Part shown: positions 1-64,000 of the stretch, piece by piece
Layout: each line of letters opens with the position of its first letter
Position numbering within the stretch: the first letter of the stretch is position 1
Assembly: GCF_003609775.1 (NCBI RefSeq)
Contig: NZ_AP018049.1
Coordinates: 1,488,001-1,552,000 of the forward strand
DNA: 64,000 bases
Reading direction: 5' to 3'
Origin: Prevotella melaninogenica
GTDB lineage: Bacteria > Bacteroidota > Bacteroidia > Bacteroidales > Bacteroidaceae
Program-made: the position numbers and the translations under genes
Notes under the pieces: generated by a model
Databases searched by the model: none
What the model was told of the DNA's origin: nothing
The model's input: the letters and a program-made list of their open reading frames with translations, nothing else

Positions 1-324
1 TTGACCCTTGCCTTGAGGCTGCTGGCCATTGACAAGTTGCTGCTGTTGTACGTTACCATGCTGTTGCTTACCCTTTACTTGGGTTTGAGTTTGCTGCTTC
101 TCAGCTACCTGCTTCTGACCTTTTACGTTAGTTACAGGAACTTCTGCTGGGCTATTTTGTTTCGCATCAAGAGCTTTTTTACCCTTCCCCTTTACAGAAG
201 ATTTTGTTTGAACAGGTTGATTGACAGCCGCTTTATGCTGTCTCCTATGCTTTCGTGAATGCTGAGCAGAAACACTCAGCATACACATGATTGACAATAT
301 GAATAATAAAGAAAGACGTTTCAT
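1..324 (-). CDS. Secreted Lys/Gln-rich protein, N-terminal part (probable M23/EnvC-type peptidase)
   Basis: Open frame of 108 codons without a stop that runs off the left edge; read from the ATG at 324. It starts MKRLSLLFILSIM...SVSAQ, a clear signal peptide, and then becomes a low-complexity Lys/Gln/Val segment without recognisable fold. The TAA of the preceding lipoprotein gene (327-325) touches this ATG, so the two are translationally coupled. In Bacteroidetes the series dut - TPR - DUF4292 - M23 metallopeptidase is common, and EnvC-like murein hydrolase activators have such a Q/K-rich or coiled-coil N-terminus. The peptidase assignment therefore rests on context only; the catalytic domain lies outside the window. 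The apparent plus-strand frame over the same bases is a shadow. Confidence 0.65.
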   Translation of the reverse strand, partial: MKRLSLLFILSIMCMLSVSAQHSRKHRRQHKAAVNQPVQTKSSVKGKGKKALDAKQNSPAEVPVTNVKGQKQVAEKQQTQTQVKGKQQHGNVQQQQLVNGQQPQGKGQ

Positions 325-1236
325 TTAAAAGTTCATTAGTTTGCCGAGGATATCCTCTACGCTTACTTTTGTGTACTTATCAGATGGTGTGGTGAAAACT
401 TCCCAATCGCTGGCATCGCTGAAGCTCTCAAGATCAAAGCTTGCCTTAAGTGTCTTCGCTGGCTTCTGTCCAAACTTTGGTGTATTGATTGTCAACATCT
501 GACTTGCAGGGAAGAGTTTTGAGCCAAATGCTTTAAAGTCATCATAACTCCATGAGAGCTTTGAAGCACCATGAGCATTGCTGTTATAAGTAACAGTTGT
601 CAGTACAATCTGGTTGTTCTTAGGGTTAACCGACCACTGATAATCCATCTTTCCATCTTTAAGACTTATCAGAGTAGAACCCTCTGTCTGTGCTTTGCTT
701 TCATCAACAGCAAACTGTGAGAGGTCTGCTTCGCTTACCTTTTGCTGACGAGGAATGAACACTTGATTCCAGAAAAGCGACTGAAGTGAATAGAAGTTGA
801 TACCATTATCACGCAAGAAGCCTACCTCATCGTAGCTTGCCTTTACATACTGCTTATGGATACGGTCAATGAAGAGGACGTAATCCTTTGCAAACTCGAT
901 GCGTCCCACCTCACTACGAAGAATTGGAATCAGCAACTGCAAGCGGATAACCTCATCCTTACGCATACGCAAAATACCTGGTACGGTAATATCCTTACGC
1001 CCATCATTGAGCGTAAAAGTGAGGTTTGAAACGAGGTTCTTTTGGTAAAGTGCATTATCAGCAACACGCTGCATGACAACAAGACTCTCCATCTTGTTAT
1101 CCTTTGGAGCAGGTGCTGTCTGCTGTGCAACCTTGTTATCCTGCACAGGTTTCTGTTGCACTACGGCTTTCTTTGTACCACATGATGCCAAGATTAGGGC
1201 AGTCATGCTTACAAGTAATATCTTTGTTTTCTTCAT
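325..1236 (-). CDS. DUF4292-type lipoprotein
   Basis: 303 residues. The N-terminus MKKTKILLVSMTALILASC ends in a lipobox (LASC), so this should be a lipoprotein of the periplasm or outer membrane. After a Gln/Ala/Pro-rich linker (about residues 25-50) comes a single beta-rich domain with the pattern of DUF4292 (LolA/LolB-like fold families): an LRMRKDEVIRL strand, a segment about an RIHKQYVKA sequence and a C-terminal F-FSDASDW part. Its function is not established; a role in envelope or lipoprotein handling would be inference. The ORF overlaps the end of the TPR gene by 4 bp and abuts the next gene, so it is the third gene of a four-gene operon transcribed leftwards. Confidence 0.8.
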   Translation of the reverse strand: MKKTKILLVSMTALILASCGTKKAVVQQKPVQDNKVAQQTAPAPKDNKMESLVVMQRVADNALYQKNLVSNLTFTLNDGRKDITVPGILRMRKDEVIRLQLLIPILRSEVGRIEFAKDYVLFIDRIHKQYVKASYDEVGFLRDNGINFYSLQSLFWNQVFIPRQQKVSEADLSQFAVDESKAQTEGSTLISLKDGKMDYQWSVNPKNNQIVLTTVTYNSNAHGASKLSWSYDDFKAFGSKLFPASQMLTINTPKFGQKPAKTLKASFDLESFSDASDWEVFTTPSDKYTKVSVEDILGKLMNF

Positions 1237-2936
1237 TCTGCTATGTATTTCTTTAGTTCTATCTTCTTTCTCAATGTCGCATTCTCCTTATTTCCATCGA
1301 GAGCTTTCCTCCAGTACTCAAGAGCTTTCTCTATATCGCCTGTCTGTGCATAGATATCACCAGCGTGTTCCTTTACAACATTGCTCAGAGTAGAGTCATT
1401 ACGAATTGCTTGTTCGATATAAATCTTTGCCTCTTCGTAGCGCTTTTGCTGGAAAAGTATCCATGCGTAGGTGTCAAGATAAGTACTATTATTAGGCTCT
1501 GCCTTGATAGTCTTATAGCTCATCTGCTCTGCCTTTGTAAGGTTTTTATTCTCCTCACTGAGGTAATAAGCATAGTTGTTCAATGCAGCCACATTATCTG
1601 CTTTCCACTGCAAACAACTATCATACGCTTGAAAAGCCTCATCATTGCGCCCCTTCTCATGAAGGATATCACCCATAATAGCGTAGAAGTCTGACACAAT
1701 ACCAGGGTTACTGTCTGGCTTTATCTGTCCCACTCCCTTTCGGAAGGTCTCCAATGCAGCGTCACTATCGTGCTTTTGGAACTGAGCCATACCTTGGAAG
1801 TAATAGAATGCCATCTCATCTGGATTATACTCTATGGCTGGTCGGCAGATAGCGATGACCTTATCGTAGTCTTCTGTTTCCCAAATGTTTTGAATCAGAG
1901 CTACTCTTGCACGCGAATTATCAGGCTCTACCTCAATAGCTTGCTCATAAACGCGATTGATTTCAGCCTTTGGCCACTTGCGAAGTGTCATGTATGCGGC
2001 TTTAAGCATATAGATATCAGCGTCTTCTTGTGGAACGGCTAATGCCACAGAGAACTGTCGCATCACCTCAGTACTATCTGGGGTATTATCCTTCTGACTG
2101 CTTGTAATAATCTGACGGAGTAACTCTAACTTTGTTTCCTTCTCTGTTTTCGGCGATTGCAACAACTCCTGTAGGATTGTTTTTGCGGTTGCCTTGTCTC
2201 CGATGTTATTATAATAATCCATCATAGAGAGCTTAGCAAGCGAGTTATTAGGATCCTCTTTCAGTACATCACGGTACTTCTGAAGGGCTTCCTTCTTCTT
2301 TCCATTCTGCAAAAGCCAGTTTCCGAGCATCACACGATAGTTGAGATCGAGCGGATGACTGTCAACAAGTGCCTTCAACTCGTCGTACTCTTTGCGCTTT
2401 TCCCCCATCTGTTCGTAGAGTTGCATCTTGCTAAGTGAAATCTGCTCGTTGGTTCCTTCCAATATTTCCAGACGTTCCAAGCACTTAATCATCATCTTGT
2501 ACTCATCCTGGGAAGCGTAAAGTTGATAGAGAAGTTGCAGCACATCAGAACGCATTTTATTAGATTCATAAAGACGTTCAAAGGCATTGATGGCATTAGG
2601 ATAGTCCTTCTGTGATACGTAGAGTTTTCCTAATTTCTCCTGATAAGCCGAGTTCTCAGGATCAAGACTTGCCGCCTTCTCGAAGTATTCACGTGCCAAT
2701 GCATCCTTCTTCATGTCCACATAAAAAGAGGCTAACTGATAATAAACCTCCGGTGCTTGTGGATTAAGGTCGCGTGCATGGCGCAGAAGGTCAAAGGCAG
2801 CCGTAAGGTTGCCCATATCCTGCTGTCGCATTGCCTCAAGGAAGAAGTAATTATAGCTTTGAAGGCTATCCTTTCGATCAGCATGCATTGCCAAAGAACC
2901 ACCCAACAAAGCAAGAGCAAGGAGGGTACGGCGCAT
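1233..2936 (-). CDS. TPR-repeat periplasmic protein
   Basis: 567 residues from the ATG at 2936; this start was chosen because MRRTLLALALLGGSLAMHA is a proper signal peptide, while the upstream in-frame ATG at 2969 would add eleven residues in front of it. The whole mature protein is built of tetratricopeptide helices, about twelve to fourteen units, for example the PEVYYQLASFYVDMKKDALA unit near the N-terminus and the YAQTGDIEKALEYWRKAL unit at the end. There is no enzymatic domain. TPR proteins act as scaffolds. Position between dut and the DUF4292 lipoprotein (4-bp overlap) is the conserved Bacteroidetes arrangement and suggests a cell-envelope assembly role, which is inference. Confidence 0.85.
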   Translation of the reverse strand: MRRTLLALALLGGSLAMHADRKDSLQSYNYFFLEAMRQQDMGNLTAAFDLLRHARDLNPQAPEVYYQLASFYVDMKKDALAREYFEKAASLDPENSAYQEKLGKLYVSQKDYPNAINAFERLYESNKMRSDVLQLLYQLYASQDEYKMMIKCLERLEILEGTNEQISLSKMQLYEQMGEKRKEYDELKALVDSHPLDLNYRVMLGNWLLQNGKKKEALQKYRDVLKEDPNNSLAKLSMMDYYNNIGDKATAKTILQELLQSPKTEKETKLELLRQIITSSQKDNTPDSTEVMRQFSVALAVPQEDADIYMLKAAYMTLRKWPKAEINRVYEQAIEVEPDNSRARVALIQNIWETEDYDKVIAICRPAIEYNPDEMAFYYFQGMAQFQKHDSDAALETFRKGVGQIKPDSNPGIVSDFYAIMGDILHEKGRNDEAFQAYDSCLQWKADNVAALNNYAYYLSEENKNLTKAEQMSYKTIKAEPNNSTYLDTYAWILFQQKRYEEAKIYIEQAIRNDSTLSNVVKEHAGDIYAQTGDIEKALEYWRKALDGNKENATLRKKIELKKYIAE

Positions 2937-2990
2937 CTTTGTGACTTTCAATATAACGTTATTGAACATTTATCGTTTCTTTCTTTGTCT

Positions 2991-3428
2991 TTACTTCACA
3001 CCCGTATGACCATATCCACCTTCACCACGTTCGGTCTCATCGAGTACTTCCACCTCAACAAACTCTGCTTGTTCGTGGCGTGCAATGACCATCTGCGCAA
3101 TGCGTTCACCATCGTTTATGGTGAAAGGTTCATTGGAGAAATTAATGAGTAGTACCATGATTTCACCACGATAGTCGGCATCAATCGTACCAGGAGAGTT
3201 GAGAACAGTCAGTCCATGCTTTAAAGCAAGACCGCTACGAGGGCGCACCTGTGCTTCAAACCCCACTGGGAGAGCAATATGAAGACCAGTTGGAATGAGT
3301 CTTCTCTCCATTGGTTGCAGTACGATAGGTGCATCGATATTAGCGCGAAGGTCCATCCCCGCACTCTGTGAAGTAGCATAAGCAGGAAGCTGCTGATGCC
3401 CTTTATTGATTACTTTTATCTGTGTCAT
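2991..3428 (-). CDS. dut: dUTP diphosphatase
   Basis: Hydrolyses dUTP to dUMP and pyrophosphate, keeping uracil out of DNA and supplying thymidylate synthesis. 145 residues from [10 protein letters not shown], a normal length for the trimeric dUTPase family; the upstream ATG at 3458 adds ten residues with no family match. All five motifs are visible: AGMDLRA (23-29), RPRSGLA (62-68), [10 protein letters not shown] (80-89), GERIAQMVI (107-115) and the C-terminal [10 protein letters not shown] (134-143), where the usual GGFGSTG is slightly changed. It is the first gene of the leftward operon dut - TPR - DUF4292 - secreted protein and is divergent from the dGTPase gene, so two nucleotide-pool enzymes share one intergenic region. 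Confidence 0.95.
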
Positions 3429-3494
3429 TGCCATATAATAAGGTACAAAATTAAGCATTTAAAGCCACATTCATACATTTTATGAAGTAAAAAA

Positions 3495-3524
3495 CTTGTT
3501 TTTAGCCAATTTTAATTACTTTTG
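3495..3524 (+). promoter_or_regulatory. Candidate promoter of dgt
   Basis: The -7 box TACTTTTG (3517-3524) fits the Bacteroidetes consensus TAnnTTTG. CTTG at 3495-3498 is a possible -33 box with 18 bp between. It would give a leader of about 80 nt that includes an AACACCC-rich repeat. Confidence 0.5.
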
Positions 3525-3564
3525 TGTGTAGCTTTCAAGTAGCTAATAAATCATAAACAGAATT

Positions 3565-3610
3565 CATCAACACCCAATATTCAACACCCAACACCCAACA
3601 AACATCATCA
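3565..3610 (+). repeat. AACACCC minisatellite copy in dgt leader
   Basis: Imperfect tandem copies of AACACCC (ATCAACACCCAATATTCAAC followed by two more ACACCCA units) lie between the dgt promoter and its ATG. The same stretch of about 30 bp occurs at 8698-8731 inside the helicase gene, and its reverse complement in expanded form at 59878-59947. Confidence 0.7.
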
Positions 3611-4948
3611 ATGAACTGGCAACAACTCATATCAAATAAGCGTCTCGGACAAGAAGATCGTCACGCCCTTCGACACGACGACCGCTCTGAATTTAAGCGT
3701 GATAGCGACCGATTGATTTATTCCGCACCGTTCCGACGACTGCAAAACAAGACCCAAGTTTTCCCTCTTCCAGGTAGTGTCTTTGTACACAACCGCCTAA
3801 CTCACTCTTTGGAAGTGGCTTCCTTGGGTAAATCCTTGGGTGATGACGTGGCAAGAAGACTCATCGAAATACACCCAGAGTTGCGTAGTACGCTCTTTGA
3901 AGAGATTGGAACCATCGTGCAGACAGCTTGTTACGCACATGACATGGGTAATCCTCCGTTCGGTCATAGTGGTGAAAAGGCTATGCAGGCATTCTTCACA
4001 GAAGGTCCAGGGATTAGCTTGAAGGAAAAAGTTAGCCCACATTTCTGGGAAGATATTACCCATTTTGAAGGTAATGCTAATGCTTTCCGCCTGCTTACCC
4101 ATCGTTTCTTAGGCCGAAGAGAAGGTGGTTTTGTGATGACTTATAGTACTTTAGCGAGTATCGTAAAGTATCCTTTCAGTTCTACATACGCCAGTAAACA
4201 TGGCAAGTTTGGCTTCTTTGCTACGGAAGAAGAAACCTATAAGAAGATTGCTGACGAGTTAGGTATCATTCAAAAGGATAGTTCTGAGGACGGTATCTGT
4301 TATGTTCGCCATCCGTTGACCTATCTTATGGAGGCAGCAGACGATATCTGTTACGAGATTATGGATATCGAAGACTCACACAAACTCAAGCTCCTATCCT
4401 TTGAAGAGACAGCCGATTTGCTCCTTGGCTTCTTCGATGAAGAAACCAGAAAGAGCATCCGAAAACGCATAGAAGACGAGGGTGTGACCGACCAAAACGA
4501 GCAAGTCGTTTACTTCCGTGCGTGTGCCGTTGGATTATTAGAGGCAGAATGCGTCAATGTCTTTGTTGAACATGAGGAGGAGATACTTAACGGAACCTTC
4601 GAAGGGTCGCTCATCAAGCATATTTCCGAACTTCCACGACAGGCTTACAAACACTGTACAGAGGTCTCTGTGGATAGGATTTACCGCAGTAAAGCAGTCC
4701 TCGACGTTGAGCTATCAGGTTATAAGATTATGGAAACACTGATGGAAGCACTCATTGGTGCTGCCGTTGAGCCTGAACACTTCCATAGTCAGCAACTTAT
4801 CAGACGTTTCTCAAGCCAGTATGACATCCAAAGTCCTTGTCTTGAAACACGTATCATGGCAGTCCTTGACTTCATCAGTGGAATGACAGATATCTATGCA
4901 CTCGACATCTATCAGAAGATAAATGGTATCAGTTTGCCACTGATATAA
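3611..4948 (+). CDS. dgt: Deoxyguanosinetriphosphate triphosphohydrolase-like HD protein
   Basis: 445 residues. HD-superfamily dNTP triphosphohydrolase that cleaves dGTP (and often other dNTPs) to nucleoside and triphosphate. The N-terminus FRRLQNKTQVF followed by VHNRLTHSLEVA (metal ligand H65) and the HD pair in ACYAHDMGNPPFGHSGE (H110-D111) are the family signature; a later AADDICYEIMDIED segment holds the second conserved Asp. Length and motif order fit the dGTPase subfamily. It is divergent from dut. Directly after the TAA stands a GAAA-loop GC-rich hairpin, one of a dispersed family. Confidence 0.93.
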   Translation: MNWQQLISNKRLGQEDRHALRHDDRSEFKRDSDRLIYSAPFRRLQNKTQVFPLPGSVFVHNRLTHSLEVASLGKSLGDDVARRLIEIHPELRSTLFEEIGTIVQTACYAHDMGNPPFGHSGEKAMQAFFTEGPGISLKEKVSPHFWEDITHFEGNANAFRLLTHRFLGRREGGFVMTYSTLASIVKYPFSSTYASKHGKFGFFATEEETYKKIADELGIIQKDSSEDGICYVRHPLTYLMEAADDICYEIMDIEDSHKLKLLSFEETADLLLGFFDEETRKSIRKRIEDEGVTDQNEQVVYFRACAVGLLEAECVNVFVEHEEEILNGTFEGSLIKHISELPRQAYKHCTEVSVDRIYRSKAVLDVELSGYKIMETLMEALIGAAVEPEHFHSQQLIRRFSSQYDIQSPCLETRIMAVLDFISGMTDIYALDIYQKINGISLPLI

Positions 4949-4950
4949 AA

Positions 4951-4983
4951 GCCTCCCCCGACCCCTCCGAAAGGAGGGGAGGC
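4951..4983 (+). repeat. GC-rich GAAA-loop hairpin element, copy 1
   Basis: Starts 2 nt after the dgt stop. Inner stem CCCCTCC/GGAGGGG closes a GAAA loop; outer GCCTCCCC pairs in alternative form with GGGGAGGC at the 3' end. No T-run follows. The same element follows argS, the RNase H gene, fabI, manC and the ThiD-AraC gene, always in the orientation of the gene. Confidence 0.75.
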
Positions 4984-5223
4984 AAAGAGGGAAAAAGATG
5001 GATGCTATTCTCACACTATCATCGCAGTTATTCACTCTTTCAGAGGGACTTAAAGAAATTCTCTGGGAGGACATTTGGAAAAGCTTCTGACATGGAAATC
5101 AACACAAAGGTACCCCACAACGCATTTGTCTTAACTCCATTTCACTCCTTCTATTCCTCCAACTCCTAAGTTTCCTTCCCTCCCTTTCACCTCTTCAACT
5201 CCTCTAACTCCCCAATAGAAACA
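4984..5223. other. Spacer with pyrimidine-rich low-complexity tract
   Basis: After the hairpin no gene is seen. From 5126 to 5215 the plus strand is a C/T-rich simple sequence with repeated AACTCCTC/TTCACTCC words, ending just before the next ATG. I see no clear promoter box in it. Confidence 0.5.
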
Positions 5224-6219
5224 ATGGAAAATCAATATAAGAAAACCTTTCCTGACCTCATGGTAGATAAGAAGATTATCTACGTTCACGGCTTTATGTC
5301 AGCCGGTTCAAGTCATACGGTACAGATGCTGAGGGACTATATGCCCGAAGCAACTGTCATTGCGCCCGATCTCCCCATACATCCTGAGGAGGCAATGGAA
5401 CTATTACGCAACCTTGTTGACACCGAAAAGCCCGACCTTATCATTGGTACTTCAATGGGAGGTATGTACACAGAGATGCTTTATGGTGTCGACCGTATCT
5501 GCGTGAATCCTGCTTTTCAAATGGGAACAACCATCAGCGAGAGTAATATGATGGGTAAACAGATATTCCAAAATGAGCGACAAGATGGCGTACAGGAGGT
5601 TATCGTGACCAAAGCATTGGTAAAGGAATACAAAGAGATAACTGAAAAGTGTTTCTCACAAGTGACAGAGGAAGAGCAGCAACGCGTCTTCGGACTTTTT
5701 GGTGATGCTGACCCATTTGTCCACACCTTTGACCTTTTCCATGAACATTACCCTCAGGCAATCCATTTTCATGGTGAACATAGACTTATCGAGAAGGTTG
5801 TATTCCATTATCTCATGCCCGTTATCCGATGGATTGATGACCGACAGGAAGGCCGCGAACGTCGTACGGTACTCATTGACCAGAACACCCTCGCTGATGG
5901 ATATGGTAAACCGAAATCAAGTCTGAATAAAGCTTACGAGTTCTTACTTGATAACTATAACGTATTCTTTGTGTGTCCTGCACCTACCAACAATCCATCA
6001 GCCATCACTGAACAACAGGCATGGATTGAAGATGCTTTCAGCGCACCAGCATGGAACCATACGATCTTCACCAACCAGCCTCACCTTCTCTATGGCGACT
6101 ACTTCATTAGTAGTACTGAACACGACGACTTCCTCGGCACAAGCCTACTTTTCGGTAGCGAAGAGTTCAAGACTTGGGAGGATATTATCACTTTCTTTGA
6201 ACGCTTGGGAGGACAGTAA
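5224..6219 (+). CDS. YqiA/YcfP-like alpha/beta hydrolase fused to a degenerate HAD (5'-nucleotidase-like) domain
   Basis: 331 residues, two domains. Residues 15-200 are a small UPF0227/YqiA-type esterase: KIIYVHGFMSAGSS (oxyanion region), IGTSMGGMY with nucleophile S77, and GDADPFV plus HFHGEHRLIEK giving the acid and the catalytic His. Residues 214-331 resemble the C-terminal half of the 5'(3')-deoxyribonucleotidase (NT5C) HAD family: a VLIDQNTLADGYGKP start, a long helix, and an ending with YGDYFISSTEHDDF then FGSEEFKTW. The DxDxT/DxDGV motif is replaced by D219-Q-N221, so phosphatase activity is doubtful. The esterase assignment is firm; the HAD relation is by pattern only. The gene stands alone, followed by a long inverted repeat. 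Confidence 0.75.
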   Translation: MENQYKKTFPDLMVDKKIIYVHGFMSAGSSHTVQMLRDYMPEATVIAPDLPIHPEEAMELLRNLVDTEKPDLIIGTSMGGMYTEMLYGVDRICVNPAFQMGTTISESNMMGKQIFQNERQDGVQEVIVTKALVKEYKEITEKCFSQVTEEEQQRVFGLFGDADPFVHTFDLFHEHYPQAIHFHGEHRLIEKVVFHYLMPVIRWIDDRQEGRERRTVLIDQNTLADGYGKPKSSLNKAYEFLLDNYNVFFVCPAPTNNPSAITEQQAWIEDAFSAPAWNHTIFTNQPHLLYGDYFISSTEHDDFLGTSLLFGSEEFKTWEDIITFFERLGGQ

Positions 6220-6241
6220 GCAGGCGAAAAGTCTCATTTCT

Positions 6242-6335
6242 GTGAATTATTTTCATGAAAAGAAATATTTTTCATCGTGAAAAGAAATATTTATTTTCAT
6301 GAAAATAAATTCTTCTCTTCATGAAAATAATTCAC
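6242..6335. repeat. TTCATGAA palindrome cluster with 18-bp terminal inverted repeats, locus A
   Basis: GTGAATTATTTTCATGAA (6242-6259) and TTCATGAAAATAATTCAC (6318-6335) are perfect 18-bp inverted repeats. Between them are further TTCATGAAAA/GAAATATTT words, so the whole 94 bp is a nest of palindromes. A related copy lies at 14815-14931. It follows the hydrolase gene by 22 bp. Confidence 0.75.
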
Positions 6336-6486
6336 AACAATAGGCTTTCTGCAATAAAGAACGTTCACAACCAACTGATAACAAAGCAATAACACCCACT
6401 CAAAACATAACCCAACGAATTAGTCCCCACACATAGTATAAAAACAATTCTTCTTTATTAACAAGGACTGGGGAAACATTATCATA

Positions 6487-9400
6487 ATGGCACACGAACT
6501 ATTCTCACGTATCGCTGACATCCTTTCGGCACCTTCTGAAGCGCAGGCTCTTATCATGCACGAGACACTCGTCATTGCTTGTCATGAAGGATTAAAAAAC
6601 ACCCGACATGGTTTCGGCAACCTTTCTTCGCAGGTGGAGTCGCTCTGCCGACAGCATAATATTGCCCCACAAGACATTGTGGCAATCCAGAAAATGCGCC
6701 GACATAGTAACTCTTACGCTCCGATTCTACCTGAAGATGTGGCTTACGACTGTCGTGCCTTAGCTATTTTCGTTTCTGCTGTTGTGCAAGAAGCTATTCC
6801 TTCGTTCCTCGTTGGAAAGATTCCTGCACACGGACGCATCACAGAGAACATTCAGATTACGAATTATCGTTACATTCGTTGTATCGTAAGAAAGTGGGAC
6901 GAAAGTACTATTCAGGTAGCTGTAACCAATCAAGACAGTAGCGAAGAACTCTTAACGGTGGACTATATGAACACACCAGACTACATTGATTTCAGCTACT
7001 TACGCCCGATGCTACGCGAAGGAATGCAGCTAAATCTCCTTGACTGTACTGTCACCCGAAAGAAGGTCGTACCGCGCCTTATCGTTGTTGAGCCAGACTA
7101 TCTGATAGATATCTCTACCATAGCTAACTGTTTTGAGACTTACGGACACCATCCGTTGCTTTTCACCGTCAATAGACTTACTCCTCGCCTCAGCAATAAA
7201 CACATTGTATTGGGTAATTTCGCAGGTTCTGCACTCGATGATATCATCAATCATCCTGCAGAATACGATATCAAAGAAACCTTCCGTTCTAACTTCAGAG
7301 AGAAGGCTTTGGACTATGCGACCTGTCCCGACTTTGATGCAGCGTCCTTCAAACAAGATGCAGAACGACAAGTGGAGAATATCAAGGAAATTGTTGATGA
7401 AATCTTCCAAACCTTCGACCGTGAGAAAGCAATTCTTGAACCTTCATTCGTTTGCGAGCGATTGGGCATACAGGGTCGTGTTGACTTGATGACAACAGAC
7501 TTAAAACTACTTGTTGAGCAGAAGTCGGGAAAGAATACTTTTATTGAACGCAAATACAAAAATCCACATGGGTCGCTCCATGTTGAGAAACACTACGTGC
7601 AGGTGTTGCTCTACTATGGTATCTTGCAATATAACTTCCAACTCAGTCCGAAGAATGCACACATCCAACTCTTGTATTCTAAATATCCCCTACCCGACGG
7701 ACTGCTCGAAGTGGAGCCCCTCCAAAAGCTGATTCGTGAAGCTATTCGCTTCCGTAATCAAGCTGTTGCAACGGAGTTTTGGATGGCTGAAAATGGCTTT
7801 GATAGGATGTTACCATTGCTCACACCGCAGACATTGAACGTTGAGAAGCAAAACGATAACTTCTACAATAGATACCTCTTACCACAACTCACTGAGACAC
7901 TGGCACCACTTCACCAACTCAACGACCTTGAACGTGCTTATTTCACACGTATGATGACCTTTGTTATCAAGGAACAATTAGTATCGAAAGTGGGTGTGCA
8001 AGAAGGTGTAGGAAACAGTAATGCTGACCTATGGAACATGCCTCTTGCAGAGAAGAAAGAGACAGGAAACATCTATACAGGGCTGACTATCATTGAGAAA
8101 GAACGTAGCAGCTCGTTCAATGGCTATGATACAATAACACTATCTGTACCCCAACAGGGCGAAGATTTCCTCCCTAACTTTCGCCGAGGAGATATGATTT
8201 ATCTCTATTCGTACAAGAAGAACGAGGCACCTGACGTGAGAAAGAGTATTCTCTTTAAAGGTTCTTTACAAGAGATACATGGTGATAGCATTACTGTACA
8301 CCTCAATGACGGACAGCAAAACCCTAATCTTATCAGCGGAGATTACTTCGCTATTGAGCATGCAGGTAGTGACATCGGTGGAACATCAGCTATCAGAAGT
8401 CTTTACACCTTCATCACATCAAACGAAGAACGTCGTCAGTTGCTCTTAGGACAACGCACACCACGCGTCGATAAATCCCTTACCTTATCCCGTAGCTACC
8501 ATCCCGATTATGACGAAATCATCTTGAAAGCTAAGCAGGCACAGGATTATTTCCTTCTTATCGGTCCTCCCGGCACTGGCAAAACCTCGCAGGCTCTGCA
8601 ATTCCTTGTGCGTGAGCAGCTGGCAGAAAGCATCTATTCACAACCATCATCAGCTTATTCAGCAGAAGATTCTGAACACAACAAACTTTCAGAAACCATC
8701 AACACCCAACACTCAACACCCAACACCCAGACGTCAATCCTCCTCCTTGCCTATACAAATCGCGCTGTTGACGAAATTTGTAATATGCTAACAGAGAACG
8801 ATATTGACTATATCCGTATTGGTAACGAGTTCAGTTGTGATCCGAAATATAGTGACCATTTGTTGAAGGAAGTGTTAGATGACAACGCAACCCTCAACAG
8901 CATAAAGTCTACCTTAGCAGATGCTCAAATCGTTGTTGCCACAACCTCAACAATGAACAGCAATGCTGCACTCTTTAATATCAAGCATTTCGACCTTGCA
9001 ATCATTGATGAAGCGAGTCAAATATTAGAACCAAATATCATAGGATTACTATCTACCCGACATGCAGAAAGGCGTGCAATAGAGCGGTTTGTACTAATTG
9101 GCGATCATAAACAATTACCTGCGGTGGTGCAACAACAGGACTCTTTAGAAACGGAAGAAACCAATATTTTCCTCAAAAATATCCACCTTTTATCATGCTC
9201 AAACTCCCTCTTTGAACGCCTTATCCTTACAGAGCGAGCTGCAGGGAGAACTGAGTTTGTTGGTACACTGCACAAACAAGGGCGAATGCATCCAGACATT
9301 GCCGACTTTGCTAATCGTAAGTTCTACGTACGTGAACAACTTGAATGCGTACCATTAGCGCATCAGTTGGAGCAGACATTGGCTTATAACGAAACGAGTG

Positions 9401-9936
9401 AGGACAAGACGGATGATGTTTTGAAGGCGCATCGTATGATTTTCATCCCTTCAAAGCCATGTCGACAACTGAATATTTCAGAGAAAGTAAACACGGAGGA
9501 GGCGCGTATCATTACCGACCTGCTAAGACGTCTGTACCGACAACTCGGCAAAAACTTCGACCCACAGAAGTCTGTTGGTGTCATTGTGCCTTACCGCAAT
9601 CAGATTGCAATGATTAGAAAGGAGATTGAGAAACTTGGTATTCCAGAATTAGAAGAAATCAGTATTGACACCGTTGAACGCTATCAGGGCAGCCAGCGTG
9701 ACATCATCCTCTACTCCTTCACCATTCAAAGTCGCTATCAACTCGATTTCCTCACCGCCAACACATTCTACGAAGACGGTCAACCTATTGATCGTAAACT
9801 GAATGTTGCCATCACAAGAGCCCGCAAACAGTTGATTCTTACAGGTAATGAGCCGACATTAAGACAAAACCAAATCTTCGCAGAACTCATTGATTATATC
9901 AAAGAAAAGGGTGGATATTATACCATTGAAAGGTAA
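6487..9936 (+). CDS. Dna2-like PD-(D/E)XK nuclease and superfamily 1 helicase
   Basis: 1149 residues. The N-terminal part up to about residue 480 contains a Cas4/RecB-type PD-(D/E)XK nuclease core (GRVDLMTTDLKLLVEQKSGK, about 329-348, with D and E-x-K). The C-terminal half is an SF1 (UPF1/Dna2-like) helicase: Walker A LIGPPGTGKTS (about 691-701), motif Ia LLAYTNRAVDEI, Walker B LAIIDEASQ (about 837-845), motif III IGDHKQLPAVV, motif V ERYQGSQRDII, motif VI NVAITRARKQL. Domain order equals Dna2: nuclease, then helicase; a role in end processing or repair is inferred. Between Walker A and motif Ia an extra Ser/Thr/Gln-rich stretch (about residues 718-748) is encoded partly by an AACACCC minisatellite in frame. 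Confidence 0.85.
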   Translation: MAHELFSRIADILSAPSEAQALIMHETLVIACHEGLKNTRHGFGNLSSQVESLCRQHNIAPQDIVAIQKMRRHSNSYAPILPEDVAYDCRALAIFVSAVVQEAIPSFLVGKIPAHGRITENIQITNYRYIRCIVRKWDESTIQVAVTNQDSSEELLTVDYMNTPDYIDFSYLRPMLREGMQLNLLDCTVTRKKVVPRLIVVEPDYLIDISTIANCFETYGHHPLLFTVNRLTPRLSNKHIVLGNFAGSALDDIINHPAEYDIKETFRSNFREKALDYATCPDFDAASFKQDAERQVENIKEIVDEIFQTFDREKAILEPSFVCERLGIQGRVDLMTTDLKLLVEQKSGKNTFIERKYKNPHGSLHVEKHYVQVLLYYGILQYNFQLSPKNAHIQLLYSKYPLPDGLLEVEPLQKLIREAIRFRNQAVATEFWMAENGFDRMLPLLTPQTLNVEKQNDNFYNRYLLPQLTETLAPLHQLNDLERAYFTRMMTFVIKEQLVSKVGVQEGVGNSNADLWNMPLAEKKETGNIYTGLTIIEKERSSSFNGYDTITLSVPQQGEDFLPNFRRGDMIYLYSYKKNEAPDVRKSILFKGSLQEIHGDSITVHLNDGQQNPNLISGDYFAIEHAGSDIGGTSAIRSLYTFITSNEERRQLLLGQRTPRVDKSLTLSRSYHPDYDEIILKAKQAQDYFLLIGPPGTGKTSQALQFLVREQLAESIYSQPSSAYSAEDSEHNKLSETINTQHSTPNTQTSILLLAYTNRAVDEICNMLTENDIDYIRIGNEFSCDPKYSDHLLKEVLDDNATLNSIKSTLADAQIVVATTSTMNSNAALFNIKHFDLAIIDEASQILEPNIIGLLSTRHAERRAIERFVLIGDHKQLPAVVQQQDSLETEETNIFLKNIHLLSCSNSLFERLILTERAAGRTEFVGTLHKQGRMHPDIADFANRKFYVREQLECVPLAHQLEQTLAYNETSEDKTDDVLKAHRMIFIPSKPCRQLNISEKVNTEEARIITDLLRRLYRQLGKNFDPQKSVGVIVPYRNQIAMIRKEIEKLGIPELEEISIDTVERYQGSQRDIILYSFTIQSRYQLDFLTANTFYEDGQPIDRKLNVAITRARKQLILTGNEPTLRQNQIFAELIDYIKEKGGYYTIER
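8698..8731 (+). repeat. AACACCC minisatellite inside the helicase gene
   Basis: ATCAACACCCAACACTCAAC plus two further ACACCCA words, nearly identical with the dgt leader copy at 3565-3598. It is translated as an INTQHSTPNTQT-type linker, keeping the frame between helicase motifs I and Ia. Confidence 0.75.
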
Positions 9937-10067
9937 AATAGGAAAGAAGCTTTGATAGGAAGAGGATGCGAAAGGTAAGAAATGAAGACATAGAAGCATA
10001 GAAGATAAAAGGATTATACAGACATCGGGGGATAAAAAGTAACTTTCTCCACGTCGTACGATGTGTA

Positions 10068-10126
10068 AGCACCATTGGTGCTAAGCCTCCGCACCATTGG
10101 TGCTGGGCATGAACACCAGTGGTGTT
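10068..10126. repeat. GCACCAnTGGTGC palindrome group, locus 1
   Basis: Three palindromes in 59 bp: AGCACCATTGGTGCT (10068-10082), GCACCATTGGTGC (10091-10103) and AACACCAGTGGTGTT (10112-10126), starting about 21-23 bp apart. Four more loci of the family are at 17286, 22379, 26766 and 54924, all between genes. Confidence 0.75.
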
Positions 10127-10309
10127 AACGCCTAAACACCACTTCACAGACAATCAACATGACAGCAATCTATCGTTAGAAAGGACTTACACAACTGACT
10201 ATAACCATGAATATCTACGACAAATAGCCGTCTTTATAATGAAATACAGCAGTTCTACTATACCTTAAAAGTAATCAAGTCCCTGAATTTTGAATTATAA
10301 ACTGTGCCT

Positions 10310-10445
10310 TTAAAGTAATCAAAATTATGAATTATGAATTATGAATTATGAATTAAAACCAATCATAATTATGAATTCTGAATTATAAATTATGAATTAA
10401 AACCAATCATAATATATGAATTATGAATTATGAATTATGAATTAC
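10310..10445. repeat. AATTATGAATT tandem array
   Basis: Repeats of ATGAATT/ATTATGA, with a higher-order unit containing TTAAAACCAATCATAAT that occurs twice. It fills most of the spacer between the helicase and argS and stops about 35 bp before the argS -7 box. No ORF. Confidence 0.75.
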
Positions 10446-10479
10446 CCCCTCCTCCTGCTGTTATTCGGCTGATTTTCCG

Positions 10480-10487
10480 TAACTTTG
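10480..10487 (+). promoter_or_regulatory. -7 promoter box of argS
   Basis: TAACTTTG fits TAnnTTTG exactly. It includes the TTG at 10485 that could be mistaken for an argS start, so the box decides the start in favour of the ATG pair at 10509/10512 with a leader of about 20 nt. A clear -33 TTTG is not seen. Confidence 0.6.
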
Positions 10488-10511
10488 CAGGCAGATAAAA
10501 AGAAACAAATG

Positions 10512-12332
10512 ATGAAGATAGAAGAGCAAATTACCGTTGCTGCACTTGCAGCTGTCAAGGAATTGTATGGAACAGAAGTTCCTGAAAAGATGATTCAGCT
10601 GCAGAAGACACGCAGCGACTTTGAGGGTAACCTCACACTCGTCACCTTCCCATTGCTGAAGACTTCACACAAGAAGCCTGAAGATACGGCACAGGATTTA
10701 GGTGAATACCTAAAGAAGAACTGTAAGGCTGTAGCCGACTTCAACGTTGTAAAGGGCTTCCTTAACCTCGTTATTGCACAAGCAGCATGGACAGGTCTGT
10801 TGAATGATATCAACGCTGACGAGAAGTTTGGCGAGAAGCGTGTGACAGACGAGAGCCCATTGGTGATGATCGAATACTCTTCACCTAACACCAACAAGCC
10901 ACTTCACCTCGGTCACGTTCGTAACAACCTACTTGGTTGGTCATTGGCACAGATTATGGAGGCTAACGGCAACAAGGTAGTAAAGACAAATATCGTTAAT
11001 GACCGTGGTATCCACATCTGTAAGTCTATGTTGGCTTGGCAGAAGTGGGGCAATGGCATCACACCAGAGCAGGCAGGCAAGAAAGGCGACCACTTAGTTG
11101 GTGACTTCTATGTTCTCTTCGATAAGCACCTCAAAGAGGAGTGCAAGCAGTTGCAAGAGCAGTATGAGAAGGAGGGATTGACAGCCGAAGAGGCAAAAGA
11201 AAAGGCTGAGCACGAGGCTCCACTGATGAAGGAAACACGCGATATGCTCGTGAAGTGGGAAGCTAACGACCCTGAGGTTCGTGGTTTGTGGGAAATGATG
11301 AACAACTGGGTATATGCAGGTTTCGATGAGACTTACAAAGCATTGGGCGTTGGTTTCGATAAGATTTACTACGAGTCAAGCACTTATCTCGCTGGTAAGA
11401 AGAAGGTGGAAGAAGGTCTTGCAAAGGGTCTTTTTATCCGCAAGGAAGACAACTCTGTATGGGCTGACCTCACCAACGAGGGCTTAGATCAGAAGCTCTT
11501 GTTGCGTAAGGACGGCACATCGGTTTATATGACACAGGACATTGGTACTGCAGAGATGCGTTTCAATGACTACCCTATCGACAAGATGATTTATGTTGTT
11601 GGTAACGAGCAGAACTATCACTTCCAAGTTCTCTCTATCCTCTTGGACCGTTTAGGCTTCAAGTGGGGTAAAGACCTTGTACACTTCTCATACGGTATGG
11701 TTGAATTGCCAAACGGTAAGATGAAGAGTCGTGAGGGAACAGTTGTCGATGCAGACGACCTTGTTGCTTCAATGATTGAGAATGCTAAGAGTCTTAGCGA
11801 GGATAAGGTGAACAAGTTGGAAGGTATCACTGAAGAAGAGAAGAACGAGATTGCACGTATCGTGGGTATGGGTGCTTTGAAGTACTTCATCCTTAAGGTC
11901 GATGCACGCAAGAATATGCTCTTCAACCCAGAGGAGTCTATTGACTTCAATGGTAACACGGGACCATTCATTCAGTACACTTACGCACGAATCCGCAGTA
12001 TCCTCCGTAAGGCTGAAGCACAGAACATCACCTTGCCAGCATCACTCAACGACGATGCTCCACTGAACGACAAGGAGATTGCACTCATCCAGAAGCTCAA
12101 CGACTTCGGTGCTGCAGTTGCACAGGCTGGTATTGACTATAGCCCAAGTGGTATTGCAAACTACTGCTATGAGCTGACTAAGGAGTTCAACCAGTTCTAT
12201 CATGACTACAGCATCCTCAACGCTGACACCGAAGCAGAGAAGATTACCCGCCTTGTGATTGCCAAGAATGTGGCTAAGGTCATCAAGAATGGTATGGCAT
12301 TGCTCGGTATTGAAGTGCCTGAGAGGATGTAA
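10512..12332 (+). CDS. argS: Arginyl-tRNA synthetase
   Basis: 606 residues from MKIEEQITVAALAA. Class Ia synthetase that charges tRNA-Arg. The Arg-tRNA synthetase N-terminal (Add1) domain occupies about 1-100. The HIGH motif appears as PLHLGHVRNN within SSPNTNKPLH; the KMSKS-equivalent is GKMKSREGTVV, the usual Arg form. The C-terminal DALR anticodon-binding helices follow IQYTYARIRSI and end near LGIEVPERM. Upstream frame to the TTG at 10485 lies in the promoter. The stop is followed after 1 nt by a GAAA-loop hairpin element. Confidence 0.96.
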   Translation: MKIEEQITVAALAAVKELYGTEVPEKMIQLQKTRSDFEGNLTLVTFPLLKTSHKKPEDTAQDLGEYLKKNCKAVADFNVVKGFLNLVIAQAAWTGLLNDINADEKFGEKRVTDESPLVMIEYSSPNTNKPLHLGHVRNNLLGWSLAQIMEANGNKVVKTNIVNDRGIHICKSMLAWQKWGNGITPEQAGKKGDHLVGDFYVLFDKHLKEECKQLQEQYEKEGLTAEEAKEKAEHEAPLMKETRDMLVKWEANDPEVRGLWEMMNNWVYAGFDETYKALGVGFDKIYYESSTYLAGKKKVEEGLAKGLFIRKEDNSVWADLTNEGLDQKLLLRKDGTSVYMTQDIGTAEMRFNDYPIDKMIYVVGNEQNYHFQVLSILLDRLGFKWGKDLVHFSYGMVELPNGKMKSREGTVVDADDLVASMIENAKSLSEDKVNKLEGITEEEKNEIARIVGMGALKYFILKVDARKNMLFNPEESIDFNGNTGPFIQYTYARIRSILRKAEAQNITLPASLNDDAPLNDKEIALIQKLNDFGAAVAQAGIDYSPSGIANYCYELTKEFNQFYHDYSILNADTEAEKITRLVIAKNVAKVIKNGMALLGIEVPERM

Positions 12333-12333
12333 A

Positions 12334-12369
12334 GCCCCACCCCGACCCTCCCCGAAAGGGGAGGGAGGC
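12334..12369 (+). repeat. GC-rich GAAA-loop hairpin element, copy 2
   Basis: Begins 1 nt past the argS stop; CCCTCCCC-GAAA-GGGGAGGG stem-loop preceded by GCCCCACCCCGA and ended by AGGC. Identical over 36 bp with the copy after the RNase H gene (13364-13399). Confidence 0.8.
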
Positions 12370-12462
12370 AAATAGGATAAGAAAGGTCATAGTAGCCCTT
12401 TTTGAAGAAAGGGGAGGGAAACTAATTGGACAAGGGGTATAAAAGTAAGACTTGATTAGACT

Positions 12463-13362
12463 ATGTATATCTACGAAACGGCTGATGAGATAGAGTATGA
12501 ACTGCTAAAAGCGAATGCTATCAAGAACAGACAGTACGCTACACAAGCAGAAAATCTACTTTGGTTATACCTAAAAGGAAAACAAAGTGGATATAAGTTT
12601 CGTAGACAACATATCATCAAACAATACATTGCCGACTTCATCAACCTTAAGTATAAACTTATTGTTGAAATTGATGGTAAGTATCATTTTAATGATGATC
12701 AGATTATAAAGGATGAGGAACGGACTCGTAACCTTGAGCAATGGGGTTATACAGTCATCCGATTCACTAATGAAGAAATCTTCAACCATCGGGAAGAAGT
12801 TATCAAGAAGATTAAAGAAACCATAATGGCAATAGACTCACATAACACGAATCAAGCTGGTGGTGCTCAGCCAAACACACAGACGAGTTCTCAAACAAAC
12901 TCTCAGTCAGCTATCCAACCACAGCAAACTGGGGCTTCCCCCCTTTCGGGGGGACTGAGGGGGGCTGGTGCTTGGGCTGTTGACGCTGCTTGTTCTGGCA
13001 ACCCGGGACCGATGGAGTATCAATGTGTTGACCTACAAACTGGTGCAAGAGTCTTCCATTTTGGTCCAGTTATGGGAACGAACAACATTGGTGAGTTCCT
13101 CGCTATTGTTCATGCTTTGGCACTGATGGAGAAGCAAGGTATCAAGGATAAGGTTATTTATAGCGACTCTTACAATGCTATCTTATGGGTAAATAAAAAA
13201 CGTTGTAAGACTACTTTTGTCCGCAATGCAGAAACTGAAGAACTCCATCAAATCATTGCTCGTGCAGAACAGTGGCTGCAGACGCATAAGGTTACAACAC
13301 CTATTATAAAGTGGGAAACAAAGCAGTGGGGTGAGATCCCTGCCGACTTCGGAAGGAAGTAA
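12463..13362 (+). CDS. DUF559 endonuclease-like domain fused to RNase HI
   Basis: 299 residues. Residues 10-120 are a DUF559/Vsr-like restriction-fold domain (QAENLLWLYLKGK, GYKFRRQHIIKQYIADF, LIVEIDGKYH, ending VIRFTNEEI). Residues about 121-168 are a Gln/Thr/Ser-rich linker, part of which (about 157-168, ASPLSGGLRGAG) is encoded by an inverted copy of the dispersed GC-rich hairpin. Residues 170-299 are RNase HI with the DEDD set: VDAACSGNPGP (D), NNIGEFLAIVHAL (E), IYSDSYNAILW (D) and the last D in PADFGRK. So the RNase H part should be active on RNA-DNA hybrids. The DUF559 part may be a separate gene joined by loss of a stop within the repeat; the fusion function is unknown. Confidence 0.85.
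   Translation: MYIYETADEIEYELLKANAIKNRQYATQAENLLWLYLKGKQSGYKFRRQHIIKQYIADFINLKYKLIVEIDGKYHFNDDQIIKDEERTRNLEQWGYTVIRFTNEEIFNHREEVIKKIKETIMAIDSHNTNQAGGAQPNTQTSSQTNSQSAIQPQQTGASPLSGGLRGAGAWAVDAACSGNPGPMEYQCVDLQTGARVFHFGPVMGTNNIGEFLAIVHALALMEKQGIKDKVIYSDSYNAILWVNKKRCKTTFVRNAETEELHQIIARAEQWLQTHKVTTPIIKWETKQWGEIPADFGRK
12931..12966 (-). repeat. GC-rich GAAA-loop hairpin element inside a coding sequence
   Basis: On the minus strand: AGCCCCCCTCAGT, then CCCCCC-GAAA-GGGGGG and AAGCCCC. It is the same element as the copies after stop codons but inverted relative to the gene, and it is read through in frame as the linker between the DUF559 and RNase H domains. Confidence 0.7.
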
Positions 13363-13363
13363 A

Positions 13364-13399
13364 GCCCCACCCCGACCCTCCCCGAAAGGGGAGGGAGGC
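13364..13399 (+). repeat. GC-rich GAAA-loop hairpin element, copy 4
   Basis: Starts 1 nt after the RNase H stop and is identical to the copy behind argS. Confidence 0.8.
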
Positions 13400-13458
13400 A
13401 AAATTGCCTATGGTTTGGTATGGAAAAATGATTTGAAATAACAACAGAAAATAAAAAA

Positions 13459-13490
13459 GCTCCAGCAAGTTTTCACTTACTGGAGCTTTT
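13459..13490. terminator. Bidirectional rho-independent terminator
   Basis: GCTCCAGCAAGT (13459-13470) and ACTTACTGGAGC (13475-13486) form a 12-bp stem with one mismatch, flanked by an A-run on the left and TTTTTATT on the right. It serves the RNase H gene (plus) and possibly fabI (minus). Confidence 0.8.
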
Positions 13491-13606
13491 TATTATTTCT
13501 CTTAAAAGCTTCCTCAACAACCTTATAAAGCGGAATCACATTAGATAGTAGTAGAGAATTACCTCTATAAAGACAATCCCCTTTATCCTACCCATCCTCT
13601 ATTTAC

Positions 13607-13638
13607 ACTCCCCTCCTTTCGGAGGGGTTGGGGGAGGC
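13607..13638 (-). repeat. GC-rich GAAA-loop hairpin element, copy 5
   Basis: On the minus strand it reads GCCTCCCCCAACCCCTCC-GAAA, then GGAGGGGAGT; it lies 17 bp after the fabI stop and has the same orientation relative to its gene as the other copies. Confidence 0.75.
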
Positions 13639-13655
13639 TTCTGTTAGGAGGCTTT

Positions 13656-14513
13656 TTATCCGTAGATAATATTACCATTCTCGTCCTTATACTCATCGAG
13701 ACCCTTCTCGTATGTAGCCATAGCGCGAAGACTCATACCTACATTTGAGAAACCACCATCGTGGTAAAGGTTCTGCATTGTCACCTTACGGGTGAGGTCA
13801 GAGAACATTACGATACAATAGTCAGCACACTCATCAGCACTTGCGTTACCCAATGGAGACATACGATCAGCGAAGTCGAAGAGCTTATCCATACCCTTCA
13901 CACCTGAACCAGCAGTTGTCATTGTAGGTGACTGAGAAATAGTATTGATACGTACGTGCTTCTCACGACCATAAATATAACCGAAGCTACGACCGATACT
14001 CTCCAACAATGCCTTAGCATCAGCCATATCATTGTAACCGTAGAAGGTACGCTGAGCAGCTACGTAAGAGAGTGCAAGGATAGAACCATATTCGTTGATA
14101 GCATCAAGTTTCTTAGCACTCTGAATCATCTTATGGAATGAAACAGCTGAGATATCAAGTGTTGTATCAAGCATCTTGTAGTCCAAATCATCGTATGTGC
14201 GGTGCTTACGCACGTTTGGAGACATACCGATAGAGTGCAGAACGAAGTCGATCTTACCACCCAAAACCTCCATTGAGCGCTTGAATACATTCTCCAAGTC
14301 CTCAACGTTTGTTGCGTCAGCAGGAATAACCTCGCAGTTTAACTTCTCAGACAGTGCATTTACTGTACCCATTCTTACTGCGATTGGAGTATTTGACAAA
14401 GTGATCATTGCACCTTCCTCAACTGCTCTTTCAGCAACTTTCCATGCGATTGACATCTCGTTGAGGGCTCCAAAAATAATACCTCTTTTACCTTTTAATA
14501 AGTTGTAACTCAT
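13656..14513 (-). CDS. fabI: Enoyl-[acyl-carrier-protein] reductase (NADH)
   Basis: 285 residues. Last step of the fatty-acid elongation cycle: reduces enoyl-ACP with NAD(P)H. It is an atypical SDR: dinucleotide-binding GKRGIIFGALNEMSIAW with the FabI-type spacing, DATNVEDLE, the LHSIGMSPN loop, and the active-site Tyr/Lys in TFYGYNDMADAKALLE (Y-x6-K). SYVAAQRTFYGY is typical for the Bacteroidetes branch. Upstream on the minus strand TACCTTTA (near 14548) is close to the -7 consensus. It stands alone, convergent with the RNase H gene. Confidence 0.95.
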   Translation of the reverse strand: MSYNLLKGKRGIIFGALNEMSIAWKVAERAVEEGAMITLSNTPIAVRMGTVNALSEKLNCEVIPADATNVEDLENVFKRSMEVLGGKIDFVLHSIGMSPNVRKHRTYDDLDYKMLDTTLDISAVSFHKMIQSAKKLDAINEYGSILALSYVAAQRTFYGYNDMADAKALLESIGRSFGYIYGREKHVRINTISQSPTMTTAGSGVKGMDKLFDFADRMSPLGNASADECADYCIVMFSDLTRKVTMQNLYHDGGFSNVGMSLRAMATYEKGLDEYKDENGNIIYG

Positions 14514-15038
14514 AATCTTCGTTATTCAAATTTGGTGTAAAGGTAAACAAAAAAGGTTGATTTTCCAAGAAAATACACATAAATTACATCTAAATGCTAT
14601 CCACAAGTGACAATTTGCACCTTTTCACATTCCCTCGTAAGCATAATTAACCCAATCACTTCACCCCTACCCCAAACTATCATAAGCCTATTTTCAACTC
14701 CATGAAACTATCTTTTAAAAAATAAAAGAAGCCTCTTCTGAAAGAAATTAAAGACCTTTAATCGTAGAAAGAACTATCGATAATCAAAAGACAATTCGCT
14801 TTTTTCATCATCAGAATTATCCTTTCGCGAATTATTTTCATGAAAATAAATATTTTTCTTCATGAACATAAATATTTCTTTTCATGAAAATAAATTCTTC
14901 TTTTCGTGAAAATAATTCCAAAAGGATAATTATCTGTAGTTGCACTGCAATGCTTTCTTATTAATTCAAGGCGTAAAATCTATTTTATTTTATGCCCATA
15001 AGCCTATGCAGCGATGTAACCTTTCATCTCTGTTTGTC
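14514..15038. other. Spacer between fabI and the DUF2238 gene
   Basis: Contains the fabI leader and, from 14815 to 14931, the second TTCATGAA inverted-repeat cluster. From 14580 to 14810 and 14935 to 15038 I see no gene or clear signal. Confidence 0.6.
14815..14931. repeat. TTCATGAA palindrome cluster, locus B
   Basis: Outer arms AATTATCCTTT (14815-14825) and AAAGGATAATT (14921-14931), inner arms GAATTATTTTCATGAA (14829-14844) and TTCGTGAAAATAATTC (14903-14918, one mismatch), with AAATATTT/TTCATGAA words between. Same design as 6242-6335. Confidence 0.75.
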
Positions 15039-15659
15039 CTATTTACCCCTTCTTACAAGGCTACGAACCGCATATATAAAGAACATTCCAGTAGAGCCAA
15101 CCAGTGCCAAAGCCATATCCTTCTGTGCATCCCACATATCACCTTGCTGACCATTATAATAGTCAGCCTCCTCTGCTGTCATGACAATCGTCAGTAACCA
15201 TTCAAATAGCTCGTAAATCAAACTACCCGTTTGAATCATCATCCATGCCACTACAACAGCAACAAACGACTGTTGTTTTACCCATTTCCTACAAAGATAG
15301 ACGAAGTAAGGGAACATCAATGCCCCAAAAGAGAAGTGTACTAACCGATCATAATGATTACGTGGGTCTTGGAAGAAATCTTTATCAACCAAACCTAACG
15401 ATACTGCCCACTCCTTATAAGGCACGTAAGAATAAATATAACGTGCGCCAATAACATGAAGCAACGTAAAACCAACAATACCAATAAACGCTGACATCGG
15501 TAGTTTCTTTCTAAACACATCTATTATCAGTGGTATCAATAATAGTACTGTACCAATATGCTGCAGCGTCTGCTCATTCGGGTAGATTGGATGAATACAA
15601 GTTATAACCGTCACAATCACTACCAACAAAACAAGCGTCAGTTTCGTTTTATCAATCAT
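15039..15659 (-). CDS. DUF2238 (YjdF-like) integral membrane protein
   Basis: 206 residues with about six hydrophobic segments, e.g. LTLVLLVVIVTVITCI at the N-terminus and FIGIVGFTLLHVIGARYIYS. The conserved DUF2238 features are present: the polar NHYDRLVHFSFGALMFPY helix, IYELFEWL, and the DMWDAQKDMALALVGS stretch near the end with acidic residues in the membrane. Biochemical function is unknown. It is monocistronic as far as visible. Confidence 0.85.
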   Translation of the reverse strand: MIDKTKLTLVLLVVIVTVITCIHPIYPNEQTLQHIGTVLLLIPLIIDVFRKKLPMSAFIGIVGFTLLHVIGARYIYSYVPYKEWAVSLGLVDKDFFQDPRNHYDRLVHFSFGALMFPYFVYLCRKWVKQQSFVAVVVAWMMIQTGSLIYELFEWLLTIVMTAEEADYYNGQQGDMWDAQKDMALALVGSTGMFFIYAVRSLVRRGK

Positions 15660-15858
15660 TTTACAATTCTATTCTATACAATATCTGAAGGACAAAGATA
15701 ATTCTTTTTTTTATAGATTTGGTAATATCCAATTATTATTTACCAAAAGACGATACTCGATTTTGATATCTGAATAAAAAAGTGGATTACAAAATGATAA
15801 TAAAATATTATCAAATCTGTAATCCACATAAAACCTATATTTAACCTAAAAGAAGAAT

Positions 15859-17016
15859 CTATTTCATTAGGAACGTGAAATGCTTCTTATCCTTATCAGT
15901 AAGTCCCACATAATCCACCTCCATCTTGCCGTTTGCAATACGACATAACAAATAGGTGTTATTACTATTAGCCAAGTTAGGGAAGTTTATTATCTCATTT
16001 GGTTTCTGATAGCCAAAGGCATGAAGATGACCGGAAAGCATAACAGACACATTCATCTTATTAAGTTCTGGTGTCAATGTTTCCTGCATGTGATATGGAC
16101 CATGCCAGTTCTCAAGTGTTGGTGGCATGTGCGAAAACACAACCAATGGGTATTTACCCACTTTCTTCTCCTCTCGAAGTTGACGCAACCAACGAGCCTG
16201 CTCAACACGATATTGATCATAATCCACAATGCCACTATATTCTATATCCTCATCAGGCTTATCCTCTCCAGAGTCTATGAACAAGAAATCAACACCTGCT
16301 ACATGTTGTAGACGATAGTATTTACCTGAATTAGTCGGGAAATAACGATAGAGATAATCAGCAAACTGACCACGGAGTTCATGATTTCCACGATTGAAGA
16401 ATAAAGGAGTATGAGTAGCAAACATGCTCACACAAGTATCCAAATAAGCCTCCATCATGTGTTGCTGACTTCTCAAACGATTTGACATATCGCCATTAAG
16501 CAGCACAAAATCAAGTTTTTTGAAGTCGATATTCTTACATAAATCCTTCATAAACTTGGCACGTTCATGAATATCATTTAGTACTAAGAATGTTATTTCA
16601 CGTGATTGTGTAGGGAAGGTTGTAAACTCATGAGGTTTTCCACGCCATACATCAGTACAAGCTGTCTTACCAAATGTCACCCAATCATCATAACGCCACT
16701 CAGCAACTTCCTGTGTGAAAACGCGGTAACGATATTTTGTATTAGGCTTCAAACCTTCAATATGAACGCGGTGAACACTATCGGTGAGCACCTTACGCCC
16801 CTCAAGAATATCATAATAACGAGGACGAGCCTTACCATAGAAATGGTCAGGGCCATCTGGTGCTATCTCAACCCACGACTTTCCAGGCTTGTCTGTCACC
16901 CAAACAATTGTAACACTTGTACTATCCATGTCGCAAATCCAAGGGCCATGAGTTACCTCAATGCCCTTGGCACTAAATGAAAGCAGCAACAATAAACCTA
17001 ACAATACATGTTTCAT
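15859..17016 (-). CDS. Secreted calcineurin-like metallophosphoesterase with FN3-like N-terminal domain
   Basis: 385 residues. A signal peptide (MKHVLLGLLLLLSFSAKG) leads to a purple-acid-phosphatase-type FN3 domain (about 22-120, THGPWICDMDSTSVTIVWVT, HIEGLKPNTKYRYRVF). The catalytic domain has the metallophosphoesterase motif series LVLNDIHE, LNGDMSNR, FNRGNHELRG, VVFSHMPP and LSGHLHAFGY, giving the two-metal centre. It should act on phosphoesters in the periplasm or at the surface; the substrate is unknown. No partner gene is adjacent; the PUL ends downstream of a palindrome-containing spacer. Confidence 0.88.
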   Translation of the reverse strand: MKHVLLGLLLLLSFSAKGIEVTHGPWICDMDSTSVTIVWVTDKPGKSWVEIAPDGPDHFYGKARPRYYDILEGRKVLTDSVHRVHIEGLKPNTKYRYRVFTQEVAEWRYDDWVTFGKTACTDVWRGKPHEFTTFPTQSREITFLVLNDIHERAKFMKDLCKNIDFKKLDFVLLNGDMSNRLRSQQHMMEAYLDTCVSMFATHTPLFFNRGNHELRGQFADYLYRYFPTNSGKYYRLQHVAGVDFLFIDSGEDKPDEDIEYSGIVDYDQYRVEQARWLRQLREEKKVGKYPLVVFSHMPPTLENWHGPYHMQETLTPELNKMNVSVMLSGHLHAFGYQKPNEIINFPNLANSNNTYLLCRIANGKMEVDYVGLTDKDKKHFTFLMK

Positions 17017-17453
17017 CTACTTTTACTTAAAATCATTAATCGTTTTTCCTAAAAAAGAATCTATAAATAATACGCAAGACAGCATACAAAGTACTATGTT
17101 TTATACAACTTTTTTGATATAAAAAGGTCACTGCACAATCAGCCACAACTATTATACTGGCTTTTCTTCACAAACAAATAGAACTTTATATACCATCTTT
17201 TCGTATTAAAGCTGCCCAATATAAGTCCGTCCTAACGCAAAGTTTAATCTCCTTTGGAGACATCCTGCATTATGCTTAACCCTACGCACCATTGGTGTTA
17301 ACCACAAACACCAATGGTGCTGGGCAACAACACAACTATAGAAGATGATATGTGAGTATCTTGAATGTCATTATAACCCATCATACTATAAGCCACCAAA
17401 GATGAACCTATACATAAGAACCTTACCGAACAAATCCTTTACGCTTCTTTTAT
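17017..17453. other. Spacer between GH3 gene and phosphoesterase
   Basis: No gene. It holds the leader of the phosphoesterase (minus) and, at 17286-17321, two GCACCAnTGGTGC-type palindromes. A perfect terminator for the PUL is not obvious here. Confidence 0.5.
17286..17321. repeat. GCACCAnTGGTGC palindrome pair, locus 2
   Basis: GCACCATTGGTGTT and AACACCAATGGTGCT, 22 bp apart, downstream of the GH3 gene. Confidence 0.75.
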
Positions 17454-19718
17454 TTACTTATCTCCTTTCCAAATAGCTTCTTTCTTCTGCAAATCCTCAC
17501 TGCTACTTCCCACCATAATCTCAAAGATTCCTGGCTCAACTACATATTGCATCTCATTATTCCAGAAACCTAAGTCACGAGCATTGAGAGTGAAGTCTAC
17601 GCGCACAGTCTCACCCTTTGGTATGAAAACCTTTTTAAAGCCTTTCAACTCCTTCACTGGACGAACCATAGAAGCATGCTTATCTGCTACATAAAGTTGT
17701 ACGATTTCCTCGCCATCATAACCACCAGTGTTGGTAACATCAACCGAAACCTGTAGTGTACCATCAACATTAAACTCGTTTGCACATTGTATCTCACCAT
17801 AAGAGAACTTCGTATAACTCAAGCCATAACCGAAAGGATAGAGGTTTCTGTTAGGAACATCAATATGACGAACCGTTGAACTATGAGGCATATCACCTGG
17901 TCTTCCTGAACGCTTATAATTATAATAATTTGGAATCTGTCCCTCAGAGAGAGGGAAAGAGGTTGTCAACTTACCTGCAGGAACAGCATCACCGAAGAGA
18001 ATATCAGCTACTGCATTACCGCATTGTGTACCAGGGAACCAAGCTTCAAGCAAAGCATCTGCCTGCTTATCAACCTTTTCCAAACAGAGAGGACGACCAT
18101 TCATCAACACAACAACAAGCGGCTTACCAGCCTTTTGTAGTGTGTCAAGGAGTGCTTCTTGCTGACCTGGCAAGCGAAGGACTGCTCTACTGCGTGATTC
18201 TCCACTCATCAAAGCCTTTTCACCAACAACAGCTATCACAACATCACTTTGCTTTGCTGCTTCAAAGGCTTTTGAAAACTCCTGCGTTGAAGGGTCTAAG
18301 AAGTCGCAACCTTGTACGTAATTGATAGCTACACCACTACCCAACTTATTCTTAATACCCTCTAATACTGTCACAACATCTTTGTCTTCACCACGTGCCT
18401 TCCACGACCCCATCACCTCAGAACGATTATTAGCCAAAGGACCGATGAGAGCAATGCGGTTTGTATGCTTAGAAAGAGGAAGTGTACTTTGACTGTTTTT
18501 CAACAAAACCATTGACGATGCAGCAACTTTTCGAGCCAAAGTCATAACACTATTAGAACGAACTTCAGTACGTTCGCGCTTAGAATCAAGGAAACGATAG
18601 GGATCTTCAAAAAGGCCTAAGGCATATTTCGCACGCAGAATACGCTCAACTGATGCGTCAATAGCCTTTATATCGACACGCCCCTCACGTAAGGCTTTTT
18701 CCAAACAACGATTATATAAACCGTCTGTCATATTCATGTCTACACCAGCATTAAAAGCCAAAAGGGAAGCTTCTTCATCCGTTGCAGCTACACCATGGTC
18801 TTTCAACTCTTGTACAGCATTCCAATCGCTTACTACAAAACCTTGGAATTTCCATTGATTGCGCAGTAGATTGGTCATCAACCAACGATTACCAGTTGCA
18901 GGAACACCATTAAGACTATTAAAAGCTGACATAAAAGTCTTCACACCTGCATCAACACAAGCCTTGAATGGAGGCAGGTAAACCTCAGCCAAAGTAGACA
19001 TTGAAATATCTACTGGTGCATAATCACGTCCTGCTTGTGGAGCACCATAGGCTACAAAATGCTTGGCACAAGCATAAACTGAGTTAGGTTTACCAAGATT
19101 CCATTGGAAACCACGCACACGTGCTTCAGCTATCTTACAAGCCAGATAGGTATCTTCACCAGCACCTTCTACGATTCTACCCCATCGCGGGTCACGTGCA
19201 ATGTCAACCATTGGGGCAAATGTCCAATGAATACCTGATGCAGAAGCCTCTATAGCTGCAGCTTTGGAAGTCTCATACATAAAATCTAAATCCCATGTAC
19301 ATGATTCTGCCAAAGGCGTTGGAAATATCGTTTTATAACCATGAATAACATCGAAAGCAAAGAGAATTGGTATCTTCAAACGTGATAACTGCATATTCTT
19401 CTCCTGCAACTTTCGCAGATTATCAACCCCTCCGACATTGAGTATTGACCCCACCATGCCACGAATAAAGAGCGAATCAGAAAGAGCTCCACTCTGAGGA
19501 CCTGTCAAAAGCGTTCCTCCTACATATTGAGACAATTGTCCTATCTTCTCTGTAAGCGTCATCTTCTGCATAAGTTCATGCACAAACTTTGTCTCACTAT
19601 CTCCCACCTTAACTTCTTTTTTCTCTCGTTTCTGAGGAAGTAGAGAATTTACATTATGTGCATTACCTACACAGAAACAGCCAATTGCACAAGCAATAGC
19701 TACAATAGTTCGTTTCAT
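17454..19718 (-). CDS. Glycoside hydrolase family 3 beta-glucosidase
   Basis: 754 residues, BglX-like. Signal peptide MKRTIVAIACAIGCFCVGNA. The GH3 N-terminal TIM barrel has DPRWGRIVEGAGEDTYL, KHFVAYG, and the nucleophile Asp in GFVVSDWNAV (about residue 297). The alpha/beta sandwich (VLLKNSQSTLPL, IALIGPLANN, SGESRSRAVLRLPGQQ) carries the acid/base region, and a C-terminal FN3-like domain (VDVTNTGGYDGEEIVQLYV) closes the protein. It releases glucose from the non-reducing ends of beta-glucooligosaccharides, here likely the periplasmic last step. It is the last gene of the PUL, 18 bp behind the GH2 gene. Confidence 0.92.
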   Translation of the reverse strand: MKRTIVAIACAIGCFCVGNAHNVNSLLPQKREKKEVKVGDSETKFVHELMQKMTLTEKIGQLSQYVGGTLLTGPQSGALSDSLFIRGMVGSILNVGGVDNLRKLQEKNMQLSRLKIPILFAFDVIHGYKTIFPTPLAESCTWDLDFMYETSKAAAIEASASGIHWTFAPMVDIARDPRWGRIVEGAGEDTYLACKIAEARVRGFQWNLGKPNSVYACAKHFVAYGAPQAGRDYAPVDISMSTLAEVYLPPFKACVDAGVKTFMSAFNSLNGVPATGNRWLMTNLLRNQWKFQGFVVSDWNAVQELKDHGVAATDEEASLLAFNAGVDMNMTDGLYNRCLEKALREGRVDIKAIDASVERILRAKYALGLFEDPYRFLDSKRERTEVRSNSVMTLARKVAASSMVLLKNSQSTLPLSKHTNRIALIGPLANNRSEVMGSWKARGEDKDVVTVLEGIKNKLGSGVAINYVQGCDFLDPSTQEFSKAFEAAKQSDVVIAVVGEKALMSGESRSRAVLRLPGQQEALLDTLQKAGKPLVVVLMNGRPLCLEKVDKQADALLEAWFPGTQCGNAVADILFGDAVPAGKLTTSFPLSEGQIPNYYNYKRSGRPGDMPHSSTVRHIDVPNRNLYPFGYGLSYTKFSYGEIQCANEFNVDGTLQVSVDVTNTGGYDGEEIVQLYVADKHASMVRPVKELKGFKKVFIPKGETVRVDFTLNARDLGFWNNEMQYVVEPGIFEIMVGSSSEDLQKKEAIWKGDK

Positions 19719-19736
19719 ATAATTGCAGTTGTTATA

Positions 19737-22244
19737 TTATTCAGACTTAATATTTATTGTTTGTGGAGCTAAATCAACTCCCTTAGCAGTGAGTTGAATA
19801 TTAGAAGGCTTCTTTCCTGCCTGCACCACAACCAAACACTTGCCAAAGAAAGCACGACGTTCATTAGCTTGGAAACGCTCTAATGAGAACGGACTTCCAT
19901 TGTCTACACCTGCTATCTTCGCATCTCCTGATAATGAAAAATGGATATTATTCTCTGCCCATGGACAAAGGTTACCATCCTTATCAACAACCTCTACCGA
20001 TACAAACGATAAGCTTCTACCATTTGCTTTTAGCACCTGACGATTTGGAGTCAAACGAATGTGATGAGGAGTACCTGCTGTCTTCCGTACCTGTTCACCA
20101 ACAACCTTACCATTCTTTCTTGCTACAACGCGTGCTTCACCAGGTTCAAAGGTTACACGCCAAGCCACATGATATTCATGATCATTGCGCTTCTGGCGTA
20201 CCCCCTGCGACTTTCCATTGATGAATAACTCAACTTCATCAGCTTGATTATAATAACACCAGAGGTCGATTGTCTGTCCTTCTATCCAATTCCAATGTGG
20301 GAAAAGATGCAAAACAGGTTTGTCGGTCCACTCACTCTGATACATATAGTAGCAGTCCTTAGGGAAACCTGCTAAGTCGACTATTCCGAAATAGCTACTA
20401 CGAGCAGGGAAATTGAAAGGCGTAGGTTCACCGATATAATCAAAGCCTGTCCATATAAACTGTCCTGCACAATATGGAGTATGCTTCACAACATCCCATG
20501 TTTGCTCATGTGTAGAACCCCAATAAGCGCAAGAATTGTCATAAGAAGAACAAAGGAAAGTAGGATCTGTGAACGGTCGTTTCTTGCCCGGCATGCGGAA
20601 AAGAGAATCACTTGGCATCTTATAATAGCCACGTGTTTGCAAAGCAGAAACCGTTTCGGTCATCAGGAAAGGCTTACCAGGGAAATTCTGTGGTACATCT
20701 TTCACTTTTTTTTGATGATAGTTAAAGCCTATCACATCTAAGGCTCCGCTCTTAAATAAGTTGTTATTAGGCGAAACTTCATTACATCCAGCTGTAATCA
20801 TTCGGGTCGGGTCATAACGACGAACTATAGCAGCCAAAGCCTGGGTAAGCTTTGAATTAAGATTGAGGGTATCACCCTGTGAGAGAGCGGACTTATCCCT
20901 TGTATTATTTAATAGGATATTAACATCCTCCAATGCCATTCCTGAGTTATTTACCTTATTCCATTGCTCCAAGACCTCGTTACCAATACTCCAAAGAATA
21001 ATCGAAGGATGATTGCGATCACGCAGCACCATATCTCTCAGATCACGCTCAAACCATGACTTAAAATACAATGAATAGTCATAAGGGGTCTTTCCTTGTA
21101 ACCAACTATCAAAGGACTCATCAACAACCAACACACCCAAACTATCACAGAGATTCAGTAACTCTGGAGCTGGAGGATTGTGTGAGCATCTTATCGCATT
21201 AACACCCATCTCCATCATCATTTTAACCTGACGATGAAGAGCATCTTCGTTAATCGCTGCACCTAAACAACCCAAGTCACCATGCAGACAAACACCATTA
21301 ATCTTGATATTCTCACCATTCAAGAAGAATCCCTTTTGAACATCAAACTTTACAGTACGAAGACCTAACTTGAAAGTGTCACAATCGATGACACGATCAT
21401 TCTCAAGAACTTCTGTTGTAACAGTGTAGAGATAAGGAGAAGAAAGCGACCACAACTTAGGTTTCTGCACACGCATTTGCTGACTAACCATTGTAGCTGA
21501 AGCCACAACATTAAGAGCCTTGGAACTTTGAGCAACAACTTCATGATTCTTATTCCAAACCTTTTGACGCACTATCAAACGACGATTACGACCACTAAGA
21601 TTCTCTATCTGCGTATTAAGCATTACATTTCCAACACCTTTTTTCACTTCTGTGATAGCTTGTACACCCCATTGGGCTACGCGAACATCCGTTGATTTCA
21701 TAAGATAGACATGGCGATAAATACCACATCCCGTATACCAACGACTGTTAGGTTGCTGGGAGTTATCAACCTTCACTGCAATAACATTATCTCCCTGCTT
21801 ATTAAGATAAGGTGTAAGGTCAAAGCTAAAACTAATAAATCCATAAGGTCGAGTACCCACAAGCTGACTGTTTACATAAACAGAAGTGTTCATATATGCA
21901 CCATCGAAATGAAGCGCATAACGTGAACTTGCATCCTTATCTTGTAAGACTAAGTGTTTTCTATACCATCCCTTACCACCAGGAAGGGCTCCTCCATTAG
22001 CCCCCGATGGGTGTAGAGCATGGAAGTCTTCTTCTATAGCCCAATCATGTGGGAGGTCTAATAACCGCCAAGCACTATCATCGAATACTGATTGCTGAGG
22101 ACTATCATCTTGACAAATGGCAAACCGCCAACCATCATCCCATAAGTTACGTTCAAAAGCATGTCCTTCTAAACGATATAAACACAGTAGTAATAGCAGA
22201 ACAAAACTGCTACGACGCACGAGAGAGAAGGTGGATTTTCTCAT
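19737..22244 (-). CDS. Glycoside hydrolase family 2 (beta-galactosidase-type)
   Basis: 835 residues, signal peptide at the N-terminus. Sugar-binding jelly roll (LDLPHDWAIEEDFHA, FDGAYMNTSVYVN), immunoglobulin-like domain, then TIM barrel with CSHNPPAPELLNLCDSLG, acid/base Glu in ILWSIGNEVLEQ (about residue 419) and the nucleophile Glu in LMTETVSALQT. A DUF4982-like and a bacterial Ig-like domain follow (HIRLTPNRQVLKANGRSLSF). GH2 enzymes are beta-galactosidases, beta-glucuronidases or beta-mannosidases; specificity cannot be read here. Its place between GH16 and GH3 means it trims side chains or oligosaccharides of the same glycan. It hints that the natural substrate is more than a plain linear glucan. 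Confidence 0.9.
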   Translation of the reverse strand: MRKSTFSLVRRSSFVLLLLLCLYRLEGHAFERNLWDDGWRFAICQDDSPQQSVFDDSAWRLLDLPHDWAIEEDFHALHPSGANGGALPGGKGWYRKHLVLQDKDASSRYALHFDGAYMNTSVYVNSQLVGTRPYGFISFSFDLTPYLNKQGDNVIAVKVDNSQQPNSRWYTGCGIYRHVYLMKSTDVRVAQWGVQAITEVKKGVGNVMLNTQIENLSGRNRRLIVRQKVWNKNHEVVAQSSKALNVVASATMVSQQMRVQKPKLWSLSSPYLYTVTTEVLENDRVIDCDTFKLGLRTVKFDVQKGFFLNGENIKINGVCLHGDLGCLGAAINEDALHRQVKMMMEMGVNAIRCSHNPPAPELLNLCDSLGVLVVDESFDSWLQGKTPYDYSLYFKSWFERDLRDMVLRDRNHPSIILWSIGNEVLEQWNKVNNSGMALEDVNILLNNTRDKSALSQGDTLNLNSKLTQALAAIVRRYDPTRMITAGCNEVSPNNNLFKSGALDVIGFNYHQKKVKDVPQNFPGKPFLMTETVSALQTRGYYKMPSDSLFRMPGKKRPFTDPTFLCSSYDNSCAYWGSTHEQTWDVVKHTPYCAGQFIWTGFDYIGEPTPFNFPARSSYFGIVDLAGFPKDCYYMYQSEWTDKPVLHLFPHWNWIEGQTIDLWCYYNQADEVELFINGKSQGVRQKRNDHEYHVAWRVTFEPGEARVVARKNGKVVGEQVRKTAGTPHHIRLTPNRQVLKANGRSLSFVSVEVVDKDGNLCPWAENNIHFSLSGDAKIAGVDNGSPFSLERFQANERRAFFGKCLVVVQAGKKPSNIQLTAKGVDLAPQTINIKSE

Positions 22245-22378
22245 ATTTTATTAAGTACATTTTTTTTATTCTGCTATTGTGTAAAAACTTCTCTTAAAGG
22301 GAAACATTAGTATCTTACTATGTACATAATGACATTAACGGTCCTTTCATACAATTTCCTACCTATGTATTGATGCTT

Positions 22379-22414
22379 AGCACCAATGGTGTTGACGCCC
22401 AGCACCAATGGTGC
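22379..22414. repeat. GCACCAnTGGTGC palindrome pair, locus 3
   Basis: AGCACCAATGGTGTT (22379-22393) and AGCACCAATGGTGC (22401-22414), 22 bp apart, between the GH16 and GH2 genes inside the PUL. Confidence 0.75.
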
Positions 22415-22501
22415 GGAGCCTTACACGCATTGCAATTTGTCACCAAGAAAAAAGCACTTTACTTATAGCAATTATATTTATAGAATGTTTATTTTCACAA
22501 G

Positions 22502-24475
22502 TTATTTAATGATTACCTTACGTCCATCAACAATATAGACCCCACGTGTAAGCTTGTTTGCCCCCCACCGTTCGGCTACCTTAATCCCATCAAGGGTATA
22601 AACAGCACCATCATGCTGAGCTGTGGTTATTATATTGTTCACAGCCGTACTGGCATTATTAATCAGACGAACACTACGCAAGTAATATCCATTACCTGTC
22701 ACAGCTAAACCGTTATTCTTCAGTTCCTGTGCAGCAGCAGCGTTAATCGTAAACACATAGGCCATCTCGTCAGCACCCTCTGTCAGCTTGATAATATTAC
22801 CGTATGGTTTATCAGATGAAAGAGCTGGTCTGTCACGCTGTCCCTCCTCTGGATTCTTGTTTTGACGTAAGAAAACCTTTGCACCTGGCTTAACATCTCT
22901 TACAATGACTTCTAACTGGTACTTATCTTCTACATCTTTAAATTGCTCTTTAGGGATGAGTGTTTCACCCCAACTAATTTGCTTAAAACCAAGCCATTTT
23001 GCAATATCTTTAGAAGAACGGCAAACGGAGAATAGTCGAAGATTCTCACCCTTCAACATACAACCCTCGCTTTTTAGCTTATTGCAAAGTTCCTCTGTAT
23101 TGACAACAAAAGTCACCTGTGCATCGAGTTGAGCAAGTTCAGGTCTTACTGCAATAATATTTTCACCTTTTTTATCATAGATATCAAGCTTTATTTTACC
23201 AGATTCACGATGTTCTGATGCACTCAGCGTATCAATATCCATCACCAGCTGGTCGCCTACTTTCAGATTAGTAAAGCGTTCTGCAGGAATTACTAACTCA
23301 ACCGTTTTGGTCTTCCAATCCCAACTAACAGGTGTAGAGCCAAGCCACAATGGTTGATTAGCACGTTTATATATACGCATCCAATCAACATTCATCTCAT
23401 AATTATGAGGAACTTTATTAGGGTCACCACCATACTTAGGATCCATGTGTGGATAAAGAATACCACCACCATCCTCATCAGGCGTACCACCAATTCCACC
23501 ATTTATAGCTACATCCCAAACACTATCAATGTCTGCGGTATATTTTTTCTTTAGAAATTCATTGTATTTATAAATAGAAGTTCCGTCAATAACATAATCT
23601 TTTGTAGAGAATACCGACCGTACTCTTCCATCTAATAAGAAGCTTATAGCAATATGTTTAGACGAATCACCCGGTACAGGGTCCATTTGTACACCGTACA
23701 CATGGAAATCAGTAGCAGGATCAAAAGAGATTTCTCTTACACGCTCAGAGAAAGGATTATAGTTATATTTGTTTGTGAGCGTGAGCTTTTTATCTTTGTC
23801 TTGAAACCAACCCAATCCATGCACAGACTGATGAAGCGTTCTCTTACCCTTGAATTTATAAGTATGCTGTTCCCAATTATTCCATTTATCAGCATTGTCA
23901 TCATTCACAAAGAACTCTAAAAGGTCTACCTCAAAAGTACTTGCACCTAAGCGATGACGAAGCCATAATGCCATCCAAGTTCCAATTTCATAAGGTACCT
24001 TTGCCTTTATTTCGATGCGAGAATAAAGTGGGTAATACCGCTTAACATCCCTACTGGACAAGAAGCCTGACCACCATCCTAAGTTTGTACCATTGTGATT
24101 AGGCTTTAGTGGATAACGAGGAATAACTCCATAATCCACATAAGGATCTGGAACTTCTGGTTTACTGATTCCCGTATTAATTGGGTCACGTGTAGCTCGA
24201 ATAGTTAGAATACCATCCTTTACCGTAACCATTTGCTCACGATAAGTCTGTGCCATACCCTGTCCAGGGTTATTACCATAGGCATCATTGGCATAGTTTC
24301 GTTTAGGGTCACCATATAGTCCCCATATCTTTTTGTTTACAGAAGTACCATTAAACTCATCACCAGGCAAATTCTTCCACCCTGGTAAAGTAGGAACCTC
24401 AGATACTTCCGACTGCGCTCTTACGTTGATTACACCCATACTTAGGACGCAAATCATTGAAATAAGAATCCTCAT
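22502..24475 (-). CDS. Glycoside hydrolase family 16 endo-beta-glucanase (laminarinase-type)
   Basis: 657 residues; signal peptide ending VRAQ. The GH16 jelly roll spans about 25-370 with the catalytic line FEVDLLEFF (E182, D184, E187): ExDxxE with the extra residue typical of laminarinases rather than the ExDxE of lichenases. Residues about 371-600 are two tandem beta-modules of some 110 residues with similar ends (EELCNKLKSEGCML and AAAQELKNNGLAV), probably glycan-binding. The C-terminus (YTLDGIKVAER, RGVYIVDGRKVIIK) is the short module seen on many secreted Prevotella proteins and may be a T9SS-type sorting tail. The enzyme likely cuts the polymer at the cell surface before SusC import. 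Confidence 0.9.
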   Translation of the reverse strand: MRILISMICVLSMGVINVRAQSEVSEVPTLPGWKNLPGDEFNGTSVNKKIWGLYGDPKRNYANDAYGNNPGQGMAQTYREQMVTVKDGILTIRATRDPINTGISKPEVPDPYVDYGVIPRYPLKPNHNGTNLGWWSGFLSSRDVKRYYPLYSRIEIKAKVPYEIGTWMALWLRHRLGASTFEVDLLEFFVNDDNADKWNNWEQHTYKFKGKRTLHQSVHGLGWFQDKDKKLTLTNKYNYNPFSERVREISFDPATDFHVYGVQMDPVPGDSSKHIAISFLLDGRVRSVFSTKDYVIDGTSIYKYNEFLKKKYTADIDSVWDVAINGGIGGTPDEDGGGILYPHMDPKYGGDPNKVPHNYEMNVDWMRIYKRANQPLWLGSTPVSWDWKTKTVELVIPAERFTNLKVGDQLVMDIDTLSASEHRESGKIKLDIYDKKGENIIAVRPELAQLDAQVTFVVNTEELCNKLKSEGCMLKGENLRLFSVCRSSKDIAKWLGFKQISWGETLIPKEQFKDVEDKYQLEVIVRDVKPGAKVFLRQNKNPEEGQRDRPALSSDKPYGNIIKLTEGADEMAYVFTINAAAAQELKNNGLAVTGNGYYLRSVRLINNASTAVNNIITTAQHDGAVYTLDGIKVAERWGANKLTRGVYIVDGRKVIIK

Positions 24476-24618
24476 AAGCTTGTTTTATTTTATTTGAAAA
24501 GTTTCTTTTTACTTTTATTTTAAGCGATTCTATCCCAATAACAGGGGGAATTTAATGTTATAGGATAGAGTTCGCTTAATCATTTGATAGAGAGTATAAG
24601 TTCGTTACATTAAGAACC

Positions 24619-26637
24619 TTAAGGCTCTACGATGGTAGCTTTCTTTGTTACGAAGTCAATAGTAACCTTTGTTCCTGCTTTCCAAACATAATCCTTATTA
24701 GGCTCTCCCTCACCATTCTTACGATAGAGAAAATCCTTTGTTTCTGGATTAACATATACCTCACGTTTCCAAGAGCTAAACTTCTTCGCGTTCTTGAACG
24801 CAGGAATATCTGGATAAATACGCATTCTACCCCCATTCGTAATCGTTGCACTCATAGTTCTACCATCAGCATTCGCTGCAAATACTACTGGAGCACCGCC
24901 ACAATCGCCCGATAACTTAAGTGGCTGAATAGCGATATCACGAGAATCCAAGGCTACAAAGACAATATAAATACCATCACTTGGAACGACTGCACGATTG
25001 TTAGCAACAGTATAGTCTGTCAGTGTCTTCAATTGTGCAAAGTTTCCTTTACCGAATGCCTTTTCTGTTGAGAACTCAAGTGCAGTCCCTCCACGAAGAT
25101 AAGTGATATAGAACCAACGAGAGTCACCCGCATAACCATTCTCAAATGACGCTACCTCTGGAGAACTCCAATCCCAATTACCAAAGTCATCACCAGTCAT
25201 ATAGAGGTGTTTAACACCTTCTGGAATAAGATTCTCAGGAGTTGTACCACCAAAGTCAGCTGTATTATTAGCAATATCAAGGCTTACCTTTGTACCCTTC
25301 GCTACAGGCAATACACTTGCTTCACTCGTTGCTACACCAGGATATTCCACCTTTCCATTACGAATTGTGAACATCATAGTTGACCAATCACGTGCATTCT
25401 GTTCAGAATTAGCAAAGAAGTTAAGCTGTCCTGTCTCAGTTGTCTCAACAGATAAGTTGCTACCATTGAGTTCTAAAGCCTGTTCCTTATCTCCTAATGC
25501 AGTGCCCGAAGCATACACCTTCGGTGTTTCAAAAGAAATCAACTTACGGTCTAAATTAACATAAACCAAATAAAGTCCAGAGGTATTTACAGTTGCCTTA
25601 CCACTACCATCCACAGTAACTCCCTGCATTGTTGCCAATGAAGAGAAAGCCTGTGAACCATCTTTTGACATAGCCCACTCTACTGTTTGTCCTGCCTGCA
25701 GATAGCATAAACGCCAGAACTCACCATTGCCAACAGCACCTACAGGCGCCATCTTTACAACTCCATTCGTGTTCCAAGCACCGAAGTTTGAACCACCCAT
25801 ATAGAGTTCGTTGGAAAGTCCAGTAACTTCAACACCCTTACCACCCATACGTGCAGTAAACTTACCAGTCAAAACACTATATTGCACCTGAACACTGTAC
25901 TGCCCTTTTAAAGGGAACTTCAACTTAACATTTGACTTATTTGTCAATGGCTGATAACTATCATTGAGCTGATTGGCACGTTCAGCCAAAGCAGTACCAG
26001 TGAAAACAGCCGACAAAGTGTCAACCTCCGTTTCGCTATCACGCAGATACAAAGTTGTACCATCATTCATATTGAAGACATACTTACTTGGCAAGAGCTG
26101 CTGAGTTGAGTCAGCATTGCTCCAAGTCACAACGTGCGTAAGCTTGTCATAAGTAACATTATTAAGTGGAATAGCCGTACTTCCATCTGCTGTAAGCGCA
26201 TTATCACCCTTCATTGTAAACTGAATAGGAATGATGGTCAATTCCTTTCGTTGCTGATTAACAACAATCTGATACAGTCCTTCTGAAGGAACAGAGAAGC
26301 CTTCACCACCTTCTGTCAAACTATAAGCTGCCGCCTGAGCGTTAGAAAGCGGAATCTCACTTCCCTTTCCATAAACAATAGGTTTTCCATCAGTACCCAC
26401 AAAGGAAATCTGAAAGCGACCATCTTTCTTCAACCAAGCCTTAAGACTTAACATATTAGCATGAGAGCCAGCAATCAGTCGTCCTGTCTCAATTGGGATA
26501 GAGAACTCTGATGAAGAACCTGAAAGATAGATTCCCTCTGGCACATTCACAACCTCATCGTAGGCTATATTATTTTCTGTACAAGCTGCAACGCCTAAGA
26601 CGCACAACATAGTAAAGATATTCTTTAACTTTATCAT
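24619..26637 (-). CDS. SusE/SusF-like surface glycan-binding lipoprotein
   Basis: 672 residues; lipobox in CVLGVAACTEN. It consists of repeated beta-sandwich modules. Two are clearly alike: GLSNELYMGGSNFGAWN to about LISFETPKV, and GVKHLYMTGDDFGNWDW to about IAIQPLKLSG, both with aromatic residues suited to sugar stacking. No catalytic motif. In PULs the gene after susD encodes an outer-membrane glycan-binding protein of this kind (SusE/SusF position), and this one sits between the second susD and the GH16 gene. Ligand is inferred to be the GH16 substrate. Confidence 0.82.
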   Translation of the reverse strand: MIKLKNIFTMLCVLGVAACTENNIAYDEVVNVPEGIYLSGSSSEFSIPIETGRLIAGSHANMLSLKAWLKKDGRFQISFVGTDGKPIVYGKGSEIPLSNAQAAAYSLTEGGEGFSVPSEGLYQIVVNQQRKELTIIPIQFTMKGDNALTADGSTAIPLNNVTYDKLTHVVTWSNADSTQQLLPSKYVFNMNDGTTLYLRDSETEVDTLSAVFTGTALAERANQLNDSYQPLTNKSNVKLKFPLKGQYSVQVQYSVLTGKFTARMGGKGVEVTGLSNELYMGGSNFGAWNTNGVVKMAPVGAVGNGEFWRLCYLQAGQTVEWAMSKDGSQAFSSLATMQGVTVDGSGKATVNTSGLYLVYVNLDRKLISFETPKVYASGTALGDKEQALELNGSNLSVETTETGQLNFFANSEQNARDWSTMMFTIRNGKVEYPGVATSEASVLPVAKGTKVSLDIANNTADFGGTTPENLIPEGVKHLYMTGDDFGNWDWSSPEVASFENGYAGDSRWFYITYLRGGTALEFSTEKAFGKGNFAQLKTLTDYTVANNRAVVPSDGIYIVFVALDSRDIAIQPLKLSGDCGGAPVVFAANADGRTMSATITNGGRMRIYPDIPAFKNAKKFSSWKREVYVNPETKDFLYRKNGEGEPNKDYVWKAGTKVTIDFVTKKATIVEP

Positions 26638-26765
26638 GATGCTCTAATTTTGTTATAGTGCTGTCCGACAAACCATGTCCTTGTAAGTTAGTTATTAGTG
26701 TCTTACTCTATTTTTAATGTAAGTAATGACCCTATCTTACCATCTTATATCGTGGAACTTGTGCT

Positions 26766-26803
26766 CAGCACGTGTGGTGTTCATGCCCAACACCAATCGT
26801 GTT
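26766..26803. repeat. GCACCAnTGGTGC-type palindrome pair, locus 4 (degenerate)
   Basis: CAGCACGTGTGGTGTT and AACACCAATCGTGTT in the spacer between susD2 and the binding-protein gene; weaker members of the family. Confidence 0.6.
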
Positions 26804-26831
26804 AAGGCTTTATCGGACAGCAGTAATTATA

Positions 26832-28520
26832 TTACCAATCTCTATTTTGACTCCATTTCTTCAGCTTGAGTAGCTCAGACTCTGGAATTGGATACCAATA
26901 CATTTTAGGTTGGAAAACTCTATGTTCTACTTCTGTAGGTGCATAGGTAAATCCACCTGTAGCCTTCTTGGCAATCTGTACTCCCATAAGTGGAGAACCA
27001 AGTGTAGAAGAAGCAATTTTCCAACGGCGTACATCCCAAGAACGATGCTCCTCGAAAGCCAACTCCACACGACGCTCATGCTGTATAACCTTACGCATCT
27101 CATCTTGTGAAAGTCCACTTACGACATTTGGAAGTGAAGCACGATTACGAACCTTATTCAAATAAATAGCAATATTAGGATTAGAAGGGTCATATTCATT
27201 GAGTGCCTCAGCATAGTTCAAATAGATTTCAGCCAAGCGGAACAATGGGACAACATGACCACCGCTACCTCCTCCAGTCTGAATATTAACATCCTCATTG
27301 AGGTACTTACGCAAGTAATATCCAGTCTTGGTTGCATTTGGATTAGGACTTGCATCTGCACCTCCAGGGAAAGTAGTTACATTCTTTCCCTTGAAAGAAG
27401 CTACATTCATCAAGATTGTTGCAGCCAATCGTGCGTCCCTATTTATGTAAGGCTGTGCTGCTTTAGCAGGATCGTTCCAATCAAAGGCTGTTCCGTCAAG
27501 CATCTCATACTCATCAACTAAGTTTTGTGAAGGATTAGTTCCCCCCTTTCCACCAAAGCTAATTGGGAAGTTACTCTTTTCAAAACTTGAGTTTGCACCA
27601 TATCTACGTACGAAGATATATTCCTTATTTTGGAAGTCATTCTTAAACAAATCGCCATAAGAGGTAGCCAACTCATATTGATTGAGGTCGATAACAGCCT
27701 TAGCCGCATCAGCTGCAGCCTTCCAAAGAGAAGCATCAGACGGCTTATTAGATTCGTTTAAATCACCAAAATTAACGTAAAGAGGACTGGCAGCATAAAG
27801 TAACACACGACTCTTCAAAGCCAACGCTGCGCCCTTCGTTGCACGACCAAAAGCATCATTATTATTACGCCATGGTGTCAGTTCAAGTGTATCTGCAGCC
27901 GTGTCGCACTCTTTAACGATGAAGTCTACAACCTCCTTCATGTTTGGACGTGGAGTATTCTCATAATTCTCATTGAGACTGAGCGTAGAGGTAACAATTG
28001 GAGTTGGACCATAACGCTTCAACAATTCAAATTGGAAGTAGGCACGAAGGAAACGAGCCTCTGCTCGCCACATACGGATATCCTTCAAGTTATTAGCATA
28101 CTCAACCTGCTTATTAGGGTCCAATCGTGTAATATCAAGATTGACATGATTGGTGTTTTCCAGTAGAGTACAACACTTAGAGATACCAGCATAGTAACGA
28201 TTCCAATGGTCATCAGGATTGCTCAAAGCACTCCAAGAGCCATTATTAAACTGTTGAACATTTGCTGTTTCTATAGCAAACTCGGCATCATCTGTTGCAG
28301 CATCTAACATAGCTCCATCTGACAAACGGTTCAATCCCTCTGGAAGCAGTGAGTAAGCATAGGTAAGATATTGCTTTGTTCTATTGTAAGAATCAAACGT
28401 TGCAGTCTTATCTATAAACGAATCTTCCTCACGGTCCAAAAGACTATTACATGAACTTAGAACCAGTGCAGTGCTGATAGACACTGGGATGATAATATTT
28501 GAAAAAAACTTTGTTTTCAT
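26832..28520 (-). CDS. SusD/RagB-type outer-membrane lipoprotein (second pair)
   Basis: 562 residues; lipobox in ALVLSSCNSL. SusD fold: TPR-rich body with the SusD N-terminal (NRLSDGAMLDAATDDAEFA, WNRYYAGISKCCTLLEN, EARFLRAYFQFELLKRYG) and the C-terminal RagB/SusD part (FRLAEIYLNYAEALNEY, VRNRASLP, ERRVELAFEEHRSWDVRRW). It forms the lid of the SusC barrel encoded 29 bp upstream and binds oligosaccharides for import. Confidence 0.95.
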   Translation of the reverse strand: MKTKFFSNIIIPVSISTALVLSSCNSLLDREEDSFIDKTATFDSYNRTKQYLTYAYSLLPEGLNRLSDGAMLDAATDDAEFAIETANVQQFNNGSWSALSNPDDHWNRYYAGISKCCTLLENTNHVNLDITRLDPNKQVEYANNLKDIRMWRAEARFLRAYFQFELLKRYGPTPIVTSTLSLNENYENTPRPNMKEVVDFIVKECDTAADTLELTPWRNNNDAFGRATKGAALALKSRVLLYAASPLYVNFGDLNESNKPSDASLWKAAADAAKAVIDLNQYELATSYGDLFKNDFQNKEYIFVRRYGANSSFEKSNFPISFGGKGGTNPSQNLVDEYEMLDGTAFDWNDPAKAAQPYINRDARLAATILMNVASFKGKNVTTFPGGADASPNPNATKTGYYLRKYLNEDVNIQTGGGSGGHVVPLFRLAEIYLNYAEALNEYDPSNPNIAIYLNKVRNRASLPNVVSGLSQDEMRKVIQHERRVELAFEEHRSWDVRRWKIASSTLGSPLMGVQIAKKATGGFTYAPTEVEHRVFQPKMYWYPIPESELLKLKKWSQNRDW

Positions 28521-28549
28521 AGAATAAAGTTTCTAATATAAGACATAAA

Positions 28550-31360
28550 TTAGAATGCAAGCTTTAAACCTACACTAACAGTACGCATAAGTGGATAGCT
28601 TAAGAGGTTATCTTGCTCAGCATCACCCAATTTTCCAAGATGATCCAGTGTGAACAAGTTGGTAGCATTCACGTAGAAATAAACACTACTTAATCGCAAT
28701 GCACGTGTAACGGAATTTGCAAGTTCATATCCTACCTGAACATTACGTAGACGCAAGAAGTTTCCATTACGACGCCAGAAGGTTGAAGTGCGATAATTAT
28801 TGCTGAAATTCATCGTTGACAAACGTGGGTAGGAAGCATCTGTATGTGTTGGAGTCCAACTATCAAGTGCTAAATTAGATGCTGTACCGTTGTTTTGGAA
28901 AGAGTAGATATTCGCTCCACGGAGATAGATATCACGCTGCGCAACACCTTGGAACATTACACTGAAATCAAAACCTTTGTACTTAAAGCCTCCACTAAAC
29001 ATGTAATTCCATGCAGGGACAGTACTATTACCAATAGGATGAGCATCATTCTCATCAACTACCTGGTCATTGTTATAGTCTTTATACTTGATATCTCCAG
29101 GTGCAACACGTCCAAAACGAGGTTGCGGAAGATTAGCATTAAGTTTTCCATTGCTATCGAAATCATTTGCTGTATAGTAGCCATCAGCCTCTAAAACAAT
29201 AGGTTTCCACACAGAATTACCCTTCTTATAAAGGTAGCTTTCTGGCTTAACATCTTCTCCCTGCTCATCAACACGACTCATAGCATACCATGTTCCAGCC
29301 TCAGCAAAGTAAGAAAAGTTATCACGAACCTTACCCTGATAACGTGCTTTGAGCTCGAAACCGTGGTTTGTCACTTTACCCACATTCATCAAAGGTAGTA
29401 TACTACCATAAGAAGCTCCAACAATACCCAATACTTGCGCATAAGGATAAGCAAGTATATCAGACTGCACCTCATGGAAGACATCAAAGTTGACAGAAAG
29501 ATTTTTCCAAAGTGTAGCATCAATACCAACATTGAATACACGCTTCTTTTCCCATGTTACAAATGGGTTTGCCAAAGTCTTTTCTGTGAAACCAGAAGAC
29601 TGCGAGCTACCTGTGCCGAACAGATAACTACCACTACCACCGTATGACTCATCATAAATATAGCGAGCAGAAGTCTGATTGTTACCAGTAAGACCATAAG
29701 AAGTACGCAACTTCAAGAAATCAACCCATGACAAAGACTTCATAAACGATTCGCTACTAACGACCCATGCTGCTGACATTGCTGGGAATATTCCAAAACG
29801 ACGACCACGTGCATAGTTATCTGTACCCATATAAGAAGCTACAACTTCAGCAATATAACGTTTCTGATAATCATAGGACAGACGGCCTGCAAAGTTCACA
29901 TAACATTCGTCATCACGTACATCATACACCTGATAACGGTCATTGTGCATCAACAACATAGCATGAACACCATGATCTCCAAACTGACGCTGATAATCAA
30001 TCTGACCTTGTAAACCTATACGTGACTGACTGGTTCTGAAGCCTTCTGTAGCTGTCAAAGCTGCATCTGAGCCATACTGAGTATAATTGTAAACAGGGTT
30101 ATTTTGTGCATCAACACCTGTTTGAGCCAGAGAATAACGTGCGTAGTCACGTGTCTTTGGAGATGATTCAGCCATAAAGTTGTAATAACCAAACATTACC
30201 TTGGCACTCAAACCGCGAACGAGCGCACTGAAGTCATACTGCAAACCAAAGATAACCTGCAACGAACGAGAGTTCTCCTTATACAAGCCTCTGTTCAAAA
30301 GATTTGCAACAGGATTGGTATACAATGATGTTCCACCAATACTTCCATTCGGATTGTAAACAGGGAAAGCATTAGGGGGAGTCGTCCAAACAGACTTCAA
30401 ATAATCATCTGCACCACCAGCACCCGGTGTTGTCTTCTCTGCAAAGCTCACACCTGAATAAAGGAACGTGCGGAAATACTTTGTGATATCAACATCTAGA
30501 TTTGCTCTGAAGTTATAACGTGCATAGTTTACATTGGCATTCTCTCGTTGCTTTGAATCTGTTCCACGATAAATACCATCATTATGCATTAATCCAGCCA
30601 TTACATAGTAGTTCAGACCACCGCCACCACCACGGAAAGACAATTCGCCCATCGTCAGTGGTGTGGTATTCTTATACAACTGATTCTTCCAATTTATATT
30701 TGGATAAAGGTATTGATTGCTTCCTGACTGATAAGCAGCAAGTGCTTCATTCGTATATAAAGCCGCTTTTCCATCATTCTCAAGTGCTTGATTATACAGG
30801 CGTGCATAATTGTAAGCATCCATCGGTGTATCCATGATTGTTGGCATTTGGATACCCGTCTGCATACGAAAACCTATCTTAGGAGAAGAATGATAACCCT
30901 TCTTTGTAGTAATCAACAAAACACCATTTGCACCTCTTGAACCGTAGATAGCCAAGGCTGCAGCATCCTTCAATAAAGATACCGACTCTATTTCTTCGGC
31001 AGAGATGTTATCTAATGGAGCTTCAAAACCATCAACAAAGACAAGCATCTGCTGCTTGCTGTTGAACGAACTTACACCACGTGTGAACATATTCTCCATA
31101 TAGAAGTCGTAACCAGGCTCACCCGATTTCTGTAGAATCGATAGTCCAGGAAGCATTCCCTTTAACGAGTTACCCACCGTTGGTGATGTAATCTCCATGA
31201 GACGCTCACCCTTTACGGTAGAAATAGCAGCCGACTGTGTTTTTGAAGACTGTACACCATAAGCTACATTTACGACTGTTGTATCAGTGATTTCTTGTGC
31301 ATATCCAGAAAGACTGGATAGCATAAGAGCGCCTCCTATGATATGAATCTTATATTTCAT
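28550..31360 (-). CDS. SusC-type TonB-dependent transporter without N-terminal extension (second pair)
   Basis: 936 residues, shorter than usual SusC. Directly after the signal peptide comes the plug region (NVAYGVQSSKTQSAAIS, ITSPTVGNSLKGMLPGLSI, DGFEAPLDNISAEEIESVSLLKDAAALAIYGSRGANGVLLITTKKG), with no carboxypeptidase-like domain and no STN domain. The 22-strand barrel follows and ends SVGLKLAF with the terminal aromatic. It should form the import pore with SusD2; the missing STN domain means it cannot signal to FecR, so the upstream SusC is the sensor. Confidence 0.93.
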   Translation of the reverse strand: MKYKIHIIGGALMLSSLSGYAQEITDTTVVNVAYGVQSSKTQSAAISTVKGERLMEITSPTVGNSLKGMLPGLSILQKSGEPGYDFYMENMFTRGVSSFNSKQQMLVFVDGFEAPLDNISAEEIESVSLLKDAAALAIYGSRGANGVLLITTKKGYHSSPKIGFRMQTGIQMPTIMDTPMDAYNYARLYNQALENDGKAALYTNEALAAYQSGSNQYLYPNINWKNQLYKNTTPLTMGELSFRGGGGGLNYYVMAGLMHNDGIYRGTDSKQRENANVNYARYNFRANLDVDITKYFRTFLYSGVSFAEKTTPGAGGADDYLKSVWTTPPNAFPVYNPNGSIGGTSLYTNPVANLLNRGLYKENSRSLQVIFGLQYDFSALVRGLSAKVMFGYYNFMAESSPKTRDYARYSLAQTGVDAQNNPVYNYTQYGSDAALTATEGFRTSQSRIGLQGQIDYQRQFGDHGVHAMLLMHNDRYQVYDVRDDECYVNFAGRLSYDYQKRYIAEVVASYMGTDNYARGRRFGIFPAMSAAWVVSSESFMKSLSWVDFLKLRTSYGLTGNNQTSARYIYDESYGGSGSYLFGTGSSQSSGFTEKTLANPFVTWEKKRVFNVGIDATLWKNLSVNFDVFHEVQSDILAYPYAQVLGIVGASYGSILPLMNVGKVTNHGFELKARYQGKVRDNFSYFAEAGTWYAMSRVDEQGEDVKPESYLYKKGNSVWKPIVLEADGYYTANDFDSNGKLNANLPQPRFGRVAPGDIKYKDYNNDQVVDENDAHPIGNSTVPAWNYMFSGGFKYKGFDFSVMFQGVAQRDIYLRGANIYSFQNNGTASNLALDSWTPTHTDASYPRLSTMNFSNNYRTSTFWRRNGNFLRLRNVQVGYELANSVTRALRLSSVYFYVNATNLFTLDHLGKLGDAEQDNLLSYPLMRTVSVGLKLAF

Positions 31361-31394
31361 TGTTCAATTATTTTACATTAAGATTTACACGTTA

Positions 31395-33155
31395 TTACCA
31401 TCCAGGGTTCTGAATGAGATAGCCCTTATTGACTTCTTTCTGGTCAATAGCATACAAGTAGCAGTTATCATTCCAAAAACGGTGTTCAAACACATATGGT
31501 TGATAATGGATATGTGTCTTATTACCGTCTGTTGAATTAATCTTCAAGCCATAAAATTTACCCTTCATCACTCCTTCGTCACCAGCGATAAGCCATCTTC
31601 TGATATCCCAGAAACGATGATCTTCAAATGCCAACTCTACTGCACGTTCATTACGAAGCTTTGTTCGGAAAGCCTCCTGCGGCATACCTGCAGGGAAGTC
31701 TGGCATACCTGCACGTGCACGAACAAGGTTAACAGCATCGTAAGCTGCTTGTGAAGGTGTACTCTCATATTCGTTAAGTGCCTCAGCATAATTCAAATAA
31801 AGTTCTGCCAAACGGAAAACAGGCCACTGTACATCGGTAGAATTACTGCCATTTACATGTAAACTACGTGGAACCCACTTATGAAGCAAATGAGCTGTAC
31901 GGTCCATAGCAGACTTCTCAGAACCTCCGTCGAGGAAGTTGATAAATGGGATTTCATCATTCCAGCTACTGCTATGATAAGCAATAGTTTGCTTGAAACG
32001 TGGGTCAAGACTGTTATAAATATCAATGAGGTTATCACCACCATTCATATTCCAATCAGCAGGCTGACCATCTGCGCGCTTCTCATAACGCTGAACAAAA
32101 TTGAATGTTACATATAAACCTGCATCTCCCCATGCCTTGTTCATAGCCCAAGTAGGCAAGTTTGCAACCAAAGGACGATTTGTTGTCTTGAAGTTTCTGT
32201 ACTTCATATTACCTAAAATGATTTCCTCATTATTAGGAATAGTCCATACATCTTCATAGTCTTTCTCCGGGTTACCAGTATTATGAATCTTATAATGTCC
32301 TGAAGAAACTGCTGCATCAATAGCTGCCTTAGCTGCATCAGCTGCCTTCTTCCAACGCTCTTTATCATAGTTTCCATAACCAATGAGGTCTTCGTGACCA
32401 GGGAATGCCATATAAGGTCTGTTCGTATTGAACAATGGACTTGCTGCATAGAGTAGAACCCTTGCCTTCAAAGCTAAGGCTGCTATGCGCGTAGCACGAC
32501 CTAACTTTGACTCATCAGTATAGTAATCAGGGAGAAATTGTGTTGCTCTATCACAGTCAACAAGAATAGAATCAACACAATCAGAGAACGAATTACGAGG
32601 ACGTTTTGAGAAGTCTGTTGGATCAATCACCTCTCTTACGATTGGCATACCACCATATCGACAGACACCTTCCCATAACAGCATGGCTCTCATAAAATAA
32701 GCTTCGCCAGTAGCACGCTTATTAAATTCAGGGTCACCTTCATCAAAAGGCACTTCATTAATACGCTTTAAGATAAGATTTGCAACACGTGTTGTATGGT
32801 TTCTTAAATAAAAGCGACAATCTTCGTCCCATGTAAAGTTACTATTTGTATGGTTGCCTGCATTCCATGCAGCATTGCCCATCGCCCAAGTTGCAACATC
32901 TTCTCCCTCATCGCAAGCTGAAGCTAAGGTCGAAGAAGACAACAAACGACGATCTGTATTAGAACTACTCATACAAAAGCCATAGGGCATTCCTTCTGCA
33001 TAGAGCGTTGTTAATAATCTCTCTGCATCTGCTCGAGTTGAGAAAACTTCATTCTCTCCATAGTCGACAGAGGGTGGAGTCTCTAAGTAGTCAGAACAGG
33101 ATGCGAGCAAAATAGAAGCACAACTACATGCTATATATAAAAATTTCTTCTTCAT
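31395..33155 (-). CDS. SusD/RagB-type outer-membrane lipoprotein (first pair)
   Basis: 586 residues; lipobox in ASILLASCSDY. SusD family signatures: YLETPPSVDYGENEVFSTRADAE is near the start, then EAYFMRAMLLWEGVCRYGG, LALKARVLLYAASPLF, VFRLAELYLNYAEALNEY, NERAVELAFEDHRFWDIRRW. It begins 11 bp after the STN-containing SusC and pairs with it. The two SusD proteins differ strongly, so they may recognise different chain lengths or linkages. Confidence 0.95.
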   Translation of the reverse strand: MKKKFLYIACSCASILLASCSDYLETPPSVDYGENEVFSTRADAERLLTTLYAEGMPYGFCMSSSNTDRRLLSSSTLASACDEGEDVATWAMGNAAWNAGNHTNSNFTWDEDCRFYLRNHTTRVANLILKRINEVPFDEGDPEFNKRATGEAYFMRAMLLWEGVCRYGGMPIVREVIDPTDFSKRPRNSFSDCVDSILVDCDRATQFLPDYYTDESKLGRATRIAALALKARVLLYAASPLFNTNRPYMAFPGHEDLIGYGNYDKERWKKAADAAKAAIDAAVSSGHYKIHNTGNPEKDYEDVWTIPNNEEIILGNMKYRNFKTTNRPLVANLPTWAMNKAWGDAGLYVTFNFVQRYEKRADGQPADWNMNGGDNLIDIYNSLDPRFKQTIAYHSSSWNDEIPFINFLDGGSEKSAMDRTAHLLHKWVPRSLHVNGSNSTDVQWPVFRLAELYLNYAEALNEYESTPSQAAYDAVNLVRARAGMPDFPAGMPQEAFRTKLRNERAVELAFEDHRFWDIRRWLIAGDEGVMKGKFYGLKINSTDGNKTHIHYQPYVFEHRFWNDNCYLYAIDQKEVNKGYLIQNPGW

Positions 33156-33166
33156 ACGAAAGGTTT

Positions 33167-36100
33167 TTAGAATTGAATATTTATACCCATGTTATAGATT
33201 TTCTGCAATGGGTAGGTATTAATCTCAGTTGCTCCTCCTCTTGATGGAGCCTCTGGATCCAAGTCAATAACATCTGTCCAAGTAAACAAGTTTGTTCCAC
33301 TAATGAACACTCTCAAACTTTCCAATCCCAATGCCTTGAGCTGCTTCTTATTAAAGGTATAACCTAACTCTAAGTTTTTCAGACGCAAATAGTTAGCATT
33401 GCGAATCCAGAAGTCTGAATCCTGATAGTTGTTATCAGTATCACGTGATGGACTCATTGACAAACGAGGGAAACTAATGTTTTCACCACGGTCATAACGG
33501 TCTTGTGTCCAACGTTCCAAAATCAAAGTCTTAGCACTATTATGGGCATTGATGAATGGCCACAATGCACGACCAAAGTACTTAATAGAAACGTGTGAGG
33601 CACCCTGGAAGAGTGCTGAACAGTCAAAGCCACGCCAGTTAAATCCTGCAGAGAATCCATAGATTATCTCTGGAGTAGGTGAATAACCGATTGGTACCAT
33701 ATCATACATATCAATCTTTCCATCCTTATTTACGTCAACATAGCGGATATCACCAGGTTGCAAACGATTACCATTCCAACTGCTTACAGGGCGGTCGAGC
33801 GCATTGATTTCTTCCCAAGAATTATAAAAGCCATTAGAGAGAAGACCAAAGAACTGACCTACACGACGACCTGTACGCATCTGATAAGCATACTTTTCTG
33901 GAACTTCATCTTGGAAGAGAATCTTATTGCGCGCAAAAGAATAGTTGAAACGCCCCCAGTAGTTGAAGTCGCGTATCTTATTACGATAGTTTACGTCAAA
34001 TTCGAAACCAGAGTTCTCCATCTCACCCATATTGTAAGCTGGCAAAGAAGCACCAATCAACATTGGCGCACTGTTTCGATTTGAGAGGATGTTATTACGA
34101 CGCTCCTTAAAGTAATCAAACGAAACTGTCAAATGATTCTTGAGGAAGTTCATATCAACACCAAGATTCAACTTACGAGCTTTCTCCCATGTCAACAATG
34201 GGTTACCCAAACGTTTTTCCTCTATCATCTGCGAATAAACAGGGTTAGCTGATGAACCAAAGTTATAACCAGAAAGGTTTCCACTTGTTGAGCCATAAAC
34301 AGAAGGCAGATATAAGAAGCGGTCACCACCAATCTTATCATTACCTACTTCACCATAGGTTGCTCTCAATTTCATATAAACAAGCCAATCATTCTTTGGG
34401 AAGAAAGGTTCTTCACTGACTACCCAACCTGCAGATACAGCAGGGAAGAAACCAAATCGACGACCTGCAGCAAAGTTCTCTGTACCATTATAACCCATGT
34501 TAAACTCTGCCAAATAGCGACTGGCATAACCATAGGTCACACGACCTACAATACCTTGATAGGCATTAGGCACATGATAGGCAAGGCTTGGTGAGTAATA
34601 TTTACTCTGATTATAGAGCAAGAGAGCAGTGGCATGATGCTTTCCAAATGTACGATCAAAGTGGATTCCAGCCTCGAAATAAACCTTTCTGTTCTTTCCG
34701 TAATTGAATCCTCCACCCCAAGTACTTTCTTCGTTTTGTGGTACAAGGATGATATTCGTTGGATCACTTGGGTCTACCTTAGGAACGAAAGTCTGCATGG
34801 TTTTCACCGAGAGACGTTTACTGTAGTAATAGCTGTCATAAGAAGTACTTGCATGAACTGAAAGACCTTTCAACAATAAACGTGACAAATCATAGTCAAA
34901 ACGCAAAGTTGAGTTAATGGTGTTAGCATAGGTATTGTTATAACCATTGTTCAACAATGCCTGCCATGGATTCTCATCATCAATAGTATTCTCAAGACGT
35001 ACTAACTTTCCATCTACCATACCTGGAGTACCCAATGGTGTTGCCCAAGAAATCTCTTTCCAAAGTTCACTATTACCAATACCTGGAGTACGGATATTAT
35101 TGATTTGTGTTGACAGTTGTACAGTTGCCTTAAAGTCCTGTGTGATATTAAAATCGAGATTTGAACGGAAGTTATAACGTGTGTCAGAAGCATTCACATC
35201 GTGATTACGATCTATCTTCGTATATTTGTACATACCTCCTTGATTGAAGAAACCAGCAGAGATAAAGTACTTCATACGATCTGTACCACCTGAAATATTG
35301 AAGTTGTGCTGTGTACGGAGAGAAGCCTTACGCAAGAACTTACCCACCCAGTCAGTACTTGGATGCATAATAGGGTCTGTTCCATCACGATAGAGCTGAA
35401 TATCTGCTTCGGTAAAGCGTGGAACATAAGATGTACCCTTTGTGTAAGCATCATTTTTCAAAGCTTCATTATACATCTCACAATACTCTGCACTATTTAA
35501 ATAATGTGGTAAAGCTGTAGGTGATTGAACTGCGAAATTACCAGAATAACTCAAGTGTGGCTTACCTTTCTGACCTTTTCGAGTTGTTATTAAGATAACA
35601 CCATTCGCACCACGTACACCATAGATAGCAGTAGCAGAAGCATCCTTAAGAATACTTACCGACTCAATTTCATTAGGGTCGAGTCCATTGTAATTTGGAC
35701 GCTCTACACCATCAATCATTACTAAAGGGGCTGTGTTGTCTGAGAACGTACTCACACCACGAATCAAAAGGGTTGAGTTGTCTTCACCCGGCGCACCACT
35801 TCTCTGCATAGCAATAAGTCCTGGCATCTTACCGACCAACATATTACTAATATTTGCCTGTGGGGTTTGTACCAAGTCTTTTGTTGACACTGATGCAATA
35901 GCACCTGTTACGGTTGCCTTCTTCTGTGTACCATAACCTACGACAACAACTTCATTAAGGGCTTGTGCTTCATCTTCCTTTAAGGTAATCTTCAGATTAG
36001 CACCACTCTTCGCAGCTACCTCACGAGTAGCAAAACCAATGTATGAAATAGAAAGTACGCTATTTGCTGGAGCTTCTATCGTAAACTCTCCATCGGTATT

Positions 36101-36601
36101 CGTAGCTGTTCCTATCGTTGTTCCTTTTACAAAGACACTCGCACCGATGATTGGATCACCATTTGCCTCAAGAACAACACCCGAGATTTTATGCTTCTCT
36201 GGTGTATACTGTTCCCGCTCATTAATAGCTACTGCCTTTTTTTGTTCAGAACTCTCAACTCTTTCCTTTACCACAGGGGCAAGGCTTAATACAATAGTAT
36301 TATTGTTGAAAGAATATTGAATTCCATGAGGAGAAAACACATGTGTAAGGGCTTTCTCTAAAGGCCAGTTCTTACATACCAATGTTACTTTCGTCTTAGA
36401 GTTAAGTACATTGTTACGATACACAAATGTGTAATTCGTTTGTTTTTCAACTTGCCGAATAAACCGACTGATTTCTTCGTTTTGGAGATTTAGGCTCACA
36501 TTACCACGCTGCGCCAACAACATTGTCGGTATAAGTGATAATACCATAACCAACAAGCAACGCAGAAGGAATCTCCTTCTTGTTTTTAGATTGTTTGCCA
36601 T
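33167..36601 (-). CDS. SusC-type TonB-dependent transducer with STN domain (first pair)
   Basis: 1144 residues. Hydrophobic signal (FLLRCLLVMVLSLIPTMLLA), then a secretin/TonB short N-terminal STN domain (about 35-110: ISRFIRQVEKQTNYTFVYRN, LEKALTHVF), a carboxypeptidase-like regulatory domain (KISGVVLEANGDPIIGAS, ISYIGFATREV), the plug (VVVGYGTQKKATVTGAI, DGVERPNYNGLDPNEIES, IYGVRGANGVILITTRKG) and the barrel ending MGINIQF. STN domains contact FecR-type anti-sigma factors, which fits the gene order sigma - fecR - this gene. It imports oligosaccharides and reports them. Confidence 0.95.
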   Translation of the reverse strand: MANNLKTRRRFLLRCLLVMVLSLIPTMLLAQRGNVSLNLQNEEISRFIRQVEKQTNYTFVYRNNVLNSKTKVTLVCKNWPLEKALTHVFSPHGIQYSFNNNTIVLSLAPVVKERVESSEQKKAVAINEREQYTPEKHKISGVVLEANGDPIIGASVFVKGTTIGTATNTDGEFTIEAPANSVLSISYIGFATREVAAKSGANLKITLKEDEAQALNEVVVVGYGTQKKATVTGAIASVSTKDLVQTPQANISNMLVGKMPGLIAMQRSGAPGEDNSTLLIRGVSTFSDNTAPLVMIDGVERPNYNGLDPNEIESVSILKDASATAIYGVRGANGVILITTRKGQKGKPHLSYSGNFAVQSPTALPHYLNSAEYCEMYNEALKNDAYTKGTSYVPRFTEADIQLYRDGTDPIMHPSTDWVGKFLRKASLRTQHNFNISGGTDRMKYFISAGFFNQGGMYKYTKIDRNHDVNASDTRYNFRSNLDFNITQDFKATVQLSTQINNIRTPGIGNSELWKEISWATPLGTPGMVDGKLVRLENTIDDENPWQALLNNGYNNTYANTINSTLRFDYDLSRLLLKGLSVHASTSYDSYYYSKRLSVKTMQTFVPKVDPSDPTNIILVPQNEESTWGGGFNYGKNRKVYFEAGIHFDRTFGKHHATALLLYNQSKYYSPSLAYHVPNAYQGIVGRVTYGYASRYLAEFNMGYNGTENFAAGRRFGFFPAVSAGWVVSEEPFFPKNDWLVYMKLRATYGEVGNDKIGGDRFLYLPSVYGSTSGNLSGYNFGSSANPVYSQMIEEKRLGNPLLTWEKARKLNLGVDMNFLKNHLTVSFDYFKERRNNILSNRNSAPMLIGASLPAYNMGEMENSGFEFDVNYRNKIRDFNYWGRFNYSFARNKILFQDEVPEKYAYQMRTGRRVGQFFGLLSNGFYNSWEEINALDRPVSSWNGNRLQPGDIRYVDVNKDGKIDMYDMVPIGYSPTPEIIYGFSAGFNWRGFDCSALFQGASHVSIKYFGRALWPFINAHNSAKTLILERWTQDRYDRGENISFPRLSMSPSRDTDNNYQDSDFWIRNANYLRLKNLELGYTFNKKQLKALGLESLRVFISGTNLFTWTDVIDLDPEAPSRGGATEINTYPLQKIYNMGINIQF

Positions 36602-36640
36602 ATACTATGTTTTTAGTTATAAGGGTTTAGATATAAAGAT

Positions 36641-37606
36641 TTATTCTATGATTATTGTTCCATTATCTGTATGATAATTAAATTTATACTGCATCTTCAA
36701 CGAACTAAGTACACTTTCCAATGATTCATTATAGAAGGTACCCGTGAGGAGGTCGTTAGCTAACTTCTTATTACGAAGCTGAATGCGTACGCCATACCAA
36801 TCCTCAATTTCATGTAACACCTCAGCCAACGGCTTACTATTAAATGCCAGATAGCCTTCTTTCCAACGTGCATCAGTTGTCGCATCATTGTCACAGATTT
36901 TAAACTGATGCGAAGCAAGCTTATAGATTGATTTCTTTCCTGGATAAAGACGATAATCTTCTTTCAGCGCCTCTGATGTAAGTCGAACGGCACCAGAGAA
37001 CAAGGCTGTCTCAATGGCATCTTCGTGATAGCGTACATTGAACTCGGTACCCAAGACTTCAATTTGCATATCGTTTACCTTTACACGAAATGGGCAAGAG
37101 GCATCTTTCGTTACATCAAAAAAAGCTTCACCTTTTGTCAACACCACTTCACGATGTTTTTGAGGTACTACATTATAACATAATTGGCTATTTCCATTGA
37201 GGGTTACTCGCGTACCATCAGGCAAGGTTATCGTACGCTTACTACCCGCCTTAACACTTACATAAGTGTAAACCGGAGCCGAAGGAGCCAATGAGTTTAT
37301 CCACCAATAACTGCCACCTACCAATGACAACATCAAAACGAACATCGCCGCATAGCGCAAGAATCTGCGAACACGTGCCTGACGTTTCTCTTCTTTCACA
37401 TTAGCATAGATATTTTGCAAGATTCTTTGCTGTGACTCACTACTCATCTTTACAGACTCTGACGATGTAGATAAATCATCACACATTAAATCCCACAACT
37501 CCTCATCTGATGTGAGCGGAACCTTATTTTTCAATAGCTCAAAATCCATTTGAGATATTTGTCCCGATAAATATTGCTTATATAATTCTTCGAATTTCTT
37601 TTCCAT
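36641..37606 (-). CDS. FecR-family anti-sigma factor
   Basis: 321 residues, single-pass inner-membrane regulator. N-terminal cytoplasmic helices (1-80), one TM segment (YAAMFVLMLSLVGGSYWW), the periplasmic FecR domain (RTITLPDGTRVTLNGNS, EVVLTKGEAFFDV, VLGTEFNVRYHED) and a C-terminal DUF4974 (LAEVLHEIEDWYGVRI, LTGTFYNESLESVLSSL) that receives the STN signal. It controls the sigma factor encoded upstream. Unusually the two are separated by about 615 bp with a hairpin and a dispersed repeat, so they are probably not one simple transcript. Confidence 0.93.
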   Translation of the reverse strand: MEKKFEELYKQYLSGQISQMDFELLKNKVPLTSDEELWDLMCDDLSTSSESVKMSSESQQRILQNIYANVKEEKRQARVRRFLRYAAMFVLMLSLVGGSYWWINSLAPSAPVYTYVSVKAGSKRTITLPDGTRVTLNGNSQLCYNVVPQKHREVVLTKGEAFFDVTKDASCPFRVKVNDMQIEVLGTEFNVRYHEDAIETALFSGAVRLTSEALKEDYRLYPGKKSIYKLASHQFKICDNDATTDARWKEGYLAFNSKPLAEVLHEIEDWYGVRIQLRNKKLANDLLTGTFYNESLESVLSSLKMQYKFNYHTDNGTIIIE

Positions 37607-37710
37607 ACGTTTTTAGCTTATATGATGTATACGTATAGATATGAAGATAATACCTAAAAATAACTTTTATTAACAAGCAACGTAAATTCAACAAGCAATT
37701 ATGAAAAAAC

Positions 37711-37769
37711 AAAAAAGGTTCTTCCGTTAAATGTATGGACGCGTTTCGTATTAATTTAATGGAAGAACC
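37711..37769 (-). terminator. Hairpin terminator between sigma and fecR
   Basis: On the minus strand GGTTCTTCCATTAAAT and ATTTAACGGAAGAACC form a stem of about 16 bp (one wobble) with a 20-nt loop, followed by TTTTTTGTTTTTTC. It would end leftward transcripts from the sigma gene before fecR. Confidence 0.65.
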
Positions 37770-37804
37770 GAAGTTACTCTTTAAAAAAACATTGCTAAAA
37801 CAGT

Positions 37805-38216
37805 CATCTATCTTTCCTATTATCATTCTCTAACATTGAAAACCATTTCATTTTAAAACCTCGAAAATCGACATATAAGTACTTGAAAAATCATTACATA
37901 ATTTCGGATAAAACATCTATAAAGGACGGCAAAAACACATATAAAAAGCAAGTTTGCAATCAACAGAGAATCAATTAGTTACAGAGTAGTAAAATAAAAG
38001 GTGCTTAATTGGACTTCAAAAGGGCATTAGTAAGACCTCAAAAGGGCACCTATTGCAACTCAATTGGCCGTTTTTTAGAAACCAAAAGAGCATATATAGG
38101 TTACGAATCAGATAAAAATATTTTACATATATCGATTAATAAGAGAATATGCCGTTTGGTAAAGCCAGATAGAGATAGTATATATTTTCATTTTCAGCAT
38201 ATTATCTTGTAGTTTA
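37805..38216. repeat. Dispersed 400-bp repeat with 22-bp iterons, copy 1
   Basis: Aligns by eye along its whole length with 59441-59838 in the same orientation. Its core has five 9-bp motifs at exactly 22-bp spacing: TAAAAGGTG 37995, CAAAAGGGC 38017, CAAAAGGGC 38039, CAATTGGCC 38061, CAAAAGAGC 38083. It ends with ATTATCTTGTAGTTTA a few bases from the sigma gene stop. Confidence 0.8.
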
Positions 38217-38221
38217 GAATG

Positions 38222-38761
38222 CTATCTTGACAACTCTCTTCTAAATATTTTTAAAGTAGATGTAAGATAGTTTTTTACAGTCTGTGAAGATAAGTTCAGG
38301 GACTCTGCAATCTCTTGAATGGGCATATTCTTTTCACGACTCATCTCGTAAATCTGACAAGCACGCTTTGATAACAGTTTCTTTACCTGCCGAATTCTAT
38401 CAACCGACTCATGGTAATCAAGCTGTTCTTCTGGTGTTGCAAATGAAGATACTTTATCACATGCTTGACGATAGTCCTCAAAATCAAGCTGTGCCACCTG
38501 CTTCCTAAAACTATCAATAATTAAATTACGAGCAATGGTAAATATCAAGGCATTTACATTACCATAGCAATCTAATTGTTCACGCATATTCCACAATTTC
38601 ATAAAAGTTTCTTGAACGATATCTTCTGAAAGTGAAACATTCTTTGTCTGCGCCAATATGAAGCTATATAACTTATTCGAGTAATACATATACAATTCTG
38701 AGAAAGCCTCATAAGAACCTTCTCTCAACTGCATTACCCACTTATCATAAATGTCTTCCAT
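38222..38761 (-). CDS. ECF sigma-70 factor
   Basis: 179 residues from MEDIYDKWVMQL; the frame opens 15 codons earlier (38806) but those residues match no sigma region. Region 2: YEAFSELYMYYSNKLYSFIL and EDIVQETFMKLW; region 4: LSKRACQIYEMSREKNMPIQEIAESL with HTH LSSQTVKNYLTSTLK. It belongs to the Bacteroidetes FecI-like group paired with FecR anti-sigma factors. It should switch on the downstream susCD operon when the STN domain of SusC signals glycan uptake. Region 3 is absent, as usual for ECF factors. Confidence 0.93.
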   Translation of the reverse strand: MEDIYDKWVMQLREGSYEAFSELYMYYSNKLYSFILAQTKNVSLSEDIVQETFMKLWNMREQLDCYGNVNALIFTIARNLIIDSFRKQVAQLDFEDYRQACDKVSSFATPEEQLDYHESVDRIRQVKKLLSKRACQIYEMSREKNMPIQEIAESLNLSSQTVKNYLTSTLKIFRRELSR

Positions 38762-39570
38762 TGCAATAGAACTTATTTGTCTTCGCACTAATCCAACACT
38801 TCTCACTCATACTAATTAGCCATTTAAATTACTATTTTTGGAGATAGGTTGATTAGTACTTAATATTGCTTAGCGATGCAAATATATACATATTCTTTTA
38901 CAATCTATCACATTTCATCTTATTTTTTAAATTATATCGTAGACGAAAAGTCAATTAGCAACAAAGAATAAAGTTTCATATCTAAAACTAATTATCTGAA
39001 AATAAATGCGTTATACAATCTACCAAGTTATCTTCAGCACATTTACGAATCAAAAAATAAATTCATCTAATGAGCCTTGACTCAATCTTTAATAGAAAAC
39101 ACCTCCCTTTAAGTCATCTCCCCTTTCTATCGTCCCCTTTCTCTTATATCAAATTATTTTCAAGCAAAATACTACAACACCTCTTAAGTTAACCTTAAAG
39201 TGATTTATATTCGCATTGAAGGTTTCACCAGCTGCGGAGAAAAAAGACAAGTTCTTGGTATTCTTTTAAATTTCTGCAACTTTTATATTCCTATTAACAG
39301 CAACTTATCACTTTCTATAGACAATAATTTAATTTCCTGTCACTCCTGTCACTACCAAAAGAGACACAAGTTATTCATTATCAAAGCCTTTACAAACAAT
39401 GTTAAAATGACAGGAAATGAATTTTAAACTTAATAGTACGATTAAATATGAAAGTGAGTTCTGAATAAAGGTTTGAGTGAGTTCTGATTTATACGGTTGT
39501 CTTTTCCTACCCTTTGGCTACCCGTAAAAACAAAATAGGCTGATAACCAGCAAGTTACCAACCTATATTT
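38762..39570. other. Intergenic region left of the integrated element
   Basis: Host DNA upstream of the sigma gene and up to attL. I find no convincing gene. ATTTCCTGTCA (39332-39342) and TGACAGGAAAT (39408-39418) are an 11-bp inverted repeat 65 bp apart, and GTGAGTTCTGA occurs twice (39452, 39478). A 75-codon frame at 39200-39427 has no recognisable features. Confidence 0.5.
39533..39568 (-). terminator. Original terminator of tRNA-Leu, displaced by the element
   Basis: On the minus strand ATAGG-TTGGTAAC... ...GTTATCA-G-CCTAT forms a stem followed by TTTTGTTTTTACGG. It lies just outside the attL copy of the tRNA 3' end, where the tRNA terminator would be before insertion. Confidence 0.65.
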
Positions 39571-39583
39571 GTACCCAGACCCG
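39571..39583. repeat. attL, 13-bp direct repeat
   Basis: GTACCCAGACCCG, identical to 50642-50654 at the 3' end of tRNA-Leu. Confidence 0.85.
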
Positions 39584-39723
39584 CATTTGAAATATTAAAT
39601 ATGGGAACATTTGAATTAATTCTATTAAACCTTACAATTAAATATAAATCACTTGTAATCAACGAAATAAAGAAAAGCTATATTTATTCTGATTGAAAAT
39701 AATAAAAATATATTTAGGATAAT

Positions 39724-39742
39724 TGGGAACAATTTGGGAACA
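39724..39742. repeat. Candidate integrase arm-type site, left
   Basis: TGGGAACAATTTGGGAACA, identical to 50566-50584; a single GGGAACATTTG also lies at 39603. It overlaps the expected -33 region of the integrase promoter. Confidence 0.6.
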
Positions 39743-39748
39743 AATTAG

Positions 39749-39756
39749 TATCTTTG
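39749..39756 (+). promoter_or_regulatory. -7 box of integrase promoter
   Basis: TATCTTTG (TAnnTTTG), 23 bp before the integrase ATG at 39780. It lies inside the frame that would open at the TTG at 39723 and argues for the ATG start. Confidence 0.55.
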
Positions 39757-39779
39757 CAACAGAACTAAAAACAACGATT

Positions 39780-41117
39780 ATGAAGGTTACCGCATTCATT
39801 CGCAAGACAGCAAAAAAGAACGATACAGATAGTATGGCAACAATCTATTTTCGCTTGCGTGATGGTAAGAAAGATATTAAGGCTGCAAGTGAACTTGTTA
39901 TCAATCCGAATCATTGGAGTAGTGAGAAGCAAGGGTACAAAGACCGTGTTGCACTCGTCTCAGAAGAAAACAAGCTGCATTTATCTCAAAGTATTCAAGA
40001 TATTGTTTCTGCAATTACAGAGCAATATTCTGAAGAAGCTGATAGTGAATGGTTGTCTATGATTATCGACAAGTATCATCATCCTAATCATTACAAGACT
40101 GAAGAGGAATTGATGCAGGAGAATAAACCTACTTTACTGGAACTATTCTCTAAATTCCTTGTAGAACATAAGTTATCCGCTGTGCGGGTAAAGAACTTCA
40201 AGGTTATTCAGCGTTCGTTAGCACGATACGAAATGTATGTAAAAACAGTTAAGCGTAGACATCGTGATTTTATTCTTGACGTAGATGATGTAACCTCTGA
40301 CACTTTAAGGGATATGTGGGATTTCTTTGAAAATGAGCATATCTATTATGAGAAATATCCAAAGTTGTATGAAGCATTTCCAGAGAAGCGTATCCCATTG
40401 CCAAGAGGTAAGAACACTCTGATAGATAGATTTTCTCGCATAAGAACATTCTTTATATGGTGTTATGATAGAAAGATAACAACAAATCGTCCTTTCGATG
40501 AGTTCCCATTAGATGAATGTACCTATGGAACACCTTATTATATTACCTTAGATGAGCGTGACCAAATATTTGATGCGGATTTATCTGGACACCCACAGCT
40601 TGCTATTCAACGAGATATTTTTATTTTTCAAACCTTGATAGGTTGTAGAGTTAGCGATTTATATCGGCTGACCAAGAGAAACATAGTCAATGAGGCTATA
40701 GAATATATTCCTAAAAAGACCAGAGAGGGTAATCCTGTAACAGTTAGAGTACCCTTGAATAGCAAAGCAAAGACAATATTAGATCGCTATAAGGACTACG
40801 GGGGTGCAAAGTTATTTCCATTTATATCAGAACAAAAGTATAATGTGGCTATCAAACGCATTTTTCAAGAAGTAGGTGTAGATAGGATTGTAACGATCTT
40901 AGACCCTTTGACACATGATGAAGTAAAACGCCCTTTGTACGAGGTAGCAAGCAGCCATTTAGCAAGACGCACATTCATTGGTAATATCTATAAGAAGGTA
41001 AAAGACCCGAATTTAGTTTCCGCATTATCAGGACACAAAGAGGGGAGCAAAGCCTTTAGACGGTATAGAGATATTGATGAAGAAATGAAGAAAGATTTAG
41101 TAAAACTTTTAGACTGA
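39780..41117 (+). CDS. Tyrosine recombinase / integrase
   Basis: 445 residues from MKVTAFIRKTAKK. N-terminal arm-binding domain (IYFRLRDGKKDIKAASELVI), SAM-like core-binding domain (LLELFSKFLVEHK, VKNFKVIQRSLARYE), and the catalytic domain with Arg in IGCRVSDLYRLTK (about 291), H-x-x-R in SSHLARRTF (about 393-396), His in LSGHKEG (about 418) and the nucleophile Tyr in AFRRY (about 428). It is of the Bacteroidetes element type (CTn/NBU-like integrases). It should insert the element into the tRNA-Leu 3' end. The next gene begins 7 bp downstream. Confidence 0.95.
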   Translation: MKVTAFIRKTAKKNDTDSMATIYFRLRDGKKDIKAASELVINPNHWSSEKQGYKDRVALVSEENKLHLSQSIQDIVSAITEQYSEEADSEWLSMIIDKYHHPNHYKTEEELMQENKPTLLELFSKFLVEHKLSAVRVKNFKVIQRSLARYEMYVKTVKRRHRDFILDVDDVTSDTLRDMWDFFENEHIYYEKYPKLYEAFPEKRIPLPRGKNTLIDRFSRIRTFFIWCYDRKITTNRPFDEFPLDECTYGTPYYITLDERDQIFDADLSGHPQLAIQRDIFIFQTLIGCRVSDLYRLTKRNIVNEAIEYIPKKTREGNPVTVRVPLNSKAKTILDRYKDYGGAKLFPFISEQKYNVAIKRIFQEVGVDRIVTILDPLTHDEVKRPLYEVASSHLARRTFIGNIYKKVKDPNLVSALSGHKEGSKAFRRYRDIDEEMKKDLVKLLD

Positions 41118-41124
41118 TTAGGCT

Positions 41125-42048
41125 ATGAAAGGAAGTTTTGAAGATTTCAAACAACTTATAAAAGAGTGGCTTGATGCACATCCTAAAGAGTATGGTTCAT
41201 TTGTTGAAGAAATGAACCGAACAAACAGTGCAGGGTTTCAGAAGGTGTTCATGTTAGTAGTGAGGTTAGTTCCCAAATACAAAGATGCTGTCAAAAAGAG
41301 AATGTCTGATGATACCTTGAAAGACTTTTCTTCCTTGGAAAGCATCTTGACTAATTCAAATCTTGCAGAGAACTTGGTAAATGAGTTCCAAAACACAGAT
41401 AAACACTCTATAGTACCAGCTATGCTCGCATGGCTATATTATGGCAGAAGCTACGAGTGTATGGTAGAACAGGGTGAGAGCCTTATTCATAATAGTAAGA
41501 CTAATAGAGTTCATAGATGGATTTTGTCGTTATTAGTCAAATACATTATTCATAAAAGTATATCTTCTGGAGAAAGAACCAAGGAAGATTGGGAGGAATT
41601 TAGATTGTATAAGCATTCCCTATCCACAGATACTGTTATTGAATCAACGTTGGAGAAAGCTATAACTTTTGGTGATAACAAGAATACTGGCACCAACAAG
41701 AAACGTGGCAGACCAAAGGATGAAAGGAATTTGAAGGAACTTCTTAAACCTGGAGCAAACGAAGAGTTGCTTTCTAAGATAAGGGATAGGATATTAACCA
41801 AGCCAAAAGAGAAAGATATTGTTTATCTCAAAATTGCTTTGGAAGAAGAGGGCTTGCTCTACGAATGTAATATAGCACCATTCTATAGAGCATTGTCCGA
41901 GCATTATAATATTCGTTTAATAGGACTTCGTGGTGTTCAGGATGCCTACAAAGAGCTTACTGAGACTATTGGAAAGACAGGAATAAGGTTGATGGATAAG
42001 GGAAAAGATCGTGCTTCGATAGATGAATTTAAGACCTTTCTATCCTAA
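41125..42048 (+). CDS. Unknown protein of Bacteroidetes mobile elements
   Basis: 307 residues, no enzyme motif that I recognise. N-terminal half is helical (FEDFKQLIKEWLDAHPKEY, VRLVPKYKDAVKKRM); around residues 190-200 is KKRGRPKDE, an AT-hook-like basic motif; the C-terminal third (LKIALEEEGLL to IRLIGLRGVQDAYKEL) is again helical. From memory it resembles DUF6043-type proteins that follow integrases in such elements, but I cannot confirm this. Cotranscribed with the integrase (7-bp gap), so a role in excision or its control is a reasonable guess. Confidence 0.6.
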   Translation: MKGSFEDFKQLIKEWLDAHPKEYGSFVEEMNRTNSAGFQKVFMLVVRLVPKYKDAVKKRMSDDTLKDFSSLESILTNSNLAENLVNEFQNTDKHSIVPAMLAWLYYGRSYECMVEQGESLIHNSKTNRVHRWILSLLVKYIIHKSISSGERTKEDWEEFRLYKHSLSTDTVIESTLEKAITFGDNKNTGTNKKRGRPKDERNLKELLKPGANEELLSKIRDRILTKPKEKDIVYLKIALEEEGLLYECNIAPFYRALSEHYNIRLIGLRGVQDAYKELTETIGKTGIRLMDKGKDRASIDEFKTFLS

Positions 42049-42056
42049 TAACAGTT

Positions 42057-42091
42057 CGTTTAATTCGTTTAATATTTAAGCGAATTAAACG
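42057..42091. promoter_or_regulatory. Inverted repeat downstream of the unknown gene
   Basis: CGTTTAATTCG (42057-42067) and CGAATTAAACG (42081-42091), 11-bp perfect arms 13 bp apart, 9 bp after the stop and about 37 bp before the next -7 box. It may be an operator or a weak terminator; there is no T-run. Confidence 0.5.
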
Positions 42092-42127
42092 TTTCGCAAT
42101 TCGTTGAAAATCAATCATTTTACGATA

Positions 42128-42169
42128 TAAATTTGCAGTCGTCATCTCAATCGAGGTGGCGACTTTTTG
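42128..42169 (+). promoter_or_regulatory. -7 box followed by leader hairpin with T-run (attenuator candidate)
   Basis: TAAATTTG (42128-42135) is a -7 box. AGTCGTCATCTC (42137-42148) pairs with GAGGTGGCGACT (42153-42164) through 12 bp including two G-U pairs with a 4-nt loop, followed by TTTTTG. A transcript would meet this terminator almost at once, before the HTH gene. Confidence 0.6.
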
Positions 42170-42222
42170 TTTGCAAACCACCGACAACAGGAAGTCAAAC
42201 AAGCTGGTGGAGTCTAAAAAAT

Positions 42223-42537
42223 ATGACCGATATTTTATCTATCATTCAAGGCTCTAACGCACATGTGCGATTAGAGGTGTCTGGTGAGGATTTGTTGGCA
42301 TTTTCCAACGACCTTATTAACCGTGCGAAAGACGAACTTACATCTATCGTTGAAGAATCACGGAAGGAACGTTTCCTTTCTAAGGAAGAAGTTAAACAAC
42401 TATGTGGAGTCTGTGATGCTACCTTATGGCATTGGGGTAAGAAGAACTATCTGAAGCCTATAAAGGTAGGGAACAAGGTCAGATACAGAATGTCTGATGT
42501 GCAGAAAATCTTAGGTAACGCAACCTCAAAGATCTAA
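42223..42537 (+). CDS. Small helix-turn-helix DNA-binding protein (excisionase/MerR-like)
   Basis: 104 residues from MTDILSIIQG; the frame is open from 42133 but that part is the hairpin leader. The C-terminal half (RFLSKEEVKQLCGVCDATLWHWGKKNYLKPIKVGNK...) has the winged HTH_17 pattern common to excisionase-like proteins of Bacteroidetes elements. The N-terminal 45 residues (VSGEDLLAFSNDLINRAKDEL) are helical. It is 4 bp before the helicase/primase gene and may regulate it or excision. Confidence 0.8.
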   Translation: MTDILSIIQGSNAHVRLEVSGEDLLAFSNDLINRAKDELTSIVEESRKERFLSKEEVKQLCGVCDATLWHWGKKNYLKPIKVGNKVRYRMSDVQKILGNATSKI

Positions 42538-42541
42538 TACT

Positions 42542-43732
42542 ATGGAAAAGGAAGAATATATCCGAGTTGGTACCACCTTATATAAATTGGTAGACCAACC
42601 CAAATTAGGAGGTGGCTTTGTACGCAAGCGTATCGTGTGGAACAACGAAACGCTGCGCCAAGACCACGGAAAGGACTTTATGGCAAGTGTACCTAAGTAC
42701 AATGGTTTCTGTACCTTGCCAGACCATGTGAACTATCAACCAGTTGTAGCAAACTTCCTCAATCTCTATGAGCCGATAGACCATGAGCCCAAAGAAGGAA
42801 CATTCTCACACATAGAAGCCCTTGTATCGCACATATTTGGTGAACAGTACGAGTTAGGAATGGATTATTTGCAGCTGCTCTATCTAAAACCCATTCAGAA
42901 ATTACCTATTCTTCTATTGGTATCAGAGGAGCGCAATACTGGTAAAAGTACTTTTCTCAACTTCCTTAAAGCCATTTTTAAGGACAATGTAACCTTTAAC
43001 ACCAATGAAGACTTCCGCAGTCAGTTCAATGCCGACTGGGCAGGAAAGCTCATCATCGTAGTAGATGAAGTGCTGCTTAACCGTAGGGAAGACAGTGAGC
43101 GACTAAAGAACCTAAGTACCACACATACCTACAAGGTGGAGGCCAAAGGAAAAGACCGCTCTGAAATAGCTTTCTTTTCCAAATTTGTACTCTGCTCCAA
43201 CAACGAGTATCTCCCTCTTATCATAGACATGGGAGAAACCCGCTATTGGGTGAGAAAAATAGAAAAGCTGCAATCTGATGATACGGATTTTCTCAAGAAG
43301 CTCAAAGAAGAAATACCTGCCTTCCTATTCTTTCTCCAGCATCGCACACTAAGTACCCAAGAAGAAAGCCGTATGTGGTTCAATCCTAAACTCACGGAAA
43401 CACCAGCTTTAAAACGAATTATTAGGAGCAATCGTAACAAGTTGGAGATTGAAATGGCAGAACTTGCCATTGACATCATGAAGCAGATGAATATTAAAGA
43501 GTATTCTTTCTGCCTAAACGACATAGTTACGCTACTCAACTATACGCAAGTGAAAGCTGAGAAAAGTCATGTGCGAAAGATAGTACAAGATATTTGGAAA
43601 TTGCAGCCAGCAAGCAATACACTTTGCTACACCACCTACCAGATAGACTTCAATCGCCCAAACTATTATTCCGATGTAAGGAGAATGGGCAGGTACTACA
43701 CCGTCACTCTCGAACAACTTTCAGAGAAATAA
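42542..43732 (+). CDS. SF3/D5-type helicase-primase ATPase
   Basis: 396 residues. Walker A VSEERNTGKSTFLNFL (about 129-144) and Walker B LIIVVDEVLL, followed by SERLKNLSTTHTYKVEAKGKD and the sensor region FSKFVLCSNNE. These match the DUF5906/VirE-like P-loop proteins of mobile elements, related to phage primase C-terminal ATPases. It is too short to include its own primase domain; the Toprim protein encoded next may supply it. Likely function is replication of the excised circle. Winged helix at the C-terminus (LNDIVTLLNYTQVKAEKSHVRKI). Confidence 0.78.
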   Translation: MEKEEYIRVGTTLYKLVDQPKLGGGFVRKRIVWNNETLRQDHGKDFMASVPKYNGFCTLPDHVNYQPVVANFLNLYEPIDHEPKEGTFSHIEALVSHIFGEQYELGMDYLQLLYLKPIQKLPILLLVSEERNTGKSTFLNFLKAIFKDNVTFNTNEDFRSQFNADWAGKLIIVVDEVLLNRREDSERLKNLSTTHTYKVEAKGKDRSEIAFFSKFVLCSNNEYLPLIIDMGETRYWVRKIEKLQSDDTDFLKKLKEEIPAFLFFLQHRTLSTQEESRMWFNPKLTETPALKRIIRSNRNKLEIEMAELAIDIMKQMNIKEYSFCLNDIVTLLNYTQVKAEKSHVRKIVQDIWKLQPASNTLCYTTYQIDFNRPNYYSDVRRMGRYYTVTLEQLSEK

Positions 43733-44198
43733 ATACTATTATTTTGATGAAATGATGAAACAAGAATATAAGCTACTGAATATAAGGAGAATAAATGCTC
43801 ATCAGAAATCCATCAGAAATAAATCATGGATGAAGTGTATAATTGCTGTCCAAAAGAGAAATAGTGTACTATGGTGCCAAGTTTCTCTTTTGGTAAGTAG
43901 TAAATCCTGAGAACATAGAGTAGCGATTTCACTACTTCCTGAAGTAGCAAGCACTTTTGTCTGCACAAAAGTACAACTTGCTCCCCAAGAAAAAATATCT
44001 TATCTGGTAAATAGTGATAAGATGAAACCGTGAAATAACGGAGTAAAGATATAAGGAAATAGTTGCACAAGCATCACTTCCCCTTTAGTCTATTTTTTTG
44101 ATGAAGAGTTGATGTATAATATAAACACTCATTATCAAGCACTTACAAGTAAACGCATCAAATCATCAATTTTCTAACAACATCTAAGCCGTACAATT
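43733..44198. other. Non-coding region with hairpin cluster (candidate replication origin)
   Basis: No gene. Four hairpins in a row: CCAAAAGAGAAA/TTTCTCTTTTGG (43850-43861/43882-43893), CTACTTC/GAAGTAG (43932-43938/43941-43947), ACTTTTGT/ACAAAAGT with outer AGCAAG/CTTGCT (43946-43982), ATCTTATC/GATAAGAT (43997-44004/44016-44023). It lies between the helicase and primase genes. Confidence 0.55.
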
Positions 44199-45134
44199 AT
44201 GAACATTGAAACAGCAAAACATATCAAATTGCAGGACTTTCTGCAAAGTATAGGGCATACACCTATCAAAATTAGTGGCGAGAAGTTATATTATAAATCG
44301 CCATTTAGAAACGAAACACAGGCATCATTCAAGGTAAACACAAAGCTCAACCTTTGGTATGACTTCGGACTTGGCAAAGGTGGTAGTATCATCGCACTTG
44401 CAGAAGAGTTATATCATTCAAGAGATATTTCCTATCTGCTTGTGCAAATAGAAAAGTTAGCTCCAGGCATATCCACTATGAACTATCACTCCTACCAACC
44501 TACAAGGATTGCTACTCCAGAAGAACCTGCTTTTAAGAACATAGAAGTCTGCGAACTATCTCACCCTGCCTTACTTCGTTACCTCGCGGAGCGCAAAGTG
44601 GATATTGCGATAGCTCAAAAGGAATGTGTAGAACTACATTTTACCTATAAGGATAAAACCTACTTTGCTATAGGCTTTGCTAACAAGATTGGCGGCTACG
44701 AACTGCGCAACTCTTTCTTCAAAGGCTGCATAGCACCTAAATCATTTACAATTGTCAAGGCACAAGAGCAAGCCAACATCTGTTTGATATTTGAGGGTTT
44801 TATGGACTACCTTTCTTATATGACCTTGCAAAAGCAAGGAAAGGGTATCTTTACCTTTAGTGATGGCAAGCCAGCTGGAGTTTCGGACATTATTATCCTT
44901 AACTCTGTCACCAACTTGCAAAAGGTAAAGAGCTTTTTAGCCTCCTACGCACACATCGTTTGTCTTTTCGACAACGATAGGGCTGGTCAAACAGCCTACG
45001 TTGAACTATCTAAAGAGTTAGGTGCAAAGGTAGAAGATGGTTCCGTGGCTTACTCAAAGTATAAGGACATTAACGACCTACTTTGTGACAAGCCTATTAC
45101 CACTCAACAACAACGAAAGGGAAAAGGGCTATAA
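44199..45134 (+). CDS. Toprim-domain primase (DnaG-like)
   Basis: 311 residues. N-terminal CHC2-like fold (YYKSPFRNETQASFKVN, LWYDFGLGKGGSIIAL) that lacks all zinc-binding cysteines, then the Toprim domain with Glu in CLIFEGFMDYLSYM (about 197) and D-x-D in CLFDNDRAGQTA (about 256). It should make primers for replication of the element after transfer, as PrmN1-type primases do in NBU elements. Located between the hairpin cluster and the relaxase gene. Confidence 0.85.
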   Translation: MNIETAKHIKLQDFLQSIGHTPIKISGEKLYYKSPFRNETQASFKVNTKLNLWYDFGLGKGGSIIALAEELYHSRDISYLLVQIEKLAPGISTMNYHSYQPTRIATPEEPAFKNIEVCELSHPALLRYLAERKVDIAIAQKECVELHFTYKDKTYFAIGFANKIGGYELRNSFFKGCIAPKSFTIVKAQEQANICLIFEGFMDYLSYMTLQKQGKGIFTFSDGKPAGVSDIIILNSVTNLQKVKSFLASYAHIVCLFDNDRAGQTAYVELSKELGAKVEDGSVAYSKYKDINDLLCDKPITTQQQRKGKGL

Positions 45135-45147
45135 CTCCTCGCTTGCT

Positions 45148-45192
45148 GCCCTATGGATATTTCACAAGCGAAATACCATAGCTCATTAGGGC
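45148..45192. other. Candidate oriT
   Basis: CTATGG-A-TATTTC (45151-45163) and GAAATACCATAG (45170-45181) form a 12-bp stem with one bulged A and a 6-nt loop; GCCCT (45148) and AGGGC (45188-45192) may add an outer stem. It lies 125 bp before the MobV relaxase gene, the usual place of the nicking region. Confidence 0.55.
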
Positions 45193-45316
45193 ATTTTCTT
45201 TACGCAGCCGTTACACTCCTATGCTAAAAATGACCAATGAGCAAAGGGGAAGCCCCTTTTGAAACCCCGAAAAGAATCATCAACCTAAACGTAAAAACAA
45301 ATAATGTAAAAGGACT

Positions 45317-46657
45317 ATGGGATACGCAGTATTACATTTAGAGAAAGCAAAAGGAGCCGACACGGGTATGTCTGCTCATATTGAGCGCACCATTCATCCT
45401 AAGAATGCAGATGATAGTCGCACTCACCTAAACAAAGAACTCATTGAGTTCCCTGATGAAATCCACTCTCGAAGTGAAGCAATTAGCCACCGCATCAATA
45501 CGGCTGGCATTACTCGCAAGATCGGTAAGAACCAAGTACGAGCAATCCGTATTCTGCTCACAGGAACACACGAGGATATGAAAAGGATAGAAGGTTGTGG
45601 ACAACTTGATAGCTGGTGTCAGGACAATCTACAATGGTTGGAAGAAACCTACGGCAAGGAAAACGTTGTGTCGGCTGTTATACACATGGATGAGCATACA
45701 CCACATATACATGCTACGATTGTACCTATTGTTACTTGTGAGCGGAGGAAAGCCGAGAAAGAGAAAGAAAATGGTAAACGTAAATACCGAAAGAAGAAAG
45801 TTGGTACACCCAGACTATGTGCAGATGATGTGATGGCACGCAACCAACTAAAGAATTACCAAGATAGTTATGCCCAGCTCATGAATAAGTATGGCTTACA
45901 GCGTGGTATTGATGGATCAGAAGCCAAACATATCTCCACTTCTGAATATTACAAATCACTCATTGGTGCAACCGAGAACCTACAAAGTGAACTACAAACA
46001 CTTGAATCAAGCAAAGAACAGCTTCAATCAGAACTTAAAGAGGTGAAACAAGGAATTAAAGTAGAGAAACTGAAGAGTTCTGCAGTAACTGCCACAACAT
46101 CGATTACGGATAGTGTATCTTCTCTTTTTGGAGGTAATAAGGTGAAACGATTGGAAGAGGAAAACAAGCAACTTAATGCAGACAAGGCTACTTTGGTAGG
46201 GAATATCTCTACACTCAAAAAGCAAATGGCTACTTCTGAAATGATGCATCAGCAGCAGATGGAAACTATAAAAGACGAGTTCACCCGATACTCAATTAGC
46301 AAACAACAAGAGGAAAGAAAGTTGGAAGAACTTATTCCTTACCTTGCAGATCTCAAGGCTATCGTTCGTGAGTGTTTGCAAATGGGTTTTGCTACGCACT
46401 TGATACGAGCCATTTCATGCTTCAAAAAGGTCAGCTTTAGTGGTTCGCTTTACTCCAAGCAGCATAATCGCAAGTTTACTACCGAGCAATCTGTGGCATA
46501 TATCAAGAATGTTATTCAACTTGAAACAAAGAACAAATGGCGGTTATTCATTGATGATTTGCCTGTAGTAGATTGGTTTAAAATGAAATACCAGCAATGG
46601 AAGAAGAAAAATGAGCAGAATATTTTTCAAAAAAGACATGGAGTAATGAAAATGTAA
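45317..46657 (+). CDS. mobV: MobV-family relaxase (Pre/Mob)
   Basis: 446 residues. N-terminal relaxase domain (1-200) with the MobV features ADDSRTHLNKEL and the metal-binding motif HMDEHTPHIHATIVP (H123, H127, H130, H132). A coiled coil follows (about 215-340, LQSELQTLESSKEQLQSELKE and KRLEEENKQLNADKATL). It would nick oriT and lead one strand into a recipient by means of another element's conjugation pore. A Lys/Arg-rich insert (KEKENGKRKYRKKK) precedes the coiled coil. Confidence 0.92.
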   Translation: MGYAVLHLEKAKGADTGMSAHIERTIHPKNADDSRTHLNKELIEFPDEIHSRSEAISHRINTAGITRKIGKNQVRAIRILLTGTHEDMKRIEGCGQLDSWCQDNLQWLEETYGKENVVSAVIHMDEHTPHIHATIVPIVTCERRKAEKEKENGKRKYRKKKVGTPRLCADDVMARNQLKNYQDSYAQLMNKYGLQRGIDGSEAKHISTSEYYKSLIGATENLQSELQTLESSKEQLQSELKEVKQGIKVEKLKSSAVTATTSITDSVSSLFGGNKVKRLEEENKQLNADKATLVGNISTLKKQMATSEMMHQQQMETIKDEFTRYSISKQQEERKLEELIPYLADLKAIVRECLQMGFATHLIRAISCFKKVSFSGSLYSKQHNRKFTTEQSVAYIKNVIQLETKNKWRLFIDDLPVVDWFKMKYQQWKKKNEQNIFQKRHGVMKM

Positions 46658-46690
46658 TGTGCAATCAGAACCATATTTTTCTTATGAACG

Positions 46691-46722
46691 TTTGGAGATT
46701 CGACAACAATGAGCTATATTTG
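46691..46722 (+). promoter_or_regulatory. Promoter of the AAA ATPase gene
   Basis: TTTG (46691-46694), 20 bp, TATATTTG (46715-46722): a complete Bacteroidetes promoter, 23 bp before the ATG. The cargo gene thus has its own transcription, apart from mobV. Confidence 0.7.
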
Positions 46723-46745
46723 CAAATAAAAAGGAAACACTTCAT

Positions 46746-47735
46746 ATGAAACAGGCTGATTACATCAAACAAATTGCAAGATTTGCTTTAGCAAACGACA
46801 ATGCTCGTTTACTTGATTTGCTGTATCGGTATGTAGAATATTCGCAGCAAAATAACAGAGGTAAATTTGCATCAGAGATACTTTCTATCATTAAAGATAC
46901 TGATAGAAGAAATTCTTTAGGTAAGCTCAGGGAGTTTCGGTTGAATAAGGAAATTGAGAGTAAAGCTGATGAGTTTATCATACAGACAGTAATGTCTTCG
47001 TTTACGATGAAGGATTTAGTCTGTACACCCAATATTCAAGAAGAACTAGAGTATTTTATTAAGGAGAGAAAGCAAGTTGAAACTCTCGCAAAAATGGATA
47101 TTCCTGTTTCAAATAAAATATTGCTTCATGGTCCGTCTGGATGTGGGAAGACGTTAAGCGCTTATGTTTTAGCTGGCGAATTGGATCGTCCATTGATTAT
47201 AGTAAATTTGGGTACAGTAGTTTCATCGAAGTTAGGAGAAACAAGTAAAAATCTCACCCAAATATTTAAGACTGCAGACAAAGAAAAAGCTATTGTCCTG
47301 TTAGATGAGTTTGACAGCTTAGGTAAGATAAGAGATTATGATCAAGACCATGGTGAAATGAAGAGAGTTGTAAATACAATATTACAGTTGTTTGATTTCA
47401 TCAGTCAAGACACAATCATCATAGCTGCTACTAATCAATTACAGATGATTGACGAAGCACTTATTAGGAGATTTGATTTGACAATTAAAATAGATTTGCC
47501 AACCCCCATACAGGTGCATTCCCTTGTTCAATATACGATTAAAGATCGGTTCAAATTTGACAATGAAAAGGCTAAAGAGAAAATTATTAACAAAGAATGC
47601 AACAATTTATCCTACTATGTTATTAAACAAGCCTTGCTTAATGCTATTAAGCGGAATGTATTAGATGGATATGATAACAATGTTATCCGAACAGAGATTT
47701 GGAAAAAACTCTTACACGACAAAAGGATTGGTTAA
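46746..47735 (+). CDS. AAA+ ATPase, IetA-like (cargo defence/stability pair)
   Basis: 329 residues. After a helical N-terminal segment (1-90) comes one AAA+ module: Walker A LLHGPSGCGKT (129-136), Walker B AIVLLDEFDSLG (about 183-193), sensor 1 IIIAATNQ, and arginine-finger region ALIRRFDLTIKIDLP. A small helical lid ends at HDKRIG. Single AAA+ ATPases adjacent to a large S8 protease are the IetA/IetS pair, known from Agrobacterium Ti plasmid maintenance and tested as an anti-phage system. Here the protease gene faces it with 23 bp between. The last codons lie in a 20-bp inverted repeat. I assign the system by gene pairing and domain order, not by alignment. Confidence 0.8.
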   Translation: MKQADYIKQIARFALANDNARLLDLLYRYVEYSQQNNRGKFASEILSIIKDTDRRNSLGKLREFRLNKEIESKADEFIIQTVMSSFTMKDLVCTPNIQEELEYFIKERKQVETLAKMDIPVSNKILLHGPSGCGKTLSAYVLAGELDRPLIIVNLGTVVSSKLGETSKNLTQIFKTADKEKAIVLLDEFDSLGKIRDYDQDHGEMKRVVNTILQLFDFISQDTIIIAATNQLQMIDEALIRRFDLTIKIDLPTPIQVHSLVQYTIKDRFKFDNEKAKEKIINKECNNLSYYVIKQALLNAIKRNVLDGYDNNVIRTEIWKKLLHDKRIG

Positions 47736-47756
47736 TACCAATCCTTTTGTCGTGTA
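47713..47756. terminator. 20-bp perfect inverted repeat between convergent AAA and S8 genes
   Basis: Left arm 47713-47732, loop TAAT, right arm 47737-47756, perfect for 20 bp (TACACGACAAAAGGATTGGT and its complement). It contains the last codons and stop of the AAA gene and ends 3 bp before the protease stop. No T-run on the plus strand, a weak one (GTTTTTTCC) on the minus strand; probably a bidirectional terminator. Confidence 0.8.
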
Positions 47757-47758
47757 GA

Positions 47759-50344
47759 CTATACTTCAGCTTGAAGAGTAGCCTGAGCAATAGCTTCTAC
47801 AGTATTCTCCTGTTCTAGGTTGTCGTATAGACTATTGCCATCTATTTCAACAGAATGATTCTGTTCAATTGTCAAAACGAATGAGAAAGGGTGGTCTGTT
47901 CCAACTAAAAAATCACGTCCTGTACAACGAAAAATAATTGATATCTGGTTGCAAACCTTTTCAATTTCGTCACGACTTACATTTAAAATCTTTTTCTGTA
48001 CATTTGAAAATATTTTGCTAGACGCTGGGTAAAAATCATCAGACCATGCTCCAACACTAGACTTAATAGCCATTCTATCATTATTGTCAGATGCTCTTTG
48101 TCTTGCATACTCTTCTGCATTCTTTCTTGGATCATCATGGTTCATGCTGTTTCCCAAATTGAAGGCAATATGAAATGGGCAATAAGATAAAGCATCGCCC
48201 CGTTTAGGATTGAACTTATAGCAGAGAGTAGCAGTTAAAGTTAGCAATGTACCTTTCTTTGAGCATTGGAGTAAATAACTTGGGATATTCAGATTTATGA
48301 CCTTATGACTATCGAAATCTATTCTATCTTCAATAACAAATGTACAACGATTATCAGTAGAATCTAAACATTTAGAAATATTGGGGACACCATGACCTGA
48401 AATATACTTTGATAATCGCTCTGAACTGTATTTCTTGGACAAACGAGACTTCTCGTTGCGATCTACATTTGGATAAGAATTATTATCTAAAGCTTTTAAA
48501 TTATCAATTGTTCTATCAAGATAATACGTTTTTATCGGGTCGGAACTATTAATCATCAGAGCCTTCACGGATTGCATGCTAAGGTTAGGATACTTACGAA
48601 CAATTTTAGCTGCAATATTAGCTGCTAATGGAGCAGCATAGCTTGTTCCAGAGTTCTGTTCTATTTTCAAGCCAACTCCACCACGTCTCGGCGATAAGAC
48701 CAGCATTCTTGATGCAACATCCAATTGATCACCACCAGGCATAACGATATCAGGCTTGAAGAGATTCTTATTTCTTTGGTTGTTCTTGAAGCGAGTTCCA
48801 TTAATCAAAGAATTATAATCCATGTAATATTTACGAGAATAAAATGCAGGGAGTTCCTTGCTCAAACTCAATCCATGACTCCTCTGGCTTGCATTATAGT
48901 TTTCAGCGATAGCACCAACTGACATGTTATTCATACTTTCACTAGGCTCGCAGAGATTCATGCATTCACCATCATGGCATTTAGTTTCCTCCAGTGTTAT
49001 AAATGGGTTATAATAATGATTAGGATACTGCAAAAATTGTTTTACCTTTTGACTTGTTCCTAGTTCAGCAGCAACATTCTGCATTTCTTCAATATCTTCT
49101 ACACTAAGGTTTCCAACAGAAATGAAAATCAAAAGATCATATTCAAAAGCTAATTCGTCAAGTATATATGCGTAAGTAGAAATATTCTGATTGTATAGCT
49201 TCCCACGGACTGACATGGAGAGATTGAAGATGCGAACACCGTATTCTTGATTAGCCTTAATAATAGCATCTTTTATATCGGCTATATTTAAAGATCCAGT
49301 TTCACCTCTCTGAACTTTTATAGAAAAAATTTTTGCGTCAACATTGATGGTATCAGCATTAATATCTTGGTAGAAGTTATTTCCAAATGCAGCCAATGTC
49401 GCAACCGTAGTACCATGAGTTGAATCTGACATTAAATCAATCTCATAAGGATGCTGTTCTTCCTTGCTCGTCAAATCAAAGCCATCCTGTTCTAATATTG
49501 GATCTAGCACGGCTAATCTCTGAACACCCGTATCAATAACGCCTATCGTCGGTGCTCCCTCAAGCAAATTCAAAGTTGCATCCGATACTATCTCAGAATC
49601 TCCGAATGTGTTAGGACGTATGCGAACGTTATACAACGATTGAATACTTTGTATCACATCAAAATTATCCAATAGAACATCCAAGTCATCTTGTCTTATG
49701 AAATCGATCTGATATATTCCAACTCCTATCTTTCTGTATGTTATATCCTTTTTATCTAGGTATACTTCCATAGCCTTCTCTATATCCTGTTGTTTGTTCA
49801 ACATTCTTGATGAATTTTCCACCAACTCAAGAAGCACATCATTGGCATCTCCATCTATAACAAAAGAATACTTCATAGAATTACTATCCCAATAGCTAAA
49901 ATCAGCGATCAAAGTTAAGGGCTTATACTCCGTACTTTCGTCATTATCTTCTGCAGAAAAGGAATTGATTTGAGTTATAAATACATTATTAAATCGGTTT
50001 ACATCAGCTATAGCGAACAGGACCGTCTGATTCATATTGGAGTAATTAAGTTCTGATAAACCATAAACCTCACAATATTCTTTTATCAAAGCACTATCAG
50101 CAATTTTCAAAAAGTTAATCGATAGCATATCGAAATGATCAACGTTTATTTCTTGTGACCTTAAGTTATGACGATTTTCCATAGCTCGCTCAAATTTAGC
50201 ACGACAACGAAGAAGTTTCTCTCTCTGCTGATGATAGTTCTTAACTTCTCCTGAGGTTTCTTCCTCATTATTTCTACCTCGTGTTCGTTTAAATTCTGGG
50301 CAAGTGCCAAATTCATTCTTTAAAAACAGATGACTTTTACTCAT
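47759..50344 (-). CDS. Subtilisin-like S8 serine protease, IetS-like
   Basis: 861 residues, no signal peptide, so cytoplasmic. N-terminal 255 residues form a basic/coiled helical start (HQQREKLLRCRAKFERAME) and an alpha/beta part. The S8 domain follows with the triad D271 (TIGVIDTGVQ), H310 (SDSTHGTTVAT) and S568 (QNSGTSYAAPLAANI), oxyanion Asn in FISVGNLS. About 250 residues follow without a known fold, starting near ERLSKYISGHGVP. Such large intracellular subtilases with an AAA partner define IetAS: presumably the protease is harmful when released from control. It reads toward the ATPase gene. Confidence 0.85.
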   Translation of the reverse strand: MSKSHLFLKNEFGTCPEFKRTRGRNNEEETSGEVKNYHQQREKLLRCRAKFERAMENRHNLRSQEINVDHFDMLSINFLKIADSALIKEYCEVYGLSELNYSNMNQTVLFAIADVNRFNNVFITQINSFSAEDNDESTEYKPLTLIADFSYWDSNSMKYSFVIDGDANDVLLELVENSSRMLNKQQDIEKAMEVYLDKKDITYRKIGVGIYQIDFIRQDDLDVLLDNFDVIQSIQSLYNVRIRPNTFGDSEIVSDATLNLLEGAPTIGVIDTGVQRLAVLDPILEQDGFDLTSKEEQHPYEIDLMSDSTHGTTVATLAAFGNNFYQDINADTINVDAKIFSIKVQRGETGSLNIADIKDAIIKANQEYGVRIFNLSMSVRGKLYNQNISTYAYILDELAFEYDLLIFISVGNLSVEDIEEMQNVAAELGTSQKVKQFLQYPNHYYNPFITLEETKCHDGECMNLCEPSESMNNMSVGAIAENYNASQRSHGLSLSKELPAFYSRKYYMDYNSLINGTRFKNNQRNKNLFKPDIVMPGGDQLDVASRMLVLSPRRGGVGLKIEQNSGTSYAAPLAANIAAKIVRKYPNLSMQSVKALMINSSDPIKTYYLDRTIDNLKALDNNSYPNVDRNEKSRLSKKYSSERLSKYISGHGVPNISKCLDSTDNRCTFVIEDRIDFDSHKVINLNIPSYLLQCSKKGTLLTLTATLCYKFNPKRGDALSYCPFHIAFNLGNSMNHDDPRKNAEEYARQRASDNNDRMAIKSSVGAWSDDFYPASSKIFSNVQKKILNVSRDEIEKVCNQISIIFRCTGRDFLVGTDHPFSFVLTIEQNHSVEIDGNSLYDNLEQENTVEAIAQATLQAEV

Positions 50345-50565
50345 TGTACAGAGAATTTTAATATTTACAAACTATTCTTATACACAAAATTAGTAATAAG
50401 TATTGAAAATACCATATAATATATAATTAATTTAAGGTGAGACCAATGTAATAGTGACATCTGATTATTAGGAATAATGATCCATATAGTGGACTAATGG
50501 TTAGCACTATTCTTGGCTCACATAATATATTAAAAATATAAGATGGCTAGCTTTGTGTGGTTGAA

Positions 50566-50584
50566 TGGGAACAATTTGGGAACA
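50566..50584. repeat. Candidate integrase arm-type site, right
   Basis: TGGGAACAATTTGGGAACA, identical to 39724-39742 and in the same orientation. Confidence 0.6.
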
Positions 50585-50597
50585 TTTGCAAAACAAG

Positions 50598-50636
50598 AAA
50601 AAGCTAAGTATTGAATAATCAATTACTTAGCTTTTT
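50598..50636. terminator. Element-borne terminator behind tRNA-Leu
   Basis: AAAAAGCTAAGTA and TACTTAGCTTTTT, 13-bp perfect arms with A/T runs on both sides. It lies 6 bp beyond the attR repeat in the direction of tRNA transcription and replaces the terminator now left at 39533-39568. Confidence 0.8.
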
Positions 50637-50642
50637 GCTTAG

Positions 50643-50724
50643 TACCCAGACCCGGGCTCGAACCGGGATGGGTTGCCCCACTGGTGTTTGAGACCAGCGC
50701 GTCTACCTATTCCGCCATCTGGGC
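50643..50724 (-). tRNA. tRNA-Leu (anticodon CAA)
   Basis: 82 nt on the minus strand: acceptor GCCCAGA/TCTGGGT with discriminator A, D arm, anticodon stem CTGGT/ACCAG with loop CTCAAAC (anticodon CAA), a long-arm class II variable region and T arm with GGTTCGAGC. CCA is not encoded. Its 3' 12 nt form attR of the 11-kb element and the gene is intact. Confidence 0.95.
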
Positions 50725-50848
50725 ATAGCTGTTGTTTGAACAACGGGTGCAAAGGTAGAGAGAAAATCTGGATTTGGCAAATTTTTGAGGAATTATTTAA
50801 TGACAATACTTTGATTAATGCATATTTGTGGTATTTTACAATAAAAGA

Positions 50849-50880
50849 TTTGGAGGTATGAGTTATATAAGGTATCTTTG
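50849..50880 (+). promoter_or_regulatory. Promoter of manC
   Basis: TTTG (50849-50852), 20 bp, TATCTTTG (50873-50880), 31 bp before the ATG. Confidence 0.7.
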
Positions 50881-50911
50881 GAGAAACAAAATCGGTTAGC
50901 TTAAATAGATA

Positions 50912-52003
50912 ATGACTACGAAACAGAACAACTATTGCGTGATTCTTGCCGGAGGCAAGGGAAGAAGACTATGGCCCTGCAGTAGAGATAAACACCCAAA
51001 GCAATTTATAGATTTCTTTGGTGTGGGTCGTACTCAGTTTCAACAAACTTTTGACCGCTTTGCAAATATTCTTCCAAAAGAGAACATTTATATTAATACC
51101 AGCTGTGATTATCTTGACCTTGTCAGAGAGCAGTTGCCTGAAGTGGCAGCCGACCATATCATGGCTGAGCCAATCCACAGAAACACTGCGCCGAGTGTTG
51201 CATGGGCTGTACATCGTATTATGATGTTCGACCCTAAAGCTAATATCATAATATCACCTTCTGATCATAACATTGTTAATGATGATGCTTTCTTTCGTAA
51301 TATCAAAGAGGGATTATCGTTTGTTGAGAAGAATGATGCTATACTGACAATGGGGGTTAGCCCTACCCGACCAGAACCTGGATACGGATATATTCAGAAG
51401 GGCGTCTACACGGGTAATGGAGATATTTATAAGGTGCAAGCCTTTACTGAAAAGCCAGACCGAGAATTTGCACAAATGTTCATGGATAGTAAGGAGTGGT
51501 GTTGGAATACAGGACTCTTCCTCTCTAACGTCAATTACCTTCGTCAATGTCTCTATGGCTTCCTCCCTTCTGTTTTACGTGCAGGTGAGATGGGCGGTAA
51601 GATAACAACGATAGAAGACGAAGAAGCTTTCATACATGATAATTTCCCACGCTATCCAAACATTTCGTTAGACCATGGTATCTTGGAGAAGTCTGAGAAT
51701 GTCTATGTGATGAGGTGCGACTTTGGGTGGGCAGACCTTGGCACATGGCATGGTGTGTATGAGTCGATGAGCAAGCGAGAGGGAGACAATGTTGTTATTG
51801 ACTCGGATGTTATCCTTGAAGATGCAGCTAATAATATCATAAAGCTATCCAAAGGCAAATTAGGTGTTATCAACGGACTCGATGGTTATATCATTGCAGA
51901 AAAGGACAATGTCCTTCTCATCTGCAAGAAAGAAGATTCTTCTGCATTGGTAAGGAAATATGTCAATGAGATACAGATAAAGAAGGGGGAAGAGTTTGTA
52001 TAG
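50912..52003 (+). CDS. manC: Mannose-1-phosphate guanylyltransferase
   Basis: 363 residues. Makes GDP-mannose from GTP and mannose-1-phosphate for GDP-fucose and surface polysaccharides. Nucleotidyltransferase signature LAGGKGRRLWPCSRDKHPKQF near the start, then EPIHRNTAPSVAWA, ISPSDH, FTEKPD and WNTGLF, plus FGWADLGTWHGVYE near the end. It lacks the C-terminal cupin (isomerase) domain of the bifunctional ManC/AlgA form, so it is the single-function type common in Bacteroidetes. The tag stop is followed at once by a shortened hairpin element. Confidence 0.94.
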   Translation: MTTKQNNYCVILAGGKGRRLWPCSRDKHPKQFIDFFGVGRTQFQQTFDRFANILPKENIYINTSCDYLDLVREQLPEVAADHIMAEPIHRNTAPSVAWAVHRIMMFDPKANIIISPSDHNIVNDDAFFRNIKEGLSFVEKNDAILTMGVSPTRPEPGYGYIQKGVYTGNGDIYKVQAFTEKPDREFAQMFMDSKEWCWNTGLFLSNVNYLRQCLYGFLPSVLRAGEMGGKITTIEDEEAFIHDNFPRYPNISLDHGILEKSENVYVMRCDFGWADLGTWHGVYESMSKREGDNVVIDSDVILEDAANNIIKLSKGKLGVINGLDGYIIAEKDNVLLICKKEDSSALVRKYVNEIQIKKGEEFV

Positions 52004-52025
52004 CCCCCAACCCCTCCAAAGGAGG
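52003..52025 (+). repeat. GC-rich hairpin element, copy 6 (shortened)
   Basis: GCCCCCAACCCCTCC-AAA-GGAGG directly after the manC stop; same orientation rule, but the 3' outer part is lost. Confidence 0.65.
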
Positions 52026-52062
52026 AAAGTAGCAAGTTTGGGTAAAGGTGGGTAGTTATTCA

Positions 52063-52740
52063 TCATTCAGCAACAAGTGTTGTTGAATAATACAAATCTT
52101 CTTTATACACCGCACTATCTACAACATACATCCCAAAATAACCTTTATGTAGATAGATATCACAAGCGGTCTTATCTTTCCAGTCATAATCGAACCCACT
52201 ACTAATCACGACATTTCGCTTCATGTTGGGAAGATAAAAGCTATAACAAGAAACATTATTGCTCCTTGACACTCTTCTAACTTTCCCTGTGAATATAGCC
52301 CTCTGCGTTATTATCTCTTTGTTACCATAATTAGAGTTGGGGTACAGAATAGCAAAAGAAACGAAACCAAATAGGAAATAACATAAGACAGGATTGAAAA
52401 ACATGAGCAAGAAGAACATAGTCACACGATTATTCCCTCTTCTCCAACGCTTATTTGAGACAATGATTGTAAAACTTAGGATGGCATCCAAGATAACAAA
52501 AACCATTGTATGATTAATAGGCAATCCACTGAAAGGCATTAAGGTATAGCTATAAAGTTTGTTACCCATATTAAGAATTAAGAAAGCTACAACAAGGATA
52601 GTAATGAACAAAAGACTACCCAATACAATCCCAGTCCACATGCTTACACGTTCTTTCCAACCAAACAAGCCAAATCTCTCCCAGCGGAGCTTGTCATTAA
52701 TCAACCAATCTGACCAATTATCATCCCTCATTTCCTTCAT
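52063..52740 (-). CDS. Membrane protein of unknown function
   Basis: 225 residues. I do not recognise a family. Three hydrophobic segments are visible: about 36-58 (GIVLGSLLFITILVVAFLIL), 78-95 (VFVILDAILSFTIIVS) and 107-132 (FFLLMFFNPVLCYFLFGFV). The C-terminal 85 residues are a soluble beta-rich part (IFTGKVRRVSRSNNVSCYSF, CDIYLHKGYFGMYVVDS). The first 30 residues are rich in Trp and charge. It lies convergent to manC and downstream of the HIT gene, separated by a terminator. Confidence 0.65.
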   Translation of the reverse strand: MKEMRDDNWSDWLINDKLRWERFGLFGWKERVSMWTGIVLGSLLFITILVVAFLILNMGNKLYSYTLMPFSGLPINHTMVFVILDAILSFTIIVSNKRWRRGNNRVTMFFLLMFFNPVLCYFLFGFVSFAILYPNSNYGNKEIITQRAIFTGKVRRVSRSNNVSCYSFYLPNMKRNVVISSGFDYDWKDKTACDIYLHKGYFGMYVVDSAVYKEDLYYSTTLVAE

Positions 52741-52757
52741 AGAGATTTTTTATAAGC

Positions 52758-52796
52758 AAAAACGGAGATATAACCCTTATGATATATCTCCGTTTT
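52758..52796 (-). terminator. Terminator downstream of the HIT gene
   Basis: AACGGAGATATA (52761-52772) and TATATCTCCGTT (52783-52794), 12-bp perfect stem; on the minus strand it is followed by TTTTTGC. Confidence 0.8.
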
Positions 52797-52824
52797 GTTC
52801 GTTTTCTGTTTCAGCAGCTATCAC

Positions 52825-53223
52825 TTAATCCAATTCCTGGAAAGCCTTGAAAATCTTTGCTGCAATCTCCTTCTGCTCCTCAGCCTCAACCTGTACGTGA
52901 TGCTTGAAATTAACATCAGCCTCACTGTTCATTGGCAAGAGATGGATATGTGCATGATTAACCTCTAATCCTAAAACGACCTGAGCCACCTTCTTACATG
53001 GAAAGACAGTCTTTATAGCACGCGCAACTTTCTTTGCAAAAACCTCAAAGGCTGCAAGTTCCTCATCTTCCATATCGAAGATATAGTCAACCTCCTTACG
53101 AGGAATGACAAGTGTATGTCCCTTTGTTACTGGATCGATGTCAAGAAAAGCATAGAACTGTTCGTTCTCTGCACACTTGTAGCTTGGAATCTCACCCGCT
53201 GCAATCTTACTGAATATAGTCAT
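52825..53223 (-). CDS. HIT-family nucleotide hydrolase/transferase
   Basis: 132 residues. Histidine-triad motif NHAHIHLLPM (H90-x-H92-x-H94) with the HINT-type N-terminus SKIAAGEIPSYKCAEN and FLDIDPVTKGHTLVIPRK. HIT proteins of this type hydrolyse purine nucleotide phosphoramidates or AMP-linked substrates. It follows greA by 21 bp and is probably cotranscribed with it. Confidence 0.93.
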   Translation of the reverse strand: MTIFSKIAAGEIPSYKCAENEQFYAFLDIDPVTKGHTLVIPRKEVDYIFDMEDEELAAFEVFAKKVARAIKTVFPCKKVAQVVLGLEVNHAHIHLLPMNSEADVNFKHHVQVEAEEQKEIAAKIFKAFQELD

Positions 53224-53244
53224 ACAAACCTCCTTGTTTTGTTG

Positions 53245-53715
53245 TTATGCATCAATTGAAATCTTGTCAATGCGCAGAGTGACAGTACCACGAGGAATAG
53301 TGATTTCAACCTCATCACCCACCTTCTTATTCAACAAGCCCTGTGCGATAGGAGTCTTAATTGAAATCTTATTCTGCTTCAGGTTAGCCTCAGTCTCGCT
53401 GACAATCGTGTACTTCATCTTAGCATTTGTCTTTACGTTTGTCATCTCAACAGTAGACATAATCTGTACGGCATCAGTACTCAAACGTGACACATCAACA
53501 ATCTTTGCTTGTGCCACGGTCATCTTCATCTCAGCTATACGCGCTTCAAGATGACGCTGTGCCTCCTTAGCAGCATCGTACTCAGAATTCTCACTCAAGT
53601 CACCCTTATCGGCAGCCTCGGCAATAGCAGTAGATGCCTTTGGACGTTCAACAGATTCTAAATACTGCAAATCGGCTACGAGTTTGTCGTAACCTTCCTG
53701 TGACATATAAGCCAT
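53245..53715 (-). CDS. greA: Transcription elongation factor GreA
   Basis: 156 residues. N-terminal antiparallel coiled coil (GYDKLVADLQYLESVERPK through AAKEAQRHLEARIAEMK, with the acidic tip region AADKGDLSENSEYDAAKE) and the C-terminal FKBP-like domain (IVSETEANLKQNKISIKTPIAQGLLNKK). It inserts into the RNA polymerase secondary channel and stimulates transcript cleavage to rescue backtracked complexes. First gene of a greA-HIT operon with a consensus promoter. Confidence 0.95.
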   Translation of the reverse strand: MAYMSQEGYDKLVADLQYLESVERPKASTAIAEAADKGDLSENSEYDAAKEAQRHLEARIAEMKMTVAQAKIVDVSRLSTDAVQIMSTVEMTNVKTNAKMKYTIVSETEANLKQNKISIKTPIAQGLLNKKVGDEVEITIPRGTVTLRIDKISIDA

Positions 53716-53838
53716 AATATCTTGTTTTAAAAATTAATCGTTTTTCAATAGACATAAAAAAGATAGAATTCCAACATCATCTCACTGAATGCCGGAATCC
53801 CATATCCTTAAACGCCTTAATCTCTTTATTTTTTTTTG

Positions 53839-53869
53839 CAAAGATAGGCTTAAAAAATGACATAACAAA
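53839..53869 (-). promoter_or_regulatory. Promoter of greA
   Basis: On the minus strand TTTG (53869-53866), 19 bp, TATCTTTG (53846-53839): full consensus. The leader is about 115 nt. Confidence 0.75.
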
Positions 53870-54062
53870 GTTTTAGAGGATAAAATTGCATTTTTATAAG
53901 CCTTATTACAACTTTTCTTTCAGACTTTACGTTTTCTTTCATTTTTTATTCAACTCTCTTTATACCAGACCTCTGCACATTAAGCTTTCTACACCTAATC
54001 ATCGCCTAATCTTCCCACAAAATCTCCCCCTTCAACAATAGTAAAACCACAGCTTTCTTTTC

Positions 54063-54580
54063 CCTGAAATCACTTGCAAATATAAAAATGTCTATGCTGT
54101 CGGCAGCAGAAAGGTTTGTGCTGATGCTGCACGCAAGTATGGAGCAAATGAGATTATCGACTACCACAATGGTCCTATTGCCGAACAAGTGATGAAACTA
54201 ACTAAGGGACGTGGCGTTGATCGTATCGTCATTGCAGGCGGAACAGTTGATACCTTTGCAGAAGCTGTCACCATACTCAAACCGGGTGGAACTATCGGTA
54301 ATGTCAACTATCTCGGCTCTGGAGAAACGATTAATATCCCTCGTGTTGAGTGGGGTGTTGGTATGGGACACAAGACCATTAGAGGCGGATTGATGCCAGG
54401 TGGTCGTCTTCGTATGGAAAAGCTCGCCAAGTTGGTTACATCAGGTAGACTAAACCTATCACATCTTTTGACTCATCGCTTCAATGGCTTTGACACATGG
54501 AGGAATCACTTAACCTGATGAAAGACAAACCACGCGATCTCATCAAGCCAGTTGTGGTGATTGATAATAAATTATATTAA
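54063..54580 (+). pseudogene. Zinc-type alcohol dehydrogenase remnant
   Basis: Open reading starts in the Rossmann part (YAVGSRKVCADAARKYGANE near 54090) and continues through KGRGVDRIVIAGG to THRFNGFD at about 54500. There a one-base loss shifts the frame: the old frame ends at 54518, while the next frame gives MEESLNLMKDKPRDLIKPVV and stops near 54580, the true end of the family. The N-terminal 150 or more residues with the zinc ligands are missing. The gene is thus 5'-truncated and frameshifted. No intact copy is in the window. Confidence 0.8.
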
Positions 54581-54654
54581 ACTATCAATTTGTCATATAT
54601 TCTACTTGATATAAATCAATAATACATCATTTGCTTAAAAAACACATTGAAAAA

Positions 54655-54686
54655 GTTGCAAATATAAAAAATACTCTTTACCTTTG
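54655..54686 (+). promoter_or_regulatory. Promoter of the candidate small RNA
   Basis: GTTG (54655-54658), 20 bp, TACCTTTG (54679-54686). Confidence 0.6.
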
Positions 54687-54691
54687 CAACG

Positions 54692-54754
54692 TGTTTTTCA
54701 TAGTATTAGATTTAAGGTTAACAAAGGTTGGACTACAGCGGTAGTCCTTTTTTT
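54692..54754 (+). ncRNA. Candidate small RNA of about 60 nt
   Basis: Starts about 6 nt after a consensus -7 box and ends in a perfect terminator: GGACTAC-AGCG-GTAGTCC (54730-54747) plus seven T. The 38 nt between contain no ORF. Nothing coding follows for 390 bp, so it is not the leader of a gene. From memory, similar ATTAGATTTAAGGTTAAC leaders occur in other Bacteroidales, which cannot be checked here. Confidence 0.55.
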
Positions 54755-54923
54755 ATGTCTTTAAGTCTGATATTCCAAACATTTTATCGCTAAATATAGG
54801 CTTACAGAACTTATTAGTACAGCCCTACAAGCATCTTTCATAAAGCTACTTATTCGTATCTTATTATTATAATAACGACCAGCAAAAGCCATTTTTGCCA
54901 TCTCCAACCAGTGTGTTTACATT

Positions 54924-54985
54924 CAGCACATCTCGTGTTGATGCTTAGCACATATTGTGCGGAGGGTAAACACCAATGGTGCGGA
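54924..54985. repeat. GCACCAnTGGTGC palindrome group, locus 5
   Basis: CAGCACATCTCGTGTTG, TAGCACATATTGTGC and AACACCAATGGTGCGG, with start spacings of about 23 and 22 bp; inner bases vary but the dyad is kept. Confidence 0.65.
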
Positions 54986-55080
54986 ACACTTAACACACTG
55001 CAAGATGTGGCCAAACGGAAAGAAACTTGCTATGAAAATAAGGAATATGGGATTAAGACTCGGTAGAAAACATAAACATC

Positions 55081-55109
55081 TTGTTAATGGATTTTTTTCG
55101 TTATCTTTG
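55081..55109 (+). promoter_or_regulatory. Promoter of the WG-repeat gene
   Basis: TTG (55081-55083), 18 bp, TATCTTTG (55102-55109), 36 bp before the ATG. Confidence 0.55.
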
Positions 55110-55145
55110 CATCATAAACTTTAATATGAAAGAACTTGGCTAAAG

Positions 55146-56522
55146 ATGACAACTTTAAGAACATTTCTATCAATACTTTCCTTATTCTGTTGGGTAGCTG
55201 TAAAGGCGCAGATAGCTGTTGTCCTACCTAAATCCCTTTGGAAAATAAAAGAAGATAATAAAACTGGGAAACTTTCGGTTTACTCAGAAGATGGTAAATT
55301 GCTTTTAAATAATATTGACAGCATTAAACCCTTAAAAGGTCACATGTTTATTGTGACTAAAAACCATCTGAAAGGAATTTACGACATTCAAGGGAAGGAA
55401 TTAATACCTATAAAATACAACAAGATAGAACGTTTTGGCGATAGTTGGAGCTTTTTTTGGAAGGTATATCTGAATGGGCTACAAGGACTCTATACCTACG
55501 AAGGGAAGGAAATACTATCAGCAGAATACGAAAATATCTCCAGCATAGACAGAGGTTTTGGTAAAGCCGCTAATCTTATAGTAAAAGAAAAAAGTAAATA
55601 CGGCATGTTCAATGCCGAGGGCGAACGTCTGATAAAGTCAGAATACGATGACGTAAAATTTGCTAACGGCCATTATTACTTCCAAAAAGGTGAGAAAAAA
55701 GATTATCTGAAAAGAGACAAACAAACACTGTTAAAAGGTATCTCAATAAAAGGACAAATAATCAATTGGATAAAAGAAAATGGTAATTCCGAACGACTTT
55801 CTTATTTTATATTCGCAGATAATGAAGGTAAGTTTGGCTTACTGAATGAAGAAGACAGTGTACTGATAAAGCCGCAATATGAGTCTATGGATTCATACTA
55901 TAATATTTCGAGTGGTAAAACGGACTATCTTATCGTAAAACAAAACGCACGCTTTGGGGTTATCAACCTTTCAAACGAGGTTTTAATCCCATTAAAATAT
56001 AAATCGTTTTCTAAGATTTATATACGTGACCATATTGCTTTGGAAGACGAAAAGGGCTATATACTTTGCTCTTTGAAAGACAACAGTATCTTTCAATCGC
56101 TGCATTTCAACGATATAAGAGAAACAAGCGGTCCGTATGCAGTCATTGAAAAAGAAGGGAAAAAAGCCCTTCTAAACAAGCTAACACTCGACCTACTCTT
56201 CCCGTTTAAGTACGAAGACATTTCAATAGCGGTAGAAGATAGTCTTTATTGCGTAAAATTGAATGGCAAATATGGTATAGTTGACAAAGACGACAAAGTC
56301 GTTATACCATATATGTACGACAGCGAGCTGTACAAAGTGGGGGATAACAAGTTTGTGGTAAGCAAAGATAACAAATATGGCATCATCGACTTTAAGAATC
56401 AACTCGTCTTTGGCATGATTCCCCATCCTATCCTGGCTTACGATGATTATTTCCAAGTTATGGACATAAGCAGAAACAATCCAGAATACGACTGGAACTT
56501 TAAGGAAATAAAAAAGGAATAA
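55146..56522 (+). CDS. Secreted WG-repeat (beta-propeller-like) protein
   Basis: 458 residues with a signal peptide (FLSILSLFCWVAVKAQ). The rest consists of WG/KWG-type repeats of about 30-45 residues: SKYGMFNAEGERLIKSEYDDV, GKFGLLNEEDSVLIKPQYES, ARFGVINLSNEVLIPLKYKS, GKYGIVDKDDKVVIPYMYDS, NKYGIIDFKNQLVFGM, about eight to nine in all. These repeats are binding scaffolds of unknown partner. It is a single gene, convergent with pdxT with a shared terminator. Confidence 0.85.
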   Translation: MTTLRTFLSILSLFCWVAVKAQIAVVLPKSLWKIKEDNKTGKLSVYSEDGKLLLNNIDSIKPLKGHMFIVTKNHLKGIYDIQGKELIPIKYNKIERFGDSWSFFWKVYLNGLQGLYTYEGKEILSAEYENISSIDRGFGKAANLIVKEKSKYGMFNAEGERLIKSEYDDVKFANGHYYFQKGEKKDYLKRDKQTLLKGISIKGQIINWIKENGNSERLSYFIFADNEGKFGLLNEEDSVLIKPQYESMDSYYNISSGKTDYLIVKQNARFGVINLSNEVLIPLKYKSFSKIYIRDHIALEDEKGYILCSLKDNSIFQSLHFNDIRETSGPYAVIEKEGKKALLNKLTLDLLFPFKYEDISIAVEDSLYCVKLNGKYGIVDKDDKVVIPYMYDSELYKVGDNKFVVSKDNKYGIIDFKNQLVFGMIPHPILAYDDYFQVMDISRNNPEYDWNFKEIKKE

Positions 56523-56563
56523 CGAAAGTCTCCTCTCAAATTCATTAAAGCTACCAAAGAAAA

Positions 56564-56599
56564 GGCTGCCATAAGCATTTATAAATGTCTATGGCAGCC
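56564..56599. terminator. Bidirectional terminator between WG-repeat gene and pdxT
   Basis: GGCTGCCATA (56564-56573) and TATGGCAGCC (56590-56599) with an inner GCATTTATAAATGT stem; A-rich left flank, T-rich right flank. Confidence 0.8.
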
Positions 56600-56639
56600 T
56601 ATTTATTTTACGTTTGTTTTTACTTTTCTATCAAAAGTA

Positions 56640-57221
56640 TCACTTCACCATTTCCAAGAAGTATTCATGTACACGCGTATCACTATCCAATTCAGGATGA
56701 AAAGCAGTAACAAGCTGATTTCCTTGACGAGCAGCAACGATATGACCATCAACTTCTGAAAGTATTTCTACCTCTCCAGCCGCTTCCTTTATATAAGGTG
56801 CACGGATAAAAGTCATAGGAATATTGCCCTCAATTCCCTTAAAAGAAGCCTCCGTATGGAAACTACCCAACTGACGACCGTAGGCGTTACGAGCAGCTGT
56901 CATATTCATTGTACCTAATCGAGGAGGAACAGGAGCAGACGGACTATTCCCCTCTACCTCACGAGCAAGGAGTATCAAGCCGGCACAAGTACCAAAGACT
57001 GGCAACCCAGTTTCGATGGCTTCACGAATAGGTTCAAGCAGTCCAAGTTCGCGAAGGAGTTTTCCTTGCGTGGTACTCTCACCACCTGGGATTATCAATC
57101 CATCTTTCTCCTGCTGCCAATCCTCTAATCGACGCACCTCAAAGCATTCGACGCCCAACTTATTGAGCATCATCTCATGCTCTAAGAACGCTCCCTGCAG
57201 GGCAAGAACGGCAATTCTCAT
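56640..57221 (-). CDS. pdxT: Pyridoxal 5'-phosphate synthase, glutaminase subunit
   Basis: 193 residues. Class I glutaminase that supplies ammonia to PdxS. Start [29 protein letters not shown]; nucleophile Cys in [18 protein letters not shown]; His/Glu in [10 protein letters not shown] at the C-terminus. Overlaps the end of pdxS by 4 bp, so translation is coupled. The complex makes vitamin B6 by the DXP-independent route. Confidence 0.96.
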
Positions 57222-58090
57222 TGTCCGCGCTCAGCCATGAGCACTTCAATCTCATGCTCGTTGATACCAACCATAGCCTCACCCAAGTCTTCTGACAAGA
57301 GTGCCAACTCCTTAGGGTTATTATAGTTTGTAACCGCCTTAACGATAGCAGCAGCACGCTTAGCAGGGTCACCGCTCTTGAAGATACCAGAACCAACGAA
57401 GACACCCTCAGCACCGAGTTGCATCATCAACGCAGCATCGGCAGGAGTAGCCACACCACCAGCAGCGAAATTCACTACAGGAAGCTTACCATTCTCATGT
57501 ACATACTTCACGAGTTCGTATGGAGCCTGCAACTGCTTAGCAGCTTCAAAGAGTTCGTCCTCACGCTTGCTAACGAGTTCACGAATCTGACTCTGCATCA
57601 GACGCATGTGGCTAACAGCCTGCACAACATCACCTGTACCAGGCTCACCCTTCGTACGAATCATTGTTGCACCCTCTGCAATACGACGCAATGCTTCACT
57701 CAAATTACGCGCACCACATACGAATGGCACCTCAAACTGAGTCTTATCAATATGATAGATATTATCAGCAGGAGAAAGCACTTCGCTCTCATCAATGTAA
57801 TCAATCTCTATTGCCTGCAGAATCTGCGCCTCAGAGATATGGCCGATACGGCACTTTGCCATCACAGGGATGGTTACAGCCTCCTGAATACCTTTAATCA
57901 TCTTAGGGTCACTCATACGTGAAACGCCACCAGCTGCACGAATATCAGCAGGGATACGTTCCAATGCCATTACTGCACAAGCACCTGCAGCTTCAGCAAT
58001 ACGAGCCTGCTCTGGTGTTGTTACGTCCATGATTACACCGCCCTTCAACATCTGAGCGAGGTTGCGGTTTAGTTCTTGTCTATTTGTCAT
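57218..58090 (-). CDS. pdxS: Pyridoxal 5'-phosphate synthase, synthase subunit
   Basis: 290 residues, (beta/alpha)8 barrel that condenses ribose 5-phosphate, glyceraldehyde 3-phosphate and ammonia into PLP. Signature lines: [17 protein letters not shown] with the catalytic Asp, [20 protein letters not shown] with the Schiff-base Lys, the second Lys region [14 protein letters not shown], and [20 protein letters not shown]. Very conserved, full length. An 8-bp inverted repeat stands 32 bp before its start, and the likely regulator gene is upstream in the same direction. Confidence 0.97.
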
Positions 58091-58121
58091 ATTACTTTAA
58101 ATTTTTAGATTTCTACCATGC

Positions 58122-58141
58122 TACATTCACAAATGAATGTA
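58122..58141. promoter_or_regulatory. Candidate operator upstream of pdxS
   Basis: TACATTCA-CAAA-TGAATGTA, perfect 8-bp arms, 32-51 bp before the pdxS ATG. Candidate binding site for the AraC-type fusion protein encoded next to it. Confidence 0.5.
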
Positions 58142-58270
58142 CATAAAGAAGTTATATGTGTTAGTTAATATTAGAAAATCCCTTTAAAACGAGGAGAGAA
58201 GCGTAAGAACAATACATGGATTTATGAGCTTTAAAACCCAACATGCTGTCCCCTACTTTATCCCGTTAGG

Positions 58271-58302
58271 CACTCCCCTCCTTTGGAGGGGCTGGGGGAG
58301 GT
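58271..58302 (-). repeat. GC-rich hairpin element, copy 7
   Basis: Minus strand: ACCTCCCCCAGCCCCTCC-AAA-GGAGGGGAGTG, starting 5 bp after the stop of the ThiD-AraC gene; same orientation as that gene. Confidence 0.7.
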
Positions 58303-58306
58303 CCCC

Positions 58307-59284
58307 CTACGACCTTCTCCACTCACTTGGAGTCTGCCCCATCTGCTTTCTAAAGAACTTAGAGAACTGAGCTTGTGAGGCAAAGCCATGCTCGTATGCA
58401 ATCTCTTGTATTGTTTTCTGTGTCGTTCGAAGCTGACAGGCGAGGGCTTCTGCAAGCGTATGATCAATGATACACTTTGGTGATTTGCCAGATATACGAT
58501 GCGCCACCTGCGACAAATAACGTGGAGAAACATTCAGACAATCAGCATAAAAAGCTACATCACGATTAGTATGATAATGCTCTTGCACTGCTTCTAAAAA
58601 TTCATTGTATAGCTGACTACTTCGTCCACTGATATCACTCTTCCTTGCCACAAGCGTTCGTACATATTCCCGAGCATGTTGTAACGCCTCTTCCATTGGC
58701 TCATCTTGACTGAGATAGACTGCAAGTGCAGACGAAAAACTATTAGCAAGACCATGCTGCAAAGGGTCGTCCAACACAAACGAGCGGACTGTTCGACTCC
58801 CTTCTCCCTTCAATGAAGAGCAATCAAAGATTTTTTCTGCCTCTCCCTCACGCAAAATAACAAGCGAACAAAGTGGCAGCAATCGACAACGTATCTGCAT
58901 AATCACGTCATCTGTCATCAATCTGTCACCATTACTTGCCGTCACAATTGGGTCATATATAATATGATGAGGACGATACTTCAACAGTGCATCCACCACG
59001 ACAGCCAAGGTTTCTGTGGTTCTAATCATTCCCACCTTCACCGTGTCAGGCTGCATATCATTGATAATCGCCTCAATCTGTCCTCTAACAATCTCCGCAG
59101 GAAGGTCATAGAAAGCCTGAATACCCAAAGTATTCTGCACCGTGACAGACGTTACAGCCGACACAGCATAGCCTCCTAAGGTTGCTATCGTTCTGATATC
59201 AGCCTGCACACCAGAGCCACCAGTGCTATCTGAACCTGTTATTGTGAGAATTGTCTTCAACAGTTTAGGTTTATTGTTTTGCAT
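58307..59284 (-). CDS. Degenerate ThiD/PdxK-like kinase fused to AraC-type DNA-binding domain
   Basis: 325 residues from MQNNKPKLLK (frame open further upstream but without support). Residues 10-205 have the ThiD/pyridoxine kinase ribokinase-like fold: LTITGSDSTGGSGVQAD (ligand-binding), TVKVGMI, IIYDPIVTASNGDRLM. The GTGC anion-hole/catalytic motif is replaced by H-GLAN (178-181) and about 30 residues before it, including the KGGH strand, are missing, so kinase activity is unlikely. Residues 225-325 are an AraC HTH pair (CLNVSPRYLSQVAHRISGKS, TIQEIAYEHGFASQAQFSKF). It therefore looks like a transcription regulator sensing a pyrimidine or B6 vitamer; it stands directly upstream of pdxST. Confidence 0.85.
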   Translation of the reverse strand: MQNNKPKLLKTILTITGSDSTGGSGVQADIRTIATLGGYAVSAVTSVTVQNTLGIQAFYDLPAEIVRGQIEAIINDMQPDTVKVGMIRTTETLAVVVDALLKYRPHHIIYDPIVTASNGDRLMTDDVIMQIRCRLLPLCSLVILREGEAEKIFDCSSLKGEGSRTVRSFVLDDPLQHGLANSFSSALAVYLSQDEPMEEALQHAREYVRTLVARKSDISGRSSQLYNEFLEAVQEHYHTNRDVAFYADCLNVSPRYLSQVAHRISGKSPKCIIDHTLAEALACQLRTTQKTIQEIAYEHGFASQAQFSKFFRKQMGQTPSEWRRS

Positions 59285-59440
59285 ACAAAGTAAATTGAAA
59301 ATATTGAAACCTGCAAGAGTTATTCCTAAATTGACAAGAAAAACTACATTTCTGACTTTTATTAGGCTTATCAGTCTGATTAACCTTATTAGCCTTACAG
59401 CAATCAAAAAGCTTATAGACTCACATACATCAAAGGAATC

Positions 59441-59838
59441 TATCCACCCTATTATCATCCAATTTCATTGAAAACCTTTTCATTTTAAGACTTCGAAAAC
59501 ATGTAGATAAGGAATTGAAAAATCATTACATAATTTCAATTAAAACATCTGTAAATAATGGCAAAAACACATATAAGAAGCAGGTTCGCAACCAACAGTA
59601 AATCAATTAGTTATAAAATGGTATAAGAAAAGGTGCTTAATTGGACTTCAAAAGGGCGTTAATAAGGGTCTTAAAGGGCACCTTTTGCAAGCCAAAAGGG
59701 CGTCTTTTAGAAGCCCAAAGAGCATGTATTGGTTTTGAACTACACGAAAATAGTTTACAAACTTCAAGTAATAAGGGAATAAGTTGTTTGTGAAGACAGA
59801 TAGACTTCGTACCTAATGACATTTATCATGTAGTTTAT
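59441..59838. repeat. Dispersed 400-bp repeat with 22-bp iterons, copy 2
   Basis: Same order and orientation as 37805-38216. The five motifs: GAAAAGGTG 59627, CAAAAGGGC 59649, TTAAAGGGC 59671, CAAAAGGGC 59693, CCAAAGAGC 59715, again exactly 22 bp apart. Ends TTTATCATGTAGTTTA. Confidence 0.8.
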
Positions 59839-59841
59839 CCC

Positions 59842-59985
59842 CCTTTATAAAACCATCTTATTGGAGCTAATTATACCGGTGTTGGGTGATGGGTGTTGGG
59901 TGTTGGGGGATGGTTATTGGGTGTTGGGGGATGGTTATTGGGTGTTGAGCCTTTATAAAACAATCTTATTGGAGGAAATCATACC
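59842..59985. repeat. GGGTGTTG minisatellite between 36-bp direct repeats
   Basis: The left flank (CCTTTATAAAACCATCTTAT... to TTATACC, 59842-59877) and the right flank (CCTTTATAAAACAATCTTAT... to CATACC, 59950-59985) are near-identical. Between them GGGTGTTGGG and GGGGGATGGTTATT alternate; the reverse complement is the AACACCC repeat of 3565 and 8698. Confidence 0.75.
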
Positions 59986-60064
59986 ATGTATGTGGATGAA
60001 TCTCATTCTATAAACAATCTACGTATTTAACGGAAGAACCTTCACAATACCTACTATTCGGTAT

Positions 60065-60104
60065 TGACACGTTTATAAAAAAAACATAACTTTGCAAAGT
60101 TATT
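60065..60104 (+). promoter_or_regulatory. Promoter with overlapping 18-bp palindrome, TonB receptor gene
   Basis: TTG (60065-60067), 20 bp, TAACTTTG (60088-60095). The -7 box lies within ATAACTTTGCAAAGTTAT (60087-60104), a perfect palindrome placed where a repressor would block RNA polymerase. ATG 22 bp later. Confidence 0.6.
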
Positions 60105-60125
60105 TACAAACCATATAATAACATA

Positions 60126-62591
60126 ATGAAGAAATATTTACTAATCTTGACCGCCATGTTATGCTCTCTTGTATCCATGGCACAAAACACCGACGCAATG
60201 CTCTTCGGTGACGTAAAGGCAAAAGAAGGTGGACAACACCTCTCTCATGCTAAAATCCAAGTAAAAGGTACGAACCTTAAAACACAGTGTGATGCTACTG
60301 GACACTTCAAATTAAGTAATCTTCCTGTTGGAAAGCAGGTTATCATAGCTACACTCGCTGGTTATCAGCAGCAGGAAAAAGAGGTAGACATGGTTAATAA
60401 TAAAGGTTCTGAGGTCTACTTTGAACTGGAAAAAGACCCATTGGAGTTGAGTCAGGTCGTTGTAACTGGTACTCGTACCAGCCACTTTGTAAAGGATGTA
60501 CCTATCCGTACAGAGGTTCTTACATCACAAGCTATCACTAAGAAGAACGCCCAAAACTTATACGAAGCACTTGAAGGTGTACCAGGTATTCGCGTAGAAC
60601 AGCAGTGCCAGTTCTGTAACTTCTCTGAAGTACGCATGCAAGGCTTGGGTGCTGAGCACACACAGGTACTCATTGATGGTGAGCCTATCTACTCTGGTCT
60701 TGCTGGTGTTTACGGTCTTCAGCAGATTGGAACCAATGATATCGACCGCCTTGAGGTGGTTAAGGGTGCTGGTTCTGCCCTCTATGGAAGTAGTGCCGTT
60801 GCTGGTGCTATCAACATTATCTCAAAGGAACCAACCTTTGAGCCATCTGTTAATGGTGATATTCAGTTTGGAAACTTTGGTTTCAAGAGCTATAAGGGTT
60901 CTGGATCTATGCGTTATAACAACATCGGTCTGAGTGTATTCGCACAGCGTACACAGATGGATGCTATCGACCGCACACAGAATGGTCTTACACGTAAGGA
61001 AGTAAAGAACAAGGATGGCATCTCTGATCGTGTAGACGAGACGATGAACAACCTTGGTTTTAGCCTTTACTTCTATCAGCCTTTTGCTAAGAACGATAAA
61101 CTCGTACTGCGTGGTAAGGCGATTGATGAGCACCGTTTCGGTGGTGTCATGACAAACGATCAATATCTGAACCCATACACTGATGGTACTGAGGACATCC
61201 GTACCAACCGTCTTTCAGCTGACCTCGCTTACACCTTGCCTATCGGTAAGCACTCAGAACTGAACCTCACAACTGCTTACGTATATCACAAACGTCAAGC
61301 AACAAACGATACCTTCCTCCATGATTATATGGATTCTCACAAGGATCCAGCACATCCAGATGAGGACGGTGCAGAACCTGACGTTTCTATCATGCGCCCA
61401 TACATTGCTAAGGAGAATACGGTGACACCATCGCTCACCTTCACTTCAATCCTTGGTAACCACACATTGCTTGGTGGTGTACAGGGTTATTTCACTCGTT
61501 TGCGTGAGACTGGACTCTATGTTATTTCTGCTGAGGACGAGAAAACAAGTCCTTACTATGGCGTTCCTTACACTTCTATCGGTAAGAAGCATGCTAACGA
61601 ACTTGGTTTCTTCGTACAGGATGAGTGGAATGTAACACCAAAGTTGACCGTTGTACCAGGTATCCGCATCGATTCACATAGCTCTGGTGAGGAGTACACA
61701 ACCAGCGTAAAGGTTTCAGACAGCGCCTTCCCAACAACAAAGTTCAGCAAAACAACAGTTAATCCACGTATTGCTATCAAATATGAATTGACTCCTTCTC
61801 TCGTACTTCGTGCCAATGTAGGTACTGGTTTCCGTGCACCTTACGGATTCTCTGAGGACCTCCACCTCTGTAGTGGTTCGCCACGTGTGTGGAAATCATC
61901 TAACCTCAAGGGCGAGCGTGCTATCAGCTATAACCTCTCTGCAGACTACTATGCAAAGAAGTATCAGTTCAGCATCAACCTCTTCCGTACCAACTTGAAG
62001 GATAAGATTCAGTTCTCTCCTGCAGACGATGAGGTTAAGAAGTTCGGTTACTCTTACCAGTGGGAGAATGTTGACGATGCTTACGTACAGGGTGTAGAAT
62101 TAGGTGCAAAGGCAAACCTCTTCCGTAACTTCAATGCTGGTATTAACTGGACCTTCAATCAAGGTAAGTTCAAGCACGAGCGTGCCGACTGGTCAGACCC
62201 TAACGATGAGACTGTAAAGGAGTTCCCACAGCGTTTGCAGTATGCGAAAGACAGCCGTAACGTTTCTCGTTTCCCAGCAATGACTGGCGATATCGACCTC
62301 GATTATACTCCTGGCACATGGAGTTTCTCTCTCACAAGTTCATTGCAGGGAAGAATGTACATCGACTACAACTCTGAGGACGATGGTGCAACATCAAAGA
62401 TTAAGAAGACAAACACCTTCATGCTCTTCAACTGCCGCGCTGCAAAGCGTTTTGGTTCATGTACTGTTTATGCAGGTGCTAAGAATATCTTCAGCTATAT
62501 TCAGGACGAGAAACACACAGACGACGCAGCCTTCATGTATGCTCCAGTATATGGTGCAACATGGTATGTAGGTCTCAGCGTTAAACTATAA
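60126..62591 (+). CDS. TonB-dependent receptor with carboxypeptidase-like N-terminal domain
   Basis: 821 residues; signal peptide to SMAQ (20). CarboxypepD-regulatory-like domain at 25-100 (HLSHAKIQVKGTNLKTQC, LPVGKQVIIATLAGY), then plug (VVVTGTRTSHFVKDVP, IDRLEVVKGAGSALYGSSAV, AGAINIISKEP) and barrel (FVQDEWNVTPKLTVVPGIRID) ending WYVGLSVKL. It is not a SusC type and no SusD is near. The plug has an unusual C161-Q-F-C164 pair (EQQCQFCNFSEVRMQGLG), seen in receptors for small cofactors or metals as far as I recall; the substrate is open. Single gene with terminator. Confidence 0.9.
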   Translation: MKKYLLILTAMLCSLVSMAQNTDAMLFGDVKAKEGGQHLSHAKIQVKGTNLKTQCDATGHFKLSNLPVGKQVIIATLAGYQQQEKEVDMVNNKGSEVYFELEKDPLELSQVVVTGTRTSHFVKDVPIRTEVLTSQAITKKNAQNLYEALEGVPGIRVEQQCQFCNFSEVRMQGLGAEHTQVLIDGEPIYSGLAGVYGLQQIGTNDIDRLEVVKGAGSALYGSSAVAGAINIISKEPTFEPSVNGDIQFGNFGFKSYKGSGSMRYNNIGLSVFAQRTQMDAIDRTQNGLTRKEVKNKDGISDRVDETMNNLGFSLYFYQPFAKNDKLVLRGKAIDEHRFGGVMTNDQYLNPYTDGTEDIRTNRLSADLAYTLPIGKHSELNLTTAYVYHKRQATNDTFLHDYMDSHKDPAHPDEDGAEPDVSIMRPYIAKENTVTPSLTFTSILGNHTLLGGVQGYFTRLRETGLYVISAEDEKTSPYYGVPYTSIGKKHANELGFFVQDEWNVTPKLTVVPGIRIDSHSSGEEYTTSVKVSDSAFPTTKFSKTTVNPRIAIKYELTPSLVLRANVGTGFRAPYGFSEDLHLCSGSPRVWKSSNLKGERAISYNLSADYYAKKYQFSINLFRTNLKDKIQFSPADDEVKKFGYSYQWENVDDAYVQGVELGAKANLFRNFNAGINWTFNQGKFKHERADWSDPNDETVKEFPQRLQYAKDSRNVSRFPAMTGDIDLDYTPGTWSFSLTSSLQGRMYIDYNSEDDGATSKIKKTNTFMLFNCRAAKRFGSCTVYAGAKNIFSYIQDEKHTDDAAFMYAPVYGATWYVGLSVKL

Positions 62592-62626
62592 GACACTCTC
62601 TGAATTATTTTATTGAAACTTAGGTC

Positions 62627-62667
62627 GCAGTCGCATTGCCCCACTGGTAATGCGGCTGCTTTGTTTT
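62627..62667 (+). terminator. Terminator of the TonB receptor gene
   Basis: GCAGTCGCATT (62627-62637) and AATGCGGCTGC (62649-62659), one G-U pair, then TTTGTTTT. Confidence 0.8.
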
Positions 62668-62789
62668 ATACAACTAAGTACAAAATGAAAACAAGCAAAC
62701 CACCATGCGATAAATTTTGCTTTCAAACAAAAAACAAGAACTTACTGAACTTTTTGAGATAGAATTAGACTCACCTTTTTCTACTATTT

Positions 62790-62821
62790 TTTGCTCTTTC
62801 CAATACAAATCAGTACATTTG
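62790..62821 (+). promoter_or_regulatory. Promoter of the SPFH gene
   Basis: TTTG (62790-62793), 20 bp, TACATTTG (62814-62821), 78 bp before the ATG. Confidence 0.65.
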
Positions 62822-62899
62822 CATATTAAAATAAAGGTAGACACCACAACTAATTGTACAGCAATTATTAAACAAATTTGAAAAAGAAACAATAAAGCT

Positions 62900-63898
62900 A
62901 TGGGATTAACAGATATTTTCAGACGCCAATTGCGAACTGTCATAGAATGGAAAGAGCAGAAAACTAACCTATTATTTCATCAATTGGAAACCACTACAGA
63001 TGAAATAAAGAATGCAAGTAAACTTATCGTTGCTCCGGGACAAGGTTGCATCATCGTTTATGATGGAAAGGTAAAAGATACTCTTACCGAACCAGGCATC
63101 TATGAAATGGAAACCTCCAATCATCCCTTTATCACTTCGCTACTCAATCTTGCACAGCAAACAGATAGTGAACATAAGATGCGTTTCTATTTCTTTCGCA
63201 CTGCTGAAATGGTTAACATTTTATGGGGAACACCTTCACCTGTCAAATACTTTGAGCCAGAATATAAGCTCCCTATAACCCTTGGTGCCTGTGGTAACTT
63301 CTCTATTGTTATTTCCGACCCAGAGAAGATGTTCGTAACATTACTTGGACCTATCAGCGACTATTATAGTCAAGACGTACAAGAGCTTGTATCTTCACGC
63401 ATCATAACACCACTGACCACCTTCCTTGCAGAGAAGGCTTACTCTTATCGAGAAGTTGACACACATCTTATGGAGATGTCAGAGGACTTGAAAAACAAGA
63501 CTGCAGAGGAACTCGAACGCTTAGGTTTGAAACTTACTGACTTCCGAATCAATTCAGTTACCTTCGATGAAGAAACTTTGGAGCGTATTGGAAGAATAGC
63601 TAACATGACCACAGAGAAGCAAGCAGCTGCAGAAGTCGACCTTGATTATGTTAGTATGCAGAAGCTTGAAGCACTCCGTGAAGCAGCACGCAACGAAGGA
63701 GGACTTGCTGGTGCAGGGCTACAAATGGGTGCAGGATTACAGTTAGCACAAGACATCTTCAAGACACAAGGTAAAGAAAATGCCACAGAAGGAGAAATAA
63801 CAGAACGACTCAGAAAGCTGAAAAACCTCCTTAATGAGCAACTTATCACCGAAGAAGAATACGAAAAGAAAAAGAACGAAATACTATCAAAATTATGA
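62900..63898 (+). CDS. SPFH-domain protein with C-terminal SHOCT-like motif
   Basis: 332 residues, no TM segment. SPFH/virion-core-like domain (about 25-235): ASKLIVAPGQGCIIVYDGKV, EPGIYEMETSNHPF, YFFRTAEMVNILWGTPSPVKYFEP, RINSVTFDEETLERIGRI. A Gly/Ala-rich stretch (GLAGAGLQMGAGLQL) and the SHOCT-type end (RLRKLKNLLNEQLITEEEYEKKKNEIL) follow. Such cytoplasmic SPFH proteins are often paired with small membrane proteins; the next gene overlaps by 4 bp (ATGA) and begins like one. Function unknown. Confidence 0.88.
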   Translation: MGLTDIFRRQLRTVIEWKEQKTNLLFHQLETTTDEIKNASKLIVAPGQGCIIVYDGKVKDTLTEPGIYEMETSNHPFITSLLNLAQQTDSEHKMRFYFFRTAEMVNILWGTPSPVKYFEPEYKLPITLGACGNFSIVISDPEKMFVTLLGPISDYYSQDVQELVSSRIITPLTTFLAEKAYSYREVDTHLMEMSEDLKNKTAEELERLGLKLTDFRINSVTFDEETLERIGRIANMTTEKQAAAEVDLDYVSMQKLEALREAARNEGGLAGAGLQMGAGLQLAQDIFKTQGKENATEGEITERLRKLKNLLNEQLITEEEYEKKKNEILSKL

Positions 63899-64000
63899 AA
63901 AAGGTAATTATTCCAGCATTAGCCATACTCACTGTAAATATCATAGTAGGGCTCTTGCTATCTGCATATTCACTGACAAACATGCTATTCACCAGCATAG
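63895..64000 (+). CDS. Membrane protein, N-terminal fragment
   Basis: The ATG at 63895 overlaps the SPFH stop (ATGA) and the frame is open to the window edge: 35 codons, MKKVIIPALAILTVNIIVGL then LLSAYSLTNMLFTSI. One hydrophobic helix at the very N-terminus. Translationally coupled to the SPFH gene; family cannot be told from this piece. Confidence 0.65.
   Translation, partial: MKKVIIPALAILTVNIIVGLLLSAYSLTNMLFTSI

What the first reader, a model, noticed from the sequence alone, without database searches (positions are those of the whole stretch)
46746..50344. IetAS-like AAA ATPase/S8 protease pair in convergent arrangement on a mobile element
An AAA+ ATPase with its own consensus promoter and an 861-residue cytoplasmic subtilase with a complete triad are the only cargo of an IME. 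This combination is the IetA/IetS stability and anti-phage type. Here the two genes face each other with 23 bp between, rather than the co-directional operon I would expect, so the ATPase and protease can be expressed at independent rates; a protease excess after loss of the element or phage takeover of transcription could be the trigger.
Basis: partly seen in the sequence, partly recalled or inferred. Interest (0 to 1): 0.75.

Follow-up and report, generated by a model that had tools for sequence, protein, structure and literature searches.

The report
Tail-to-tail IetAS defence-type gene pair
A mobile element in an unnamed bacterium of the Bacteroidales kind carries a protease gene and an ATPase gene that probably form a poison-and-antidote pair used against viruses, belonging to a branch of the known IetAS family in which the two genes face each other.

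Summary
ietA (46746-47735 +) and ietS (47759-50344 -) face each other, stops 23 nt apart, as the only cargo of an 11.07-kb mobilizable element whose 13-bp end repeat lies in the 3' end of tRNA-Leu(CAA). Both proteins are remote but near full-length homologues of IetA and IetS (PADLOC best hits; profile-profile E 8e-57 and 1e-54), far below NCBI's equivalog cut-offs. The convergent order is not a local oddity: 14 of 14 loci of this branch with an open ietS are tail-to-tail (spacing -6 to +29 nt), 27 of 27 other IetA/IetS pairs examined are co-directional, and each gene tree needs one change of orientation. In 395 genomes of the class both genes occur in the same 7 (the window's included). A covarying hairpin spans the stop codons in the window's subclade, but hairpins are in only 7 of 14 loci overall. 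A related element carries type III-A retron genes in the same slot. Best reading: a toxin-antitoxin-like (IetS toxic, IetA restraining) anti-phage and stabilising cassette with two separate promoters. Toxicity, defence, trigger and any function of the orientation are inferred, not shown. New variant of a known kind.

The parts
39571..39583 (.). attL core GTACCCAGACCCG
   Evidence: 13-bp exact repeat of 50642-50654; same core at the left end of L123-L130 and, with one mismatch each, in L122 and L073; homology with G704 starts at 39568
39724..39742 (.). 19-bp subterminal repeat TGGGAACAATTTGGGAACA (arm-site-like), copy 1
39780..41117 (+). tyrosine integrase (from internal ATG of ORF 39723-41117)
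   Evidence: PF00589 2.5e-7
41125..42048 (+). DUF6043 protein (backbone)
   Evidence: PF19509 9e-103
42133..42537 (+). HTH_17 protein (backbone)
   Evidence: PF12728 1e-6
42542..43732 (+). DUF5906/VapE-like protein (backbone)
   Evidence: PF19263 9e-23
44199..45134 (+). Toprim primase-type protein (backbone)
   Evidence: PF13155 8e-15
45317..46657 (+). MobV relaxase
   Evidence: NF041497 223 bits against cut-off 100
46691..46722 (+). Bacteroidota-type promoter motif of ietA (TTTG-N20-TATATTTG)
   Evidence: the meaning of the motif is recalled
46746..47735 (+). ietA, AAA ATPase, presumed restrainer/antitoxin
47713..47756 (.). 20-bp perfect inverted repeat spanning both 3' ends; hairpin in both transcripts, possible 3'-end or terminator element
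47759..50344 (-). ietS, S8 subtilase, presumed toxic effector
   Evidence: PF00082 5.6e-33; PADLOC PDLC02197 5.6e-33; hhalign of its alignment to co-directional IetS E 1e-54, 667 columns
50385..50392 (-). -7-like box TAATTTTG, starting 48 nt upstream of the ietS start
   Evidence: same place in 5 of 5 subclade loci; no consensus -33 partner
50566..50584 (.). 19-bp subterminal repeat, copy 2
50642..50654 (.). attR core, the 3' end of the tRNA gene
   Evidence: homology with HJM029 and with one G704 match ends at 50655
50642..50724 (-). tRNA-Leu (CAA), integration target

Best explanation
This is a member of a distinct, convergent branch of the IetAS family, carried as a defence/stability cassette in the cargo slot of a MobV-type integrative mobilizable element at tRNA-Leu(CAA). 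Proposed mechanism: IetS is a cytoplasmic subtilase that is harmful when free; IetA, a PAN/FtsH-like AAA ATPase with its own helical N-terminal part, is made from a consensus promoter and keeps IetS inactive. When the balance tips (phage infection, or loss of the element) IetS cleaves host proteins and stops growth, which aborts infection and penalises loss of the element. Because the genes are tail-to-tail, antitoxin and toxin are transcribed from separate promoters, here ietA from a consensus one and ietS from a weaker-looking one. Shown here: homology, pairing, orientation, branch, element, conserved catalytic residues, purifying selection. Inferred from relatives in print: toxicity of IetS and neutralisation by IetA. 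Inferred without direct evidence: target, trigger, and that the orientation matters for control.
For: Profiles: IetA 231 bits over residues 1-322, IetS 112 bits; profile-profile alignment of the branch with co-directional members, IetS E 1e-54 over 667 columns, IetA 8e-57 over 300 columns including the N-terminal part. Pairing: convergent-branch IetS in 7 of 395 and IetA in the same 7 genomes, adjacent each time (the window's genome is one of the 7). Orientation: 14 of 14 convergent; one change on the IetA tree (13 convergent rows, support 100/100) and on the IetS tree (14 rows, quick method, SH-aLRT 100). Selection: window versus L008 dN 0.131/dS 1.256 (IetS), 0.086/1.136 (IetA). Dependence: in HJM029 ietA is cut off and ietS has an internal stop, whereas ietA alone exists on a phage contig (L086). 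Defence context: a related element in G704 carries type III-A retron RT and PRTase genes in that slot; G010 carries JAB, E1-E2 and PDC-S02 hits. Relatives in print: the ATPase neutralises the subtilase in SGI1 (PMC5006074, passages) and in mycoplasmas (PMC8562856, PMC6755753, passages).
Against: Both proteins miss the NCBIfam equivalog cut-offs widely (202 of 510; 80 of 900 bits). No experiment on this branch was seen. In B. rodentium (L011) ietS is open while ietA is frameshifted, which, unless it is an error in a draft record, is an intact-looking toxin without a full antitoxin. The G704 element shares the integrase (93 percent) but its relaxase is only 41 percent identical, so it is a relative rather than the same element with one part swapped. 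Of the sister elements with a readable slot, L130 (2 of 2 slot ORFs of 110 aa or more scanned) and L128 (1 of 5 scanned) gave no PADLOC hit, so the slot is not shown to be always defence. The IetS structure model failed (pLDDT 42).
Confidence: 0.68

Rival explanations
1. Mainly an addiction module: the pair stabilises the element (kills or slows cells that lose it or receive an incompatible one) and any phage effect is a by-product.
For: The founding member stabilises a plasmid (Yamamoto 2009, title only, as cited) and sgiAT stabilises the mobilizable island SGI1 (PMC5006074 abstract and passages). The element here is also an integrative mobilizable one.
Against: Related elements have type III-A retron genes or other PADLOC-type genes in the same slot, as expected of a defence slot. 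The two roles are not exclusive.
Confidence: 0.2
2. IetA and IetS work together as an ATP-dependent protease (unfoldase plus peptidase, like PAN/proteasome or FtsH) that destroys phage or foreign proteins, with no toxin-antitoxin logic.
For: The AAA part of the IetA model aligns best to PAN, FtsH and proteasome ATPases; the genes occur together.
Against: In the related mycoplasma pair, loss of the ATPase alone is lethal and loss of the protease alone is harmless (PMC6755753 passages), which fits restraint; solitary IetA exists (L086) while, among the loci seen, an open IetS of this branch without a full IetA was met only in L011 (frameshifted ietA).
Confidence: 0.15
3. The convergent order has no function: one inversion in an ancestor was inherited because the pair travels as a block. 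(Compatible with the best explanation; it competes with the novel case.)
For: A single change explains all loci; the junction hairpin is at shuffled level in 7 of 14 loci; the full promoter motif is absent from the 9 distant members.
Against: Spacing stays between -6 and +29 nt in 14 of 14 loci across deep divergence (window IetS against L075-L077 30-36 percent identity), and in the window's subclade the hairpin is kept with changes on both sides at 4 of 20 pairs (21 of 500 shuffles also reach 4). Neither excludes inheritance.
Confidence: 0.5

Closest known systems
IetAS anti-phage system (PADLOC IetA/IetS; NCBIfam IteA/IteS)
   Same: AAA ATPase plus S8 subtilase without signal-like N-terminus, adjacent, homologous over most of their length, carried by mobile elements
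   Different: Convergent rather than co-directional; one side of a branch on both gene trees; far below the equivalog cut-offs. Its best PADLOC IetS score is 112 bits, against 1097 (L013) and 401 (L096) for two co-directional proteins; but three other co-directional ones score only 109 (L023), 148 (L018) and 192 (L015), so a low score is not peculiar to this branch
sgiAT of SGI1 (PMC5006074)
   Same: Subtilase toxin and AAA ATPase antitoxin on an integrative mobilizable element (passages)
   Different: The two genes form an operon (figure legend); other host phylum
Mycoplasma TA132/133 (PMC8562856, PMC6755753)
   Same: AAA ATPase antitoxin and S8 toxin, shown to be a toxin-antitoxin pair
   Different: Co-transcribed, ATPase gene upstream of protease gene (passages)
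Restriction-modification genes with opposed promoters
   Same: Toxin- and antidote-type genes controlled through opposed transcription (PMC3874152 and PMC12707154, passages)
   Different: Unrelated proteins; no antisense promoter or RNA was sought or shown here

Membership tests
IetAS in the broad sense (homologous AAA + S8 pair) | AAA ATPase matching IetA over its length, N-terminal part included | tested here: met
   PDLC02196 1-322, 231 bits; hhalign E 8e-57, 300 columns from residue 5. Caveat: the same model also scores another AAA gene of the window's own genome at 144 bits and rings in 14 of 14 controls
IetAS in the broad sense (homologous AAA + S8 pair) | S8 subtilase with intact triad, homologous to IetS outside the protease core | tested here: met
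   D271/H310/S568 invariant in 8 of 8 rows; hhalign E 1e-54, 667 columns from residue 72
IetAS in the broad sense (homologous AAA + S8 pair) | The two genes are adjacent and co-occur | tested here: met
   7 of 395 genomes and the same 7, adjacent coordinates each time
IetAS in the broad sense (homologous AAA + S8 pair) | IetS toxic alone, IetA neutralises; anti-phage activity | not testable with these tools
   needs bench work
NCBIfam IteA/IteS equivalogs (NF042959, NF042956) | score above the curated cut-off | tested here: not met
   201.9 of 510 and 80.2 of 900 bits
Co-directional IetAS as characterised in print | ietA upstream of ietS on the same strand | tested here: not met
   window convergent; 27 of 27 other pairs co-directional (24, three)
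Integrative mobilizable element | site-specific integrase, relaxase, no transfer apparatus, defined ends | tested here: met
   (Pfam and NCBIfam on the 8 main ORFs)
Integrative mobilizable element | excision and transfer by a helper | not testable with these tools
   needs bench work

The most novel reading that the evidence does not exclude
Convergent IetAS is a separately evolved control mode of the family: the tail-to-tail layout makes the two transcripts meet (stop codons overlap or abut in 5 of 14 loci; a hairpin lies between them in others), so transcription of antitoxin and toxin limit each other, and disturbance of host transcription by a phage directly changes the ratio; and some phages answer by carrying the antitoxin gene alone, as on IMG/VR contig L086.
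Probability: 0.2. Interest if true: 0.75.

Novelty: new variant of a known kind. Interest (0 to 1): 0.5.

Why it matters
IetAS is a known defence system (recalled) whose mechanism is called unknown or not fully elucidated in the papers seen. A deep branch in which antitoxin and toxin are transcribed towards each other separates protein-level restraint from operon-level control, so swapping layouts with the same proteins is a direct test of what the operon order does. Type III-A retron genes in the slot of a related element point to a modular defence element, and the antitoxin-only phage contig gives a ready candidate for counter-defence. If the layout proves to be inherited without function, the finding is a well-defined new subfamily and little more.

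Tried and rejected
IetS fold: AlphaFold2 on alignment A4 (7 rows) gave pLDDT 41.8; not used for any claim and not searched. Fold of the IetA N-terminal part: the VIA rows span residues 70-329, so residues 1-69 are barely tested and I claim no known fold for them. A universal hairpin: rejected, 7 of 14 loci are at the level of 100 mononucleotide shuffles each. A canonical bidirectional terminator: one search lists the hairpin as terminator-like on the ietS strand only. Shared promoters in distant members: the full motif is upstream of ietA in 0 of 9 and upstream of ietS in 0 of 14; a -7-like box alone occurs at varying distances in 4 of 9 distant loci for ietA and 5 of 9 for ietS. Faster evolution of IetS as positive selection: rejected; between window and P. 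oris dS itself jumps (0.5-1.0 for residues 1-500, 0.03-0.05 for 601-861), which looks like recombination. A solved IetAS structure: none recognised with IetS profiles A7 (best 60 of 92 shown) and A2; IetA was searched only as a single sequence (best 60 of 287 shown). An empty integration site by the left flank: 6 of 60 genomes of the genus matched, own genome included, none informative beyond G704. Literature: listings showed no title or abstract on convergent IetAS; of 23 papers holding the term IetAS passages of 3 were opened, so absence from print is not shown. Gao 2020 was not looked up (recalled); Yamamoto 2009 is not held.

Rows dropped: of 27 co-directional pairs 24 went into the trees (L020, L024, L042 left out); L011 ietA, L009 and L086 were left out, and L086 was added (quick method), where convergent rows plus L086 form one side at SH-aLRT 95. 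The roots were not inferred. The IetA score limit of 500 bits for the branch leaves out the frameshifted L011 piece (466 bits). The spacing of 29 for L011 is that of the remaining in-place 3' end. Thirteen IetS-like loci had no IetA hit in the stretch held (L003, L006, L007, L014, L026, L031, L032, L034, L036, L038, L041, L094, L095), and L039 and L082 gave no ORF hit; none belongs to the convergent branch by score. L087 has only a weak, cut-off ietA-like hit.
Full report
WHAT IS THERE. They lie at the right end of an element that runs from 39571 to 50641 (11,071 bp): a 13-bp repeat GTACCCAGACCCG at 39571-39583 and 50642-50654, the second copy being the 3' end of tRNA-Leu(CAA). Inside are a tyrosine integrase, DUF6043, an HTH_17 protein, a DUF5906/VapE-like protein, a Toprim protein and a MobV relaxase. 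Homology with other records breaks at these ends: G704 starts at 39568, and HJM029 and a G704 match both stop at 50655. Related elements in four other fetched regions (L122, L124, L128, L130) end at a tRNA-Leu(CAA) with the same core.

ARE THEY IetA AND IetS. PADLOC gives IetA at 7.3e-69 over residues 1-322 and IetS at 5.6e-33, but these models are not specific at loose thresholds (14 of 14 control genomes ring for IetA at 1e-20; 3 of 14 for IetS at 1e-15), and both proteins are far under the NCBIfam equivalog cut-offs. The stronger test is profile against profile: eight convergent IetS against twelve co-directional IetS, probability 100, E 1e-54, 667 columns; seven convergent IetA against eight co-directional IetA, E 8e-57, 300 columns including the N-terminal part. 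Of five co-directional IetS proteins scanned, two score high to their best PADLOC model (L013 1097, L096 401 bits) and three low (L015 192, L018 148, L023 109); the window protein has 112. So PADLOC covers several branches of the family poorly, this one among them.

THE ORIENTATION IS A BRANCH CHARACTER. Five close relatives came from a pattern scan of one genome for each of 84,980 species: uncultured Prevotellaceae (L008), Prevotella HJM029 (L009), a Prevotella MAG (L010), Bacteroides rodentium (L011) and Phocaeicola oris (L012). Searches of whole genomes and IMG/VR added L075, L076, L077, L078, L085 and L090-L093. Fourteen loci, the window included, have an ietS of this branch without an internal stop; all 14 are convergent, with spacing 23, 23, 29, 29, 29, 23, 5, 5, 3, 0, -4, -4, -4 and -6 nt. 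All 27 other pairs with both genes in view are co-directional with ietA first (24, three plasmid loci). Scores separate the groups widely: IetS 580 bits or more against 125 or less, IetA 500 or more (466 for the frameshifted L011 piece) against about 180 or less. On the IetA tree (37 rows) the 13 convergent rows are one side of a branch with support 100/100; on the IetS tree (38 rows, quick method) the 14 convergent rows with SH-aLRT 100; each tree needs one change of orientation. The trees are unrooted, so which order is older is not shown.

PAIRING AND DECAY. In 395 genomes of the class, convergent-branch IetS was found in 7 and convergent-branch IetA in the same 7 (the window's genome included; the two calls appear to use one draw), adjacent each time. 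Two further genomes have a short ATPase of about 235 aa without an IetS hit at E<=1e-20, near the branch on a quick tree. In HJM029 the match to ietA stops at window 47377 and other ORFs follow, while ietS carries an internal stop at about codon 152: both genes are broken together. Against this, B. rodentium has an open ietS and a frameshifted ietA; it is a draft record and could not be checked. A phage contig (L086; small and large terminase, portal, DnaB-like helicase, tape measure) carries an ietA nested among convergent rows (98 SH-aLRT, quick tree), and no IetS was found in its 52.5 kb.

THE JUNCTION. In the window a 20-bp perfect inverted repeat covers the last codons and stop of ietA and the gap (47713-47756). 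Over six loci of the subclade (five distinct sequences) 95 percent of pair cells are paired against 36-48 percent when slid, and 4 of 20 pairs show changes on both sides; among shuffles, 0 of 500 reach the cells paired and the covariation score, 21 of 500 the number of such pairs, and 450 of 500 the number of further pair types. The sequences are few and related, so this is moderate evidence. Hairpins of 10 bp or more occur in 7 of 14 convergent loci (window, L012, L008 with one mismatch, L010, L011, L078, L093); the other 7 are at shuffled level. So the hairpin does not define the branch. It is terminator-like only on the ietS strand. Upstream of ietA the full TTTG/TAnnTTTG motif is in 5 of 5 subclade loci, upstream of ietS only the -7-like box (5 of 5); in the 9 distant members the full motif is absent and a -7-like box occurs in 4 (ietA) and 5 (ietS) at varying distances. 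That this is a Bacteroidota promoter is recalled knowledge.

DEFENCE CONTEXT. The integrase is found at E<=1e-100 in 29 of 379 genomes of the family, own genome included. Seven elements have a slot between relaxase and tRNA end that could be read (window, L122 taken to be the P. oris record of L012, G704 L073, L124, L128, L130, L131). Two hold IetAS; G704 holds type III-A retron genes (RT 2e-146, PRTase 4e-121; its integrase is 93 but its relaxase 41 percent identical); L131 (G010; integrase 64 percent identical, left end not identified) gives JAB, E1-E2, helicase, PDC-M37B and PDC-S02 hits (6 of its slot ORFs scanned); L124 one PD-T4-5/AbiD-like ORF (1 of 2 scanned); L130 (2 of 2 scanned) and L128 (1 of 5 scanned) gave no hit. 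Elsewhere the convergent pair sits near tyrosine integrases in L075, L076, L078, L085 and L093 and beside an AbiEii gene in L090.

SELECTION AND EXCHANGE. Window against L008: IetS dN 0.131, dS 1.256; IetA 0.086, 1.136: purifying selection on both (dS is near saturation). Window against P. oris: VapE-like protein 99.7 percent identical, ietS mosaic with a break around residues 500-600, so the pair seems to recombine between elements.

VERDICT. A real, well-bounded convergent subfamily of a known system, not met in the paper listings searched (3 of the 23 papers that name IetAS were opened); new variant of a known kind; interest 0.5.

Noticed in passing
L086:5001-5999 (IMG/VR contig, 52.5 kb): A tailed-phage contig carries an ietA of the convergent branch and no IetS was found in it: possible antitoxin-only counter-defence. 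The protein matches PHROG 3757, of unknown function, at 7.5e-78.
   Followed up: partly
L073:9901-12403: A related IME at the same tRNA-Leu site holds type III-A retron RT and PRTase genes in the cargo slot.
   Followed up: partly
L009:8001-10975: HJM029: ietA cut off by foreign ORFs and ietS with an internal stop, a natural double loss.
   Followed up: partly
L099:5974-6663, L110, L111: Short AAA ATPases of 229-236 aa without a neighbouring IetS, near convergent IetA on a quick tree and lacking its N-terminal part.
   Followed up: no
L073:13152-16001; L074:9498-16032: The tRNA-Leu(CAA) neighbourhood holds further ORFs that read like a second integrase type and DNA methyltransferases (only the 851-aa methyltransferase of L074 was scanned).
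   Followed up: no
L008:3084-7409 and L011:818-2638: Next to IetAS, a 1441-aa protein with a weak nSTAND hit and a 606-aa AAA-like protein, otherwise different, end in a similar stretch (seen by eye; families); candidates for undescribed defence genes.
   Followed up: no
window 48950-48979 (IetS residues 456-465): Three cysteines (C456, C461, C465) in a stretch present in the five subclade rows and not aligned with cysteines in L075-L077.
   Followed up: no
L131:7486-17971: A large multi-gene cargo with JAB, E1-E2, PDC-M37B, helicase and PDC-S02 hits in the slot of a related element.
   Followed up: no
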